A stretch of 42,444 nt of DNA from a virus: positions 1 through 42,444 of IMG/VR virus record IMGVR_UViG_3300042691_017706; one strand, 5' to 3'. The translations under genes and the position numbers were made by a program. Shown one piece after another: positions 1-42,444 of the stretch. Under the pieces are notes generated by a model that did not search any database, was not told the DNA's origin, and was given only the letters and a program-made list of their open reading frames with translations. Each line of letters opens with the position of its first letter. Position 1 is the stretch's first letter.

Positions 1-504
1 AAGTCATCCAAACCTGAGAAGCCAGCAGCAAAGGCTGAGAAGCCAGCGAAGGGCAAGAAGCCTGCAAAGGAAGAGGACGAAGACGACGAGGAAGAGGAGG
101 AAGAGGACGAAAAGCCAACGAAGTCCAAGAAGTCCGGAAAGAAAGCCAAACCAGCGGACGACGAAGATGACGAGGATGAAGCACCGAAGAAGTCATCCAA
201 GAAGTCCGGCAAGAAAGACAAGAAGCCAGCGAAGAAAGCTGAGAAGGCCGAGAAAGCGAACACCGACCGATGGGGTTCCCGTGAAGGATCTTCCGCTTAT
301 CTGATCAATTCGGTTCTGTTCAAGGCGGGCAAGAACGGACTCACTGCGGCACAGATCCACGAAGCGGTCGTCGAAGTTGATGACAGCATCACGAAGGATC
401 GCGTTAACGCCCATCTCCGCCGTCTGCATCTGGTATCGAGTCTGATCGACCGCGACGCCAAAGATCGCTACAAGGTTGTCAAGGTAGCGAAGTCTGAGGA
501 TTGA
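1..504 (+). CDS. Lysine/acidic low-complexity protein with C-terminal winged-helix-like domain (5' partial)
   Basis: The frame is open from base 1, so the start lies outside the window; 167 residues are visible before TGA at 502-504. Residues 1-85 alternate lysine/proline/alanine blocks (KSSKK, EKPAK) with long Asp/Glu runs. Residues 90-167 are ordinary and look folded, with a pattern (SSAYLINSVLF, GLTAAQIHEAV, VNAHLRRLHL, DRYKVVKV) typical of a small winged-helix domain. The low-complexity part closely resembles the SSB tail at 13080-13320 and the protein at 13390-13914. A basic/acidic tail on a winged helix suggests nucleic-acid binding or a role with the SSB, but this is inference. A strong terminator follows 29 nt after the stop. 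Confidence 0.8.
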   Translation, partial: KSSKPEKPAAKAEKPAKGKKPAKEEDEDDEEEEEEDEKPTKSKKSGKKAKPADDEDDEDEAPKKSSKKSGKKDKKPAKKAEKAEKANTDRWGSREGSSAYLINSVLFKAGKNGLTAAQIHEAVVEVDDSITKDRVNAHLRRLHLVSSLIDRDAKDRYKVVKVAKSED

Positions 505-532
505 TCCTCAGTACAACACCAGTAACCATCAC

Positions 533-566
533 AGAGCACCGGACCGAAATGTCCGGTGCTCTTTTG
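533..566 (+). terminator. Intrinsic terminator after the acidic/lysine protein
   Basis: A perfect 11-bp stem (GAGCACCGGAC, 534-544, with GTCCGGTGCTC, 551-561) with a 6-nt loop is followed by TTTT. It is one of the clearest terminators in the window. The queD start codon comes only 7-22 nt later, leaving no room for a promoter, so downstream genes need read-through or an internal promoter. Confidence 0.93.
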
Positions 567-572
567 CTATGA

Positions 573-1151
573 ATGGACCACCACGTCATGCTTATCAAGA
601 AAACGTTCAAATTTTATGCGTCTCACCGTAATCGAAATATGGAGGACAAATGCTTCTCCATTCATGGTCATCGATACGGCATTACGCTATACTTCCAGGC
701 CGTTCGTGATTCTGGGAACCCGGACATATCGATTCCCTTTTCAGATTTCGAACGGGTCGGACGGTACTTCAATGAGAAGTGGGATCATGCCCACATCATC
801 GACAAGGATGATCCGTTGCTTCCACTGTTCCAACAGGTAGAAGAAACGAACTTCCCGATTCCAATGAAACGAGTAGTTCTTGACGAAATCCCCAGCGTCG
901 AGAACATCTGCTTCACTATCTTTGATGATCTCGCGGCAGACTGGCCACTCATCACACTGGAGATACAGGAGACGGACAGTTCGACTGTCTGTTACAGTGC
1001 CCACGACTACGAAGAAGACCTCGTGCGTATCAACCGCGTCCCCCACGAATGTGATTTCTCTGACCCTTTAAAGGTGAAATGCGATGAATGTGGAAAAACC
1101 CGATTCCTCTACCGATCCGAACTTCGTAAACGCACAACCCCCGGAACGTGA
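573..1151 (+). CDS. queD: 6-carboxy-tetrahydropterin synthase (QueD-like, PTPS family)
   Basis: QueD converts 7,8-dihydroneopterin triphosphate to 6-carboxytetrahydropterin, the second step of 7-deazaguanine synthesis. The protein has the family hallmarks: His18 in ASHRN, catalytic Cys27 in KCFSIHGH, zinc ligands His31 and His33, the PSVENI segment and a C-terminal IQETDSS. At 192 residues it is longer than a typical 120-150-residue QueD because of a C-terminal tail containing a CDEC pair, possibly a small metal site. A start at ATG 588 is equally possible and would give a more usual N-terminus; neither start has a clear ribosome binding site because a terminator hairpin lies immediately upstream. 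The last 68 nt overlap queE in another frame, so the two are probably translated together. Confidence 0.93.
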   Translation: MDHHVMLIKKTFKFYASHRNRNMEDKCFSIHGHRYGITLYFQAVRDSGNPDISIPFSDFERVGRYFNEKWDHAHIIDKDDPLLPLFQQVEETNFPIPMKRVVLDEIPSVENICFTIFDDLAADWPLITLEIQETDSSTVCYSAHDYEEDLVRINRVPHECDFSDPLKVKCDECGKTRFLYRSELRKRTTPGT

Positions 1152-1848
1152 ATCGACAACCCCGTATGAACTGGGTGTACATTCGACCTTCGTAACTATT
1201 CAGGGAGAGGGTCCGTGTACCGGACAAAAAGCCCTGTTTATTCGACTGGCTGGGTGTAACCTGCAGTGCCCGAAGTGTGACACGGATTACACCAGCCACC
1301 GGGAGTTCTGGACAGACGAAGCATTCGTACATAACACCATCGTGAAGCATCCAGATGTTGATTTGTACGTCATTACTGGTGGAGAACCACTTCGTCAAAC
1401 GGCAGCGTTGATCAATTGTATCGAACGTCTGGACTCGTATTTGATCAAAGAGCGTCGTGCCATTCGTATACAGATAGAAACGAATGGAGTCTACTCCCCC
1501 TTTCTTGACAATTTTTGTAACGTTGACGTCATTTACGTTGTTTCCCCCAAAACAAGTCATATCACGCATGACGATACAGAACTGTTTGACTTCTGGAAAT
1601 ACGTGATGTCTGCTGATGGTGTTTGTGGGATCGATGGACTTCCCACTCGCGTACTGGGGCAGTGCATACGACCGCATCGCCCAACAGAATGGATCATGGA
1701 ATCCAATCGTCGTCGTGTGTTCCTGCAACCGGAAGATTCCAAAGATCCGGAAACCAATCGCCGAAACATGGAAGCCTGCGTCCAGTCGTGCATGAAGTAC
1801 GGGTATACCCTTTGTCTGCAAATCCAGAAAATTGTGGGCTTGCCATAG
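1084..1848 (+). CDS. queE: 7-carboxy-7-deazaguanine synthase (QueE-like, radical SAM)
   Basis: QueE is a radical SAM enzyme that contracts the pterin ring to give 7-carboxy-7-deazaguanine (CDG). The N-terminal TIQGEG segment is at residues 38-43, the cluster-binding cysteines are C58-x3-C62-x2-C65, and the SAM-binding TGGEP motif is at residues 98-102. Length (254 aa) is normal for the family. The N-terminus runs about 30 residues before the usual VHSTFVTIQGEG core; no later in-frame ATG restores a shorter start, so ATG 1084 is kept. It overlaps queD by 68 nt. A motif that looks like a promoter begins at its stop codon. Confidence 0.95.
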   Translation: MNVEKPDSSTDPNFVNAQPPERESTTPYELGVHSTFVTIQGEGPCTGQKALFIRLAGCNLQCPKCDTDYTSHREFWTDEAFVHNTIVKHPDVDLYVITGGEPLRQTAALINCIERLDSYLIKERRAIRIQIETNGVYSPFLDNFCNVDVIYVVSPKTSHITHDDTELFDFWKYVMSADGVCGIDGLPTRVLGQCIRPHRPTEWIMESNRRRVFLQPEDSKDPETNRRNMEACVQSCMKYGYTLCLQIQKIVGLP

Positions 1849-1868
1849 TTAGCATCACTACGACTATA
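1848..1868 (+). promoter_or_regulatory. Candidate phage promoter motif, copy 1 (upstream of folE)
   Basis: The sequence is GTTAGCATCACT, then A, then CGACTATA. It matches copies at 11656 and 16386 at 19 or more of 21 positions. TATATT at the end resembles a -10 box, but no conserved -35 lies 17 nt upstream. It ends 60 nt before the folE ATG at 1929. The promoter role is inferred from repetition and position. Confidence 0.6.
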
Positions 1869-1928
1869 TTGGTTGGTTCAAGTTTTACCCACTTTTACCC
1901 GGCATGGAATGTGCCTTGAAACAGAACA

Positions 1929-2705
1929 ATGAATTCGCCATTTGAGGAACCCGATGACGAGCGTGAATTTTCAGAACCGTTTATCCCTGAATCTGATGAC
2001 TCTGAATCAGCAGAGTCAGACCTGCCACAGTTCGACGATGACGGCAATATGCCGGTAATGCCCACAGAAGCAAACGTTCACAGTGATCCTCTGATCCTGA
2101 CGGATGAAGAGTTTCGTGAGTTTGTTGATCTGCGGCATACTATCGCAGAGCGAGCAGACTTCAATGGATCAGCACAGGGCATACGCGACTTCCTCGATGC
2201 TATCGGGGAAGATACTACCCGTGAGGGTTTGAAAGATACCACACGTCGTGTCATTGAATCGTGGGAGGAGTTGTACTGCGGCTATGCCGTTGACATTCCG
2301 TCATTGTTCACTACATTCGATGCAGAACAGTACGACGAAATGGTTTTGTTGCGTGGCATTCACTTCTACAGTATGTGTGAACATCACATACTTCCGTTCT
2401 ACGGGGTAGCTCATGTTGCATACATCCCCGGAACGAAGATCGTCGGACTCAGCAAACTGGCTCGTCTTGTGGAAGCCTTTTCCCGCAGACTGCAGAATCA
2501 GGAACGCCTCACTAAGCAGATTGTCGATACCCTGAATGAGCACCTGTCTCCCCGTGGGGCGGCATGTATCATCGAGGGGCAGCATATGTGCATGGCATGT
2601 CGTGGTGTGCAGAAACCCAACAGCGTTATGGTCACTTCCTGTATCACTGGTGCGTTCAATACACCAGCAACCCGTGCCGAATTGTTTTCTCTTATCAAAG
2701 GTTAA
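1929..2705 (+). CDS. folE: GTP cyclohydrolase I
   Basis: FolE converts GTP to dihydroneopterin triphosphate, the entry step of 7-deazaguanine synthesis. The enzyme core is clear: MCEHH (Cys150, His152, His153), the PFYG loop, the substrate segment VGLSKLARLVEAFSRRLQ, and the second zinc cysteine Cys224 in MACRG. The first 60 or so residues are an unusual acidic, probably disordered extension rich in Asp, Glu and Ser, beyond the typical bacterial enzyme. With queD and queE it supplies the pathway to CDG. It lies 60 nt downstream of the 21-bp promoter-like motif and 6 nt before the next gene. Confidence 0.97.
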   Translation: MNSPFEEPDDEREFSEPFIPESDDSESAESDLPQFDDDGNMPVMPTEANVHSDPLILTDEEFREFVDLRHTIAERADFNGSAQGIRDFLDAIGEDTTREGLKDTTRRVIESWEELYCGYAVDIPSLFTTFDAEQYDEMVLLRGIHFYSMCEHHILPFYGVAHVAYIPGTKIVGLSKLARLVEAFSRRLQNQERLTKQIVDTLNEHLSPRGAACIIEGQHMCMACRGVQKPNSVMVTSCITGAFNTPATRAELFSLIKG

Positions 2706-2711
2706 GTAATC

Positions 2712-3665
2712 ATGACCACCAGATCCCATATTGTTTGTCGTTTCCAGTTCGAAGCATTTCACAATTGGCCGGATGCTCCGGAACAACACGCATATCTGAA
2801 AACTGTGCATCGCCATATGTTCCATGTATCAGCATGGAAGCGAGTAACCCACGACAACCGTGATATTGAGTTTATCCAACTCAAACGCGATATGGCTTCG
2901 TATTGCCATTTTACATATGGGGCCGAACCAACGACGTTGTCGTGCGAAATGATGGCCAAAGAACTGCTGGAACAGTTCGATCTTGATTCTTGTGAAGTTT
3001 CTGAGGATGGGGAAAACGGCGGTCGCGTTACGATAATGGAGCATTTCCCCTTACTAGCGAAACCAATCGAGCAGAGCGATCCATTCGAGGAAGAGGAAGA
3101 AATAAAAGTCTCCAACCCAAACGGAAACCGTTTCAAGGGTTCCTGCTTCATGGGCAAGGAGTGCGAAGGACCATACGACTGGAGAGAACAGGTAACACTG
3201 TTCATTCCCGGATCGTATCTTACAGGGATTTCATTGAAGACTAGCTTTGATCGTTTCATCGGAAGATTGCATCAAATCAGAAAACAACAGTTCGTTATTC
3301 CGGTCTATCTGGGTGCCGATAACGATCTGAACCACAGAGAGGCGACAATCGAGTATGTACTGGACAAACTTGCGAGTTTTAGCCGGTCAGGAAAAGATAC
3401 GCGATTGTTTGTTGAAGTGGAGTCAGTAAACGAGTTTCTCAACAACTTCGGAAATTTGTGGAATCGTGAGCAGTACTCCGATCTGGATAAATACCTCGTA
3501 TCGAGGAATCCAGATGACATCATAATATCTGATTGCTTCGCAATTAAGTTGTTCGGAAAGGAACGCATCACTTGGATTACTGCTCATCCCGAAGGAGGTG
3601 ATGACGACTACATATTTTCAACACCCTACAATGACGAGCGGTTTACTGAAGACTTCGCTATCTGA
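2712..3665 (+). CDS. Divergent QueD-like (T-fold) protein with uncharacterised C-terminal domain
   Basis: No characterised family is recognised with certainty. Residues 1-106 resemble a degenerate PTPS/QueD fold: FEAFH (cf. F-x-A-x-H), HRHMFHV at 33-39 (cf. HGHxY), LSCEMMAKELL (cf. PTxENIA) and CEVSEDGENGG at the end (cf. VxVxET). This N-terminal pattern recalls a short uncharacterised protein common in phages, a recollection not checked here. Residues 107-317 form a separate region with CFMGKECEG and VYLGADN segments that I cannot assign. Its place directly after folE, inside the queD-queE-folE-dpdA run, suggests a step in base synthesis or modification; that is inference. Start ATG 2712 is 6 nt after the folE stop. 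Confidence 0.75.
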   Translation: MTTRSHIVCRFQFEAFHNWPDAPEQHAYLKTVHRHMFHVSAWKRVTHDNRDIEFIQLKRDMASYCHFTYGAEPTTLSCEMMAKELLEQFDLDSCEVSEDGENGGRVTIMEHFPLLAKPIEQSDPFEEEEEIKVSNPNGNRFKGSCFMGKECEGPYDWREQVTLFIPGSYLTGISLKTSFDRFIGRLHQIRKQQFVIPVYLGADNDLNHREATIEYVLDKLASFSRSGKDTRLFVEVESVNEFLNNFGNLWNREQYSDLDKYLVSRNPDDIIISDCFAIKLFGKERITWITAHPEGGDDDYIFSTPYNDERFTEDFAI

Positions 3666-3702
3666 TCCGGTTCTGTTTCCATTCATTTCAGGAGTTTGAT
3701 CT

Positions 3703-4917
3703 ATGTTGTACTACGTCCCATTGGAGTCTTACAAAACCCGGTACACTTCACAATGGTCTGCCCCGCGTGTGGGGTGGCTTGAAAGGAAGTGGATCGAGAA
3801 CAAGGTTGAATACGAGCGTATCGAAGGTAGTATCGGACACGAAACCGCATTCGCCCCCCATTCTCAGGAAATGGGGAAAGGAAAAGTTCTGAATCTGAAA
3901 CGTCGTCTTGGGTGGGCATTTAAGCAGACCGAAACGCTCGTAACTATGATACTCGATGGAAAGATCACAAACAACGACCGTATCCTGTTCGATGACTTCT
4001 GGCACCCCGGAATCGAACAGATCGCTATGGCAATGGAGCAGGTCAGAGACTGGATACGAATGGGGGCGTTCTGTCATGCTCAGTCGGTTGACCAGTACGA
4101 CTTCACGACAAGAATGCAACCGTGGATACGACATGCGGAAGCGGCAGCAATGGATATCTATTCGCATGTATTCGTGAATAGTCCAATACTGGCGGAACTA
4201 CTGGATGTCGCGTTTCCCCAGTCGCACGCCGAGAAGCATTGTGTGGGGCATGTGTTCGACAGCGAAAGTGTTATCAGCAGTATCCCCCATCGCGACAACA
4301 AGAAAAAGAATCAGGTTGTGTTCAGTTCGCGATTCGATTCTGAGAAGCAACCTCATCTGTTTCTGGACGTGGTTGAGTGGTACATCAACAACCGACACGG
4401 TTGTCGGTATGATGACGTCAACTTCATCATATGCTCCGGAACAGAGTTCAGAAGCGACGATCAGACCGCAATTGATCGGGCAAAGGATCTTGAACAGCGA
4501 TTTCCGGAGTTTCTGGAAATCCGGGACGAACTGGATAAGAGTCAGTACTACACCATCCTGCAGGAGTCTGCGGTACAACTCTCAACCAGCTTACAAGACT
4601 GGATCAGTTTCTGTCTGCTGGAGTCCGTCTCGTTCGGTTGCGTCCCGGTGTATCCAAACTATCGGAGTTTCCCGGACGCATTCGGAGAATTCAATACGCT
4701 GCTCTACCCAGCGGGTCTGCAGGTTAACCCGAAACGCCAGATTGAGATAATCAACGAGTACATTCAGGACGCTTTGCAAATCGCCGACAGCAATGATATG
4801 ATTTTCAAAGCCAAACTGTTCAATACGATTGTGGAGCGTCACGATTCCACATGGCACCGCATGATGAACTGTCTGGGTGTCAATGTTCCCGGACCATCGG
4901 AAGGAAAGCAGGAGTAA
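3703..4917 (+). CDS. GT-B-like glycosyltransferase
   Basis: A 404-residue protein with the organisation of GT4-type glycosyltransferases. The N-terminal half contains a DDFWHPG segment and a C-terminal Rossmann half begins around VVFSSRFDSEKQPHLF. It then has the YYTILQESAVQLSTSLQDWISFCLLESVSFG region, where LLES/E corresponds to the nucleotide-sugar binding stretch, followed by PVYPNYRSFPD. Donor and acceptor cannot be read from the sequence. It sits between deazaguanine synthesis genes and the dpdA-like gene, with its stop overlapping the next start (TAATG), so sugar addition to a modified base is possible, though it might act on another target. The upstream AGGAG is well placed for ATG 3703. 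Confidence 0.75.
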   Translation: MLYYVPLESYKTRYTSQWSAPRVGWLERKWIENKVEYERIEGSIGHETAFAPHSQEMGKGKVLNLKRRLGWAFKQTETLVTMILDGKITNNDRILFDDFWHPGIEQIAMAMEQVRDWIRMGAFCHAQSVDQYDFTTRMQPWIRHAEAAAMDIYSHVFVNSPILAELLDVAFPQSHAEKHCVGHVFDSESVISSIPHRDNKKKNQVVFSSRFDSEKQPHLFLDVVEWYINNRHGCRYDDVNFIICSGTEFRSDDQTAIDRAKDLEQRFPEFLEIRDELDKSQYYTILQESAVQLSTSLQDWISFCLLESVSFGCVPVYPNYRSFPDAFGEFNTLLYPAGLQVNPKRQIEIINEYIQDALQIADSNDMIFKAKLFNTIVERHDSTWHRMMNCLGVNVPGPSEGKQE

Positions 4918-5960
4918 TGACTCGATTAGGGGAATCCCGACACATTCCCCCATGCAGGACAAGGAAGACCAAAGGCGAACGTGCTGAAGAACGCGTTCGC
5001 TTTTTCTTTTTGGACTCTGGGGCACACTCGCTGTACAACAAACATATCGGTCACCACGGCAGCATCACCGAGGACATGAAGGATCGAATGTCCAAGATGA
5101 CTCCGATGGAAAGGTTTGCAGCACGCAGACGCTCTCCCAGCCTGTTTCGAAGTAAGCGTAAGACTTCGTATGATTATTACAAGTCCAAAGAGTTCTACGA
5201 CTACTTAGCGACATACTGTCAGTTTGTGATCGATTACAAAGATTCAATTGACGCATTCGCAACACTTGATGTTTTGTTCAATCCAGAGATGTCTTACAAC
5301 ATTCTCAAACACATAGAAAACGAATGGGGCTTATTCCCAGTTCCAGTCATCCACTACAACACAGACATCGGATGGGTTCATCGCTACTTAGACGAAGGTT
5401 ACAACTACATCGGAATCGGTGGACTCGGACAGGAGATCACCAAAGCCAACTACTATGAGTGGGCAGACAAAGTATTCACAGTTCTGTGTGATAAAGAAAC
5501 TCACTTACCACTGGTCAAGACTCACGGGTTTGCGATGACGGCCCACCAGCTTCTTATTCGCTATCCGTGGTACAGTGTTGACTCGGCAAGCTGGGCGAAG
5601 GCTGGTGGCTTCGGTCGTTTGTATGTTCCAAGGATGACCGGCGGGAAGTTTGATTTCCTGAGTCCACCCTACACACTGAACTGCTCTGTGTTGTCTCCCA
5701 CGAAACACCGTGCCGGACGGAATCTGAGTACTCTGAAGAAAGCAGAACAGGCAGTCGTAAAAAAATGGGTAGAAAGTTGCGGCCAAACTTTAGGTCGTTG
5801 CGACAGTAATGGGTCCACGATTGAGCAAGGCGTCATCAATTATCACGGGGCACGAAAAATCTGCAATCTTCGCTTTTATGAAATGATGGTTGAATCCCTG
5901 CCAGATTGGCCTTGGCCGTTCGTTGCCAAGAAAGAACGGAAAGTAGGGTTATACTTGTGA
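4917..5960 (+). CDS. dpdA: DpdA-like 7-deazaguanine DNA transglycosylase (TGT fold), N-terminus atypical
   Basis: Related to phage DpdA and tRNA-guanine transglycosylases, which exchange guanine for a 7-deazaguanine base. Visible motifs are FFFLDSGAHS (Asp33), VDSASW (Asp222) and barrel strands such as FATLDVLFNPE, PVIHYNTDIGWVHRYLDEGYNYIGIGGLG and LPLVKTHGFAMT. Start ATG 4917 is in a TAATG overlap with the previous gene and follows GGAGT. The first 28 residues (basic, Pro/Cys-containing) do not look like the usual first strand, and a terminator-like hairpin lies in that coding stretch. The normal N-terminal strands appear to be encoded downstream at 6458-6667. Its place after queD, queE and folE supports a DNA rather than tRNA role. 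Confidence 0.85.
   Translation: MTRLGESRHIPPCRTRKTKGERAEERVRFFFLDSGAHSLYNKHIGHHGSITEDMKDRMSKMTPMERFAARRRSPSLFRSKRKTSYDYYKSKEFYDYLATYCQFVIDYKDSIDAFATLDVLFNPEMSYNILKHIENEWGLFPVPVIHYNTDIGWVHRYLDEGYNYIGIGGLGQEITKANYYEWADKVFTVLCDKETHLPLVKTHGFAMTAHQLLIRYPWYSVDSASWAKAGGFGRLYVPRMTGGKFDFLSPPYTLNCSVLSPTKHRAGRNLSTLKKAEQAVVKKWVESCGQTLGRCDSNGSTIEQGVINYHGARKICNLRFYEMMVESLPDWPWPFVAKKERKVGLYL
4971..5011 (+). terminator. Terminator-like hairpin inside the 5' end of the dpdA-like gene
   Basis: Stem GCGAACG (4975-4981) pairs with CGTTCGC (4994-5000), followed by TTTTTCTTTTT. By shape it is a good intrinsic terminator, yet it falls within codons 19-32 of the dpdA-like frame. It may be the old terminator of the glycosyltransferase gene, an attenuator, or chance. 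Confidence 0.6.
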
Positions 5961-6667
5961 GTGCGAAACAACTAAAAAAAGTACTCAAATACAATCCAGA
6001 GTCCGGACACTTCACATGGAGGGTGGATGTCGCTCCAAGAGCGATGAAAGGGCAGACGGCAGGAAATCCGAAAAAGGGACGTTATACAAAGATCTCCTTT
6101 CAAAATGAATCATACTACGCCCATCATATTGCTTGGCGTTTTGTTTATGGGTATTGGCCCACAGGAGAAATCGACCATATTGACGGAGATCCATCAAATA
6201 ACCGAATAAGCAATTTACGGGATGTCACAAGACAAGAAAACAAAAAGAACGTCAAACTCCAGTCAAATAATAAGACTGGGGTCAGCGGAGTTTCTTTCGA
6301 CAAACGAATTAAACGATGGATTGTTAAACTCGGAAAGAAATACATTGGTTGCTATCAATCAGAAGGCGAAGCAATTGAGAAGAGAAAACAGGTCGAAGTA
6401 GAGAACGGTTACCACGAAAACCATGGACGCGAGTTCATTGGTCAAGCTGTTCTGAATATGAAAAAGAACAGATCACGTAAAATGCTTTTGTTCTACTCCG
6501 GGAGTACTTCCGGGGAATCACTTCCCGAACAGGCTTTAAAAGACAAGCACAACGGGAAGGGGCCGGATATCATGTTGACGTTCTATGAAGTCTACGAGAT
6601 GCGAGGCGACACTAAGACGAGAATCTTCCGCCACATTAAAAGAAGAGGTAAACAGAATGAAAATTGA
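5957..6667 (+). CDS. HNH/AP2 homing endonuclease with fused C-terminal tail
   Basis: The chosen start is GTG 5957, overlapping the dpdA-like stop, because the protein then begins SAKQLKKVLKYNPESGHFTWR as phage HNH endonucleases do. The HNH core runs from HHIAWRF through GEIDHIDGDPSNNRISNLR (about residues 55-95). An AP2 DNA-binding domain follows (TGVSGVSFDKRIKRWIV to EAIEKRK, about 108-146). The enzyme normally ends near GYHENHGREF (about residue 163), but the frame continues another 70 residues into a segment beginning MKKNRSRKMLLFYSG that is not part of the family. These genes are mobile and often interrupt or flank conserved phage genes. The end overlaps the sliding clamp start by 11 nt. 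Confidence 0.9.
   Translation: MSAKQLKKVLKYNPESGHFTWRVDVAPRAMKGQTAGNPKKGRYTKISFQNESYYAHHIAWRFVYGYWPTGEIDHIDGDPSNNRISNLRDVTRQENKKNVKLQSNNKTGVSGVSFDKRIKRWIVKLGKKYIGCYQSEGEAIEKRKQVEVENGYHENHGREFIGQAVLNMKKNRSRKMLLFYSGSTSGESLPEQALKDKHNGKGPDIMLTFYEVYEMRGDTKTRIFRHIKRRGKQNEN
6458..6667 (+). other. Possible displaced N-terminal fragment of the DpdA-like protein
   Basis: This is the in-frame tail of the HNH ORF (from Met168). It contains two predicted beta strands, MLLFYSGS and PDIMLTFYEVYE, then a basic helix. As I recall the phage DpdA layout, such strands precede the FFLDSG motif that starts abruptly in the gene at 4917. Internal ATGs at 6458 and 6482 could start it independently, with weak ribosome binding sites. 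The assignment is inferred from pattern only. Confidence 0.4.
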
Positions 6668-7676
6668 TCGCGAAGCGTTACTCAGACAACTCGAAATCGT
6701 CGCCCCCGGTATCAGCAACAAAGAGATTGTCGAACAGTCCAGTTGCGTCGTCTTCCGGGAAGGGTTTATCCTTTCCTACAATGACGAGGTTGCTTGTCGA
6801 ATACCCACCGAGATTGAACTCGATGGAGCCATTCATGCAAACACGCTTCTCGAAACACTTCGCAAAATGAAAGAGGAAGTCATCGAGATTCAGATCGAAG
6901 AATCTCAAGTCGTACTTGTGGGTAAGAACAAAAAGATTGGCGTTCGTCGTGAGGCAGAGATTCAACTGCCTGTCGATTCAATCGAACCACCCGGCAAGTG
7001 GAAGAAACTTCCCGAAGACTTCTCTGACGGTCTGGAAATGGTGATCTCCTGTGCTGGCAAGGATGAAAACAAGTTCAGCATCACCTGTGTTCAGTTACAC
7101 CCCGAATGGGTTCAGGCTACCGACGACCTGCAGATTGCACAGTACCGGATGGAACTACCCATTGAAAAGTTCGTCCTGATTCGAGCCGCCACGATCAAAC
7201 AGGTGATTCCGTTCGGAGTTACCAAAGTATCAGTGACCGATAACTGGGTGCATTTCCGCAGTCCAATCGGTCTGATCATTTCCTGTCGTCAGCACATCGA
7301 GAACTTCCCGGATACAGAGGGGTTGTTCAGTCGCTCCGGGGAACGTGTCAGACTTCCGAAAGCATTGGGCGAAGCGGCGGATCTGGCTGAAATCTTTTCC
7401 AGTCAGAACGCAGACAAGAACGAGATCACTATTACGCTGAAACCGGGGAAGCTGGTAGTGTATGGCGAAGGCAACTCCGGCTGGTCTCGCGAAACCAAAA
7501 AGATCAAATACGATGGTCCGGTGATTCAGTTCCGGGCAGTCCCAAAACTACTTCGCACTGTGGCTGAGAAGCACAACGACTGCGAAATCTGTGATGGCAT
7601 TCTGAAAGTTTCTGGCGGAAACTATTCGTATATTTCCGCACTGGGTGTGGTCGATGAAAAGAAAGGCGAAGAGTAA
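6657..7676 (+). CDS. DNA polymerase sliding clamp (DnaN-like)
   Basis: A 339-residue processivity clamp that would encircle DNA and tether the phage polymerase. Three clamp-type repeats are visible, beginning MKIDREALLRQLEIVAPGIS, then the middle segment with FSDGLEMVISCAGKDENKFSITCVQLHPEWVQATDD, and a C-terminal repeat ending SGGNYSYISALGVVDEKKGEE. The motif VQATDDLQIAQYRM matches the strand before the second repeat of bacterial clamps. ATG 6657 is preferred over the upstream in-frame start because AGAGG lies 5-10 nt before it. It overlaps the end of the HNH gene and joins mazG by TAATG. A clamp loader gene lies 3 kb downstream. Confidence 0.92.
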   Translation: MKIDREALLRQLEIVAPGISNKEIVEQSSCVVFREGFILSYNDEVACRIPTEIELDGAIHANTLLETLRKMKEEVIEIQIEESQVVLVGKNKKIGVRREAEIQLPVDSIEPPGKWKKLPEDFSDGLEMVISCAGKDENKFSITCVQLHPEWVQATDDLQIAQYRMELPIEKFVLIRAATIKQVIPFGVTKVSVTDNWVHFRSPIGLIISCRQHIENFPDTEGLFSRSGERVRLPKALGEAADLAEIFSSQNADKNEITITLKPGKLVVYGEGNSGWSRETKKIKYDGPVIQFRAVPKLLRTVAEKHNDCEICDGILKVSGGNYSYISALGVVDEKKGEE

Positions 7677-8071
7677 TGCAGGGCAGTGTAAGTCACGAAG
7701 CGTATCTGCTGGAACTCCAACATCAGGAGAAGGTTGATTGTCTCAAGAAGTCGCCAGAAGCCGTAATGGCTGGACTCGATCTTGTGAAGTGCGATCTACT
7801 TCACATGGCACTCGGACTGGCAACCGAGGTTGGCGAGCTGCTGACAACGGTCAAGGCGTATACGATGTACGGGAAGTCCCTGGATCGCGAAAACCTGATC
7901 GAAGAACTGGGTGATCTGGAATTCTATATGGAAGGGTTCCGGCAAGTTCTGGACATCTCTCGGACGAGGACACTGATTCAGAACAACGAGAAACTGGCAG
8001 TTCGTTACAAGGACAAACAGTACTCCGACGCGGCAGCGATTGCCCGTGCGGACAAACCGGAAGGGCAATAG
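7676..8071 (+). CDS. MazG-like nucleoside triphosphate pyrophosphohydrolase
   Basis: A 131-residue all-alpha NTP pyrophosphatase of the MazG/dUTPase-like superfamily. The metal-binding pairs are E51-V-G-E54 and E76-E-L-G-D80 (EELGDLEFYM), spaced as in the family. The role would be hydrolysis of noncanonical or surplus nucleotides, or lowering of (p)ppGpp in the host; the sequence does not decide which. It starts within the clamp stop codon (TAATG) and ends directly before the exonuclease gene at 8072, consistent with an operon. Confidence 0.9.
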   Translation: MQGSVSHEAYLLELQHQEKVDCLKKSPEAVMAGLDLVKCDLLHMALGLATEVGELLTTVKAYTMYGKSLDRENLIEELGDLEFYMEGFRQVLDISRTRTLIQNNEKLAVRYKDKQYSDAAAIARADKPEGQ

Positions 8072-9286
8072 ATGAAGGGTTTGTTTCAGGCCGCGACTTT
8101 AATGCGGACAAAGGTTTATTCAGCATCTGCTCGCTGTGGGGCGTGCGGTCTGTACAAACACTGTAAGTCACCCAAGCTGGAACCGCAGGGAAGTGGTTCC
8201 ACTGGTGTGATGATTGTACTGCCGCCGATCAGTAAACCTGCGGATGACAGCGGTGTTTTTATGATGTCTTCTGTCGGTACTAAAGTACGCGACGTACTTC
8301 TGGATATGAACATCAGTCCGAAGAACTGCTACGTCACTGCTGCCACAATCTGCCATACCAATAAACCCACAAGCGAACAGATTGATGCCTGCAGTTTCAA
8401 ACTACGCGAATCGATCAAGGAACTGAAACCCCATACAGTGATTGCTATCGGGGATGCCGCAGTCAGGAACGTTATCCAGTTCACATGGAATAAACCAGCA
8501 GGCGATCCACATCGCTGGTATGGTTATCAGATTCCAGCACAGTTAACGAACTGCTGGGTCTGTCCCGTGATTGAACCCACGAATGAGGAACGGCAGTGTT
8601 CCGGCGTACTGTTCGAACAGCAGATCGCTTCTGCACTGAAACGCAGGAAGCACCCCTACAAAGAGAACAAGATCCCAGACTTCCATTCTCAGGTTAATAT
8701 CCTCGATGAAAAGGAAGCAATCAGATGTATCAACCATCTGGCTGAGAATGGTGGTACGGTTGCGTGGGACTACGAAACCAACAGCCTGAAACCGGAGCAC
8801 AGCAAAGCCCGGATTCTGGCCGTTAGCTTCTGCGTAGGCGGAAAGTATACTTTTGCCGTTGCGTGGTCGGAACGGGTTGCAGAAGCCGTTAGAGCGTTCT
8901 GCAGAAGCCCCCGTGTAAAGAAAATTGCCAGTAACCTGCAGTTTGAACATCGGTGGACTCAAGCGATCTTGAAAACCCGTGTTCGTGGCTGGTTGTGGGA
9001 TACCATGCAGGCAGCTCACAGTCTGGACAATCGGCAGGGAGTCACCAGTATCAAGTTCCAGTCGTTTGTTCAGTTGGGTCAACCCAGCTACAACGACAAG
9101 ATCCATGACTTCATGACAAGCGACGATAAGAAAGAAGATGACAGTCATGCTGTCAACAGGATCGTACAGGATATCCCAATGCACGAACTGTTAGTCTACT
9201 GCGGACTTGACTCACTTCTGGAATACAAGGTAGCGGTCAAACAAGCTCGCCTGATGGAACACCCAGCGTATGAGGAGATGATATGA
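8072..9286 (+). CDS. UDG-like domain fused to DnaQ-type 3'-5' exonuclease
   Basis: Residues 15-200 follow the family 4 uracil-DNA glycosylase layout: Cys22, Cys25 and Cys31 near the N-terminus, then CYVTAATICHTNKPTSEQIDAC and LKPHTVIAIGDAA. The usual catalytic GExPG segment is replaced by LPPISKPADDSG, so glycosylase activity is doubtful. Residues 205-404 are a DEDD exonuclease: D233-Y-E235 (motif I), SNLQFEHRW (motif II) and Y376-CGL-D380 (motif III). This would be the proofreading part of the family A polymerase, which is encoded separately next door with a 4-nt ATGA overlap. In most phages exonuclease and polymerase are one chain. Confidence 0.9.
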   Translation: MKGLFQAATLMRTKVYSASARCGACGLYKHCKSPKLEPQGSGSTGVMIVLPPISKPADDSGVFMMSSVGTKVRDVLLDMNISPKNCYVTAATICHTNKPTSEQIDACSFKLRESIKELKPHTVIAIGDAAVRNVIQFTWNKPAGDPHRWYGYQIPAQLTNCWVCPVIEPTNEERQCSGVLFEQQIASALKRRKHPYKENKIPDFHSQVNILDEKEAIRCINHLAENGGTVAWDYETNSLKPEHSKARILAVSFCVGGKYTFAVAWSERVAEAVRAFCRSPRVKKIASNLQFEHRWTQAILKTRVRGWLWDTMQAAHSLDNRQGVTSIKFQSFVQLGQPSYNDKIHDFMTSDDKKEDDSHAVNRIVQDIPMHELLVYCGLDSLLEYKVAVKQARLMEHPAYEEMI

Positions 9287-10701
9287 TACCGTGCGAACCG
9301 GAAGCGTATAACCTGATGCACGAAGGTGCAATAGTGATGAGCGAAATCTCTTCCAATGGATTTCGCATTGATACCGAGTTCCTTTCTAACTCGCGTCTCA
9401 AGATGCAGGAAGAAATCAAGAACGTCACCAAAGAACTCAAGGAACACGATTACTGGCGACTCTGGAAAAAGAGATACGGCGAGAAAGCCAAACTGACGTC
9501 GCCCGATCAGTTGGGCAAGTTACTGTTCAAGGAACTCAAATATCAGCCTACCGCGTACACCGACAAAGGGAAACCATCTACAGATGCACTCGCACTTGAA
9601 AAGATCGATGATCCTTTCGTGCGGGATTACAGTCGTATGTGTAAGCTGATCAAGAGCGACCGCACATTCCTTGCCGGGATCGAGCGGGAGACACGTGGTG
9701 GGTTTCTCCGAGTGTTCTTTAACCTTCACACAACAAAAACATGGCGATCAAGTTCAGAAGCAGTCAACTTCCAGAATCTGCCAATCCGGGAAGGCGAGAT
9801 GGCACGTCTGATCCGGAGTTGCTTCATCCCACGGAAAGGTCGTTGTATTGCGGAAATCGACTGTAGCGGTGTGGAAGTTCGTATCAGTGCGTGCTATCAC
9901 AAAGACCCGGCGATGATTCGCTATATCGAAGATCCATCTACGGATATGCACCGAGATACAGCATGTGACATATTTCTGTGTAAACCAGAGCAGGTGACGA
10001 AAGCTGCCAGAACTGCCAGCAAGAACAGCTTCGTGTTTCCAGAGTTTTACGGTTCGTACTACAAGACTGTAGGCAGCGATCTGTGGGACGTAATGGAAAT
10101 GCGGAACATCACCCTGAACATCAACGGCAAAGAGCGATCTATCCGGAAGCATCTGGCCAAAAAGGGAATCACAGAACGCGGAACCAGTACCGAACCAGAA
10201 CCCGGCACGTTCATGGATCACATCCGGACGGTAGAAAAGATATTCTGGAAAGAGCGGTTCCGGGGATACGACAAGTGGAAGTTCGATACGTTCGCCCAGT
10301 ATCTGAAAACTGGTGGCTGGAAAACCAAAACAGGATTTCAGGTCACTGGGATCTACTCCAAGAACGACGTAACAAACCATCCGATTCAGGGGAGTGCTTT
10401 CCACTGTCTGCTGTGGGGTCTGATTCGCCTGCAGAAGTGGCTGAGAAAGCACAAGATGAAAACACTCATTATCGGACAGATCCACGACTCCGTCGTGTTA
10501 GATGCTGTCCCTAGCGAACTCCAGGATGTGCTTCACAAATGGAAGTATATCATGGAAGTAGAACTACCACGTCACTGGAAATGGATTATTGTTCCGATGG
10601 TGGTAGAAGCCGACGTCGCCCCGATTGATGCCTCATGGTTCGCGAAAGAACCATACGACATTAACTCCAAGGGGATCTGGGTTCCAAAAACAGCACTGTG
10701 A
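9283..10701 (+). CDS. Family A DNA polymerase, polymerase domain only
   Basis: A 472-residue palm/fingers/thumb protein without an exonuclease domain. Motifs are WRSSSEAVNFQNLP (RTSSSxPNLQN region), motif A AEIDCSGVEVRISA with Asp193, motif B RTASKNSFVFPEFYG, and motif C IGQIHDSVVLDA with His401 and Asp402. Motif C has Ser403 where most family A polymerases have Glu, a variant that should still coordinate metal through the aspartates. An insertion of about 100 residues separates motifs B and C. The start overlaps the exonuclease gene (ATGATACC), so both chains are probably made together and may assemble into one proofreading polymerase with the clamp. Confidence 0.95.
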   Translation: MIPCEPEAYNLMHEGAIVMSEISSNGFRIDTEFLSNSRLKMQEEIKNVTKELKEHDYWRLWKKRYGEKAKLTSPDQLGKLLFKELKYQPTAYTDKGKPSTDALALEKIDDPFVRDYSRMCKLIKSDRTFLAGIERETRGGFLRVFFNLHTTKTWRSSSEAVNFQNLPIREGEMARLIRSCFIPRKGRCIAEIDCSGVEVRISACYHKDPAMIRYIEDPSTDMHRDTACDIFLCKPEQVTKAARTASKNSFVFPEFYGSYYKTVGSDLWDVMEMRNITLNINGKERSIRKHLAKKGITERGTSTEPEPGTFMDHIRTVEKIFWKERFRGYDKWKFDTFAQYLKTGGWKTKTGFQVTGIYSKNDVTNHPIQGSAFHCLLWGLIRLQKWLRKHKMKTLIIGQIHDSVVLDAVPSELQDVLHKWKYIMEVELPRHWKWIIVPMVVEADVAPIDASWFAKEPYDINSKGIWVPKTAL

Positions 10702-10712
10702 AGGATACTGCA

Positions 10713-11660
10713 ATGGCAAACGATACTGAATTTGAATTGTACAAGAAATATCGTCCGACGAACTGGGATCAACTGGTAGGACAGGAAGGTGCATCGCGTC
10801 AACTGTCGGCAATGTTAACGAACAATAAGATCCCACGAACTATTCTCATTACGGGTCCATCCGGTTGTGGGAAGACTACCATTGCCCGCATCATCAAAGA
10901 GATGTTGGTGATCTCCGATCAGGACTATCAGGAGATCGATTGTGCGGACAATAACGGGATCGATATGGTCCGGGATATCAAACGCCGAATTCATGCCAGT
11001 CCCCTGAATGGCAAGTGGCGAATGTTCCTGCTGGACGAGTGCCATCAGTTAACAGCCGCCGCACAGGACTCGCTGTTGAAGGTGCTGGAAGACACCCCAA
11101 AGCATGTGATCTTTGTTCTGAATACTACGAATGCCCAGAAGCTGAAAGAGACCATCAAGACACGCTGCACCGACATACAGGTGAAGAGTTTCACGACAGA
11201 CGGTCTGACGAAGATCATTCGACGTGTTTGCAAGAAAGAGAAGATCAACCTCAGTGACGACGTTCGTGACATGATCATTACTGCAAGTGATGGCAGTGCA
11301 AGGAAAGCCCTCGTCATCCTGCATCAGATACAGGATCTGGAAAACGAAGACGATCAGAAAGCGGCAATCCTCAAGAGTGATGTTCAGGCAGTGGGGATTG
11401 ATCTTGCTCGTAAACTTATGGACCTGCGTTCCACATGGGGTGACATCGCAAAGGTTCTGAAGTCCATCGAGCAGGACGCTGAAGGGGTACGCCGTTGCGT
11501 TCTGGGGTATGCGTCTGCGATAATCCTGAACCAGAGCAAACCCAGCAAGATCAGTGCCAGGGCTGCGCTGGTGCTCGAAGCGTTCGAAAGCAACGTTTTT
11601 GATTCCGGCAAGGCGGGACTTGTACTTATGGCTTACAACGTTTTTGGAATTAAAAGTTAG
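10713..11660 (+). CDS. Clamp loader AAA+ ATPase (DnaX/RFC small-subunit-like)
   Basis: A 315-residue AAA+ protein that would open the sliding clamp and load it on primed DNA. It begins with the family signature LYKKYRPTNWDQLVGQE and has Walker A GPSGCGKTT (residues 48-56), Walker B FLLDECH, sensor 1 LNTTN and a TRC (SRC-type) arginine-finger motif followed by GSARKALVILHQI (sensor 2). ATG 10713 is preferred to GTG 10698 because AAGGAT lies just upstream. No second loader subunit is visible, so it may act as a homo-oligomer or with a partner outside the window. The stop lies inside copy 2 of the 21-bp motif. Confidence 0.94.
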   Translation: MANDTEFELYKKYRPTNWDQLVGQEGASRQLSAMLTNNKIPRTILITGPSGCGKTTIARIIKEMLVISDQDYQEIDCADNNGIDMVRDIKRRIHASPLNGKWRMFLLDECHQLTAAAQDSLLKVLEDTPKHVIFVLNTTNAQKLKETIKTRCTDIQVKSFTTDGLTKIIRRVCKKEKINLSDDVRDMIITASDGSARKALVILHQIQDLENEDDQKAAILKSDVQAVGIDLARKLMDLRSTWGDIAKVLKSIEQDAEGVRRCVLGYASAIILNQSKPSKISARAALVLEAFESNVFDSGKAGLVLMAYNVFGIKS

Positions 11661-11676
11661 CATCACTGCGACTATA
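11656..11676 (+). promoter_or_regulatory. Candidate phage promoter motif, copy 2
   Basis: The sequence is GTTAGCATCACT, then G, then CGACTATA, running on as AATAAAAC, so it ends TATAAATA, the same octamer as the T4 late promoter consensus. It lies 28 nt before the ATG at 11705 and contains the clamp loader stop codon. No sigma70 -35 box is evident. Function is inferred from the three matching copies. Confidence 0.65.
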
Positions 11677-11704
11677 AATAAAACACTTTTTCAGAAAGTC
11701 CGAT

Positions 11705-12178
11705 ATGGCAAAAGTCGCTAAAGAACCACGAAACATCTTCCGGATTGATCCCAATCGTCTGGACCGGGAATGTGTTCTGCACGTCGCAGACGTTCATAAA
11801 CTGATGTGTCAACTGGCTGATGCAAAGCTCGCATTGGCTGAGGCTGAGCAGACCTACGTCGCTGTTAAGGCGGAACTGGATGCGAAAGTCCGGAAGAATC
11901 CTGAAAAGTTCAAACTGATGAAGATCACCGAAGTCGCTGTACAGAACGCAATGCGGAACAGCAGCGACTATCAGGAAGCAAAAGAACTCCGGGACAAGTG
12001 TTTGTACGACGTTGATATCATTCAGGCCGGAGTCACCGCGTTGAATCACAAACGCGATATGCTCAAGGGTCTGATCACATTATACAGCATGGACTACTAC
12101 TCAGAAGTCACTGCTGATAGAGAGGAGATCGAATCGATCAATAAGACTGCTTCAAGGTCGAAGGGGGGTGTACGTTAG
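11705..12178 (+). CDS. Conserved phage coiled-coil protein preceding the SSB gene
   Basis: A 157-residue, mostly helical protein with heptad-rich stretches (LADAKLALAEAEQTYVAVKAELDAKV and a second helix pair around YQEAKELRDKCLYDVDIIQAGVTALNHKRDMLKGLITLY). The layout FRIDPNRLDREC, coiled coil, then DYYSE is one I associate with phage proteins encoded just before gp32-like or RecA-like genes; its molecular function is not known to me. Its position between clamp loader and SSB suggests a recombination or replication accessory. It is the first gene after copy 2 of the promoter-like motif. Confidence 0.85.
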   Translation: MAKVAKEPRNIFRIDPNRLDRECVLHVADVHKLMCQLADAKLALAEAEQTYVAVKAELDAKVRKNPEKFKLMKITEVAVQNAMRNSSDYQEAKELRDKCLYDVDIIQAGVTALNHKRDMLKGLITLYSMDYYSEVTADREEIESINKTASRSKGGVR

Positions 12179-12187
12179 GAGTTCGTC

Positions 12188-12328
12188 ATGTACTGGGAAT
12201 TTTGGGTCGTTTTGGGGTTATCCCCACTGATTACTTATTTGAACTGCAGACTCGGCAAGTATGGTATTCTCGCCGGAGAAGCAGCATGGAATCGTTTCAT
12301 AAGGTTTCGTCATGGCGAAAAAGAATAA
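12188..12328 (+). CDS. Small single-pass membrane-type protein
   Basis: A 46-residue frame with a well-placed AGGAG 7 nt before ATG 12188. A hydrophobic stretch, FWVVLGLSPLITYL (residues 5-18), is followed by a basic tail RFIRFRHGEKE, as in small inner-membrane proteins with the C-terminus in the cytoplasm. The last 17 nt overlap the SSB start in another frame, a spacing typical of coupled phage genes. Short length limits certainty; it might only serve to couple translation of the SSB. Confidence 0.55.
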   Translation: MYWEFWVVLGLSPLITYLNCRLGKYGILAGEAAWNRFIRFRHGEKE

Positions 12329-13325
12329 AGCCAAAAAAGCCGAACGCCTGTCAATGAGGCAGCGTGCGGAAGAACACTCATCTGGGCAGGGTAAGGGTGC
12401 GTTGACGCTGCCTGACGGCATGAAGGTCGTCAAGATCAAAGCTACCTGCAACAAGCGATGGAGTATCATTCCGTTCATCGCAACGGAAGCCAATCCGGGA
12501 GCGTACAAATATGACCGTGTCGGTAAACTCTACGCCGAACGGACTTACTTCGCTCATGGTAACGTAGGACCAGAGCAGTCGCTTGTTCCGTGTCCATATC
12601 ACAACACGAAGCACCTTTCGCCGAAGCACAGAATGCGATGTCCGATATGTGACCATCGCAACAAACTGCTTCAAGATCCAGACACAAGCGATGAACAGAC
12701 AAAGGCGTTAGCAGTCAAGGAACGCCAGATCATGCTGATTCTCGACGAAGAGGATCGCGACAGCGGGATTCAGGTCTTCGACTACAGTTTCCACGGATTC
12801 GGGAAACTGCTGGATGCTCAGTTGAAAAACTTTGACCCGGATGACGAAGAGAACTTTTACGCCGACTTCGAAGGTGGGCAGGTTCTTCGTATTTCGTTCG
12901 AAGAAAAACCGACAGGCAATACCCGCCCATGGTTCCCGGCATCGTCGATCCTGTTCCGTGCAAGAAAAGAAGATCTGCCGGAAGAGGTGATCGAACACGA
13001 AATCGACGTGGATGCGATGATCGTCCTGCCATCCTATGAAGACTTGTCGGACATGTACTTCCAGACTTCGGCACCACCGAAGAAAAAGAAGTCCAAGGAC
13101 GATGATGATGATGACGATGATGATGATGAGGAAGATGAAAAGCCAGCAAAAAAGTCATCCAAGAAGAAACCACCAGTCGATGATGACGACGAGGACGAAG
13201 ATGACGATGATGATGATGACGAACCACCTAAAAACAAAAAGAAACAGGTGGAAAAGTCATCCAAGAAAAAGCGTCGGGATGATGACGATGACGATGATGA
13301 TGATGATGACGATGTTCCATTCTAG
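12312..13325 (+). CDS. Single-stranded DNA-binding protein, gp32-like, with long acidic tail
   Basis: A 337-residue protein resembling T4 gp32. A basic N-terminus (MAKKNKAKKAERLSMRQRAEE) would serve cooperative binding. The core has a zinc site C94-x2-H97 ... C110-x2-C113 (CPYH, CPIC) and aromatic-rich strands for ssDNA. The C-terminal 75 residues are an extreme tail of Asp runs broken by lysine blocks and ending DDDDVPF. Acidic tails of SSBs recruit replication partners, but this one is much longer than in gp32 or bacterial SSB and its KKSSKKK blocks are unusual. The genes around it (coiled-coil protein, RecA-like recombinase) fit a recombination module. Confidence 0.88.
   Translation: MAKKNKAKKAERLSMRQRAEEHSSGQGKGALTLPDGMKVVKIKATCNKRWSIIPFIATEANPGAYKYDRVGKLYAERTYFAHGNVGPEQSLVPCPYHNTKHLSPKHRMRCPICDHRNKLLQDPDTSDEQTKALAVKERQIMLILDEEDRDSGIQVFDYSFHGFGKLLDAQLKNFDPDDEENFYADFEGGQVLRISFEEKPTGNTRPWFPASSILFRARKEDLPEEVIEHEIDVDAMIVLPSYEDLSDMYFQTSAPPKKKKSKDDDDDDDDDDEEDEKPAKKSSKKKPPVDDDDEDEDDDDDDDEPPKNKKKQVEKSSKKKRRDDDDDDDDDDDDVPF
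13182..13219 (+). repeat. Direct repeat within the SSB acidic tail, copy 1 (38 bp)
   Basis: Identical over 38 bp to 13672-13709 in the neighbouring low-complexity gene. It begins GATGACGACGAGGACGAAG and continues as GAT repeats. It could recombine and delete the 490 bp between the copies. Confidence 0.85.
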
Positions 13326-13354
13326 TTCAGTGTGTGGCTGAACTTGTGTTTTGG
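13324..13354 (+). terminator. Weak hairpin after the SSB gene
   Basis: AGTTCAG (13324-13330) pairs with CTGAACT (13338-13344) around a 7-nt loop, then TGTGTTTT follows. The stem is short and the T-run imperfect, so it may be a partial terminator or mRNA 3' end. It overlaps the stop codon. Confidence 0.4.
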
Positions 13355-13389
13355 TTGTACGATTTGTTCCAGTTGGGAAGTAAGTAACA

Positions 13390-13914
13390 ATGGCGAAAAT
13401 GACGTTGGCTCAGGCACTTGAATCTATCAAGAATCACGCAGATGCCCTCACTGTGCTGATTGAACATCTGAATCTTCCGGCAAAGGGTGCTGCGGCACCT
13501 TCGAAGAAGGGTAAGCCGCCAGTGGATGAAGACGAAGATGACGATGATGAGGACGACGAAGACGATGACGATGATGACGAAGATGAAAAGCCCGCAAAGA
13601 AATCTTCAAAGAAGTCACCACCAAAGGCAGCGAGCAAGAGCACGGCCAAAGGTGGCAAGGTAGTCCCAGTCGATGACGACGAGGACGAAGATGACGATGA
13701 TGATGATGATGAAGACGATGATGATGAAGACGAGAAGCCAGCAAAAAAGTCTGCCAAAGCTGCGGCGAAGGGTTCCGGCAAATCATCGGGGGGCAAATCT
13801 TCTGCGAAGGCTGCCAAGACTACGGACGAGGACGACGAAGACGATGATGACGACGACGATGATGATGACGAGGACTTCAAGAAAGCCTTCAGCAAGAAAA
13901 AGGACAAGAAGTAG
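13390..13914 (+). CDS. Acidic/lysine low-complexity protein following SSB
   Basis: A 174-residue protein. The first 35 residues (MTLAQALESIKNHADALTVLIEHLNLP) form one plausible amphipathic helix; the rest alternates Asp/Glu runs of 12-20 residues with KPAKKSSKKS and AKAAAKGSGKS blocks. It shares these units and a 38-bp identical DNA stretch with the SSB tail upstream, and resembles the partial protein at 1-504. ATG 13390 is preceded by GGAAGTAAGTAAC, a weak ribosome binding site. Function is not recognised. The charge pattern suggests a disordered nucleic-acid or protein-binding chain, possibly acting with the SSB. Confidence 0.8.
   Translation: MAKMTLAQALESIKNHADALTVLIEHLNLPAKGAAAPSKKGKPPVDEDEDDDDEDDEDDDDDDEDEKPAKKSSKKSPPKAASKSTAKGGKVVPVDDDEDEDDDDDDDEDDDDEDEKPAKKSAKAAAKGSGKSSGGKSSAKAAKTTDEDDEDDDDDDDDDDEDFKKAFSKKKDKK
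13672..13709 (+). repeat. Direct repeat within the acidic protein gene, copy 2 (38 bp)
   Basis: Second copy of the 38-bp repeat at 13182-13219, in the same reading sense (encoding Asp/Glu runs). The identity suggests recent duplication or conversion between the two genes, although simple GAT repeats converge easily. Confidence 0.85.
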
Positions 13915-13955
13915 TTCTCTCTGATCACGGTTGACGATTCGCTTGTGTAACTCAG

Positions 13956-13990
13956 AAGCTGGGTGGACTTAACGGTTCACCCAGCTTTTT
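13956..13990 (+). terminator. Intrinsic terminator before the recombinase gene
   Basis: AAGCTGGGTG (13956-13965) pairs with CACCCAGCTT (13978-13987) across a 12-nt loop, ending in TTTTT (13986-13990). The recombinase ATG at 14000 is only 9 nt further, with GGTGA between, so the hairpin can act as an attenuator for the next gene. Confidence 0.88.
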
Positions 13991-13999
13991 CGGTGAACT

Positions 14000-15079
14000 A
14001 TGAAAACAGAAAGATTACTCAGCTTTATGAAAACGAAGTCGCCCAAGTATGTGTTCGATCCGGAAAACTTCCTGAGCAGTGCATCGACACTTCTCAACTG
14101 CAGTCTGACAGACAATCCCTTTTGTGCGTATGAGAAAGGGAAGTACTATTTCTTCGTGGGCGATTCTCAATCCGGTAAGTCGTTTTTTACGATGTGTGCA
14201 TTTGCTGAAGCATCCATCGACCCCGCATTCGACGACTACACATTCATCCACGACAACACAGAAGACGGTGTACTGTTTGATGTTGATCGTTACTTCGGGA
14301 AGAAAGTAGCGAAAAGACTACGGGCACCAGCAGTCGATGAAAACGGTGAGCCGTGTTGCTCAGCCTACATCGAAGACTTCTACAAACATGCGAAGGCTGC
14401 ATTCCGCAGGGGTCCAACGATTTACATTCTCGACAGCATCGATGCCCTGACTTCCCGACAGGAAGAAAAGAAAGAAGAGGCACAGGAGAAGGAAGCTGCG
14501 GCAGGAAAGAAAGTTACCGGGGAGATGTCGGATGGGAAGGCGAAGATCAACAGCAAGAAACTTCGCAGTTTGATCAGACCCATGAAACAGAGCGGTTCCA
14601 TTCTGATCATCGTTGTGCAGACTCGCGACAACCTTGGAATGACGTTCAGCGAGAAGACTCGCTCCGGTGGACGTGCGTTGAAGTTCTACGCGACATCTGA
14701 AATCTGGACGAGTGTAATCAAAACACTCACCAAAGAAGTTCGTGGTAAGAAGCGAAAGTACGGAATCATTACCCGGATGGACGTAAAGAAAAACCGTCAC
14801 ACAGACTTCGTGGGACAGGCTGATATCCCCATCATAGCTGGATACGGATTCGACGACATTGGTGGGTGTGTTGACTGGTTGGTCGAGAATGAACACTGGA
14901 ACAAAGGAAAAAAGATCACAGCACCAGAGTTCAGCGAGGTTCCGCTCGGACGCGAGAAACTGATTCAGACGATTGAGGAAACAAAGAACGGTCACTACCG
15001 TCTGCAGGAACTGGTCGGGGAAGTTTGGAATGAACTGCGTGAGTCTTTGAAACCGAAAAGGAAACCTCGCTATGAGTAA
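14000..15079 (+). CDS. RecA/UvsX-like recombinase
   Basis: A 359-residue RecA-fold ATPase. Walker A is GDSQSGKS (residues 54-61), an acidic Walker B strand is TIYILDSIDALT, and a motif like SGSILIIVVQTRDN follows, ending in a conserved Gln. A lysine/glutamate-rich loop (EEKKEEAQEKEAAAGKK) is inserted after Walker B. This order matches phage UvsX/RecA-like strand-exchange proteins, and the SSB and 5' exonuclease genes nearby support the role. It might instead be a RecA-like accessory lacking strand exchange. The end overlaps the next gene by 8 nt. Confidence 0.85.
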   Translation: MKTERLLSFMKTKSPKYVFDPENFLSSASTLLNCSLTDNPFCAYEKGKYYFFVGDSQSGKSFFTMCAFAEASIDPAFDDYTFIHDNTEDGVLFDVDRYFGKKVAKRLRAPAVDENGEPCCSAYIEDFYKHAKAAFRRGPTIYILDSIDALTSRQEEKKEEAQEKEAAAGKKVTGEMSDGKAKINSKKLRSLIRPMKQSGSILIIVVQTRDNLGMTFSEKTRSGGRALKFYATSEIWTSVIKTLTKEVRGKKRKYGIITRMDVKKNRHTDFVGQADIPIIAGYGFDDIGGCVDWLVENEHWNKGKKITAPEFSEVPLGREKLIQTIEETKNGHYRLQELVGEVWNELRESLKPKRKPRYE

Positions 15080-15923
15080 TCGCTGGATCGTGTGTGACGT
15101 CAACTATCTTTGCTGGCGGAACTATCATAGCGGAATGCGAGATCTAACTCATCACGATATCCCCACTGGTGTGATGTTTGGATTGCTTCGGGACATTGGA
15201 ACATTCCAGCAGGAGTTCTCGACAACTAACATCGCTTTCTGTTTCGATGGACTGGAATCAAAACGAAAGGAAATCTATTCCGGTTACAAAGCGAATCGAG
15301 AAAAGAAGAAATCGGAAATGTCTGAAGATGATCGGCTGAAGTACATTCAAATGATCAAACAGATCAAACGACTTCAAACGCAAACCCTGCCGGACATGGG
15401 GTTCCGGAATCTATTCGCTGAGTCAGGGTATGAGGCAGATGATCTGATAGCGTCGTTTGTCCAGACGCACAGCGACACGGAATGTATTATCGTGTCGGCA
15501 GACCATGACCTATACCAATGCCTGACAAAGCGTGTCTCGTTGTGGAATCCCACCAGACGGGAAATCTATCGGGTTGAGGATTACTTAGCGGACTGGCGTT
15601 TATCCGTGCGTCAGTGGCGTATGGTAAAAGCTATCGCGGGGTGTTCTTCGGACGATATACCGGGCGCACCGGGGATTGGAGAAAAGACAGCAGCGAAGTT
15701 CCTGCGTGGGGAAATGAAACCATCGGGGAAGCAATATGAATCGATCATGGAGTCCGAGAAGACTATACGACGTAATCTGAAACTTGTTACTCTGCCGCTA
15801 CCGGGAACTCCGCGATGCGAATCAACCACGGATCAGGTTGATCGCAAAAAGTGGAATAAGGCTGTCCGGGATTTAGGGATGAATTCTTTAACGCGAGCAG
15901 AACCGAGGTTCAGAGATGGCTAA
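15072..15923 (+). CDS. 5'-3' exonuclease / flap endonuclease (PIN-like)
   Basis: A 283-residue enzyme of the PolI 5' nuclease/T4 RNase H/FEN group that would remove RNA primers or flaps. The acidic metal ligands are in WIVCDVNYLCWR, IAFCFDG, YEADDLIAS and IVSADHDLYQ, and the helix-hairpin-helix is at DDIPGAPGIGEKTAAKFL. The segment SGYKANREKKK is the arch-like basic region after the second motif. Its start overlaps the recombinase end and its own end overlaps the PD-(D/E)XK nuclease gene by 8 nt, marking one operon. Confidence 0.95.
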   Translation: MSNRWIVCDVNYLCWRNYHSGMRDLTHHDIPTGVMFGLLRDIGTFQQEFSTTNIAFCFDGLESKRKEIYSGYKANREKKKSEMSEDDRLKYIQMIKQIKRLQTQTLPDMGFRNLFAESGYEADDLIASFVQTHSDTECIIVSADHDLYQCLTKRVSLWNPTRREIYRVEDYLADWRLSVRQWRMVKAIAGCSSDDIPGAPGIGEKTAAKFLRGEMKPSGKQYESIMESEKTIRRNLKLVTLPLPGTPRCESTTDQVDRKKWNKAVRDLGMNSLTRAEPRFRDG

Positions 15924-16482
15924 GAATACGAAGGCTAAAGGCGGAGCGTACGAACGGGAGATCTGTAAACAGTTGTCGCTTTGGTGGTCGCATGGGAAAG
16001 ATGATGATATCTTCTGGCGTACCGCTTCATCTGGTGGTCGAGCTACCCAGCGAAGTAAAAAGGGGAAGACCACTTTTGGAAACCACGGCGACATACAGGC
16101 ATCGAACCCAATCGGACAGCCGCTGATAGATCGTATCGCCATCGAGATTAAACGCGGGTACAGCAAAGCACAGGTCGGCGATCTGGTTGATGCTGCTGCT
16201 GCACCGAAGTCATCTGACTTTCTGGGTTTCATTGAACAAGCCCATCGCTCTGCAAAGGAAGCGGGGGTTCCGTACTGGATGATTATTCACAAAAGAGACC
16301 GCCGGGAAGCCATGGTGTACATGCCGTATTCGCTTTGGTCTGCCGGAATAAATTCCGAAAAATTTAAGTATTTCTTTGGAGCAAAGTTACCATCACTGCG
16401 ACTATATGGGGGTTGGATATTCGGAGTCCGGCTGAACACTTTTCTCAAAAAGGTAAATCCAGATGACGTCAAAAACCTATAG
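15916..16482 (+). CDS. PD-(D/E)XK nuclease, Holliday-junction-resolvase-like
   Basis: A 188-residue protein with the restriction-endonuclease fold: an N-terminal glutamate in GGAYEREICKQL, Asp59 in HGDIQA, and E77-I-K79 in IAIEIKRGY, followed by a glutamine in KAQVGDLVDAA. The layout is shared with phage RusA-unrelated, archaeal Hjc-type junction resolvases and small RecB-like nucleases. It could resolve branched DNA before packaging or degrade host DNA. Copy 3 of the 21-bp motif lies inside its coding region near the 3' end. Confidence 0.8.
   Translation: MAKNTKAKGGAYEREICKQLSLWWSHGKDDDIFWRTASSGGRATQRSKKGKTTFGNHGDIQASNPIGQPLIDRIAIEIKRGYSKAQVGDLVDAAAAPKSSDFLGFIEQAHRSAKEAGVPYWMIIHKRDRREAMVYMPYSLWSAGINSEKFKYFFGAKLPSLRLYGGWIFGVRLNTFLKKVNPDDVKNL
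16386..16406 (+). promoter_or_regulatory. Candidate phage promoter motif, copy 3 (inside nuclease gene)
   Basis: The sequence is GTTACCATCACT, then G, then CGACTATA; one base differs from copy 2. It lies in a coding region, 56 nt before the small gene at 16463. Conservation of the 21 bp at DNA level inside a gene, where the other copies are intergenic, argues for a DNA or RNA signal. Confidence 0.6.
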
Positions 16483-16651
16483 GCACAGAGTCATCGGCGG
16501 CAACTGCGACGGAAGTTTGCTGGAGTCTACCACCAAACCGAAACAGAGAGAAGAGTTTCGAGCCGGTCACGATCTTTATGAATTCAGGCGAGGTGCCTGG
16601 AGATTTCAAAAAGTCTTACTGGGAAAGTTCAATGAAACTCAAAGTCGGTGA
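16463..16651 (+). CDS. Small basic protein of unknown function
   Basis: A 62-residue frame starting inside the end of the nuclease gene, with AAAGGT about 8 nt upstream. It is rich in Arg and Lys (YRHRVIGG, KPKQREEFRAGHDLYEFRRGAWRF) and has no recognised motif. It overlaps the next gene by 20 nt. Tight packing with its neighbours and the motif upstream support it as a real gene, but length and sequence leave doubt. Confidence 0.55.
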   Translation: MTSKTYRHRVIGGNCDGSLLESTTKPKQREEFRAGHDLYEFRRGAWRFQKVLLGKFNETQSR

Positions 16652-16898
16652 CGTTATCAATTTCGTTGTGGACATTTCATGCACGCCAGACGCAATGTGG
16701 AGAACCATTCAGACCACAATCGTCGCACTGGACTTCGACAGCGACGGTCTGCTGGATGGTATTATGTGCAACAAGACGAACTCGTGGCACGGGTACATTC
16801 CAGCCGGTCAGCAATATGACAACGTGTTCCGGTCCAAGAAGAAAGCAATGAAACGATGCCAACAGCTCGCTGCCCAATCTGCAGAAGCCGCAAGCTAA
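16632..16898 (+). CDS. Small protein of unknown function
   Basis: An 88-residue protein beginning MKLKVGDVINFVVDIS, with GGGAAAG about 8 nt before ATG 16632; this start is preferred to an in-frame ATG at 16578, which lies deeper inside the previous gene. The first half looks like a small beta-barrel (KVGDVINFVV, TIQTTIVALDFDSDG), the second ends in a basic helix (SKKKAMKRCQQLAAQSAEAAS). No family is recognised. Confidence 0.65.
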   Translation: MKLKVGDVINFVVDISCTPDAMWRTIQTTIVALDFDSDGLLDGIMCNKTNSWHGYIPAGQQYDNVFRSKKKAMKRCQQLAAQSAEAAS

Positions 16899-17614
16899 CC
16901 GTCGTCGAGAAAGGTCCACCGGGATTTCCGGGTATGCCGTTCTGCACAGATTGTAGAGTCGCAATCAAATGGAACGGTGAGACATCACCTCTGTACTGGG
17001 ATGATATCAAACAATGCTACTGCGTTAAGTTCGTCGGTGTAGCGCAGTGGTTTTCTCCCCCGCTTTCAGTCATCGACACGATCACCGGACCACTTCACAT
17101 GGAACCCAAAATCAGCAAAAAAGCATCCAAAGAAGTTGGTGATCGTGTCGGGGGGTTTACTGGAAGAACTCGCTGTCAGGAACTGGCCGTCATTAAAGCG
17201 TTGTTGGACACTTTGGAAAACCTAGAAGAGGAGTGCTATCATGAGATACTGCTAGAAACACTTGAACGTCATCCTTGGATCTCCACTTACTTCAGGGCGA
17301 CCTACGATCTCAATCGTAAATACGGTCTGAAGCCGAAGCATCTGAAAATGCTCCTGAACCCATCGCGGCAATCAATCCCGATGGGTTTATTCACAATTCT
17401 AACTGCCCTGCAGTGTAAGACCATCTCACCAGTCGAAGGGGCTATGCAGTGGTGGGCGATGCTTCAGGAATTAGATCCAGCGTTGCGAAAAGTCGCTAAC
17501 ATGATACTGAAGCGACAACTCGGACCACTGACACGTCAGCATTGCAACATCGCAATGCGTCAACTGAATCTGAAACCCTACATACGGAAACTTGTAGATG
17601 AGCAGGAAGCCTGA
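16856..17614 (+). CDS. Zinc-ribbon protein of unknown function
   Basis: A 252-residue protein. The N-terminus holds two cysteine pairs, CPIC (residues 6-9) and CTDC (about 31-34), a classical zinc ribbon, followed by a short aromatic strand region (SPLYWDDIKQCYCVKF). The C-terminal 160 residues are helical (QELAVIKALLDTLENLEEECYHEILLETL) and rich in tryptophan and leucine. I do not recognise a catalytic motif. It overlaps the preceding gene by 43 nt and sits among small genes between the nuclease and thymidylate synthase. Confidence 0.75.
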   Translation: MPTARCPICRSRKLTVVEKGPPGFPGMPFCTDCRVAIKWNGETSPLYWDDIKQCYCVKFVGVAQWFSPPLSVIDTITGPLHMEPKISKKASKEVGDRVGGFTGRTRCQELAVIKALLDTLENLEEECYHEILLETLERHPWISTYFRATYDLNRKYGLKPKHLKMLLNPSRQSIPMGLFTILTALQCKTISPVEGAMQWWAMLQELDPALRKVANMILKRQLGPLTRQHCNIAMRQLNLKPYIRKLVDEQEA

Positions 17615-17786
17615 CAAACGGCACGAGGATCTGAAGGAACGAGTGCGTGTAATTGATAATGACGGCGAGAATCTAATCGATTGGGAAATCGATTTCATCG
17701 CTAATCTGATTGACAATCCGCCTTCCTACTACTCGGAAAAGCAGGAAGACATCATCGAGCGTATTTACAGACAGAGGGTCAAGTGA
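17598..17786 (+). CDS. Small charged protein of unknown function
   Basis: A 62-residue, highly charged frame (MSRKPDKRHEDLKERVRVIDNDGENLIDWEIDFIANLI) overlapping the end of the zinc-ribbon gene and followed directly by the DUF1508-like gene. It probably forms two helices. There is no family match that I know of. Its overlaps on both sides are typical of phage operons. Confidence 0.6.
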   Translation: MSRKPDKRHEDLKERVRVIDNDGENLIDWEIDFIANLIDNPPSYYSEKQEDIIERIYRQRVK

Positions 17787-17788
17787 AA

Positions 17789-17968
17789 ATGAGTCCTTAC
17801 AGAATCGAAGTCAGAGGTGCGAAGGGTTGTTATTGGTTTGTGCTACTTTCCAGATCAAACGGGAAAGTCATCTGTACCAGCGAAACGTACAAAACCAAAG
17901 CCGGTGTGAATAACTCTGCAGAGAAATTGGCGAACGCACTTAACTGTTCTCTGCTCGTACCAGTATAA
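17789..17968 (+). CDS. DUF1508 (YegP-like) small protein
   Basis: A 59-residue protein matching the single-unit YegP/DUF1508 pattern: strands YRIEVRGAKGCYWFVLLSRSNGKVICTSETYKTKAGVNNSAEKLA, in which SNGKVI, SETY and KAGVNNSAEKL are the family's conserved points. The function of DUF1508 proteins is not established. ATG 17789 is used because AGAGGG lies about 12 nt upstream; GTG 17783, overlapping the previous stop, is an alternative. A strong terminator follows. Confidence 0.75.
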   Translation: MSPYRIEVRGAKGCYWFVLLSRSNGKVICTSETYKTKAGVNNSAEKLANALNCSLLVPV

Positions 17969-18049
17969 CCACACCACTCGTTGTGGTGTTGGTTAGCGAG
18001 TCGGGTGTACGTGGTACTGAGAAACCGCCCCGTACACCTACTCGTTTTT
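17966..18049 (+). terminator. Double hairpin with intrinsic terminator before thyX
   Basis: A first hairpin (AACCACACCAC with GTGGTGTTGGTT, one bulge) is followed by a second with stem GAGTCGGGTGTACG (18000-18011 core) against CGTACACCTACTC and then GTTTTTA (18044-18050). The second has the shape of a good terminator. The thyX start lies 20 nt after the T-run, with its own AGGAG. Confidence 0.85.
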
Positions 18050-18068
18050 ACATTTCAGGAGTAGTAAA

Positions 18069-18923
18069 ATGAGTGTTGTTGATGATCTGCGTTGGAAAAG
18101 ATTCCCAGTCGGTTCTGATGGATTCGTCTGCTTAGTAGACGTAATGGGCGATGATAGTTCCGTAGTACAGGCTGCGGCAGTTTCCTACGGCAATGACCAA
18201 CGTGATGGAAAGGAAAACGATAACGAAGGTCTGATTCGTTATCTCATGAGACACAACCATGGAACCCCATTCGAGATGTGTGAAGTCAAGTTGCTTGTTC
18301 GAGTACCGATGGATACCTGGCGGCAGTGGATTCGCCATCGAACCGCCAATGTCAACGAGTACTCCACTCGTTACAAACCAGCAATCGACAGCATGGCGAT
18401 AACCGCCGCAGACGAATGGCGACTCCAGTCAGACAACAACAAGCAGGGAAGCGATGGGTTCCTGAATCGCTATAATCCTGTTAGGATGGACGGAGAAGAC
18501 TTATCAGACATAGAGGATCGTTTCCATAAAGAAGCGAAGAACATTTACCAAATACGACTTCAAGCTGGGGTGGCACGCGAACAAGCCCGGAAGGATCTTC
18601 CGCTCTCCACCTACACGGAAGCCTATTGGAAGTGCGATCTGCGAAATATCTTTCACTTCCTCGGACTGCGGATGGACAGTCACGCACAATTGGAAATCCG
18701 GCAGTACGCGACTATCATTGCCAGAGAAATCATCCACCCGCTGTTCCCGCAGTCGTATCAAGCGTTTCTGGATTACCAATTGAATGCAATGACTTTGTCT
18801 GCTTTGGATTGTTACGCAATCCAGACACAGTCACTTAACCATTTCACCAACAAGCGAGAAAAAGAAGAATGTCTGAAGAAACTGGAACGACTGGGGATCA
18901 ATCTGCCTTCGCCATCCAAGTAG
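18069..18923 (+). CDS. thyX: Flavin-dependent thymidylate synthase
   Basis: ThyX makes dTMP from dUMP using FAD, NADPH and methylene-tetrahydrofolate. The defining motif RHR-TANVN-E-YS-TRY begins at R89-H90-R91, and downstream segments AREQARKDLPLSTYTEAYWKCDLRNIFHFLGLRMDSHAQLEIR carry the conserved FAD and substrate residues. Length (284 aa) is normal. ATG 18069 has AGGAG 9 nt upstream. The gene restarts expression after a double terminator, then overlaps the DUF3310 gene by 55 nt. Confidence 0.97.
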   Translation: MSVVDDLRWKRFPVGSDGFVCLVDVMGDDSSVVQAAAVSYGNDQRDGKENDNEGLIRYLMRHNHGTPFEMCEVKLLVRVPMDTWRQWIRHRTANVNEYSTRYKPAIDSMAITAADEWRLQSDNNKQGSDGFLNRYNPVRMDGEDLSDIEDRFHKEAKNIYQIRLQAGVAREQARKDLPLSTYTEAYWKCDLRNIFHFLGLRMDSHAQLEIRQYATIIAREIIHPLFPQSYQAFLDYQLNAMTLSALDCYAIQTQSLNHFTNKREKEECLKKLERLGINLPSPSK

Positions 18924-19213
18924 GCGGCGACCACTACAAACAGTACCCCATTCAACCTATTCAGTATGCTCGAAAGAACAACCTGGATGCGATGCAGTTT
19001 AGTGTCGTGAAGTACGTCACACGACACAAACAAAAGAACGGGGTACAGGACATACGGAAAGCTATTCACTTTCTGCAGATGATCGCCGAATACGATTACG
19101 GTGTAAAGGTTCCGATTGACTATGCTGAACTGGATCAGGCTGAAAAACTTCCAAAAGCATCGCAACCTGAAACTGACACTGGGGCAGGTGACGACGATAG
19201 TCGGCTCAACTGA
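18869..19213 (+). CDS. DUF3310 protein
   Basis: A 114-residue protein with the phage DUF3310 core: VGGDHYKQYPIQPIQYARKN, KYVTRHKQKNGVQDIRKAIHFLQM. The family is widespread in phages, sometimes annotated as a nucleotide kinase on weak grounds; its biochemical role is not settled. A short acidic C-terminal tail (PETDTGAGDDD) follows the core. It overlaps both thyX and the SbcC-like gene, consistent with one translation-coupled operon. Confidence 0.85.
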   Translation: MSEETGTTGDQSAFAIQVGGDHYKQYPIQPIQYARKNNLDAMQFSVVKYVTRHKQKNGVQDIRKAIHFLQMIAEYDYGVKVPIDYAELDQAEKLPKASQPETDTGAGDDDSRLN

Positions 19214-20138
19214 TGCCGGGAAGTCTGCAATCATTCGAGCACTTCGCTGGCTGTTCCTGAATCAGCCACGGGGTAAGAAGTACATCCGACACGGGGCGAG
19301 TAATTGCTCCGTGTCGGTTTCTATTGATGGTCGCATTATCAAGCGATCAAAAGGCAAACGAAACTACTACCAGTTAGACGATCAGATTTTCAAAGCGTTT
19401 GGGAATAACGTACCATCGCCGATTGAAGATGTACTGAAAGTCACTGAACTCAACTTCCAGAAACAACATGACGCAAGTTTCTGGCTATCGCTTACACCCA
19501 CCGAAGTTGGGAAGCAACTGAATTCCATCGTCAATATGGAACTGATGGATAAAGTTCTGCGGCGGATACAGAATGACGAACGCAAGCTGAAAAGCCAAAT
19601 CGAGTACGAAGACGAGCGGCGTACCGAATACAAAAAGCATCTACAGGATTTACGACCGGTCAAGGATGTTTCCGCAGCGTTTGAATCCCTGTTGTCGATA
19701 CGTTTTGTCCTCGATGGATTGACCACCCAGCAAACACGGCTCCGCGTTCTGATAGATAGTCTGAGCAGTTTATCCAGTACGCTGGAAATCAACGGAGCCG
19801 TGTACGCTGGATTGCGTGGATTGATCCAGCAGCAGACCGCTATCGAGCACACAAAAAACTACGCCGATCGTCTATCAGAACTGCTGGATGAATTAGAGTC
19901 GCTTAGTGGGCTTCCTGATGACAACGTGATGGAAGTTCTGAATGAAGTGTTATCGTTGCAACCAGACCACAAACCAATAGAGCGATTGGAAGAGTGTCTG
20001 GATTCCATTTCCCAATACGAACAGGAGTTAGAAGAATGTCGAAACCAGTTACAGGCGATCAATACTACGATATCGAAAGTCTCAAAAGCAATTCGGGTTT
20101 GTCCCACATGCGGGAAAACTCTTTCGGACGAGCAATAG
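19122..20138 (+). CDS. SbcC/Rad50-like ATPase, N-terminal half with zinc hook
   Basis: A 338-residue protein beginning WIRLKNFQKHRNLKL, with Walker A GSTDAGKS (residues 28-35), a long coiled coil (about 150-325), and ending shortly after the zinc-hook-type C327-P-T-C330. A full SbcC would continue through a second coil to the signature and Walker B, but this chain stops at TAG 20138. Those missing parts are encoded separately at 21262-21837. ATG 19122 is preferred to TTG 19116. With the SbcD-like nuclease encoded next it should form a DNA end-processing complex resembling T4 gp46/gp47. Confidence 0.88.
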   Translation: MLNWIRLKNFQKHRNLKLTLGQVTTIVGSTDAGKSAIIRALRWLFLNQPRGKKYIRHGASNCSVSVSIDGRIIKRSKGKRNYYQLDDQIFKAFGNNVPSPIEDVLKVTELNFQKQHDASFWLSLTPTEVGKQLNSIVNMELMDKVLRRIQNDERKLKSQIEYEDERRTEYKKHLQDLRPVKDVSAAFESLLSIRFVLDGLTTQQTRLRVLIDSLSSLSSTLEINGAVYAGLRGLIQQQTAIEHTKNYADRLSELLDELESLSGLPDDNVMEVLNEVLSLQPDHKPIERLEECLDSISQYEQELEECRNQLQAINTTISKVSKAIRVCPTCGKTLSDEQ

Positions 20139-21031
20139 CAATTGTATGTGCAGACTTGCACCTGTCACACAAAGCACCAATCTGGCGATCTGTCGAACCA
20201 GACTGGTATCAAGCAATGTGGAGGAGTCTGACTGAACTGAGAATGCTTCGCATGAATGTACAGGACGACACGATCTGTCCCGTACTCCCGGTCCTGTGTT
20301 CCGGCGATGTGTTCGACAAATGGAACAGCCCACCGCAGCTCATCAATTTCGCGATGAAGGGACTTCCAAAGATGTATTCGATTCCGGGACAGCACGACAT
20401 CCCAAATCACAACCATGACGAGATGGATAAATCAGCGTACCGTTCGTTAGAAGGGATTCGATTGTTCTCTCCTAATGACGCTGCAATACTACTACCAGAA
20501 ATTAAAACCGACTGGTACGCATGGGAAAAGGAACCACCACAACGTAAACACGAGTTCAACGGAATCTCAATTATCCATCGTTACGTGTGGTCTGGCGACT
20601 GCAAGTTTCCCGGTGCCCCACCAACCTCAAATGCGAAAGCAATCGCTAAAGAGTATGATTCGCGTCTGGTTGTCTGCGGGGATAATCACAAAGGGTTCTA
20701 CGCAGAGAAGTACAACGTCTTCAACTGTGGTGGATTCTTCCGCAGAAACAGCGATCAGGTTGATTATCAACCACGAGTGGGGATTGTGTATGAGAACATG
20801 AAAGTGATTCCATATCATCTGGATACAAGAGAAGATACCCACCTTCCCATGATGATGGCAAAAGAGCTTGAAGCAATTCAGGAGAACGCCGAATCATGGA
20901 TTGGAAAGCTTCGCTTGTTGGAATCCAGCAACAGCGACTACCGTGTGATGATGGAAGATACAATGCGAAAGAATAACGTGCTCAAAGAAATTCGTAACTA
21001 TCTGCTGGGGGTGCTTGACGATGAGTCGTGA
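20036..21031 (+). CDS. SbcD/Mre11-like metallophosphoesterase
   Basis: A 331-residue nuclease subunit with the calcineurin-like motifs in order: D40-L-H42 (CADLHLSH), GDVFDKW, GQHD, HRYVW and GDNHKGFY, which bind two metal ions. It would cleave DNA ends and hairpins together with the split SbcC-like ATPase. ATG 20036 has AGGAG 10 nt upstream and overlaps the ATPase gene by 103 nt; ATG 20108 is the alternative, closer to the domain edge but with no ribosome binding site. The C-terminal 90 residues are helical and probably bind the ATPase coil. It overlaps the next small gene by 11 nt. Confidence 0.9.
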   Translation: MSKPVTGDQYYDIESLKSNSGLSHMRENSFGRAIAIVCADLHLSHKAPIWRSVEPDWYQAMWRSLTELRMLRMNVQDDTICPVLPVLCSGDVFDKWNSPPQLINFAMKGLPKMYSIPGQHDIPNHNHDEMDKSAYRSLEGIRLFSPNDAAILLPEIKTDWYAWEKEPPQRKHEFNGISIIHRYVWSGDCKFPGAPPTSNAKAIAKEYDSRLVVCGDNHKGFYAEKYNVFNCGGFFRRNSDQVDYQPRVGIVYENMKVIPYHLDTREDTHLPMMMAKELEAIQENAESWIGKLRLLESSNSDYRVMMEDTMRKNNVLKEIRNYLLGVLDDES

Positions 21032-21269
21032 TATCAACGAACTGAAACGGAAAGCGGAAGCACTTCAAAAAAAGATCCATCAGGCGGAAGCCCGTCGTGA
21101 TGGAATCCTTGAACAGCTACACAACGAGTTCAACCTGACCGGCGAGAAAGCCGCCAGAAAACATCTCAGGAAACTGAAACTTCAGACCGAGGAAAAAGAA
21201 AATGAGTTTAAGCTCGCCCTCAGAAACTTTGTTAAAACCTACGGAGAGTTTATCGATAGAGATGACTGA
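21021..21269 (+). CDS. Small coiled-coil protein between SbcD and SbcC C-half
   Basis: An 82-residue, strongly helical protein (INELKRKAEALQKKIHQAEARRDGILEQLHNEF then RKHLRKLKLQTEEKENEFKLALRNFV), with heptad-like spacing throughout. It looks like a two-helix hairpin with ends GEFIDRDD. Located between the nuclease and the second ATPase half and overlapping both, it may replace part of the second coil that a full-length SbcC would have; this is inference. ATG 21021 is favoured over TTG 21015. Confidence 0.7.
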   Translation: MSRDINELKRKAEALQKKIHQAEARRDGILEQLHNEFNLTGEKAARKHLRKLKLQTEEKENEFKLALRNFVKTYGEFIDRDD

Positions 21270-21837
21270 GGCACTGGAGAACGTCGCTAAGATCATTGAC
21301 AGATCGAAAGAGCGTTACTCCACACTGAAGTCGCACTACACCGAATCGAAGTACCGTCTCAAGGAACTCTACAGTAAATATGAAACAGTCGTAGAGGCGA
21401 GAGGGATTGCACAATCGGTTGCGTCGAGTATTCAGTCATCTTGCTTTGATCAGTTTGCTGCAGTCGTTTCGAAATGTCTTTCGACGGCACTGGGTTCCCG
21501 GTATCAACTCAAATTGAACTACACCCAGAAAGCCGGAAAGACTCAAGTCGAATTACTGTTGATGGACGGCGAAGAAGAATACGATCCAATGAGCGACACG
21601 GGTGGGGGAGTCGTGGACATTGTAAGCTTCGCTCTGCGGATTGCCGCTATGGTAATGAAAAGACCGGAAAGTCGCAGTCTGTTTATTCTGGACGAACCTT
21701 TCCGGTTTCTCAGTCAGGAGTACCGCGAGTCAGCAGAACAGCTCGTTCAGGAACTGGCGACAGAACTTAATTGTCAGTTCGTCATCGTTACACATATCAA
21801 CGAGCTGATATCTGGAACAGTCATTAACATTGACTAA
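21262..21837 (+). CDS. SbcC/Rad50-like ATPase, C-terminal half
   Basis: A 191-residue protein containing what the N-terminal half lacks: a short coil (about 1-60), strands around LGSRYQLKLNYTQKAGKTQVELLL, the ABC-type signature region DTGGGVVDIVSFALRIA starting at Asp112, Walker B LFILDEPFRFL with D144-E145, and the switch histidine in FVIVTHI. Alone it cannot bind ATP because it has no Walker A; it must pair with the chain encoded at 19122-20138. ATG 21262 overlaps the previous stop (ATGACTGA). It is the last plus-strand gene. Confidence 0.9.
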   Translation: MTEALENVAKIIDRSKERYSTLKSHYTESKYRLKELYSKYETVVEARGIAQSVASSIQSSCFDQFAAVVSKCLSTALGSRYQLKLNYTQKAGKTQVELLLMDGEEEYDPMSDTGGGVVDIVSFALRIAAMVMKRPESRSLFILDEPFRFLSQEYRESAEQLVQELATELNCQFVIVTHINELISGTVINID

Positions 21838-22475
21838 CGTCGCAGGAACTTTGCACGATAAAGGATTTGATTCATCATCGGGCGTATCGGATTCGACTTG
21901 TGGAACATGTGGTATAGATAACCACCGAACCGCACTTCGTGTCCGAACGCCTTTCTGCATGAGTCCCGAAAGTGATTGTCCTCACAGCCCCACTCTACGA
22001 ACTCTTCGCACATCCCACCAACCTGAGTATACAGGTCGCGATGGATAAGAATAAACCCACCCGGAGTGACCGGAAGTCTGCGGTTCTTTGTTCGCCATAC
22101 ATAGTTGCTGCATTCGAACGTGGGCGATGTTGGGTTCTGCTTCAGAAGCAATTGCGTCTGCTCATTATCAAGTCGCAGACAATGCTGGTACGGATAGACC
22201 AGTTTCCCGGACTTCTCCGCGTAGGATACGGAGTCTGATAACTGGTTTCCGGATACCATGCTGTCAGCGTCCAGCACGCCTACCACAGCGTTCCGCGCGT
22301 CCGATACGGCAAGGTTTACCAGTTTGGATTTGCAGAACGGAGCCGGGCTTGTATCAGCCGCAACAATAACCTGATCGAAACGGCACCGTGCCCAGTTCAG
22401 AACGAATTCAAACAGGGGTTTCCGATCGTCCCTGTCCTTCCATGGGATTATGATCGTCGCCGGTAGTACTTGCAT
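21834..22475 (-). CDS. GT-A-like glycosyltransferase (family 2 type)
   Basis: A 213-residue nucleotide-sugar transferase. It opens with the beta strand ATIIIPWKDRDD, has the metal-binding D69-A-D71 in VGVLDADS, and a later segment GGFILIHRDLYTQVGGMCEEFVEWGCEDNHF resembling the catalytic ED region of GT2 enzymes. The upstream frame extends to 22526, but GGAG 9 nt before the ATG at 22475 and the domain edge favour this start. It overlaps the preceding transferase gene by 68 nt. The stop overlaps the convergent ATPase stop by 2 nt. Target unknown; it may act on virion or host surface glycan. Confidence 0.8.
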   Translation of the reverse strand: MQVLPATIIIPWKDRDDRKPLFEFVLNWARCRFDQVIVAADTSPAPFCKSKLVNLAVSDARNAVVGVLDADSMVSGNQLSDSVSYAEKSGKLVYPYQHCLRLDNEQTQLLLKQNPTSPTFECSNYVWRTKNRRLPVTPGGFILIHRDLYTQVGGMCEEFVEWGCEDNHFRDSCRKAFGHEVRFGGYLYHMFHKSNPIRPMMNQILYRAKFLRR

Positions 22476-23265
22476 CGGTAAGGTCTCCATGCCAGTCATA
22501 GTTGCTTTCATCAAACCCCGGAACATTGATACGATCAGTATTCGGGATTGATCGGTCTCGTTTATGACCGCACCAACCCTTTCGTTTGTGAAGTAGTTCG
22601 AGTTTCTTTTTTCGCTCGTTTACTTCCTGTAACTGGATTCCGTCCGTCCGCTCAGTAGTTCGTCCATACCAGTTTGAATCTCTGGGGCCAAGATGAAGTA
22701 CATCGAACGGTAGTTTAATACGATTCTGTTTATTCCACTTTGACTGGAAAAAAGAGTCGCCACCACCAGCATGACCAAACGAGATATCATACCACGGACG
22801 TGACTGGAGTACAGCATCATCTGCGTGGAATAACTGGAAGTAGCCGGGGATCTCCAAGTCGCGTGCGCGTACACATTTTGACCACTGCAATGCTGGAGAC
22901 CATTGCCTTGGATCATTAAGGATACGACGGTGGGGTCCGTACAGATTTCCGATCATCATTCCGTTCAGTGGCATCACTTCTGGAAAGATAATATCAGCAT
23001 CCCATACCACTATCCACCCTTCACGACCGAGGGCATTGAACCCGAGTTCAATCGCGAGACCTTTGTTAAACGATGCTCCATACTCATAAAACGAATCAGT
23101 AACAAACAACTTTGCTTTGGGGTGTTTCTTAACCAGTTCCTGTGTACGAGTGTCAGCACTGGAAGTAATAACCAGACACTCATCAAAGTGCTGCAGGTTC
23201 TGCGGCAATGTAATCTTGAGTAGATCGTCGTACTCAACGCAGACAGTCAATCCACGAAGTTTCAT
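22408..23265 (-). CDS. GT-A-like glycosyltransferase
   Basis: A 285-residue protein with a nucleotide-diphospho-sugar transferase fold. The N-terminal segment LTVCVEYDDLLKITLPQNLQHFDECLVITSSAD is a typical first half, and the metal site is WDADI at D89-A-D91. Later features include GYFQLFHADD and FGHAGGGDSFFQSKW, the likely acceptor/catalytic region. The C-terminal 45 residues (RINVPGFDESNYDWHGD...) look unstructured and overlap the next gene. ATG 23265 follows GAGGTCAAT. Encoded between a methyltransferase and a second transferase, it looks part of a glycan assembly cassette. Confidence 0.78.
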   Translation of the reverse strand: MKLRGLTVCVEYDDLLKITLPQNLQHFDECLVITSSADTRTQELVKKHPKAKLFVTDSFYEYGASFNKGLAIELGFNALGREGWIVVWDADIIFPEVMPLNGMMIGNLYGPHRRILNDPRQWSPALQWSKCVRARDLEIPGYFQLFHADDAVLQSRPWYDISFGHAGGGDSFFQSKWNKQNRIKLPFDVLHLGPRDSNWYGRTTERTDGIQLQEVNERKKKLELLHKRKGWCGHKRDRSIPNTDRINVPGFDESNYDWHGDLTDASTTGDDHNPMEGQGRSETPV

Positions 23266-23867
23266 ATTGACCTCGCTTTCATTATCGCGAGACTCCCGAC
23301 CGTTGATACGAGATCAAACGGCTGTTCCTGTACGAACTGATTCACAGCATCAGTGACTTGGAACCATGTGGGGTCGTTGTAGTCGTGGCAGATGATCGTT
23401 CCACCTTCCTTCAATAACGATGGAGCCAGCAAAAGATCGTTGTATACCGATTCAAAGTTGTGACCACCGTCAATGAAGATCAAATCAAATCGAACCGCTG
23501 GTTGTAGTCGTCGAAACTGCATAAGAGTTCCAACAAACAACGATTGATTCTTGCGTGCATTAGACCCCCAGTTTCCGAATCGTTTCAGTGGATCTGCATC
23601 ATCATGACTTACGCGATCTTCGTCAGCGTGTGCTGCTGGTTCAAAGATATCAAGTGAAACGATTCGAGCATCTGGACGGTAAGTAGCGACAATCGCAGCA
23701 GTCACTCCTGATGCCGTCCCTACTTCCAGCATCATCCCTTGTTTGGGTAGAAAGTTTGCCAGAGCGTATTGCTCGCGTACCGTAGTCCAGGCAAGTCCTT
23801 TCAGATGCGAATAAGTTACTGGAAGTTTGTCGTAGGCATCGTCCCATGAATCTGGTGGGGTCTGCAT
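23262..23867 (-). CDS. Class I SAM-dependent methyltransferase
   Basis: A 201-residue methyltransferase of the Methyltransf_24/cephalosporin hydroxylase-like type. Motif I is MLEVGTASGVTAAIVATY, followed by the acidic strand IVSLDIFEP, FDLIFIDGGHNFESVYNDL and the C-terminal GGTIICHDYNDP. The substrate is unknown; small-molecule or sugar O-methylation is common in this group. ATG 23867 overlaps the radical SAM stop (TGATG); the adjacent GTG 23870 is less likely. It belongs to the same cassette as the glycosyltransferases. Confidence 0.88.
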   Translation of the reverse strand: MQTPPDSWDDAYDKLPVTYSHLKGLAWTTVREQYALANFLPKQGMMLEVGTASGVTAAIVATYRPDARIVSLDIFEPAAHADEDRVSHDDADPLKRFGNWGSNARKNQSLFVGTLMQFRRLQPAVRFDLIFIDGGHNFESVYNDLLLAPSLLKEGGTIICHDYNDPTWFQVTDAVNQFVQEQPFDLVSTVGSLAIMKARSI

Positions 23868-24838
23868 CACAGTGTTCCGTTCTCAAGGTAATCGGTTGCT
23901 TTGGGAAGTGTTTGATCTCCTAACTGAATCAGGTTCTCAACCACACGCACTTCGCGTTTCGCAGAAGTCTTCATTGCGACTACATCTTTGTGGAAAGCAG
24001 TCACTTGCTCCATTGTACCAGAATTGGCCAATTGCCCGTATCCCTTTAGCGGGATTCCGCAATGGTGGCAGTGCGTCCGGACTTGCTCCGCGAAATCCAC
24101 CATTGAGCGTTTCCACCAGCCCGGCTCCACTTTCAGACCAGTATCGGGCATAGGTTTTCCCGTTCCTGCCCAATTCTGATTGTATTGATGGAGCATTGCT
24201 TGCGCTCCGGCGATCTCACAAAAGTAAGCACGCAGCTCACCACGGACCACACAGATGATGGACGACCAGTATCGATTGATGTCGCAATTCGATATCAACT
24301 TCCAGCGTTCGTTATCATCCGGGATCAGATCAGACATCGCTGTCAGTGGTGGGCTATGTCGTGAATCGTTTTCCAGTCCTTTGAGATACGGAATAGATTC
24401 TGGCCATTCGCGTGCGAACTCTTTATGAGCTTCTTCACTTTGATGTACATTCAGATTCGACACTGCCGGATTAAACACCCCTCGCATGATTGAACCTTTG
24501 CCGAGTGGATGATTGCACCAGATGCCTCGCTGTTCGAACGGAACATACTGTTCCATCAACTTGCAGAGATTGTAGAACTCCGGATGTATGGCAGGATTCC
24601 CGCCGAACATTCCGACGACGCCGAAGTACCCTTCAATTGATTGTAACGCCTGCTCGAAATGTTGCACAGAGATGCGTTCGGCTTTACCACTAAACTGCGA
24701 GTTCTGCGTACAGTGGGAGCACGCACGATCACACGCTCGCGTTACCCAGATTTGAAGAACACCCTCTCTCCAGATTCCTTTTCGCTTAGATGAAGGGGCG
24801 TACATTTTCAACAGGGCTAGCTGTTCGTTACGATTCAT
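23867..24838 (-). CDS. Radical SAM protein with C-terminal cysteine motif
   Basis: A 323-residue radical SAM enzyme. The cluster motif is C36-x3-C40-x2-C43 (TRACDRACSHC), followed by MFGGNPAIHPEF, which occupies the place of the GGEP motif, and a C-terminal pair of cysteine clusters (FCEIAGAQ and HCHHCGIPLKGYGQ) resembling a reduced SPASM/twitch auxiliary site. The reaction is unknown. ATG 24838 is in an ATGA overlap with the upstream gene. Placed among glycosyltransferases and a methyltransferase, it may modify a sugar or a virion peptide. Confidence 0.87.
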   Translation of the reverse strand: MNRNEQLALLKMYAPSSKRKGIWREGVLQIWVTRACDRACSHCTQNSQFSGKAERISVQHFEQALQSIEGYFGVVGMFGGNPAIHPEFYNLCKLMEQYVPFEQRGIWCNHPLGKGSIMRGVFNPAVSNLNVHQSEEAHKEFAREWPESIPYLKGLENDSRHSPPLTAMSDLIPDDNERWKLISNCDINRYWSSIICVVRGELRAYFCEIAGAQAMLHQYNQNWAGTGKPMPDTGLKVEPGWWKRSMVDFAEQVRTHCHHCGIPLKGYGQLANSGTMEQVTAFHKDVVAMKTSAKREVRVVENLIQLGDQTLPKATDYLENGTL

Positions 24839-25569
24839 TGGTCGTTTTCCACATAAGATGGTGCTGGTAAAAGATCGTTCAAATACGCACGAAGAGATGC
24901 CCCCCATCCGGGAACATTGTTATTCGTTACAACTGCATCCTTCAGATGTTCTCGCAACTCGTCAGGAGTTAGTTTACGAAGTACCCGTCTGAAATAAGGG
25001 AAGTACGGTTGTGAGTTTTCATAGAACAACGATCCGTAAAGGATCTCCCACAAATACAAATCCATAGGAGTCGTCATCGGGTAGATCGAAAAAAGATGAC
25101 GTAGATTTGTTTTGTTAACGAAGTGCGGCAGATGTGTTGCATAATCCAGACAAGGAACCCCGGCGGATCTTAAATGTTCCTGAGTCTTCTTTTTTATCGC
25201 TCGCCATTCTGTATTGACTTCGTATTCATTTGGATCGTGTCGCGGGATCTGCAATTCTTCCACGGTTGTCGGTTTGATAAGATATACATCATCCATCATC
25301 CAAAAGAAGTTTTCCGGAACGTAGGGATCAGCAACTAATCGTTTCAATTTCTTCAAAGTGTCAAAGTAACGAAGTGGGTTGTGTCCCGTATATCTCTCAA
25401 TCGGAATGTGATGTCCTGCATACCAGTCTGGTCTTGATCCAATCAAAGTGAATGAGACCTCAGTGTCTTTCAGAAAAGTCTCAATGGACCTCATTGAGTA
25501 GCGAAGTTCTTCAGTTCCTTTGCTACTTAGATTCTCTGAATGGTAAATCCAACAAAAGTGAGTTTTCAT
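24835..25569 (-). CDS. Stealth-like sugar-phosphate/glycosyl transferase
   Basis: A 244-residue protein with features of the Stealth family of hexose-phosphate transferases: EELRYSMRSIETFL near the N-terminus, a PDWYAGHHIPIERY segment, and FFWMMDDVYLIKP carrying the acidic pair. The middle section THLPHFVNKTNLRHLF matches the conserved HxP/N..xL block of that family. It starts within the 755-residue gene's stop (ATGA) and likewise overlaps the radical SAM gene, so the cassette is continuous with the tail region. Donor and acceptor are not deducible. Confidence 0.75.
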   Translation of the reverse strand: MKTHFCWIYHSENLSSKGTEELRYSMRSIETFLKDTEVSFTLIGSRPDWYAGHHIPIERYTGHNPLRYFDTLKKLKRLVADPYVPENFFWMMDDVYLIKPTTVEELQIPRHDPNEYEVNTEWRAIKKKTQEHLRSAGVPCLDYATHLPHFVNKTNLRHLFSIYPMTTPMDLYLWEILYGSLFYENSQPYFPYFRRVLRKLTPDELREHLKDAVVTNNNVPGWGASLRAYLNDLLPAPSYVENDQ

Positions 25570-27833
25570 GTTTGATCAGAAATATCTAGATATGCGAACT
25601 CTGGAAACGTGACTGGTCCGGTTTCCGGTTCGCGTGCCGGTTTGAAAGGTGCCGTTCGGAAGTCCATACACTTGATTAACTTCACTATTCCTTTGTAGTC
25701 GCACGCAACAGGAGCAGAAACCCATGACGCAAGATGATTTATTCCCTGCACAGCCCAGTCGCGTACAAATGGTGCAGCCCATGGTGTCTGTCCCTTTGGT
25801 AGATATTCATATGCGGGAATACTCCATGGATTAGAGGGACCGTGCATCCCACCAGCGAAACCCACCATGTGAGGAACCTTTTCCCCCAACGTCGAATTCT
25901 GGGTTCCAAAAAACCCATTATAAAATCGCTGAGCAGCACGCACACCATGCCAAGTCACTACAGGATAGTCTGATGGTGGCATGTATGTGTATGGACTAAA
26001 TCCCGGTCCTGCTGCGTTTGCTTGTGGAGTGCCAAACCTATCAACTCGCCATGCGTAATTATAGAACTCGTTATTTGCAGGCCACGGTTCCGTAAGTCCG
26101 GACATACTGAGTGCTTCTGGTCTCCCCCTTCCAGTCACAATAGCGTCATAATTTCCTGGGGCACCATACATATCGAGAACAAACACCCTCCCCACAATTC
26201 GAATACTGTAAACAAAACCAGTCAGATATGCTTCATATCTCCAACTCGCGTTTATTGTATCGCCTTCATCCCACCATCCCCATTCTGGTTTGTAGTAAAG
26301 GCGATCATAGTTAAGTCGTCCGGGTGAGTCTGGTGGGTATCCTTCCACTGGGTAGTATCGCTTATCTAATGGATCAGTGAGTGGATTCGTACTAGGTCCA
26401 CCGACACGGCGATCTAAATCCTTACACGATACACAGTACTTTCGCATACCACCCAACCATCCGGAGTCGCCCTCCATTCCTCGAAGGGGTGATTTATCCA
26501 AATAAGTCAGGGCTTCTGAAGGACTATTCGCTATGATGAATATGTATATGAGTTCTAGCGGATCAGAACCATCAAGCTGTATGCGACCTTTTTCAACTTC
26601 CGCCGGTTGTACGATTTCAAAATTGAAACCATGTGCTACGGCAGGCCACATTGTAGGTAATGTAATATTAGTTCGTCGATACCAGTACTGATAAAGCTGT
26701 GCTCCAGATTCATGAAGAGGAGGTATATAAGCTAACCGTGGATCTGTCTCGACTCTAGGACTAGGGGGGAGTGCAAATTGATTTGTGAATTCCACTGCGG
26801 AACCCGGATTGATCCAAATCGCTGGAAGTGTCGCTCTCAGTGCTAGATACGCTAAATACCATGGTGCTGTTCTTGCAGATGGATCTTGCCAAGGAAAAGG
26901 GAAGTGTTCCCCCGGATAAGCGTACTCAATGTGAGGAACGTATTGTCCATTATCCTCTGCGGTGGGGGATTCATATACAAAATATCGACTGGAGAACGGT
27001 GCCATTATTGATGCGTCAGGACGAACATAAAACCCCATCGCGTATATCAATTCATACTCAGGATAATTGAGTGGATAATCCCACGTCGTTTCTTCTTTTA
27101 TGATTGAACAGATGTCAGGGTGATTGTACTGCCAGTTCACAGCACCTTCGCCTCCCCACCAACGGCACGCACTAAATGCAGGATGAGTTAAACTTACACC
27201 AATACTTTTGGGGTATATCCATGCTCCCACTCCATTCTCTTGATAAGGTTTAAGTTCTGGACGAAACGCAAATAGATTGCGAACGACAACAGACGTTGTT
27301 GAATGACCATCTACATTGATCGTGTAATCCAGATTAGTGAACGTTGTGGAAGATTCTCGCAATCCTCGAAAATAGTGTTCACGCTCTCTAAGGCGATGCC
27401 TCTCCAATCTTGTCGGTTTTTGCCATTCCCAGTATAGACCATTCCCAGTCAAACCACCAATTGCGTTGAACCCACGTGAACTTCCCATCTGATCGGCTCT
27501 TGCGGAGAATTTCGACTGAGTGTACTCCCGTCGTTCTGATCCAGCAAAAGTGAACGGAGCAGAAACTATTGCCTCTGAGAAGTTGATAGTCATTTGGGCG
27601 GGCAAACCTTTTGCCCGACTAGCTGACGTACAGAAACAACCAGCGACCGGATTCTTTGCCTGTGGTTCAAGGCATAAGCGACACGACGACCTGTCAGAAA
27701 GTTCGTCTAGCTTATCAATCCACGTTGGAGCGACAGACACATTATCATCAGGGGTTTCCAGATGTAGAACGTTTGTCACCAAACCATGAGAGTGGATATT
27801 TGGGACGGACCATGTGATTGTAACACTAGACAT
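25566..27833 (-). CDS. Large unrecognised virion-associated protein (755 aa)
   Basis: A 755-residue protein I cannot assign. It is rich in Tyr, Trp, Pro and Gly with many beta-type segments, and has a clustered cysteine region near residue 50-70 (SCRLCLEPQ ... GCFC) and a further C-V-S-C pair in the second half, suggesting a metal or disulfide site. No signal peptide, membrane helix or catalytic motif is evident. It lies after the tail and appendage genes, directly upstream of the glycosyltransferase cassette, consistent with a receptor-binding or surface appendage protein. Its codons look slightly more AT-rich than its neighbours (by eye only). Confidence 0.85.
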   Translation of the reverse strand: MSSVTITWSVPNIHSHGLVTNVLHLETPDDNVSVAPTWIDKLDELSDRSSCRLCLEPQAKNPVAGCFCTSASRAKGLPAQMTINFSEAIVSAPFTFAGSERREYTQSKFSARADQMGSSRGFNAIGGLTGNGLYWEWQKPTRLERHRLREREHYFRGLRESSTTFTNLDYTINVDGHSTTSVVVRNLFAFRPELKPYQENGVGAWIYPKSIGVSLTHPAFSACRWWGGEGAVNWQYNHPDICSIIKEETTWDYPLNYPEYELIYAMGFYVRPDASIMAPFSSRYFVYESPTAEDNGQYVPHIEYAYPGEHFPFPWQDPSARTAPWYLAYLALRATLPAIWINPGSAVEFTNQFALPPSPRVETDPRLAYIPPLHESGAQLYQYWYRRTNITLPTMWPAVAHGFNFEIVQPAEVEKGRIQLDGSDPLELIYIFIIANSPSEALTYLDKSPLRGMEGDSGWLGGMRKYCVSCKDLDRRVGGPSTNPLTDPLDKRYYPVEGYPPDSPGRLNYDRLYYKPEWGWWDEGDTINASWRYEAYLTGFVYSIRIVGRVFVLDMYGAPGNYDAIVTGRGRPEALSMSGLTEPWPANNEFYNYAWRVDRFGTPQANAAGPGFSPYTYMPPSDYPVVTWHGVRAAQRFYNGFFGTQNSTLGEKVPHMVGFAGGMHGPSNPWSIPAYEYLPKGQTPWAAPFVRDWAVQGINHLASWVSAPVACDYKGIVKLIKCMDFRTAPFKPAREPETGPVTFPEFAYLDISDQT

Positions 27834-28068
27834 GTTCGCCTCTTACATCAAATACGATTGGTTCAAGATCCTGTTCCATCGCCCCGTAATTATACTTTGG
27901 GACTGGAACAATGTCTACTAAACACTGACGGGCTGGGTTTTGTACCTCTATCAAAAGTACATTCGTAGACAACGGACGAAACCATCGTGATGGAAATGAC
28001 CATCGCATCACGCCGCCCAGTATCGCTACAGTTTGTGTTGTGACGTTACCTATTCCACCAGCAGGCAT
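27826..28068 (-). CDS. Small appendage-region protein of unknown function
   Basis: An 80-residue frame filling the space between the two long structural genes and overlapping the 755-residue gene by 8 nt. It is beta-like (TQTVAILGGVMRWSFPS, NVLLIEVQNPAR) with no known family. Its tight position, no gaps on either side, supports it as real and probably structural. Confidence 0.7.
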   Translation of the reverse strand: MPAGGIGNVTTQTVAILGGVMRWSFPSRWFRPLSTNVLLIEVQNPARQCLVDIVPVPKYNYGAMEQDLEPIVFDVRGEHV

Positions 28069-28075
28069 AATAACC

Positions 28076-29455
28076 TCACAGTAACAAACTACCAGTAATT
28101 GGCAACATCGCGTTTGCTGAAAGAGCTACAGACGGTAGCGACTGAATCATGGCACCTACGTATCGACCACCGTTAACATCGAATGCAATTTCTTCCAATG
28201 AGAGTTCCAGGACTCCAGTCGGAGCAGTATAGAAACTCCCGTGTATCTGAGAAATGATACGATCAATGGTCGAGTCTGACTGCGCGAGGATCTCTTCAAT
28301 TTCGCCAGCACGTAAAGTCACATCAAGCAGTGTGTCGTCCAAATATCCAGACAACTCTTCCATGAAGTAGGATTCAAGCGTAACCTCTCCGAGTGTTACG
28401 GACGTGTCTCCGCGTTTATACAGGAACCCTGAGGAATCCGCCGTAACTGCTGCCAACGTAACGGAGACAGAAGCCTGATTGCCGGATTGATTACGTCCAA
28501 AGCAACCCACGGAACCCAGTGAAGCAGAGAGCTGTCCTTTGATGGGTAGGGTCGCCAGACCATTTGTTTCAATCGCATTCACAGTTGCAATGAGCGTTGC
28601 AAGTAAATCGCTGTATCCCGCAGTGGACAGCAAAATGGAATGAACGTTACAAATACCTTCTCCGTAGATACCGATGCGACCAGAAGTACTCAGCATAACA
28701 GATGCGAGTGTACTGGTGGTTGTTGCCGATATTGTAACGGTCGCTACACTGGAACAGACGACATCGTAAAGCAAACCCCATGGATACCGCTCACCTAATG
28801 CCGCACAGGAAATATATCCGGGGGTGTCGGTGAAAACGTCACCGCGTCTGCCGGTGTACCCTTGTGCGGTCGCAGTAATTGCTCCAAGTGTAACAGACAG
28901 TTCGCCAGTAACGGGACCGCCACCACCGGTCGTATATTCTACCGTTACAGTGATGCTATCAATGAAGACAGTGATGTCGTTGTCTTCATTGATACGAACT
29001 TGTACCGACACTCGGAACAGCGAATCATTAACTTCTGTGCGGGAAAGACTCAACCCCCATAAAGGATCTCCAGCATCGTAGAAGTTGTAAGTGTCAACCG
29101 TTTTATCGATTAAATCGTTATTGGCTTTATTGACACTTGCAGTTCCGTTCGGCTTTAACAGAGTTACCGACAGTATCTCTGCGTCAACAGTAAACGATGA
29201 ATCGGAAGTATAGTGTGCTTTTGCTGTGACAGCTACACTTACGTCCGTTACGGTCGCCCCTGATGGGAGTGTAAATCCGAAATTCTCTGCTGTCAGATTC
29301 CCAGAACGAACGCCAGACATTCCACCGTAATCAGTGAATGTAGCAAAACTACCATCTCCTGCTGCTGCATTATTAGGATTCACCCATGCTGCAGCACCGT
29401 CAGGAGACGCACCTCCCCCAACGGTGGAAGGTGCGTATGGTCCTTGACTCGCCAT
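28076..29455 (-). CDS. Repetitive tail appendage/fibre-like protein
   Basis: A 459-residue protein, rich in Thr, Ser, Gly and Val, with recurring strand units: GELSVTLGAITATAQGY, GQLSASLGSVGCFG, ASVSVTLAAVTADSSGF, DTSVTLGEVTLES and GVLELSLEEIAFDV, each followed by a turn. The N-terminal 170 residues resemble a jelly-roll domain (SGNLTAENFGFTLPSGATVTDVSVAV ... ITVFIDSITVTVEYTT). Composition and position match a tail fibre or capsid/tail decoration. No chaperone or depolymerase motif is seen. Confidence 0.82.
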   Translation of the reverse strand: MASQGPYAPSTVGGGASPDGAAAWVNPNNAAAGDGSFATFTDYGGMSGVRSGNLTAENFGFTLPSGATVTDVSVAVTAKAHYTSDSSFTVDAEILSVTLLKPNGTASVNKANNDLIDKTVDTYNFYDAGDPLWGLSLSRTEVNDSLFRVSVQVRINEDNDITVFIDSITVTVEYTTGGGGPVTGELSVTLGAITATAQGYTGRRGDVFTDTPGYISCAALGERYPWGLLYDVVCSSVATVTISATTTSTLASVMLSTSGRIGIYGEGICNVHSILLSTAGYSDLLATLIATVNAIETNGLATLPIKGQLSASLGSVGCFGRNQSGNQASVSVTLAAVTADSSGFLYKRGDTSVTLGEVTLESYFMEELSGYLDDTLLDVTLRAGEIEEILAQSDSTIDRIISQIHGSFYTAPTGVLELSLEEIAFDVNGGRYVGAMIQSLPSVALSANAMLPITGSLLL

Positions 29456-29464
29456 AAGTCACCA

Positions 29465-29866
29465 TCAAGCGTTAGGAGCAGTGAGCTGAAAAGCTGTAAC
29501 AGTAAACGACTGACCGCTGGTGAATGCGACACTATCGAGAATCATATCTGCACTACTCGTTCCGACAGATCCCTGTAAATGACAGGTTGTTCCATCGCTT
29601 GCATACAGACGGAAGTGACCAGCAGTTCCACTATTATCGGCGGAACTATCCTGCCATGTCCCATTTTTCGATTTCACCCCTGATGATGATGCTGACATCC
29701 AGTCAGATGGAAGAGACAGTGTTGCAAGTACTGTTCCTGAATCTGCCGCTGCTGGATTCGCTGGGGCAGACCCTGTAAAGATTTTGAGAACAGCCGCAGT
29801 TCCTACTGCGACTTCAATTGCATCAAGTAATGCGTTACGGACAGAGGTTGATAACTGAATTGTCAT
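29465..29866 (-). CDS. Conserved phage structural protein
   Basis: A 133-residue protein of a type common in phages near tail genes: LSTSVRNALLDAIEVAVGTAAVLKIFTG, the PANPAAADSGTVLATLSL segment, then GTAGHFRLYASDGTTCHLQGSVG and a final FTVTAFQLT. The exact virion role is not known to me. It lies between the repetitive appendage gene and a small gene. Confidence 0.85.
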   Translation of the reverse strand: MTIQLSTSVRNALLDAIEVAVGTAAVLKIFTGSAPANPAAADSGTVLATLSLPSDWMSASSSGVKSKNGTWQDSSADNSGTAGHFRLYASDGTTCHLQGSVGTSSADMILDSVAFTSGQSFTVTAFQLTAPNA

Positions 29867-29877
29867 TGAAAAATCTC

Positions 29878-30072
29878 CTAAGGATCTAAGTCGCCTTCAG
29901 TACCTAAGCTGGACACTTCATCCAGCGTACGAATCAATACACCAAAGATGGGACGTGTTTCTGGTGGGTCCAGTTTCGCACACCCACTATCAAAACCCTC
30001 TGGATGAAGGTTAAAGCTGTGTTTGCCTCTGAAGTAACGAACTTCATTTGAAAAGACAAAAGTGCGAGTCAT
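29878..30072 (-). CDS. Small protein of unknown function
   Basis: A 64-residue frame ending 12 nt before the next gene and starting 2 nt after the upstream stop, so the strand is fully packed. There is no recognised motif; TRTFVFSNEVRYFRGKHSFNLHP suggests two beta strands. It might be a small virion part. Confidence 0.6.
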   Translation of the reverse strand: MTRTFVFSNEVRYFRGKHSFNLHPEGFDSGCAKLDPPETRPIFGVLIRTLDEVSSLGTEGDLDP

Positions 30073-30073
30073 T

Positions 30074-30934
30074 TTATGAAGATCCTAGGGTAAGTTCGTC
30101 TGGAACATCGCCATCGATTGTAATCTTCAATGTCGTATACCCAGAATCATTACGACGCAGAATTGCAACTGCTGTGATGTCAGGAAGTCCATCACTTCCA
30201 GAACCACTACCAGAACCGTTGTCGCCACCCAAAGTCACATAATCTTCAGCGTTTTCTCCAGACAAGAAAGTCGCTGCCATACTGCCAGCAATAAATTCGT
30301 GTTTCCAATAACCGTCAGAAGGACTCCAGATCAGAGAATATTCGCCTTCCTTGATCGTTACTGTTCCGAACAACTGACGATAATTGATCGCACTCAACTT
30401 GACGTTCCACACCGAAGTCGTTTCAACACCATCTACATTGATGTCTCCACTTCTGATTGAGATACAATCGCAGCATCCACCCCCTGTACCGCTGCCATCG
30501 TTTGTCAGCGGTAATACAACAAATGCTCCGTTAGCCAGTCGCACAACCCAAACCAACTGAGCAAACTTGAAAGTGATTGCTGGGTTGACATTGTATGCCC
30601 AGATTTTCTTTTCAACGTTCGCTTCTGTCGTAGGTGTAGTGATTCTACGACTGAGTGTACTCAGTGGACTACTTCCGACTGGAACATCAATTCGAAGTAT
30701 TGTGATCTGTCCGACTGTCGGAATACTCGCACTGCTTTTCCCAATCCCGTTTGCAGTTGCGACTTTACCGAAGTAGAAGTTAGAACCGAAGTCTTCAAAC
30801 GGAACGTTCGATTTGTAACGCCCGCTGCCACGTTCGTTTCTAATCTGCTGAATATCCTGAAGCATACGACGCATTTCAATTGCGTCGGCTCTTGTAGGAA
30901 TAACAAACTCGTCGGTGATTTTATTAGTGCTCAT
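30074..30934 (-). CDS. Distal tail/appendage structural protein
   Basis: A 286-residue protein with an N-terminal helix (ADAIEMRRMLQDIQQIRNE), a beta-rich middle, and a flexible Gly/Ser linker (NGSGSGSGSDG) before a short C-terminal strand domain. A cysteine cluster (GGGCCDCIS) lies near residue 155. These features match a multi-domain tail structural protein, though no family is recognised. It overlaps the upstream gene by 4 nt. Confidence 0.75.
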   Translation of the reverse strand: MSTNKITDEFVIPTRADAIEMRRMLQDIQQIRNERGSGRYKSNVPFEDFGSNFYFGKVATANGIGKSSASIPTVGQITILRIDVPVGSSPLSTLSRRITTPTTEANVEKKIWAYNVNPAITFKFAQLVWVVRLANGAFVVLPLTNDGSGTGGGCCDCISIRSGDINVDGVETTSVWNVKLSAINYRQLFGTVTIKEGEYSLIWSPSDGYWKHEFIAGSMAATFLSGENAEDYVTLGGDNGSGSGSGSDGLPDITAVAILRRNDSGYTTLKITIDGDVPDELTLGSS

Positions 30935-31398
30935 CGTGGAATCACTACGTATTCTAAGCGAGCTGCTCCCGCCAGAGAACGGACCACAACAGGTGAGTTG
31001 TCAATTGGACTGTACACAGCGAAATGTTTGGGCCGAACAAGGATTCCGCGTACCTGCACTTCAATGATTGCCTGTGCGTCCTCCTCAAGTTGTTCCGGGG
31101 TGGGACGGGTCTGATACTTCATGCCGGTACGATTGAACAGAATGATCTGCCCAATCGGAACACCACCTTCTCCGCCAAACCAACCGATATCCAAAGTGGT
31201 CCACTCGTTTTGCAAAGACACTGTACGCTGGAAGGGACTGTTCTCAGAGTCCGTCATCTTTGCTTCGCTGGCATACTGAAACTGACGTGGATCTTCGTTC
31301 GGTATCTGGTGATAGATATTCAACTGCGACGTCAGCCTCGCAAAGTCAACCGGACGGAACTCACCAGAATGAATGATCTTATAAACATCGTCAGCCAT
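30931..31398 (-). CDS. Tail-region structural protein
   Basis: A 155-residue protein beginning MADDVYKIIHSGEFRP; this start has GAGGT upstream, whereas the longer in-frame ATG at 31428 would overlap the previous gene. Features are mainly beta strands (TTLDIGWFGGEGGVPIGQIILFNRTG, AIIEVQVRGILVRPKHFAVYSPI). No domain is recognised. It is between two tail structural genes. Confidence 0.72.
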   Translation of the reverse strand: MADDVYKIIHSGEFRPVDFARLTSQLNIYHQIPNEDPRQFQYASEAKMTDSENSPFQRTVSLQNEWTTLDIGWFGGEGGVPIGQIILFNRTGMKYQTRPTPEQLEEDAQAIIEVQVRGILVRPKHFAVYSPIDNSPVVVRSLAGAARLEYVVIPR

Positions 31399-31405
31399 GT
31401 CTACC

Positions 31406-32317
31406 TCACAAAGATGATGGAATTCCAAGACTCAGAAAATTGTATTGCGGTTCAATCTGTTTTTCCCAGACGTAAAGATGTGCCGGATTGGGATTCCCAC
31501 CAACAGCCGCAACAAGCCCGGCACTTCCGTCGAGATAACCAGTATACCAGCGTCCCGTTAAATCGTCAACAAGAGGGACTAACGGGTTTGTATTACTCAG
31601 GGGGAGATTCTTATTGATTTTGCGGTACTGCCCCTGGTCCACAATATACCTATTCCAAGTCTCGTACTTAATCTCAAAGTCGTAAGTCACGGTGTAATAG
31701 TACGTCGATCCCCCGTAAACGTTACGTTCCCATGCGATGTCCGCCAGTCGAATAGTTCTGGCTGGCAGCCCCCACAAAGTCGAATCGTTCACTCCACCAC
31801 GAAACTGCGAAAAGGTAGCAAGAGGAAGTGATGAGCGATTCAGAGTGACCCGCACTGTAGGTCGTCCACGTTCAACCTCAACCTGTGGTCCCTTCATCAA
31901 CTCGAAACTACTCATCAACAGGAAGTTACCGAATCGGTCGTATGTAGCTTCCTCAGTATACTTCGTAAACCCGCCGCTCACTTTAGCTGGTTCGTTCAAT
32001 GGGTTTTCTACCGTCTGATCCGATTGGCGAATCATCGGAGCAGTAGTGAACTTCATGTCCACCAACCAAATCTGGTTTCTCTCATTCATCATGGTTGGAC
32101 GAACTCTGGTCCATGGTGTGACCCATGCCCAATCGTCCTCATCGTTTCCAACCAACCATGACGTGCCGAGTGTTGGAAGTCCAACACAGTTGATCACAAC
32201 AGCGGGTCCGTCAAGGGGATCCGTTGTTCGTACCTGCATCGTAACATTGTAGTTACGATGACCATTATCGTCGCGTTCCATTTCCCATGAAACAACACCG
32301 TAGTACACTGCTCCCAT
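31406..32317 (-). CDS. Distal tail protein downstream of the tape measure
   Basis: A 303-residue, beta-rich protein encoded directly after the tape measure gene, the usual place of distal tail or baseplate hub proteins in siphoviruses. Visible segments include YNVTMQVRTTDPLDGPAVVINCVGLP, TPWTRVRPTMMNERNQIWLVDMKFTT and STYYYTVTYDFEIKYETWNR, the last resembling the strand-turn-strand of tail-tube-like folds. No catalytic motif. The assignment relies on position. Confidence 0.75.
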   Translation of the reverse strand: MGAVYYGVVSWEMERDDNGHRNYNVTMQVRTTDPLDGPAVVINCVGLPTLGTSWLVGNDEDDWAWVTPWTRVRPTMMNERNQIWLVDMKFTTAPMIRQSDQTVENPLNEPAKVSGGFTKYTEEATYDRFGNFLLMSSFELMKGPQVEVERGRPTVRVTLNRSSLPLATFSQFRGGVNDSTLWGLPARTIRLADIAWERNVYGGSTYYYTVTYDFEIKYETWNRYIVDQGQYRKINKNLPLSNTNPLVPLVDDLTGRWYTGYLDGSAGLVAAVGGNPNPAHLYVWEKQIEPQYNFLSLGIPSSL

Positions 32318-32328
32318 TTGATCAGTTC

Positions 32329-34779
32329 CTATAGTCCAAGTAAACCTTTGGCGAACTTACCAACAGTCCCTACAACGTTATTCGTTTGCGAATTGCCTGC
32401 AATTGTCTGCAGGGCAGTGAGCTGTTGTTTCTGAATTTCGAGTTGTTCTTTTTCACGGTCGAATTTATCGCGACGCTCCTTCTCTTCCTTACGTGCCTGT
32501 CGGATCTCTGGGTTATCTTTCTGATTCATAAACCCAGGGAGACCGATCTGCTTATTGCGAATAACATCCGGCAACGTACCCATAATGTCGTTTCGGAAAA
32601 CGTCACGGGCAGAACGAGCTGGACCTAAAGTTCCTTTCGTCTGGTTGTAGTTATTCGCATAAAGGTTGTCGCGACGTTCTTGTTCGTCTCTGGCATTAGC
32701 TGCCATTTTTTCATCGATCTCTTTCGTCTTTTTGATTCGCTCCATTTCGCGATTGACGACGTCGGCAGCATCTTCACCAAACTGTACAGCACCCTTCACT
32801 CCGTCTACGATAGATGCTCCGGTGTGCTCCAGTGCTTTCTTAATTGAATCGAAAGCTGGAGTCGTCTTGCCCATCGACTTCTCCCACTTTTCAATTGCTT
32901 CCAGTAATTCCTGACCGGACATTTTTTCAGCTTCGCCCGGTTTCAGGATTCCAGCCTGCTCCATCATCTTGACAGAGTTCTGTCTGGTATCGGCACCGAT
33001 TCCTAACTGAGCTTCGGTCTTTTTCTTCTCTTCTTCCAACCGCTTGATGTGATCATCAAGCATCTGTTTTTTCTTTTCAGCCTCAGCAACGTCCTGATCC
33101 AGTGCGGCCTGCTCTTCGTCACCCATCCACATCCCCTGCAGAACTCGTGTATTTGATCGCCCTTCTCGTTGGGTATCCGCTGCAGTCCTTGCTCCTTGCC
33201 ATGCCGCACCCGCTCCAGCACGATTCTTCTTCGCCGTCTCAAGTTGCGATTCCAATTCGGCCAGTCTAGCTTTTGGGTCTTCGATATCCTGTGCCTTTTT
33301 CACCTCCTTGTTCATCATCTGCTGCTGTTGCTGAATGATTTTATCATTCAACCTTGTCTGTTCTTCCAGTGCCGCGTTTAATCCACTCCATTCCTTCGTC
33401 ATGGAAACGATCGCCATAGGAAGCAGAACAATTGCAGCAGCGAGTGCAGCGACTGCTGCAACAGTACCGAGGATCGCTACCAGCAGTGGGTTAAATGCGA
33501 ATGTCCATGCTGCCAGAGCAGCCCCCATTGCAGTGAGGTATGGTATTAACGCGGCAAGTGTGACTGCCATTGCTGCCATTGCCGCAACGATGATGGAAAT
33601 TGTCTGTGCGGCACTGCCAAGACTCAACCATGCGTTCGCCGCTGATTGAAGCCATGTGACTAACACAGCCAGAATGGGGGCTAACCGCTCTCCGATTTCA
33701 ATCGCTACAGCAACGATAACATTCCATGCACGGTTCATCTGTTTCCAGAACGATGACTCTACTGCGGTTGCGACTTCGTTCATAGTGCCGTTCGCATTCT
33801 TTAACTCAGCCACATATCCTTTCATCGCATCAGACATACCAATCAATGGTGTAATGGCTTGCTGGGAACGTGCGTCGAATCCCATCATTGCCAGCGTGGC
33901 AGCGCGTTGTTCAGCAGACAATCCTGCCATCACTCTTTCGAGGTTTTCAACAACTTCCGGCAGTGCTTTCCAATTACCGTTAGCGTCGTAAATTTCAAAG
34001 TTCAGCATTTTCCAAACGTGACCATTCGACAAAGCCGACTTGGCTAACAGTCGCAAAGCGCGGTCCATACTATTACCAGCAAGTTCTGCTCTGATCCCCT
34101 GATCGGCAAACGCTGCCAGTGCCGCCATCCCTTCTTCTACTGGGATCTTAAAGAATTTCAGGGCGGCACCAGCCTTGCTGGTTAAAGCGGTTGAGAATTG
34201 CTCTACGGAAGAGTTCGCGATAGTAGAGGACTTAATCAGTATGTCGCCGAGATAAGTCATGTTAGAAGCATTCGCTGCCGCGTTATTAGCGATGTTCAAT
34301 CCGAGTGCCGCTTGTGCGTCAGTCAGAATGTCGGTCGCTTTCTTCTGGTCGAACATACCAGCGATTGCAAAGCTGTTCACAATCGGCAATGCCGACATGA
34401 CTTCGTTTACCTTCAGACCGGACTGAGCCAGAAAGTAATACGATCTGGCTAAGTCTTCGGCTGAAGTGCTGGTAGTCGTAGAAAGAGAGATGGCCAAGTC
34501 TTCCATCTGCTTTCGCATTTCTGGGGCGACACTCCCCATGATGGAAAGCGATTCAGTCATCGCACGATCAAACCTGGCAAACTCCCGAACAGCGACTGTT
34601 CCGATTAAAGCCAGTGGGGCAACGATGTTTCGAGCGACGTTAAGTGCTACCGCTCGCGTCGCTGTCTGATGCTGGAGTTGGTTGTTCGCGGTCTGTACTC
34701 TGTTCATCGCGTTCAGATACTGATTCGCATTCAGCATCATCCGCACGACGATTGTAGGGAGATTCAGGGTCGCTGCCAT
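32329..34779 (-). CDS. Tail tape measure protein
   Basis: An 816-residue protein that sets tail length and carries the TP901-type N-terminal domain (ATRAVALNVARNIVAPLAL ... FDRAMTESLSIMGSVAPEMRKQMEDLAISLSTTTSTSAEDLARSYYFLAQSGL). A hydrophobic block of membrane-like helices spans about residues 370-465, then a Gln/Lys/Glu coiled coil (about 480-600) and another near the C-terminus. Using the usual scale of about 1.5 angstrom per residue, this suggests a tail of roughly 120 nm, too long for a podovirus. The start lies 140 nt inside the frameshifted chaperone gene, as is common. Confidence 0.95.
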   Translation of the reverse strand: MAATLNLPTIVVRMMLNANQYLNAMNRVQTANNQLQHQTATRAVALNVARNIVAPLALIGTVAVREFARFDRAMTESLSIMGSVAPEMRKQMEDLAISLSTTTSTSAEDLARSYYFLAQSGLKVNEVMSALPIVNSFAIAGMFDQKKATDILTDAQAALGLNIANNAAANASNMTYLGDILIKSSTIANSSVEQFSTALTSKAGAALKFFKIPVEEGMAALAAFADQGIRAELAGNSMDRALRLLAKSALSNGHVWKMLNFEIYDANGNWKALPEVVENLERVMAGLSAEQRAATLAMMGFDARSQQAITPLIGMSDAMKGYVAELKNANGTMNEVATAVESSFWKQMNRAWNVIVAVAIEIGERLAPILAVLVTWLQSAANAWLSLGSAAQTISIIVAAMAAMAVTLAALIPYLTAMGAALAAWTFAFNPLLVAILGTVAAVAALAAAIVLLPMAIVSMTKEWSGLNAALEEQTRLNDKIIQQQQQMMNKEVKKAQDIEDPKARLAELESQLETAKKNRAGAGAAWQGARTAADTQREGRSNTRVLQGMWMGDEEQAALDQDVAEAEKKKQMLDDHIKRLEEEKKKTEAQLGIGADTRQNSVKMMEQAGILKPGEAEKMSGQELLEAIEKWEKSMGKTTPAFDSIKKALEHTGASIVDGVKGAVQFGEDAADVVNREMERIKKTKEIDEKMAANARDEQERRDNLYANNYNQTKGTLGPARSARDVFRNDIMGTLPDVIRNKQIGLPGFMNQKDNPEIRQARKEEKERRDKFDREKEQLEIQKQQLTALQTIAGNSQTNNVVGTVGKFAKGLLGL

Positions 34780-35601
34780 TGTTTGATCCCTCGTCCTGTC
34801 CAGTAAGTTTCTTCATAGACGTACCACAGAACGCAGCCCATCGTTCTTTGTTCATCTTTAGCATCGCTTGTCGCGTTTCTTCAGATGGGGGAACTATAGG
34901 TTCTGGGGTTTTATAGGAATACATGAAGTCATCAATCTTCCAGATTTCCGGATTCTTTGACTTCAGCTTGACCAGTATCATTGCGATCTGGGCAAGGTAG
35001 TACTCCCACTTTTCTTTCCGCTCAAATTTATCGTGATGTTCTTTTTCGTTCAACAGATAAATGTGACACGCGAACTCCGTAGACGTCATCGTCCGCATGA
35101 GTTCGCGTATCGGTATTTTGAAAAAATGACTTAGACGATACCAGTCGCGGAGTTCTGGTCGTCCGAGGATTTTTTTGCTACTTCGTCTTTCTTCTGAATT
35201 CCGGTCATTGCGTTTGCCTTCTCCATGAGTTGATCAAGGAGTGGCGAAGGCCAAAGACACAGAACGTCTGCCGGAACAAGGTCGCCGATATCTTCGGTGT
35301 CCTTATCGTAGAAACGAACGCAACGGGACAGCAGCAGCGTAGACCATCCTTCGATACTGCGAACCGCTGACAACTCGATTTTGGGGTTGCCGTCTGCATC
35401 CACTTCGCTTGTCTGGATCTTCGACGTATCCATCATCGAAGTGAGCTTCATCAGGTAGCTGTCGCGGTCCTCACCGGTCATATCTGTGATGCAGTAATGA
35501 TCCCAGCCTTTGACCAGCTTCCCGTCAATCTTCTCGTCTTTTTTCTTGTTACGAACTGCAAACACGAACACGTCTGGATCGTAACTGAACTGAACTGACA
35601 T
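34640..35601 (-). CDS. Tail assembly chaperone, -1 frameshift fusion (G-T type)
   Basis: Produced by reading 35601 to 35170 in frame 0, then slipping -1 at A_AAA_AAA (positions 35176 to 35170, reading GCA AAA AAA) and continuing to 34640. The joined segment runs ILGRPELRDWYRLSHFF then KIPIRELMRTMTSTEFACHIYLL, an uninterrupted and typical gpT-like sequence that has no good start of its own. The fusion is 320 residues long. In lambda-like siphoviruses this longer product is made at low frequency and coats the tape measure during tail assembly. The C-terminal 60 residues are acidic and disordered and overlap the tape measure gene. Confidence 0.88.
35131..35601 (-). CDS. Tail assembly chaperone, short frame-0 product (G type)
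   Basis: The 156-residue unshifted product. It begins MSVQFSYDPDVFVFAVRNKK and contains the helical core (DRDSYLMKLTSMMDTSK, RSIEGWSTLLLSRCVRF), then after the slippery A7 tract ends SSDDQNSATGIV. Position between tail tube and tape measure and the downstream -1 frame identify it as the G-like chaperone. A terminator lies 15 nt before its start codon, with AAGGA between. Confidence 0.88.
   Translation of the reverse strand: MSVQFSYDPDVFVFAVRNKKKDEKIDGKLVKGWDHYCITDMTGEDRDSYLMKLTSMMDTSKIQTSEVDADGNPKIELSAVRSIEGWSTLLLSRCVRFYDKDTEDIGDLVPADVLCLWPSPLLDQLMEKANAMTGIQKKDEVAKKSSDDQNSATGIV
35170..35176 (-). promoter_or_regulatory. -1 programmed ribosomal frameshift slippery site
   Basis: Seven consecutive adenines on the minus strand, phased as A_AAA_AAA (GCA AAA AAA TCC) at the end of the G-like frame. 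The -1 frame is open for 24 codons before the first ATG of the second ORF, which is what frameshift expression predicts. Confidence 0.85.
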
Positions 35602-35615
35602 TTCTGGTGTTCCTT

Positions 35616-35646
35616 AAAAACACAGGGACGTCGTTACCGTCCCTGT
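35616..35646 (-). terminator. Intrinsic terminator after the tail tube gene
   Basis: On the minus strand a perfect 9-bp stem (ACAGGGACG at 35646-35638 with CGTCCCTGT at 35630-35622, loop 7 nt) is followed by G and TTTTT. It lies between tail tube stop (35679) and chaperone start (35601), so it can reduce expression of the chaperones relative to the abundant tube protein. Confidence 0.88.
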
Positions 35647-35678
35647 TCGTGATGTTCCTGTAACGAAGGTGTTTGAGA

Positions 35679-36113
35679 TTACGAACCGGCACCGTAACTT
35701 GGTGCGGTTTCAACAGCGGGTTCAGAGTCATCTTCATTCGAACAGATGATGGTGATCGAAGCGGTTGGCTGGGAGCCTTCCTGAATCGATCCGGGTTTGA
35801 ACGCGTCAACCCACCCCCAGAACGTCAAAGACGAGTCATCTGAGAATGTCACGGTGATTTGCTGATTCTTGCCGAGCATCGCAATGATGTCGCCGTAGAT
35901 AGCAGGGTCGTAAGCGACGTTCAGTTCCATGTCGTCCAAAGAGATCAGTTTCTTTGGGGCTTTCGTGCGGTACGTTGTGTTCCGCATTGTGGTAGTTTCG
36001 TTCGCTCCACCGGCACTCATGCCCGGTGGCGTGACTTCCTTTTCCCAGAGATTCACACTGGAAAAAGAACCGAATGTAATCTGTGTTGAAAATCCATCAT
36101 CCAATCGAGCCAT
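35679..36113 (-). CDS. Major tail (tube) protein
   Basis: A 144-residue protein with tail-tube-like beta strands: GFSTQITFGSFSSVNLWEKEVTPPG, the loop GMSAGGANETTTMRNTTYRTKAP, LISLDDMELNVAYDP, QITVTFSDDSSLTFWGWVDAFKP and ASITIICSNEDD. The pattern (TTMRN..YR, D..ME..V.YDP, W.G.V) matches phage tube proteins. It sits between the tail terminator and the frameshifted chaperones, the standard location. A terminator directly after it supports high expression. Confidence 0.9.
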   Translation of the reverse strand: MARLDDGFSTQITFGSFSSVNLWEKEVTPPGMSAGGANETTTMRNTTYRTKAPKKLISLDDMELNVAYDPAIYGDIIAMLGKNQQITVTFSDDSSLTFWGWVDAFKPGSIQEGSQPTASITIICSNEDDSEPAVETAPSYGAGS

Positions 36114-36115
36114 GT

Positions 36116-36565
36116 TCAGAGTTCCTTTGCAGTGAGGTAAATATCAAAAGTGAAGTTGGGGCGATCCGTATTTGGCTCGTTCCCCATAAACACCGGGGGT
36201 TCTGTCGTTGAAAAGTTCTGCAGTTCAAATTGTTTCTCATTCACTGTGACGATTTCACCACGAGCGTGACTGAGTAACTCAAATAGTTCTGCGGCCTTAC
36301 GATATGCGTCGTTTCTTGACAAACTCCGAACACGAACCTGAACCATCGGCTTCGCAACAGAATCCCCATTCATCAATTTATCGCCGTCCCTATACAGTGG
36401 GGCTTCTGTCAAGGTAATGGCGTTGTCTGGTGTGTCTGGATGCTGTCCTGTGGATACCAGCCAGCCCGGCTCCGTTTTCGGATTGTTTGTCCTGAATCCG
36501 CCTGCAGATTCATTAACCAGAAACTGTGCCGTGATCGTAGCGGGGCTTTCGGATGGAATTGCCAT
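36116..36565 (-). CDS. Tail terminator / neck protein
   Basis: A 149-residue protein with the alternating helix/strand pattern of tail-terminator proteins (gpU-like): VQVRVRSLSRNDAYRKAAELFELLSHA, then the strand EIVTVNEKQFELQNFSTTEPPVFMGNEPNTDRPNFTFDIYLTA. Its position just before the tube gene and after the gp10-like gene matches the conserved order. It overlaps neither neighbour. Confidence 0.8.
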   Translation of the reverse strand: MAIPSESPATITAQFLVNESAGGFRTNNPKTEPGWLVSTGQHPDTPDNAITLTEAPLYRDGDKLMNGDSVAKPMVQVRVRSLSRNDAYRKAAELFELLSHARGEIVTVNEKQFELQNFSTTEPPVFMGNEPNTDRPNFTFDIYLTAKEL

Positions 36566-36568
36566 AGA

Positions 36569-36955
36569 TCAGACAGTCTTTGAATATTTGGACATCTCGT
36601 TGTAAACGTATTGGGCAGCGATCTGAATATGTCCACGGTGTTGCAGAATCCTCGATAAGTACTTCGCAGACTTCCCCGGCTTGTGTTGTGCATCCAGATT
36701 TTCATGAACCCAGATCGCGTAGTACTGGGTGTATCCAATCGTTGCTACCGAATCAAAACGTCGTCCAGTGATCGACACGAATCCACTTCGCTTGAGATCC
36801 CCTGTGTCAACAGGAACGATCTTTTTACTTTCCCGAAGTAAGTACTTCGCCCCTTTCTCCAGTCCGATCCGGTAACCCTGATTGTAACGCTGGGTGAGTT
36901 TGTTCAGTTTCTTCTGAAGTTCACTTACACCCAGAATTTTGATTTCAATCGTCAT
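36569..36955 (-). CDS. HK97 gp10-like head-tail connector protein
   Basis: A 128-residue protein with the gp10-like pattern: KILGVSELQKKLNKLTQRY, the central KGAKYLLRESKKIVPVDTGDLKRSGFVSI (PVDTGDLKRS is the signature) and IGYTQYYAIWVHEN. Such proteins sit in the neck between head and tail. Its ATG overlaps the previous stop, and the order relative to the neighbours is typical. Confidence 0.92.
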   Translation of the reverse strand: MTIEIKILGVSELQKKLNKLTQRYNQGYRIGLEKGAKYLLRESKKIVPVDTGDLKRSGFVSITGRRFDSVATIGYTQYYAIWVHENLDAQHKPGKSAKYLSRILQHRGHIQIAAQYVYNEMSKYSKTV

Positions 36956-37281
36956 AATCGTGCGATCCTCAGTTTCTCAGTCGCCCGCATATTCGGATGT
37001 TCTCTGATCACTTTGATCTTTTGATGCTCCGGGGGAGTGTCGGGTGCGTCCACCAGCAAACCCAGCCACAACACTCCCCCAAGAGCGACTTCACGGTCAA
37101 CGTAAACAGTTGACCTTATATCGATTTCCTCGCCGTACATGTTGAAGTCGCGTTCGTTCCGCTCGTCCCAACGGCATTTGATTTCAACTGGATCGTCATA
37201 GAGATAACGATTTTCCTGATCGCGTCCGGTGGGTGCCCAGTACACCGCTTTTTGTTTTCGCATTCTGCTGATCAGACCCAT
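36952..37281 (-). CDS. Head closure / connector protein
   Basis: A 109-residue beta-rich protein (AVYWAPTGRDQENRYLYDDPVEIKCRWDERNE, STVYVDREVALGGVLWLG) resembling small head-closure or adaptor proteins. ATG 37281 is preferred over GTG 37284 because AGGAG is 6 nt upstream. It overlaps the gp10-like gene by 4 nt. The assignment is from position and size. Confidence 0.78.
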   Translation of the reverse strand: MGLISRMRKQKAVYWAPTGRDQENRYLYDDPVEIKCRWDERNERDFNMYGEEIDIRSTVYVDREVALGGVLWLGLLVDAPDTPPEHQKIKVIREHPNMRATEKLRIARL

Positions 37282-37290
37282 CACACTCTC

Positions 37291-37701
37291 CTAGGAATTT
37301 GACGTGCCCAGCCAGCTCACACCAACTACCTGACCCCCTGTACCCTTCACTGCCTGTGAATTCCAGGTAGACAACTTACCGCTCGTATCCAACATCATCG
37401 CCTGCTGTCCCTGTCGTGTCTGACTCAGCATAGGTCCAGTTCGCCAGAGGTATGCGGCAGATACCGGACCAGCAGTCTCACTTAACAACTGTGGGTCAAA
37501 ACAGCCATAAAAGTGAGCAGCCAACCATCGTTCAATGAGTTCGAACTTCGCGTCTGAATAATCACACGCTCCGCACACATCATTTACGATCTGGTTGGCT
37601 GTCTCAATGAAGGGTTCAAGTATGGATTCCAGAGACTCTCCAAGTCCTAAGTCGACTTGAATTACCTTTGAAACTGCGAGTGCCGTGGTTCGAACTGCCA
37701 T
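37291..37701 (-). CDS. Head-tail adaptor protein
   Basis: A 136-residue, mostly helical protein (LESILEPFIETANQIVNDVCGACDYSDAKFELIERWLAAHFYGCFD) with the layout of gp6-like (DUF4054-type) adaptors: helix, a short loop, then a strand pair and GPMLSQTRQGQQAMMLD. It is the first connector gene after the capsid region. It ends 9 nt before the next start. Confidence 0.82.
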   Translation of the reverse strand: MAVRTTALAVSKVIQVDLGLGESLESILEPFIETANQIVNDVCGACDYSDAKFELIERWLAAHFYGCFDPQLLSETAGPVSAAYLWRTGPMLSQTRQGQQAMMLDTSGKLSTWNSQAVKGTGGQVVGVSWLGTSNS

Positions 37702-37736
37702 GACTTAAACCCTTTTGGTTGACTGAGGAAAATCGA

Positions 37737-38210
37737 TCACTCTTTTTCGTCGTTGTCGGTTTCTTCCTCTTCGCCTTCCGCACCCTGTGGTGTCTCGTCG
37801 TCATCGCTGCCGTTTGCTGCCTGAATGTCTTTCTTCAGGTTGCGAGCAGCTTTGGTCAACTGCTTGACATTAACGATTGGACTGGGGTCAGTGTCCTGTA
37901 CGTCGTTATCGATCAGAATCCGAAGGCGTCGTCCTTTCTGGAAAATCTGAACAGTACCCTCAACAACTTCCTGCAGCAACTCGATGATGACTGGATGTTT
38001 GTCGGAAACATCTTCGCCACATGGATGAGCTGCCTGTCGAGCGTCCCGCAGTGCGGTCGCTCCTGTTACCGCTTCAAACTTGTCTGGGAATGCAGCGACC
38101 AGATTCTGCCCCTGATCGTCGAACGGAACACCGGGGAGGTGTTCCTTGCCGCCGAGTGCTTCTGAATCGAAGTGCTTTCCAAACCCATTACGAATACGAA
38201 CCATTGCCAT
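37737..38210 (-). CDS. Capsid-adjacent protein with acidic C-terminus
   Basis: A 157-residue protein. ATG 38210 (MAMVRIRNGFGKHF) has GAGGT 13 nt upstream; a longer frame to 38267 would read into the terminator. The C-terminal 30 residues (GSDDDETPQGAEGEEEETDNDEKE) are acidic and disordered. The N-terminal part has IIELLQEVVEGTVQIF and LRILIDNDVQDTD. The function is not recognised; a minor capsid or connector-associated part is likely by position. Confidence 0.72.
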   Translation of the reverse strand: MAMVRIRNGFGKHFDSEALGGKEHLPGVPFDDQGQNLVAAFPDKFEAVTGATALRDARQAAHPCGEDVSDKHPVIIELLQEVVEGTVQIFQKGRRLRILIDNDVQDTDPSPIVNVKQLTKAARNLKKDIQAANGSDDDETPQGAEGEEEETDNDEKE

Positions 38211-38237
38211 AACTGAGTACCTCTGGTGTGAAGTTTT

Positions 38238-38265
38238 AAAAAGGTGGGGATCTTCCCTGATCCCC
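38238..38265 (-). terminator. Intrinsic terminator after the major capsid gene
   Basis: On the minus strand GGGGATC (38265-38259) and GATCCCC (38252-38246) form a 7-bp stem with a 6-nt loop, then ACC and TTTTT (38242-38238). It lies between the capsid stop (38285) and the next start at 38210, a spacing that would lower downstream expression after the most abundant protein. Confidence 0.85.
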
Positions 38266-38284
38266 ATGAATCGTAGCAGTCGAA

Positions 38285-39355
38285 TTAACCGCTCACGTTA
38301 GCGTGCAGAATCCCGGTCTGTCCGGCAATGTCAGCACGGAACTGAGGAACCATGATGCACATCACTTTGTAGTGCTTTTTCATGCCCCCGTGGGAATCCC
38401 ACTGGACAGTAGTGATGTCCATACCAACCACCGCTCGCTGAACAACAGGGTCGCGTTCTGCGATGATGATCTGGTAACCAGACAGAAGATCGCTCATTTC
38501 GACTGAAGCGACTTTGTCCAGCTTCCGCAGTACGTCAGCAGTCGTTTCAGAGTCGTACAGGGTGCTGTACGATGCCTGCATCGCTGAGTACCAGCCCAGA
38601 CCGTAGATGATGTCGAATGGACCGTTGTGCCACTGCTCAATCAGCTTTTTGATCGCAGCAATGATTTCCGTCTTGATGGTAGCAGGAGTCCAGCCACCAG
38701 CAGCAGGCGAAGTAATCGTGTGGGTCAGTCGATTCGGGAACGTCGTGTATCCGTACACAGTGCTTCCACCGTGTTTGAACGTTCGCGTTCCGATGGTCAG
38801 TTCTTCAACAGCAAGAGAAACCATCTGACCAGCGAGTCGCAGGTTGACGGTATCGAGAGGCTGACCACCACGTTTTGCGACGGCAAGGTCACGTGCCCCG
38901 AAGTCCGCATCCTTGTGGATGATCGGCAAGGGCAGAGTGATGTCGTCGTATTCAGGAATGTCGGCTTCGCCCTGACGCAGACCATCCATGCTGATGGTAG
39001 CCGGGGTGATGTCGCCACGACGCTGCTGTTCGAGCTTCGTCACACCCATACCATCAGGGATGGTGAGTGTGCCGACTCCGCGAAGTTTATTCCACAGTGT
39101 CAGCTTCGCTTTCGCAACATCGATCACTTCCTTGTCGAACATCAACCATGCTTCCTTCGTCATGGTTGTGCTGGCGTTAACGACGTACTCCTTTCGGAGT
39201 CGTTTGCCGGTTTTTGTGTCCCGCTTGTTGGTAAGCAGGGAAACACGAACTTTGCCGTCAGCACAGCGGTAAGGCCGCAGTGCTCCGGGGTCCATGTTCA
39301 CTTCCTGAAGGCGATCAAAAACGTCGCCCCCTACGTCAAGAACTGCTGAAGACAT
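38285..39355 (-). CDS. Major capsid protein (HK97 fold, encapsulin-like)
   Basis: A 356-residue capsid protein whose layout resembles phage relatives of encapsulins: a helix-rich N-arm (TKEAWLMFDKEVIDVAKAKLTLWNKLRGVGTLTIPDGMG), the E-loop region with GEADIPEYDDITLPLPIIHKDADFGARDL, the spine helix VNLRLAGQMVSLAVEELTIG, and a core ending WDSHGGMKKHYKVMCIMVPQFRADIAGQTGILHANV. ATG 39355 is used because AGGAG lies 6 nt upstream; GTG 39358 is less likely. The decoration protein gene is immediately upstream. Confidence 0.93.
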   Translation of the reverse strand: MSSAVLDVGGDVFDRLQEVNMDPGALRPYRCADGKVRVSLLTNKRDTKTGKRLRKEYVVNASTTMTKEAWLMFDKEVIDVAKAKLTLWNKLRGVGTLTIPDGMGVTKLEQQRRGDITPATISMDGLRQGEADIPEYDDITLPLPIIHKDADFGARDLAVAKRGGQPLDTVNLRLAGQMVSLAVEELTIGTRTFKHGGSTVYGYTTFPNRLTHTITSPAAGGWTPATIKTEIIAAIKKLIEQWHNGPFDIIYGLGWYSAMQASYSTLYDSETTADVLRKLDKVASVEMSDLLSGYQIIIAERDPVVQRAVVGMDITTVQWDSHGGMKKHYKVMCIMVPQFRADIAGQTGILHANVSG

Positions 39356-39414
39356 CACATTCTCCTATGAGGTTGAAATTCAAACAAAAAGAAACAGGCG
39401 ACTTTCAATCCCCG

Positions 39415-39882
39415 TTAGGTGGATTCTTCAGTCTTCGTACAGGTTGGGATACAGCGAGCTTTGCACAGAGTAACACCGTCGCCGGTGACAACTTCCATGG
39501 CGATGAACATCTGCTGATCACCGTCAGTAGCATTCTTGAAAGTTCCGTCACCGTTGGAAGTCAGACCGTCGTAAGCAACAGTCGTTGTTCCGTTGGCAAT
39601 CAGAACTGCGAGAACGTCACCTGGCAGTGGAAGCAGAAGCTGAACAAGGTCATCGCCGGCAGTTGCGTCATACGCATCATCTACCGTCTTGCCCCCCTTC
39701 AGGTCCATATCCACGATCATGCACTCACCGCCAGTTCCGGCCCGGTCGTGAGATTTGACCGTTCCATTGCTTTCGATGTATGCGAGCATTCCGGGCAGCA
39801 AGTTCGTCTCGCCGCTGTACGCTTCTTCGATCCGCCCACGGAAGATGAGCTGGATCTTGTTATGAGCACGAGCAGTAGCCAT
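39415..39882 (-). CDS. Capsid decoration/stabilisation protein
   Basis: A 155-residue protein beginning MATARAHNKIQLIFRGRIEEAYSGETNLLPGMLAYI, then KSHDRAG, CMIVDMDLKGGKTVDDAYDATAGDDLVQLLLPLPGDVLAVLIANG, matching small capsid head-stabilising proteins that fold as beta-tulips. Its place between prohead protease and capsid gene is the common location for decoration proteins. Confidence 0.82.
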   Translation of the reverse strand: MATARAHNKIQLIFRGRIEEAYSGETNLLPGMLAYIESNGTVKSHDRAGTGGECMIVDMDLKGGKTVDDAYDATAGDDLVQLLLPLPGDVLAVLIANGTTTVAYDGLTSNGDGTFKNATDGDQQMFIAMEVVTGDGVTLCKARCIPTCTKTEEST

Positions 39883-39945
39883 GACTGGCTTTTCCTTTCA
39901 TTCACAAAACGAGGTAAATCAAACCAAAAGTCACAACCACTGGGA

Positions 39946-41406
39946 TCAGTACGAGGTCAGGATATCGAGAGGTTCCGCAGCAACTTCACCGCTGTTCGCG
40001 ACAAAGTGAGCAGGGAACGTTCCGACACTACCGCCGTAGTATGCGGGAAGTTCCGGGGTGTCGTCATCAGCGTCACCTGCAGGAGCAGGAGCAGCTTTCG
40101 CTCGCATGTTGGCAACCAGCTTCGCTGTCTTTGACAGGAAGTCAGGGTCCATTGCGGTCAGCTCTTCTTTGGTGTAAAGATCGCTGCCGTCCTTCAGGAT
40201 CTCTTCAATGTCGCGTGCGATCTGCTGATTCAGAACCGCCACACCACGGGAAATCACCTGACGGAACTGTGGGGGTGCTGTTCCCATGAACTGTTCCCAC
40301 GTCATTGCCGCTGGTGCTGGAATCGGATCGGCCTTTTCGTTCGCTACGATCTTCGCAGGGGCGATCTTCGCGACGAGCTTGCCGAGCTTTTCTTCCGTCA
40401 TTCCTTCGAGCAATTCCTTGTCGGAATCCTCAAAACCACCATTCGCGATCAGAGCGGTGATCATTTCAGTCTTCTTCACGTTCGTTTCTCCATCTGAGGG
40501 TTCGGGTAACTGATTAACAACAAGTTTCCCGTCGACTGTTTTATATTCGGTCACCCGAACGACTTCGACAGGTTTCGGACTATCCTTGATAGTGACTGAA
40601 TTATCAGCCACCGAAAAACTGATCTTCCACAGACGACTATCGATTTCAGCGATGAAGTAATCCTGATAAACGTCAGCTATCCATGGGTATGATTCCGATC
40701 CATTCAGAATCAGCATCACACGAAGATGTTTCCGAAGTGCGTCCCGCAAGTCTTCGTGTGATAATTGATTTGCAATCATTGAATCAAGACGAATCTTGAC
40801 ATTTTTCTGCAATTCGGGGTCCGGTGGGGTTCCGTCCTGCATTACCAGCAGTCCCGCCCCGTCCTTCAAGCTGCAGGCACCTTTCTGGTCAGGCAGCAGA
40901 GCAAAGTGATCCGGACGATGATTCAAAGACCGTCCGACGTATGCCGTTCCACCCCACGTCCCTTCTTCTTCCAGAATGTCACTGAACATCCCGGTTGAGA
41001 CGTTCATTGGCTTTCCGTTAAGAATAAACGAAGTAATCCGCTTGTCAACCTCATCGGCTTTTGCTTCGTCGATCCATGCTTCAGCGACGAGACGCTTCTG
41101 ATCGTCGAGATGGGCATTCAGAATGAAACCCACGCGAGACGACTGCAATACCGATGGATCAGACGCAGAGATGAAGTTACCTTCATCGTCCTGTGGGTGG
41201 TATACAACGATTGGTTTATTGTTCCAACTCGGTGCCTGATCGCCGTAATCGTCCGGGTTGTAGTAGAGCGGACCTTCGTTCGCTACGAAAACCCCTTCGA
41301 CAAGCATAACTGTGGGAACAACCAGATAAGATCTCCCATCAAGGATCTCTTTCCGGTGCATCGCCTGTGCCGTATTGGCTTTCAGGATCAGAAGTCGTTT
41401 ACTCAT
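39946..41406 (-). CDS. Prohead protease with scaffold-like C-terminus (DUF2213-like)
   Basis: A 486-residue protein. Residues 20-180 carry the phage prohead protease domain: GRSYLVVPTVMLVEGVFVANEGPLYY, the catalytic His in NKPIVVYHPQ and the likely catalytic Ser in MNVSTGMFSD. The C-terminal 200 residues are helical and charged (AMTWEQFMGTAPPQFRQVISRGVAVLNQQIARDIEEILKDG ... LPAYYGGSVGT), as in a protease-scaffold fusion. It would process the capsid during maturation. ATG overlaps the previous stop (ATGA). Confidence 0.88.
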   Translation of the reverse strand: MSKRLLILKANTAQAMHRKEILDGRSYLVVPTVMLVEGVFVANEGPLYYNPDDYGDQAPSWNNKPIVVYHPQDDEGNFISASDPSVLQSSRVGFILNAHLDDQKRLVAEAWIDEAKADEVDKRITSFILNGKPMNVSTGMFSDILEEEGTWGGTAYVGRSLNHRPDHFALLPDQKGACSLKDGAGLLVMQDGTPPDPELQKNVKIRLDSMIANQLSHEDLRDALRKHLRVMLILNGSESYPWIADVYQDYFIAEIDSRLWKISFSVADNSVTIKDSPKPVEVVRVTEYKTVDGKLVVNQLPEPSDGETNVKKTEMITALIANGGFEDSDKELLEGMTEEKLGKLVAKIAPAKIVANEKADPIPAPAAMTWEQFMGTAPPQFRQVISRGVAVLNQQIARDIEEILKDGSDLYTKEELTAMDPDFLSKTAKLVANMRAKAAPAPAGDADDDTPELPAYYGGSVGTFPAHFVANSGEVAAEPLDILTSY

Positions 41407-41818
41407 CTTTCAACCAATCTGCATCTTGAGGGGCGAACTTTTGTAATAGGGTGCTGTCAGTGTCGTCGACATTGTTCACTTTTGGTCGATCCTTCAGAGC
41501 AGAAGCGACCATATATGCAGCACCGATTCCACTACTTCCCAGCATCGCCGCTGCTGCAAGTCCGGCGAGTGGTTTCAACAACGACTGAGGTTTTTCCGGG
41601 GGTGGGTAATGATGATGTGTTTCAGGACTGTTGATTTTCATGTCATCTTCCACTACATCATTTCCCTTTTCGCTGGGGGCTTGCCGCCCGTTTAGTCGTC
41701 GTGCATCCTTCCAATTCTGATGTGCAATATTACCCGATCGTATTATCGACCGGAGGGACACCCAATTCATCACTTGCCCCGGTGTCGCTGGGGGCGTCAT
41801 CGTTTCCTCTGTAGGCAT
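41399..41818 (-). CDS. Small protein with one membrane-like helix near the protease
   Basis: A 139-residue protein. A hydrophobic segment (LLKPLAGLAAAAMLGSSGIGAAYMVASAL, about residues 80-108) suits a single transmembrane or ejection-type helix, preceded by a His/Pro-rich stretch ETHHHYPPPEKP. An internal start at MKINSPETHHH is possible. It is not obviously a holin because it lies within the head region and lacks a paired endolysin. It could be a virion core or ejection protein. Confidence 0.65.
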   Translation of the reverse strand: MPTEETMTPPATPGQVMNWVSLRSIIRSGNIAHQNWKDARRLNGRQAPSEKGNDVVEDDMKINSPETHHHYPPPEKPQSLLKPLAGLAAAAMLGSSGIGAAYMVASALKDRPKVNNVDDTDSTLLQKFAPQDADWLKDE

Positions 41819-41960
41819 TCATGTAATCCTCTATGCTGGTGGCGAGGATATATTTCTCCGGGAGTAACGGAACCCCGTTCAGTATATCAGAAAGCAGCGA
41901 TTCCTGTATTGCAAGGAATCGCTGCTCAAGTAACAACGGTGAATCAGTGCTGGTGGTCAT
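41730..41960 (-). CDS. Small protein of unknown function, overlapping its neighbour
   Basis: A 76-residue frame (LLLEQRFLAIQESLLSDILNGVPLLPEKYILATSIEDYM, a helical pattern) overlapping the next gene by 89 nt. The large overlap lowers confidence, but the reading frame is clean, helical and fills the space between two other genes. Confidence 0.55.
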   Translation of the reverse strand: MTTSTDSPLLLEQRFLAIQESLLSDILNGVPLLPEKYILATSIEDYMNAYRGNDDAPSDTGASDELGVPPVDNTIG

Positions 41961-41967
41961 TGATTCA

Positions 41968-42339
41968 TCACTTTACGGCGGCAGGAACAGTCACGGCAGA
42001 AGCATCAAGTCGGCTTTTGGCGAGTGCGTCGCGGTCAAGCTGACCAGCGGCCTTCGCTCCAACCAACTGCTGCTGAAGCATGAACTGCATCTGCGCCTGA
42101 TCGTTGATGAAACCAGCGGTCGAGTTGTGACGCTGTGCCTGTTCGTTCAGACGAGCGTGAAAATTCGTGAAGTTCTGTTCCATCTGTTTCGCAATCACTG
42201 GATCAATCTCTCCGGCCATTGTTGGCTCTCCTTCATTCAAAACTGGTTTTGGTGGTCCGCAAACGTAACAGGGGTTTGCTCCAATTCGCGTATCTACTAT
42301 AAACACTCCCGATTCCCAGTCAACCCCATCAGTTTCCAT
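41968..42339 (-). CDS. Small helical protein of unknown function
   Basis: A 123-residue frame. The second part from MAGEIDPVIAKQMEQNFTNFHARLNEQAQRHN is strongly helical; GGAGAG lies 9 nt before the ATG at 42219, so that is the better start (83 residues). The longer frame from 42339 adds a CYVCG pair and has AGGAAGG upstream. It lies in the head-gene region. Confidence 0.6.
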   Translation of the reverse strand: METDGVDWESGVFIVDTRIGANPCYVCGPPKPVLNEGEPTMAGEIDPVIAKQMEQNFTNFHARLNEQAQRHNSTAGFINDQAQMQFMLQQQLVGAKAAGQLDRDALAKSRLDASAVTVPAAVK

Positions 42340-42444
42340 CGGGATGCAAGTCCTTCCTGATGGTAATCATGGGTATGGGTTTATCGAGATCATACACGTT
42401 AGTTTCTCCCTTCTTGATAGTACCGTCCGGGAGCATTTCGCCTT
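42329..42444 (-). CDS. 3' end of a gene entering from the right edge (partial)
   Basis: Only the last 38 codons are visible, with the frame open at the window edge and TGA at 42329-42331. The readable end contains GEMLPDGTIKKGETNVYDLDKP then IPMITIRKD. The strand-and-loop pattern looks like a folded C-terminus, but the gene cannot be identified. It overlaps the frame starting at 42339. Confidence 0.6.
   Translation of the reverse strand, partial: GEMLPDGTIKKGETNVYDLDKPIPMITIRKDLHPDGN

Follow-up and report, generated by a model that had tools for sequence, protein, structure and literature searches.

Introduction

By an established pathway, FolE, QueD and QueE make 7-carboxy-7-deazaguanine (CDG). 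The phage derivatives described in 2019 and 2023 (dG+, dADG, dPreQ0 and dPreQ1) are 7-deazaguanines made by FolE, QueD and QueE and inserted into DNA by DpdA, a scheme that the locus presented here probably shares. The 2023 study reportedly also found dCDG, dDG, and methyl- and formyl-preQ1 in phage DNA. To our knowledge, none of the phage 7-deazaguanine derivatives is glycosylated. The dPreQ0 clusters of Seuratvirus/Queuovirinae phages such as CAjan and SeppeHuegi resemble our locus in having FolE, QueD, QueE and a related DpdA ahead of the sliding clamp and DNA polymerase genes. Unlike our locus, they contain QueC and lack the T-fold paralogue, the X domain and the glycosyltransferase. In SeppeHuegi, the clamp and polymerase genes come after QueE, QueC, QueD, FolE and DpdA; QueC there contrasts with the T-fold and glycosyltransferase genes here. 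A survey of 2019 sorted phages by QueC, Gat-QueC and QueF and described Bipper as a phage lacking QueC alone and possibly modified by the QueC substrate; a search of its text gave no mention of glycosylation (PMC6884629).

Sugars on modified bases are known from two other systems. In T4-type glucosylation of 5-hydroxymethylcytosine, a phage GT-B enzyme puts a sugar on a non-canonical DNA base, as we propose here. However, the base and the glycosyltransferase family are different, and the T4 base enters DNA by the polymerase whereas the proposed base would enter by transglycosylation. In animal mannosyl- and galactosyl-queuosine, the sugar sits on a 7-deazaguanine nucleoside, but the nucleoside belongs to tRNA, the cyclopentene ring of queuosine carries the sugar and the enzymes are those of animals (PMC12518689). 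A literature search, with the key 2023 paper and a 2024 review lying outside its coverage, returned no report of a glycosylated 7-deazaguanine in DNA.

Results

Gene content of the cluster

The window is the whole 42,444-nt stretch of DNA that was analysed, a linear virus record (IMGVR_UViG_3300042691_017706) that is possibly a fragment. Its positions 573-5960 hold QueD, QueE, FolE, a two-domain ORF4, a glycosyltransferase (GT) and DpdA in this order, without QueC. The features, whose roles are assigned by comparison with relatives, are as follows.

573..1151, + strand: QueD (6-carboxytetrahydropterin synthase) with a C-terminal Cys-rich extension (Pfam PTPS 4.6e-17, phrog_2389)
1084..1848, + strand: QueE (phrog_2076 2.8e-45, CxxxCxxC)
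1929..2705, + strand: FolE, GTP cyclohydrolase I (Pfam 1e-68, NCBIfam folE above its cut-off)
2712-3665, + strand: ORF4, two domains
2712..3062, + strand: T-fold (TF) domain of ORF4 (AF2, Foldseek, hhalign, residue comparison)
3117..3662, + strand: X domain of ORF4, weakly QueE-like, without the Fe-S cysteines
3703..4917, + strand: predicted GT4-type retaining glycosyltransferase, GT-B (Pfam, AF2, Foldseek, conserved residues)
4917..5960, + strand: DpdA, DNA guanine transglycosylase of the Seuratvirus-like type (phrog_887, BLASTP, Asp triad)

A preliminary description of this DNA had listed six ORFs, read queD, queE and folE as the route to CDG and named a dpdA-like gene. All six frames were found where it had placed them, and the two that it regarded as extra (2712-3665 and 3703-4917) are genuine genes that distant phages conserve as well. 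The route to CDG is borne out by the profile matches and by intact catalytic residues: QueD has its full catalytic set (C27, H31, H33, D71-H72 and E133), and the CxxxCxxC cluster motif of QueE is invariant. Directly downstream of the cluster lie an HNH gene, a sliding clamp, MazG and polymerase genes.

The reading of the last gene as DpdA also holds. It matches phrog_887 at 7.9e-33 and the annotated DpdA of Seuratvirus SeppeHuegi with 30% identity over 208 aa (BLASTP 1e-25), and its Asp55, Asp140 and Asp244 are invariant across 29 relatives. The start codon is probably at 4917 and not at 4851; the ATG at 4917 overlaps the GT stop codon and is preceded by AGGAG. No Pfam match was obtained at E<=0.1, tRNA-type TGT included, the sequence shows no CxCxxC zinc site, and a comparison of the DpdA profile with PDB sequences found no TGT. 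FolE, QueD and QueE together with a DpdA that carries the catalytic aspartates place the locus, as judged from sequence, among the phage 7-deazaguanine DNA modification clusters of the DpdA type.

The two domains of ORF4

According to both sequence and model, the TF domain is a T-fold derived from QueD. Residues 1-110 of ORF4 are modeled by AF2 with a pLDDT of ~97, and Foldseek matches the model to E. coli QueD at 3.4e-5. Comparing alignment against alignment, hhalign gives 94.7% for TF and QueD, and at most 3.9% for 67 control families. TF keeps the zinc His and the substrate-binding (anchor) Glu of QueD, but Cys27 of QueD aligns with an invariant Leu29 and the Asp-His pair is gone. The loss of the catalytic Cys, Asp and His rules out a second QueD. 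Since TF also carries a new invariant set (H47, R50, E53, S77-C78 and D99), we consider it a QueD paralogue with another task. Among TF-anchored loci, 36/79 have TF without GT, mostly beside a short phiST-type DpdA; TF therefore works without glycosylation in those clusters. Phages with TF and no GT include phiST and MA9V-3.

The X domain is found elsewhere as a free-standing gene of ~165 aa. All 70 matches to its family lie in loci that also have GT and TF, and it occurs in none of 43 TF-only loci, 108 QueC loci and 16 loci with neither. Searches of Pfam and of solved structures found no match, PHROG gave a single marginal one, and BLAST showed no link between the X domain and the X1 gene at L004:8513-8941. 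We tentatively link the X domain to QueE by sequence: hhalign scores the pair at 58.7%, with 67 controls at 3.0% or less. By subgroup, the similarity to QueE is 71% for the window type and 20.5% for the free-standing PA5oct type. The CxxxCxxC [4Fe-4S] motif of QueE is absent from the X-domain alignment.

The glycosyltransferase accompanies DpdA

The product of 3703..4917 shows the marks of a GT4 enzyme in sequence and model, namely a predicted GT-B fold and candidate donor-binding Arg, Lys and Glu. The Pfam Glycos_transf_1 match is 1.1e-5, just below the curated cut-off. The AF2 model has a pLDDT of 91.8, and Foldseek matches it to the retaining GT4 enzymes GtfA/BshA at 1e-11. R210, E214, K215 and E307 are conserved in 66-69 of 69 sequences; from general knowledge of GT4 enzymes, we take R210, E214-K215 and E307 to be the donor-binding residues.

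Relatives of the GT are encoded by 407 IMG/VR contigs. By tblastn, relatives of both the GT and ORF4 were found in the same isolated phages (BUCT-ZZ01, X1, Phosso, PA5oct and its relatives, and ACP17), where the clusters contain QueE plus FolE, QueD or DpdA, annotated or detected. When only GT loci flanked by 5 kb or more on each side are counted, DpdA is present in 50/50 and TF in 49/50. In GTDB contigs, the GT relatives adjoin TF in 4/4 cases, with DpdA detected in 3/4. In addition, the GT accompanies three different types of DpdA. Assignment as a surface-glycan gene is disfavoured because the GT tracks DpdA. A distant GT relative is also carried by two QueC-bearing phages, L242 and PhiXhv-12.

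In two lineages, the GT has a GalE-type NAD-dependent epimerase gene close by, usually adjacent; this applies to 29 of the 88 non-redundant cases. Two of these epimerases were tested, and both pass the curated cut-off for galE (UDP-glucose 4-epimerase). On sequence grounds, this neighbour points to a UDP-hexose donor in those two lineages. Window-type clusters have no epimerase gene nearby, and their GT may use UDP-sugars of the host.

Distribution of QueC and the T-fold domain

No QueC is encoded in the window, as the preliminary description had noted. The search beyond the window that it had proposed gave the same result: a contig that overlaps the window by 14.9 kb at 99.95% identity and continues for ~7 kb beyond its upstream end has no QueC, and none was matched in the complete genomes of BUCT-ZZ01, Phosso, PA5oct and ACP17. 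In X1, the single match is weak and falls below the cut-off. Neither QueC nor Gat-QueC, which define the preQ0/ADG/archaeosine branch, is present in the window, the overlapping contig or the relatives. On the evidence of the upstream contig and the complete relatives, we rejected a QueC hidden in unseen sequence; the absence of QueC is a trait of the lineage and does not reflect missing sequence.

A census with our own profiles, in which contigs were ranked by similarity to the queries, separates the clusters further. Phage contigs fetched with DpdA have TF and GT without QueC in 38/80 cases, QueC without TF in 26/80 and neither in 16/80, the last being bare FolE-QueD-QueE-DpdA clusters that form a class of their own. 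Contigs fetched with QueC lack both TF and GT in 80/80 cases, and QueC and TF occur together in 0/160 loci of the two sets. When DpdA was collapsed at 50% identity, the counts for QueC with TF, QueC only, TF only and neither were 0/12/20/8 (Fisher p=4.5e-5), and at 90% identity they were 0/25/31/12 (p=7e-10); since the contigs are related to varying degrees, the p-values serve as a guide only. Applied to whole contigs, the curated QueC model found QueC in 0/18 of the TF+GT class, 0/6 of the class with neither and 18/18 of the QueC class. Among 49 GT-anchored viral contigs, QueC exceeded the cut-off in none and QueE was found in 46. A bare dCDG cluster would have no further base-modifying gene, and the window has TF, X and GT.

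Discussion

Our data suggest a QueC-independent branch of phage 7-deazaguanine modification: DpdA would insert a base derived from CDG, and a UDP-sugar would be the donor for its glycosylation. We regard this as the probable reading of the cluster. FolE, QueD and QueE would make CDG. TF, together with X, may alter or deliver the CDG-derived base, replacing the QueC step from CDG to ADG/preQ0. Our leading guess is that TF decarboxylates CDG. The guess is based on the TF genes that accompany the short phiST-type DpdA without GT, and on the phages of this type, which reportedly contain dDG or dCDG and a CDG decarboxylase, the DpdL of Cui et al. 2023; DpdL may belong to the TF family. DpdA would then exchange the CDG-derived base for guanine in DNA, and the GT would add a sugar, probably a hexose with a UDP-sugar as its donor, either before or after the insertion by DpdA. 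The product would be a glycosylated 7-deazaguanine, which should block restriction.

The attachment point of the sugar may depend on the chemistry of TF. No gene that would obviously make a hydroxyl acceptor at C7 was recognised. If TF removes the carboxyl group, the base has no obvious oxygen acceptor, so a carbon-linked sugar at C7 is one possibility. If the carboxyl group stays, an ester-linked sugar is another. More tentatively, and with rather less confidence than in the pathway as a whole, we suggest that the cluster represents a widespread and unrecorded branch in which a QueD-derived enzyme, possibly with a QueE-derived domain, takes CDG along a non-QueC route to a glycosylated 7-deazaguanine, with the sugar possibly C-linked at C7.

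Alternatively, the final base might be unglycosylated dDG or dCDG, and the target of the GT might be a protein of the virion, some other base or a molecule on the host surface. GT4 enzymes accept many acceptors, and the TF loci that have no GT would fit such a base. However, a GT for the surface or the virion is not expected to track DpdA, so the presence of DpdA in every well-flanked GT locus, and of TF in all but one, in phages of very different kinds and with three types of DpdA, counts against this explanation, which we consider unlikely. It is less probable still that the host or unseen phage DNA supplies QueC, giving dPreQ0 or dADG as in Seuratvirus, with TF and GT in accessory roles. 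It speaks for this reading that the window may be incomplete, that many bacteria encode QueC and that the 9g DpdA alone inserted some host preQ0 in E. coli (PMC6884629). But QueC and TF did not co-occur in any locus of the census, and the complete genomes of four GT phages have no QueC match, the one in X1 being weak and below the cut-off. That the cluster modifies host tRNA, with a queuosine-like and possibly glycosylated base, and not phage DNA is very improbable: DpdA is TGT-related and glycosylated queuosines occur in animal tRNA (PMC12518689), but this DpdA has a relative in the DNA enzyme of Seuratvirus and no TGT match in Pfam, it adjoins the sliding clamp and polymerase genes, and QueC, which queuosine requires, is excluded. 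The preliminary description had allowed that the cluster might act only in host queuosine supply, which is likewise unlikely for a DpdA with neither a TGT match in Pfam nor a visible CxCxxC.

Returning to a glycosylated 7-deazaguanine as the preferred product, the final base appears less unpredictable than the same description had held, since the second of the extra genes encodes a glycosyltransferase that goes with DpdA. Of the two options it had proposed, dCDG and a novel derivative made by the extra genes, the latter is favoured, with the window in the TF+GT class and the bare clusters in a separate one.

The QueC-less deazaguanine cluster with a GT is common to hundreds of phage contigs, from mid-sized ones such as the present phage to jumbo, and its jumbo carriers infect Pseudomonas, Acidovorax, Xanthomonas, Sinorhizobium and Synechococcus. 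Several isolates carry the module, so the proposal is immediately testable. If the GT does glycosylate 7-deazaguanine in DNA, this would add a new chemical class to the ways in which phages protect their DNA, and a simple gene rule, namely QueC, or TF with GT, or neither, would predict the base.

Departures from the QueC-versus-GT rule

In the DpdA scan, loci carry either QueC, the QueD-derived T-fold domain (TF) with the GT4-type glycosyltransferase (GT), or neither. The last arrangement, QueD, QueE, FolE and DpdA alone, was found in L193, L213, L214, L215, L223, L227 and L229, which are candidates for bare dCDG. Two phage loci combine QueC with a distant GT.

L242, 4407-10813: FolE, QueC, distant GT and DpdA, lacking TF
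L008 (Xanthomonas phage PhiXhv-12), 6846-10080: QueC-domain protein locus

L242 is the sole exception to the rule among the loci of the DpdA scan. In PhiXhv-12, the QueC domain lies inside a protein annotated as an aminotransferase, whose neighbors are a PIG-L deacetylase and a GT distantly related to that of the window. This locus is possibly a separate amino-sugar branch that retains QueC.

Other features of the window

573-1151: QueD with a cysteine-bearing C-terminal extension (HECDF...KCDEC)
8072-10701: DNA polymerase split into two ORFs
21834-25569, minus strand: possible glycan or modification block between replication and tail genes

The QueD extension is also kept in L181, the closest relative. 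In the first ORF of the split polymerase, a uracil-DNA-glycosylase-like domain is fused with a 3'-5' exonuclease; the polymerase part follows in the next ORF. In the minus-strand block, two of the encoded proteins are glycosyltransferase-like and another is Stealth-like, alongside a methyltransferase and a radical SAM protein. The block is possibly a second glycan or modification locus unrelated to the deazaguanine cluster.

Additional genes in and beside GT-type clusters

A second glycosyltransferase-like gene, GT2, is placed between FolE and DpdA in L034, L041, L060 and other loci. It was found only in loci with X1/ACP17-type DpdA and possibly adds a second sugar. PA5oct-type clusters have other neighbors, as in the following example and clusters like it.

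L091, 12115-13167: PA5oct-type cluster

Such clusters are repeatedly accompanied by a GMP reductase, in 11 loci, and by a phosphoribosyltransferase, in 31 loci, and this recurrence suggests control of purine pools.
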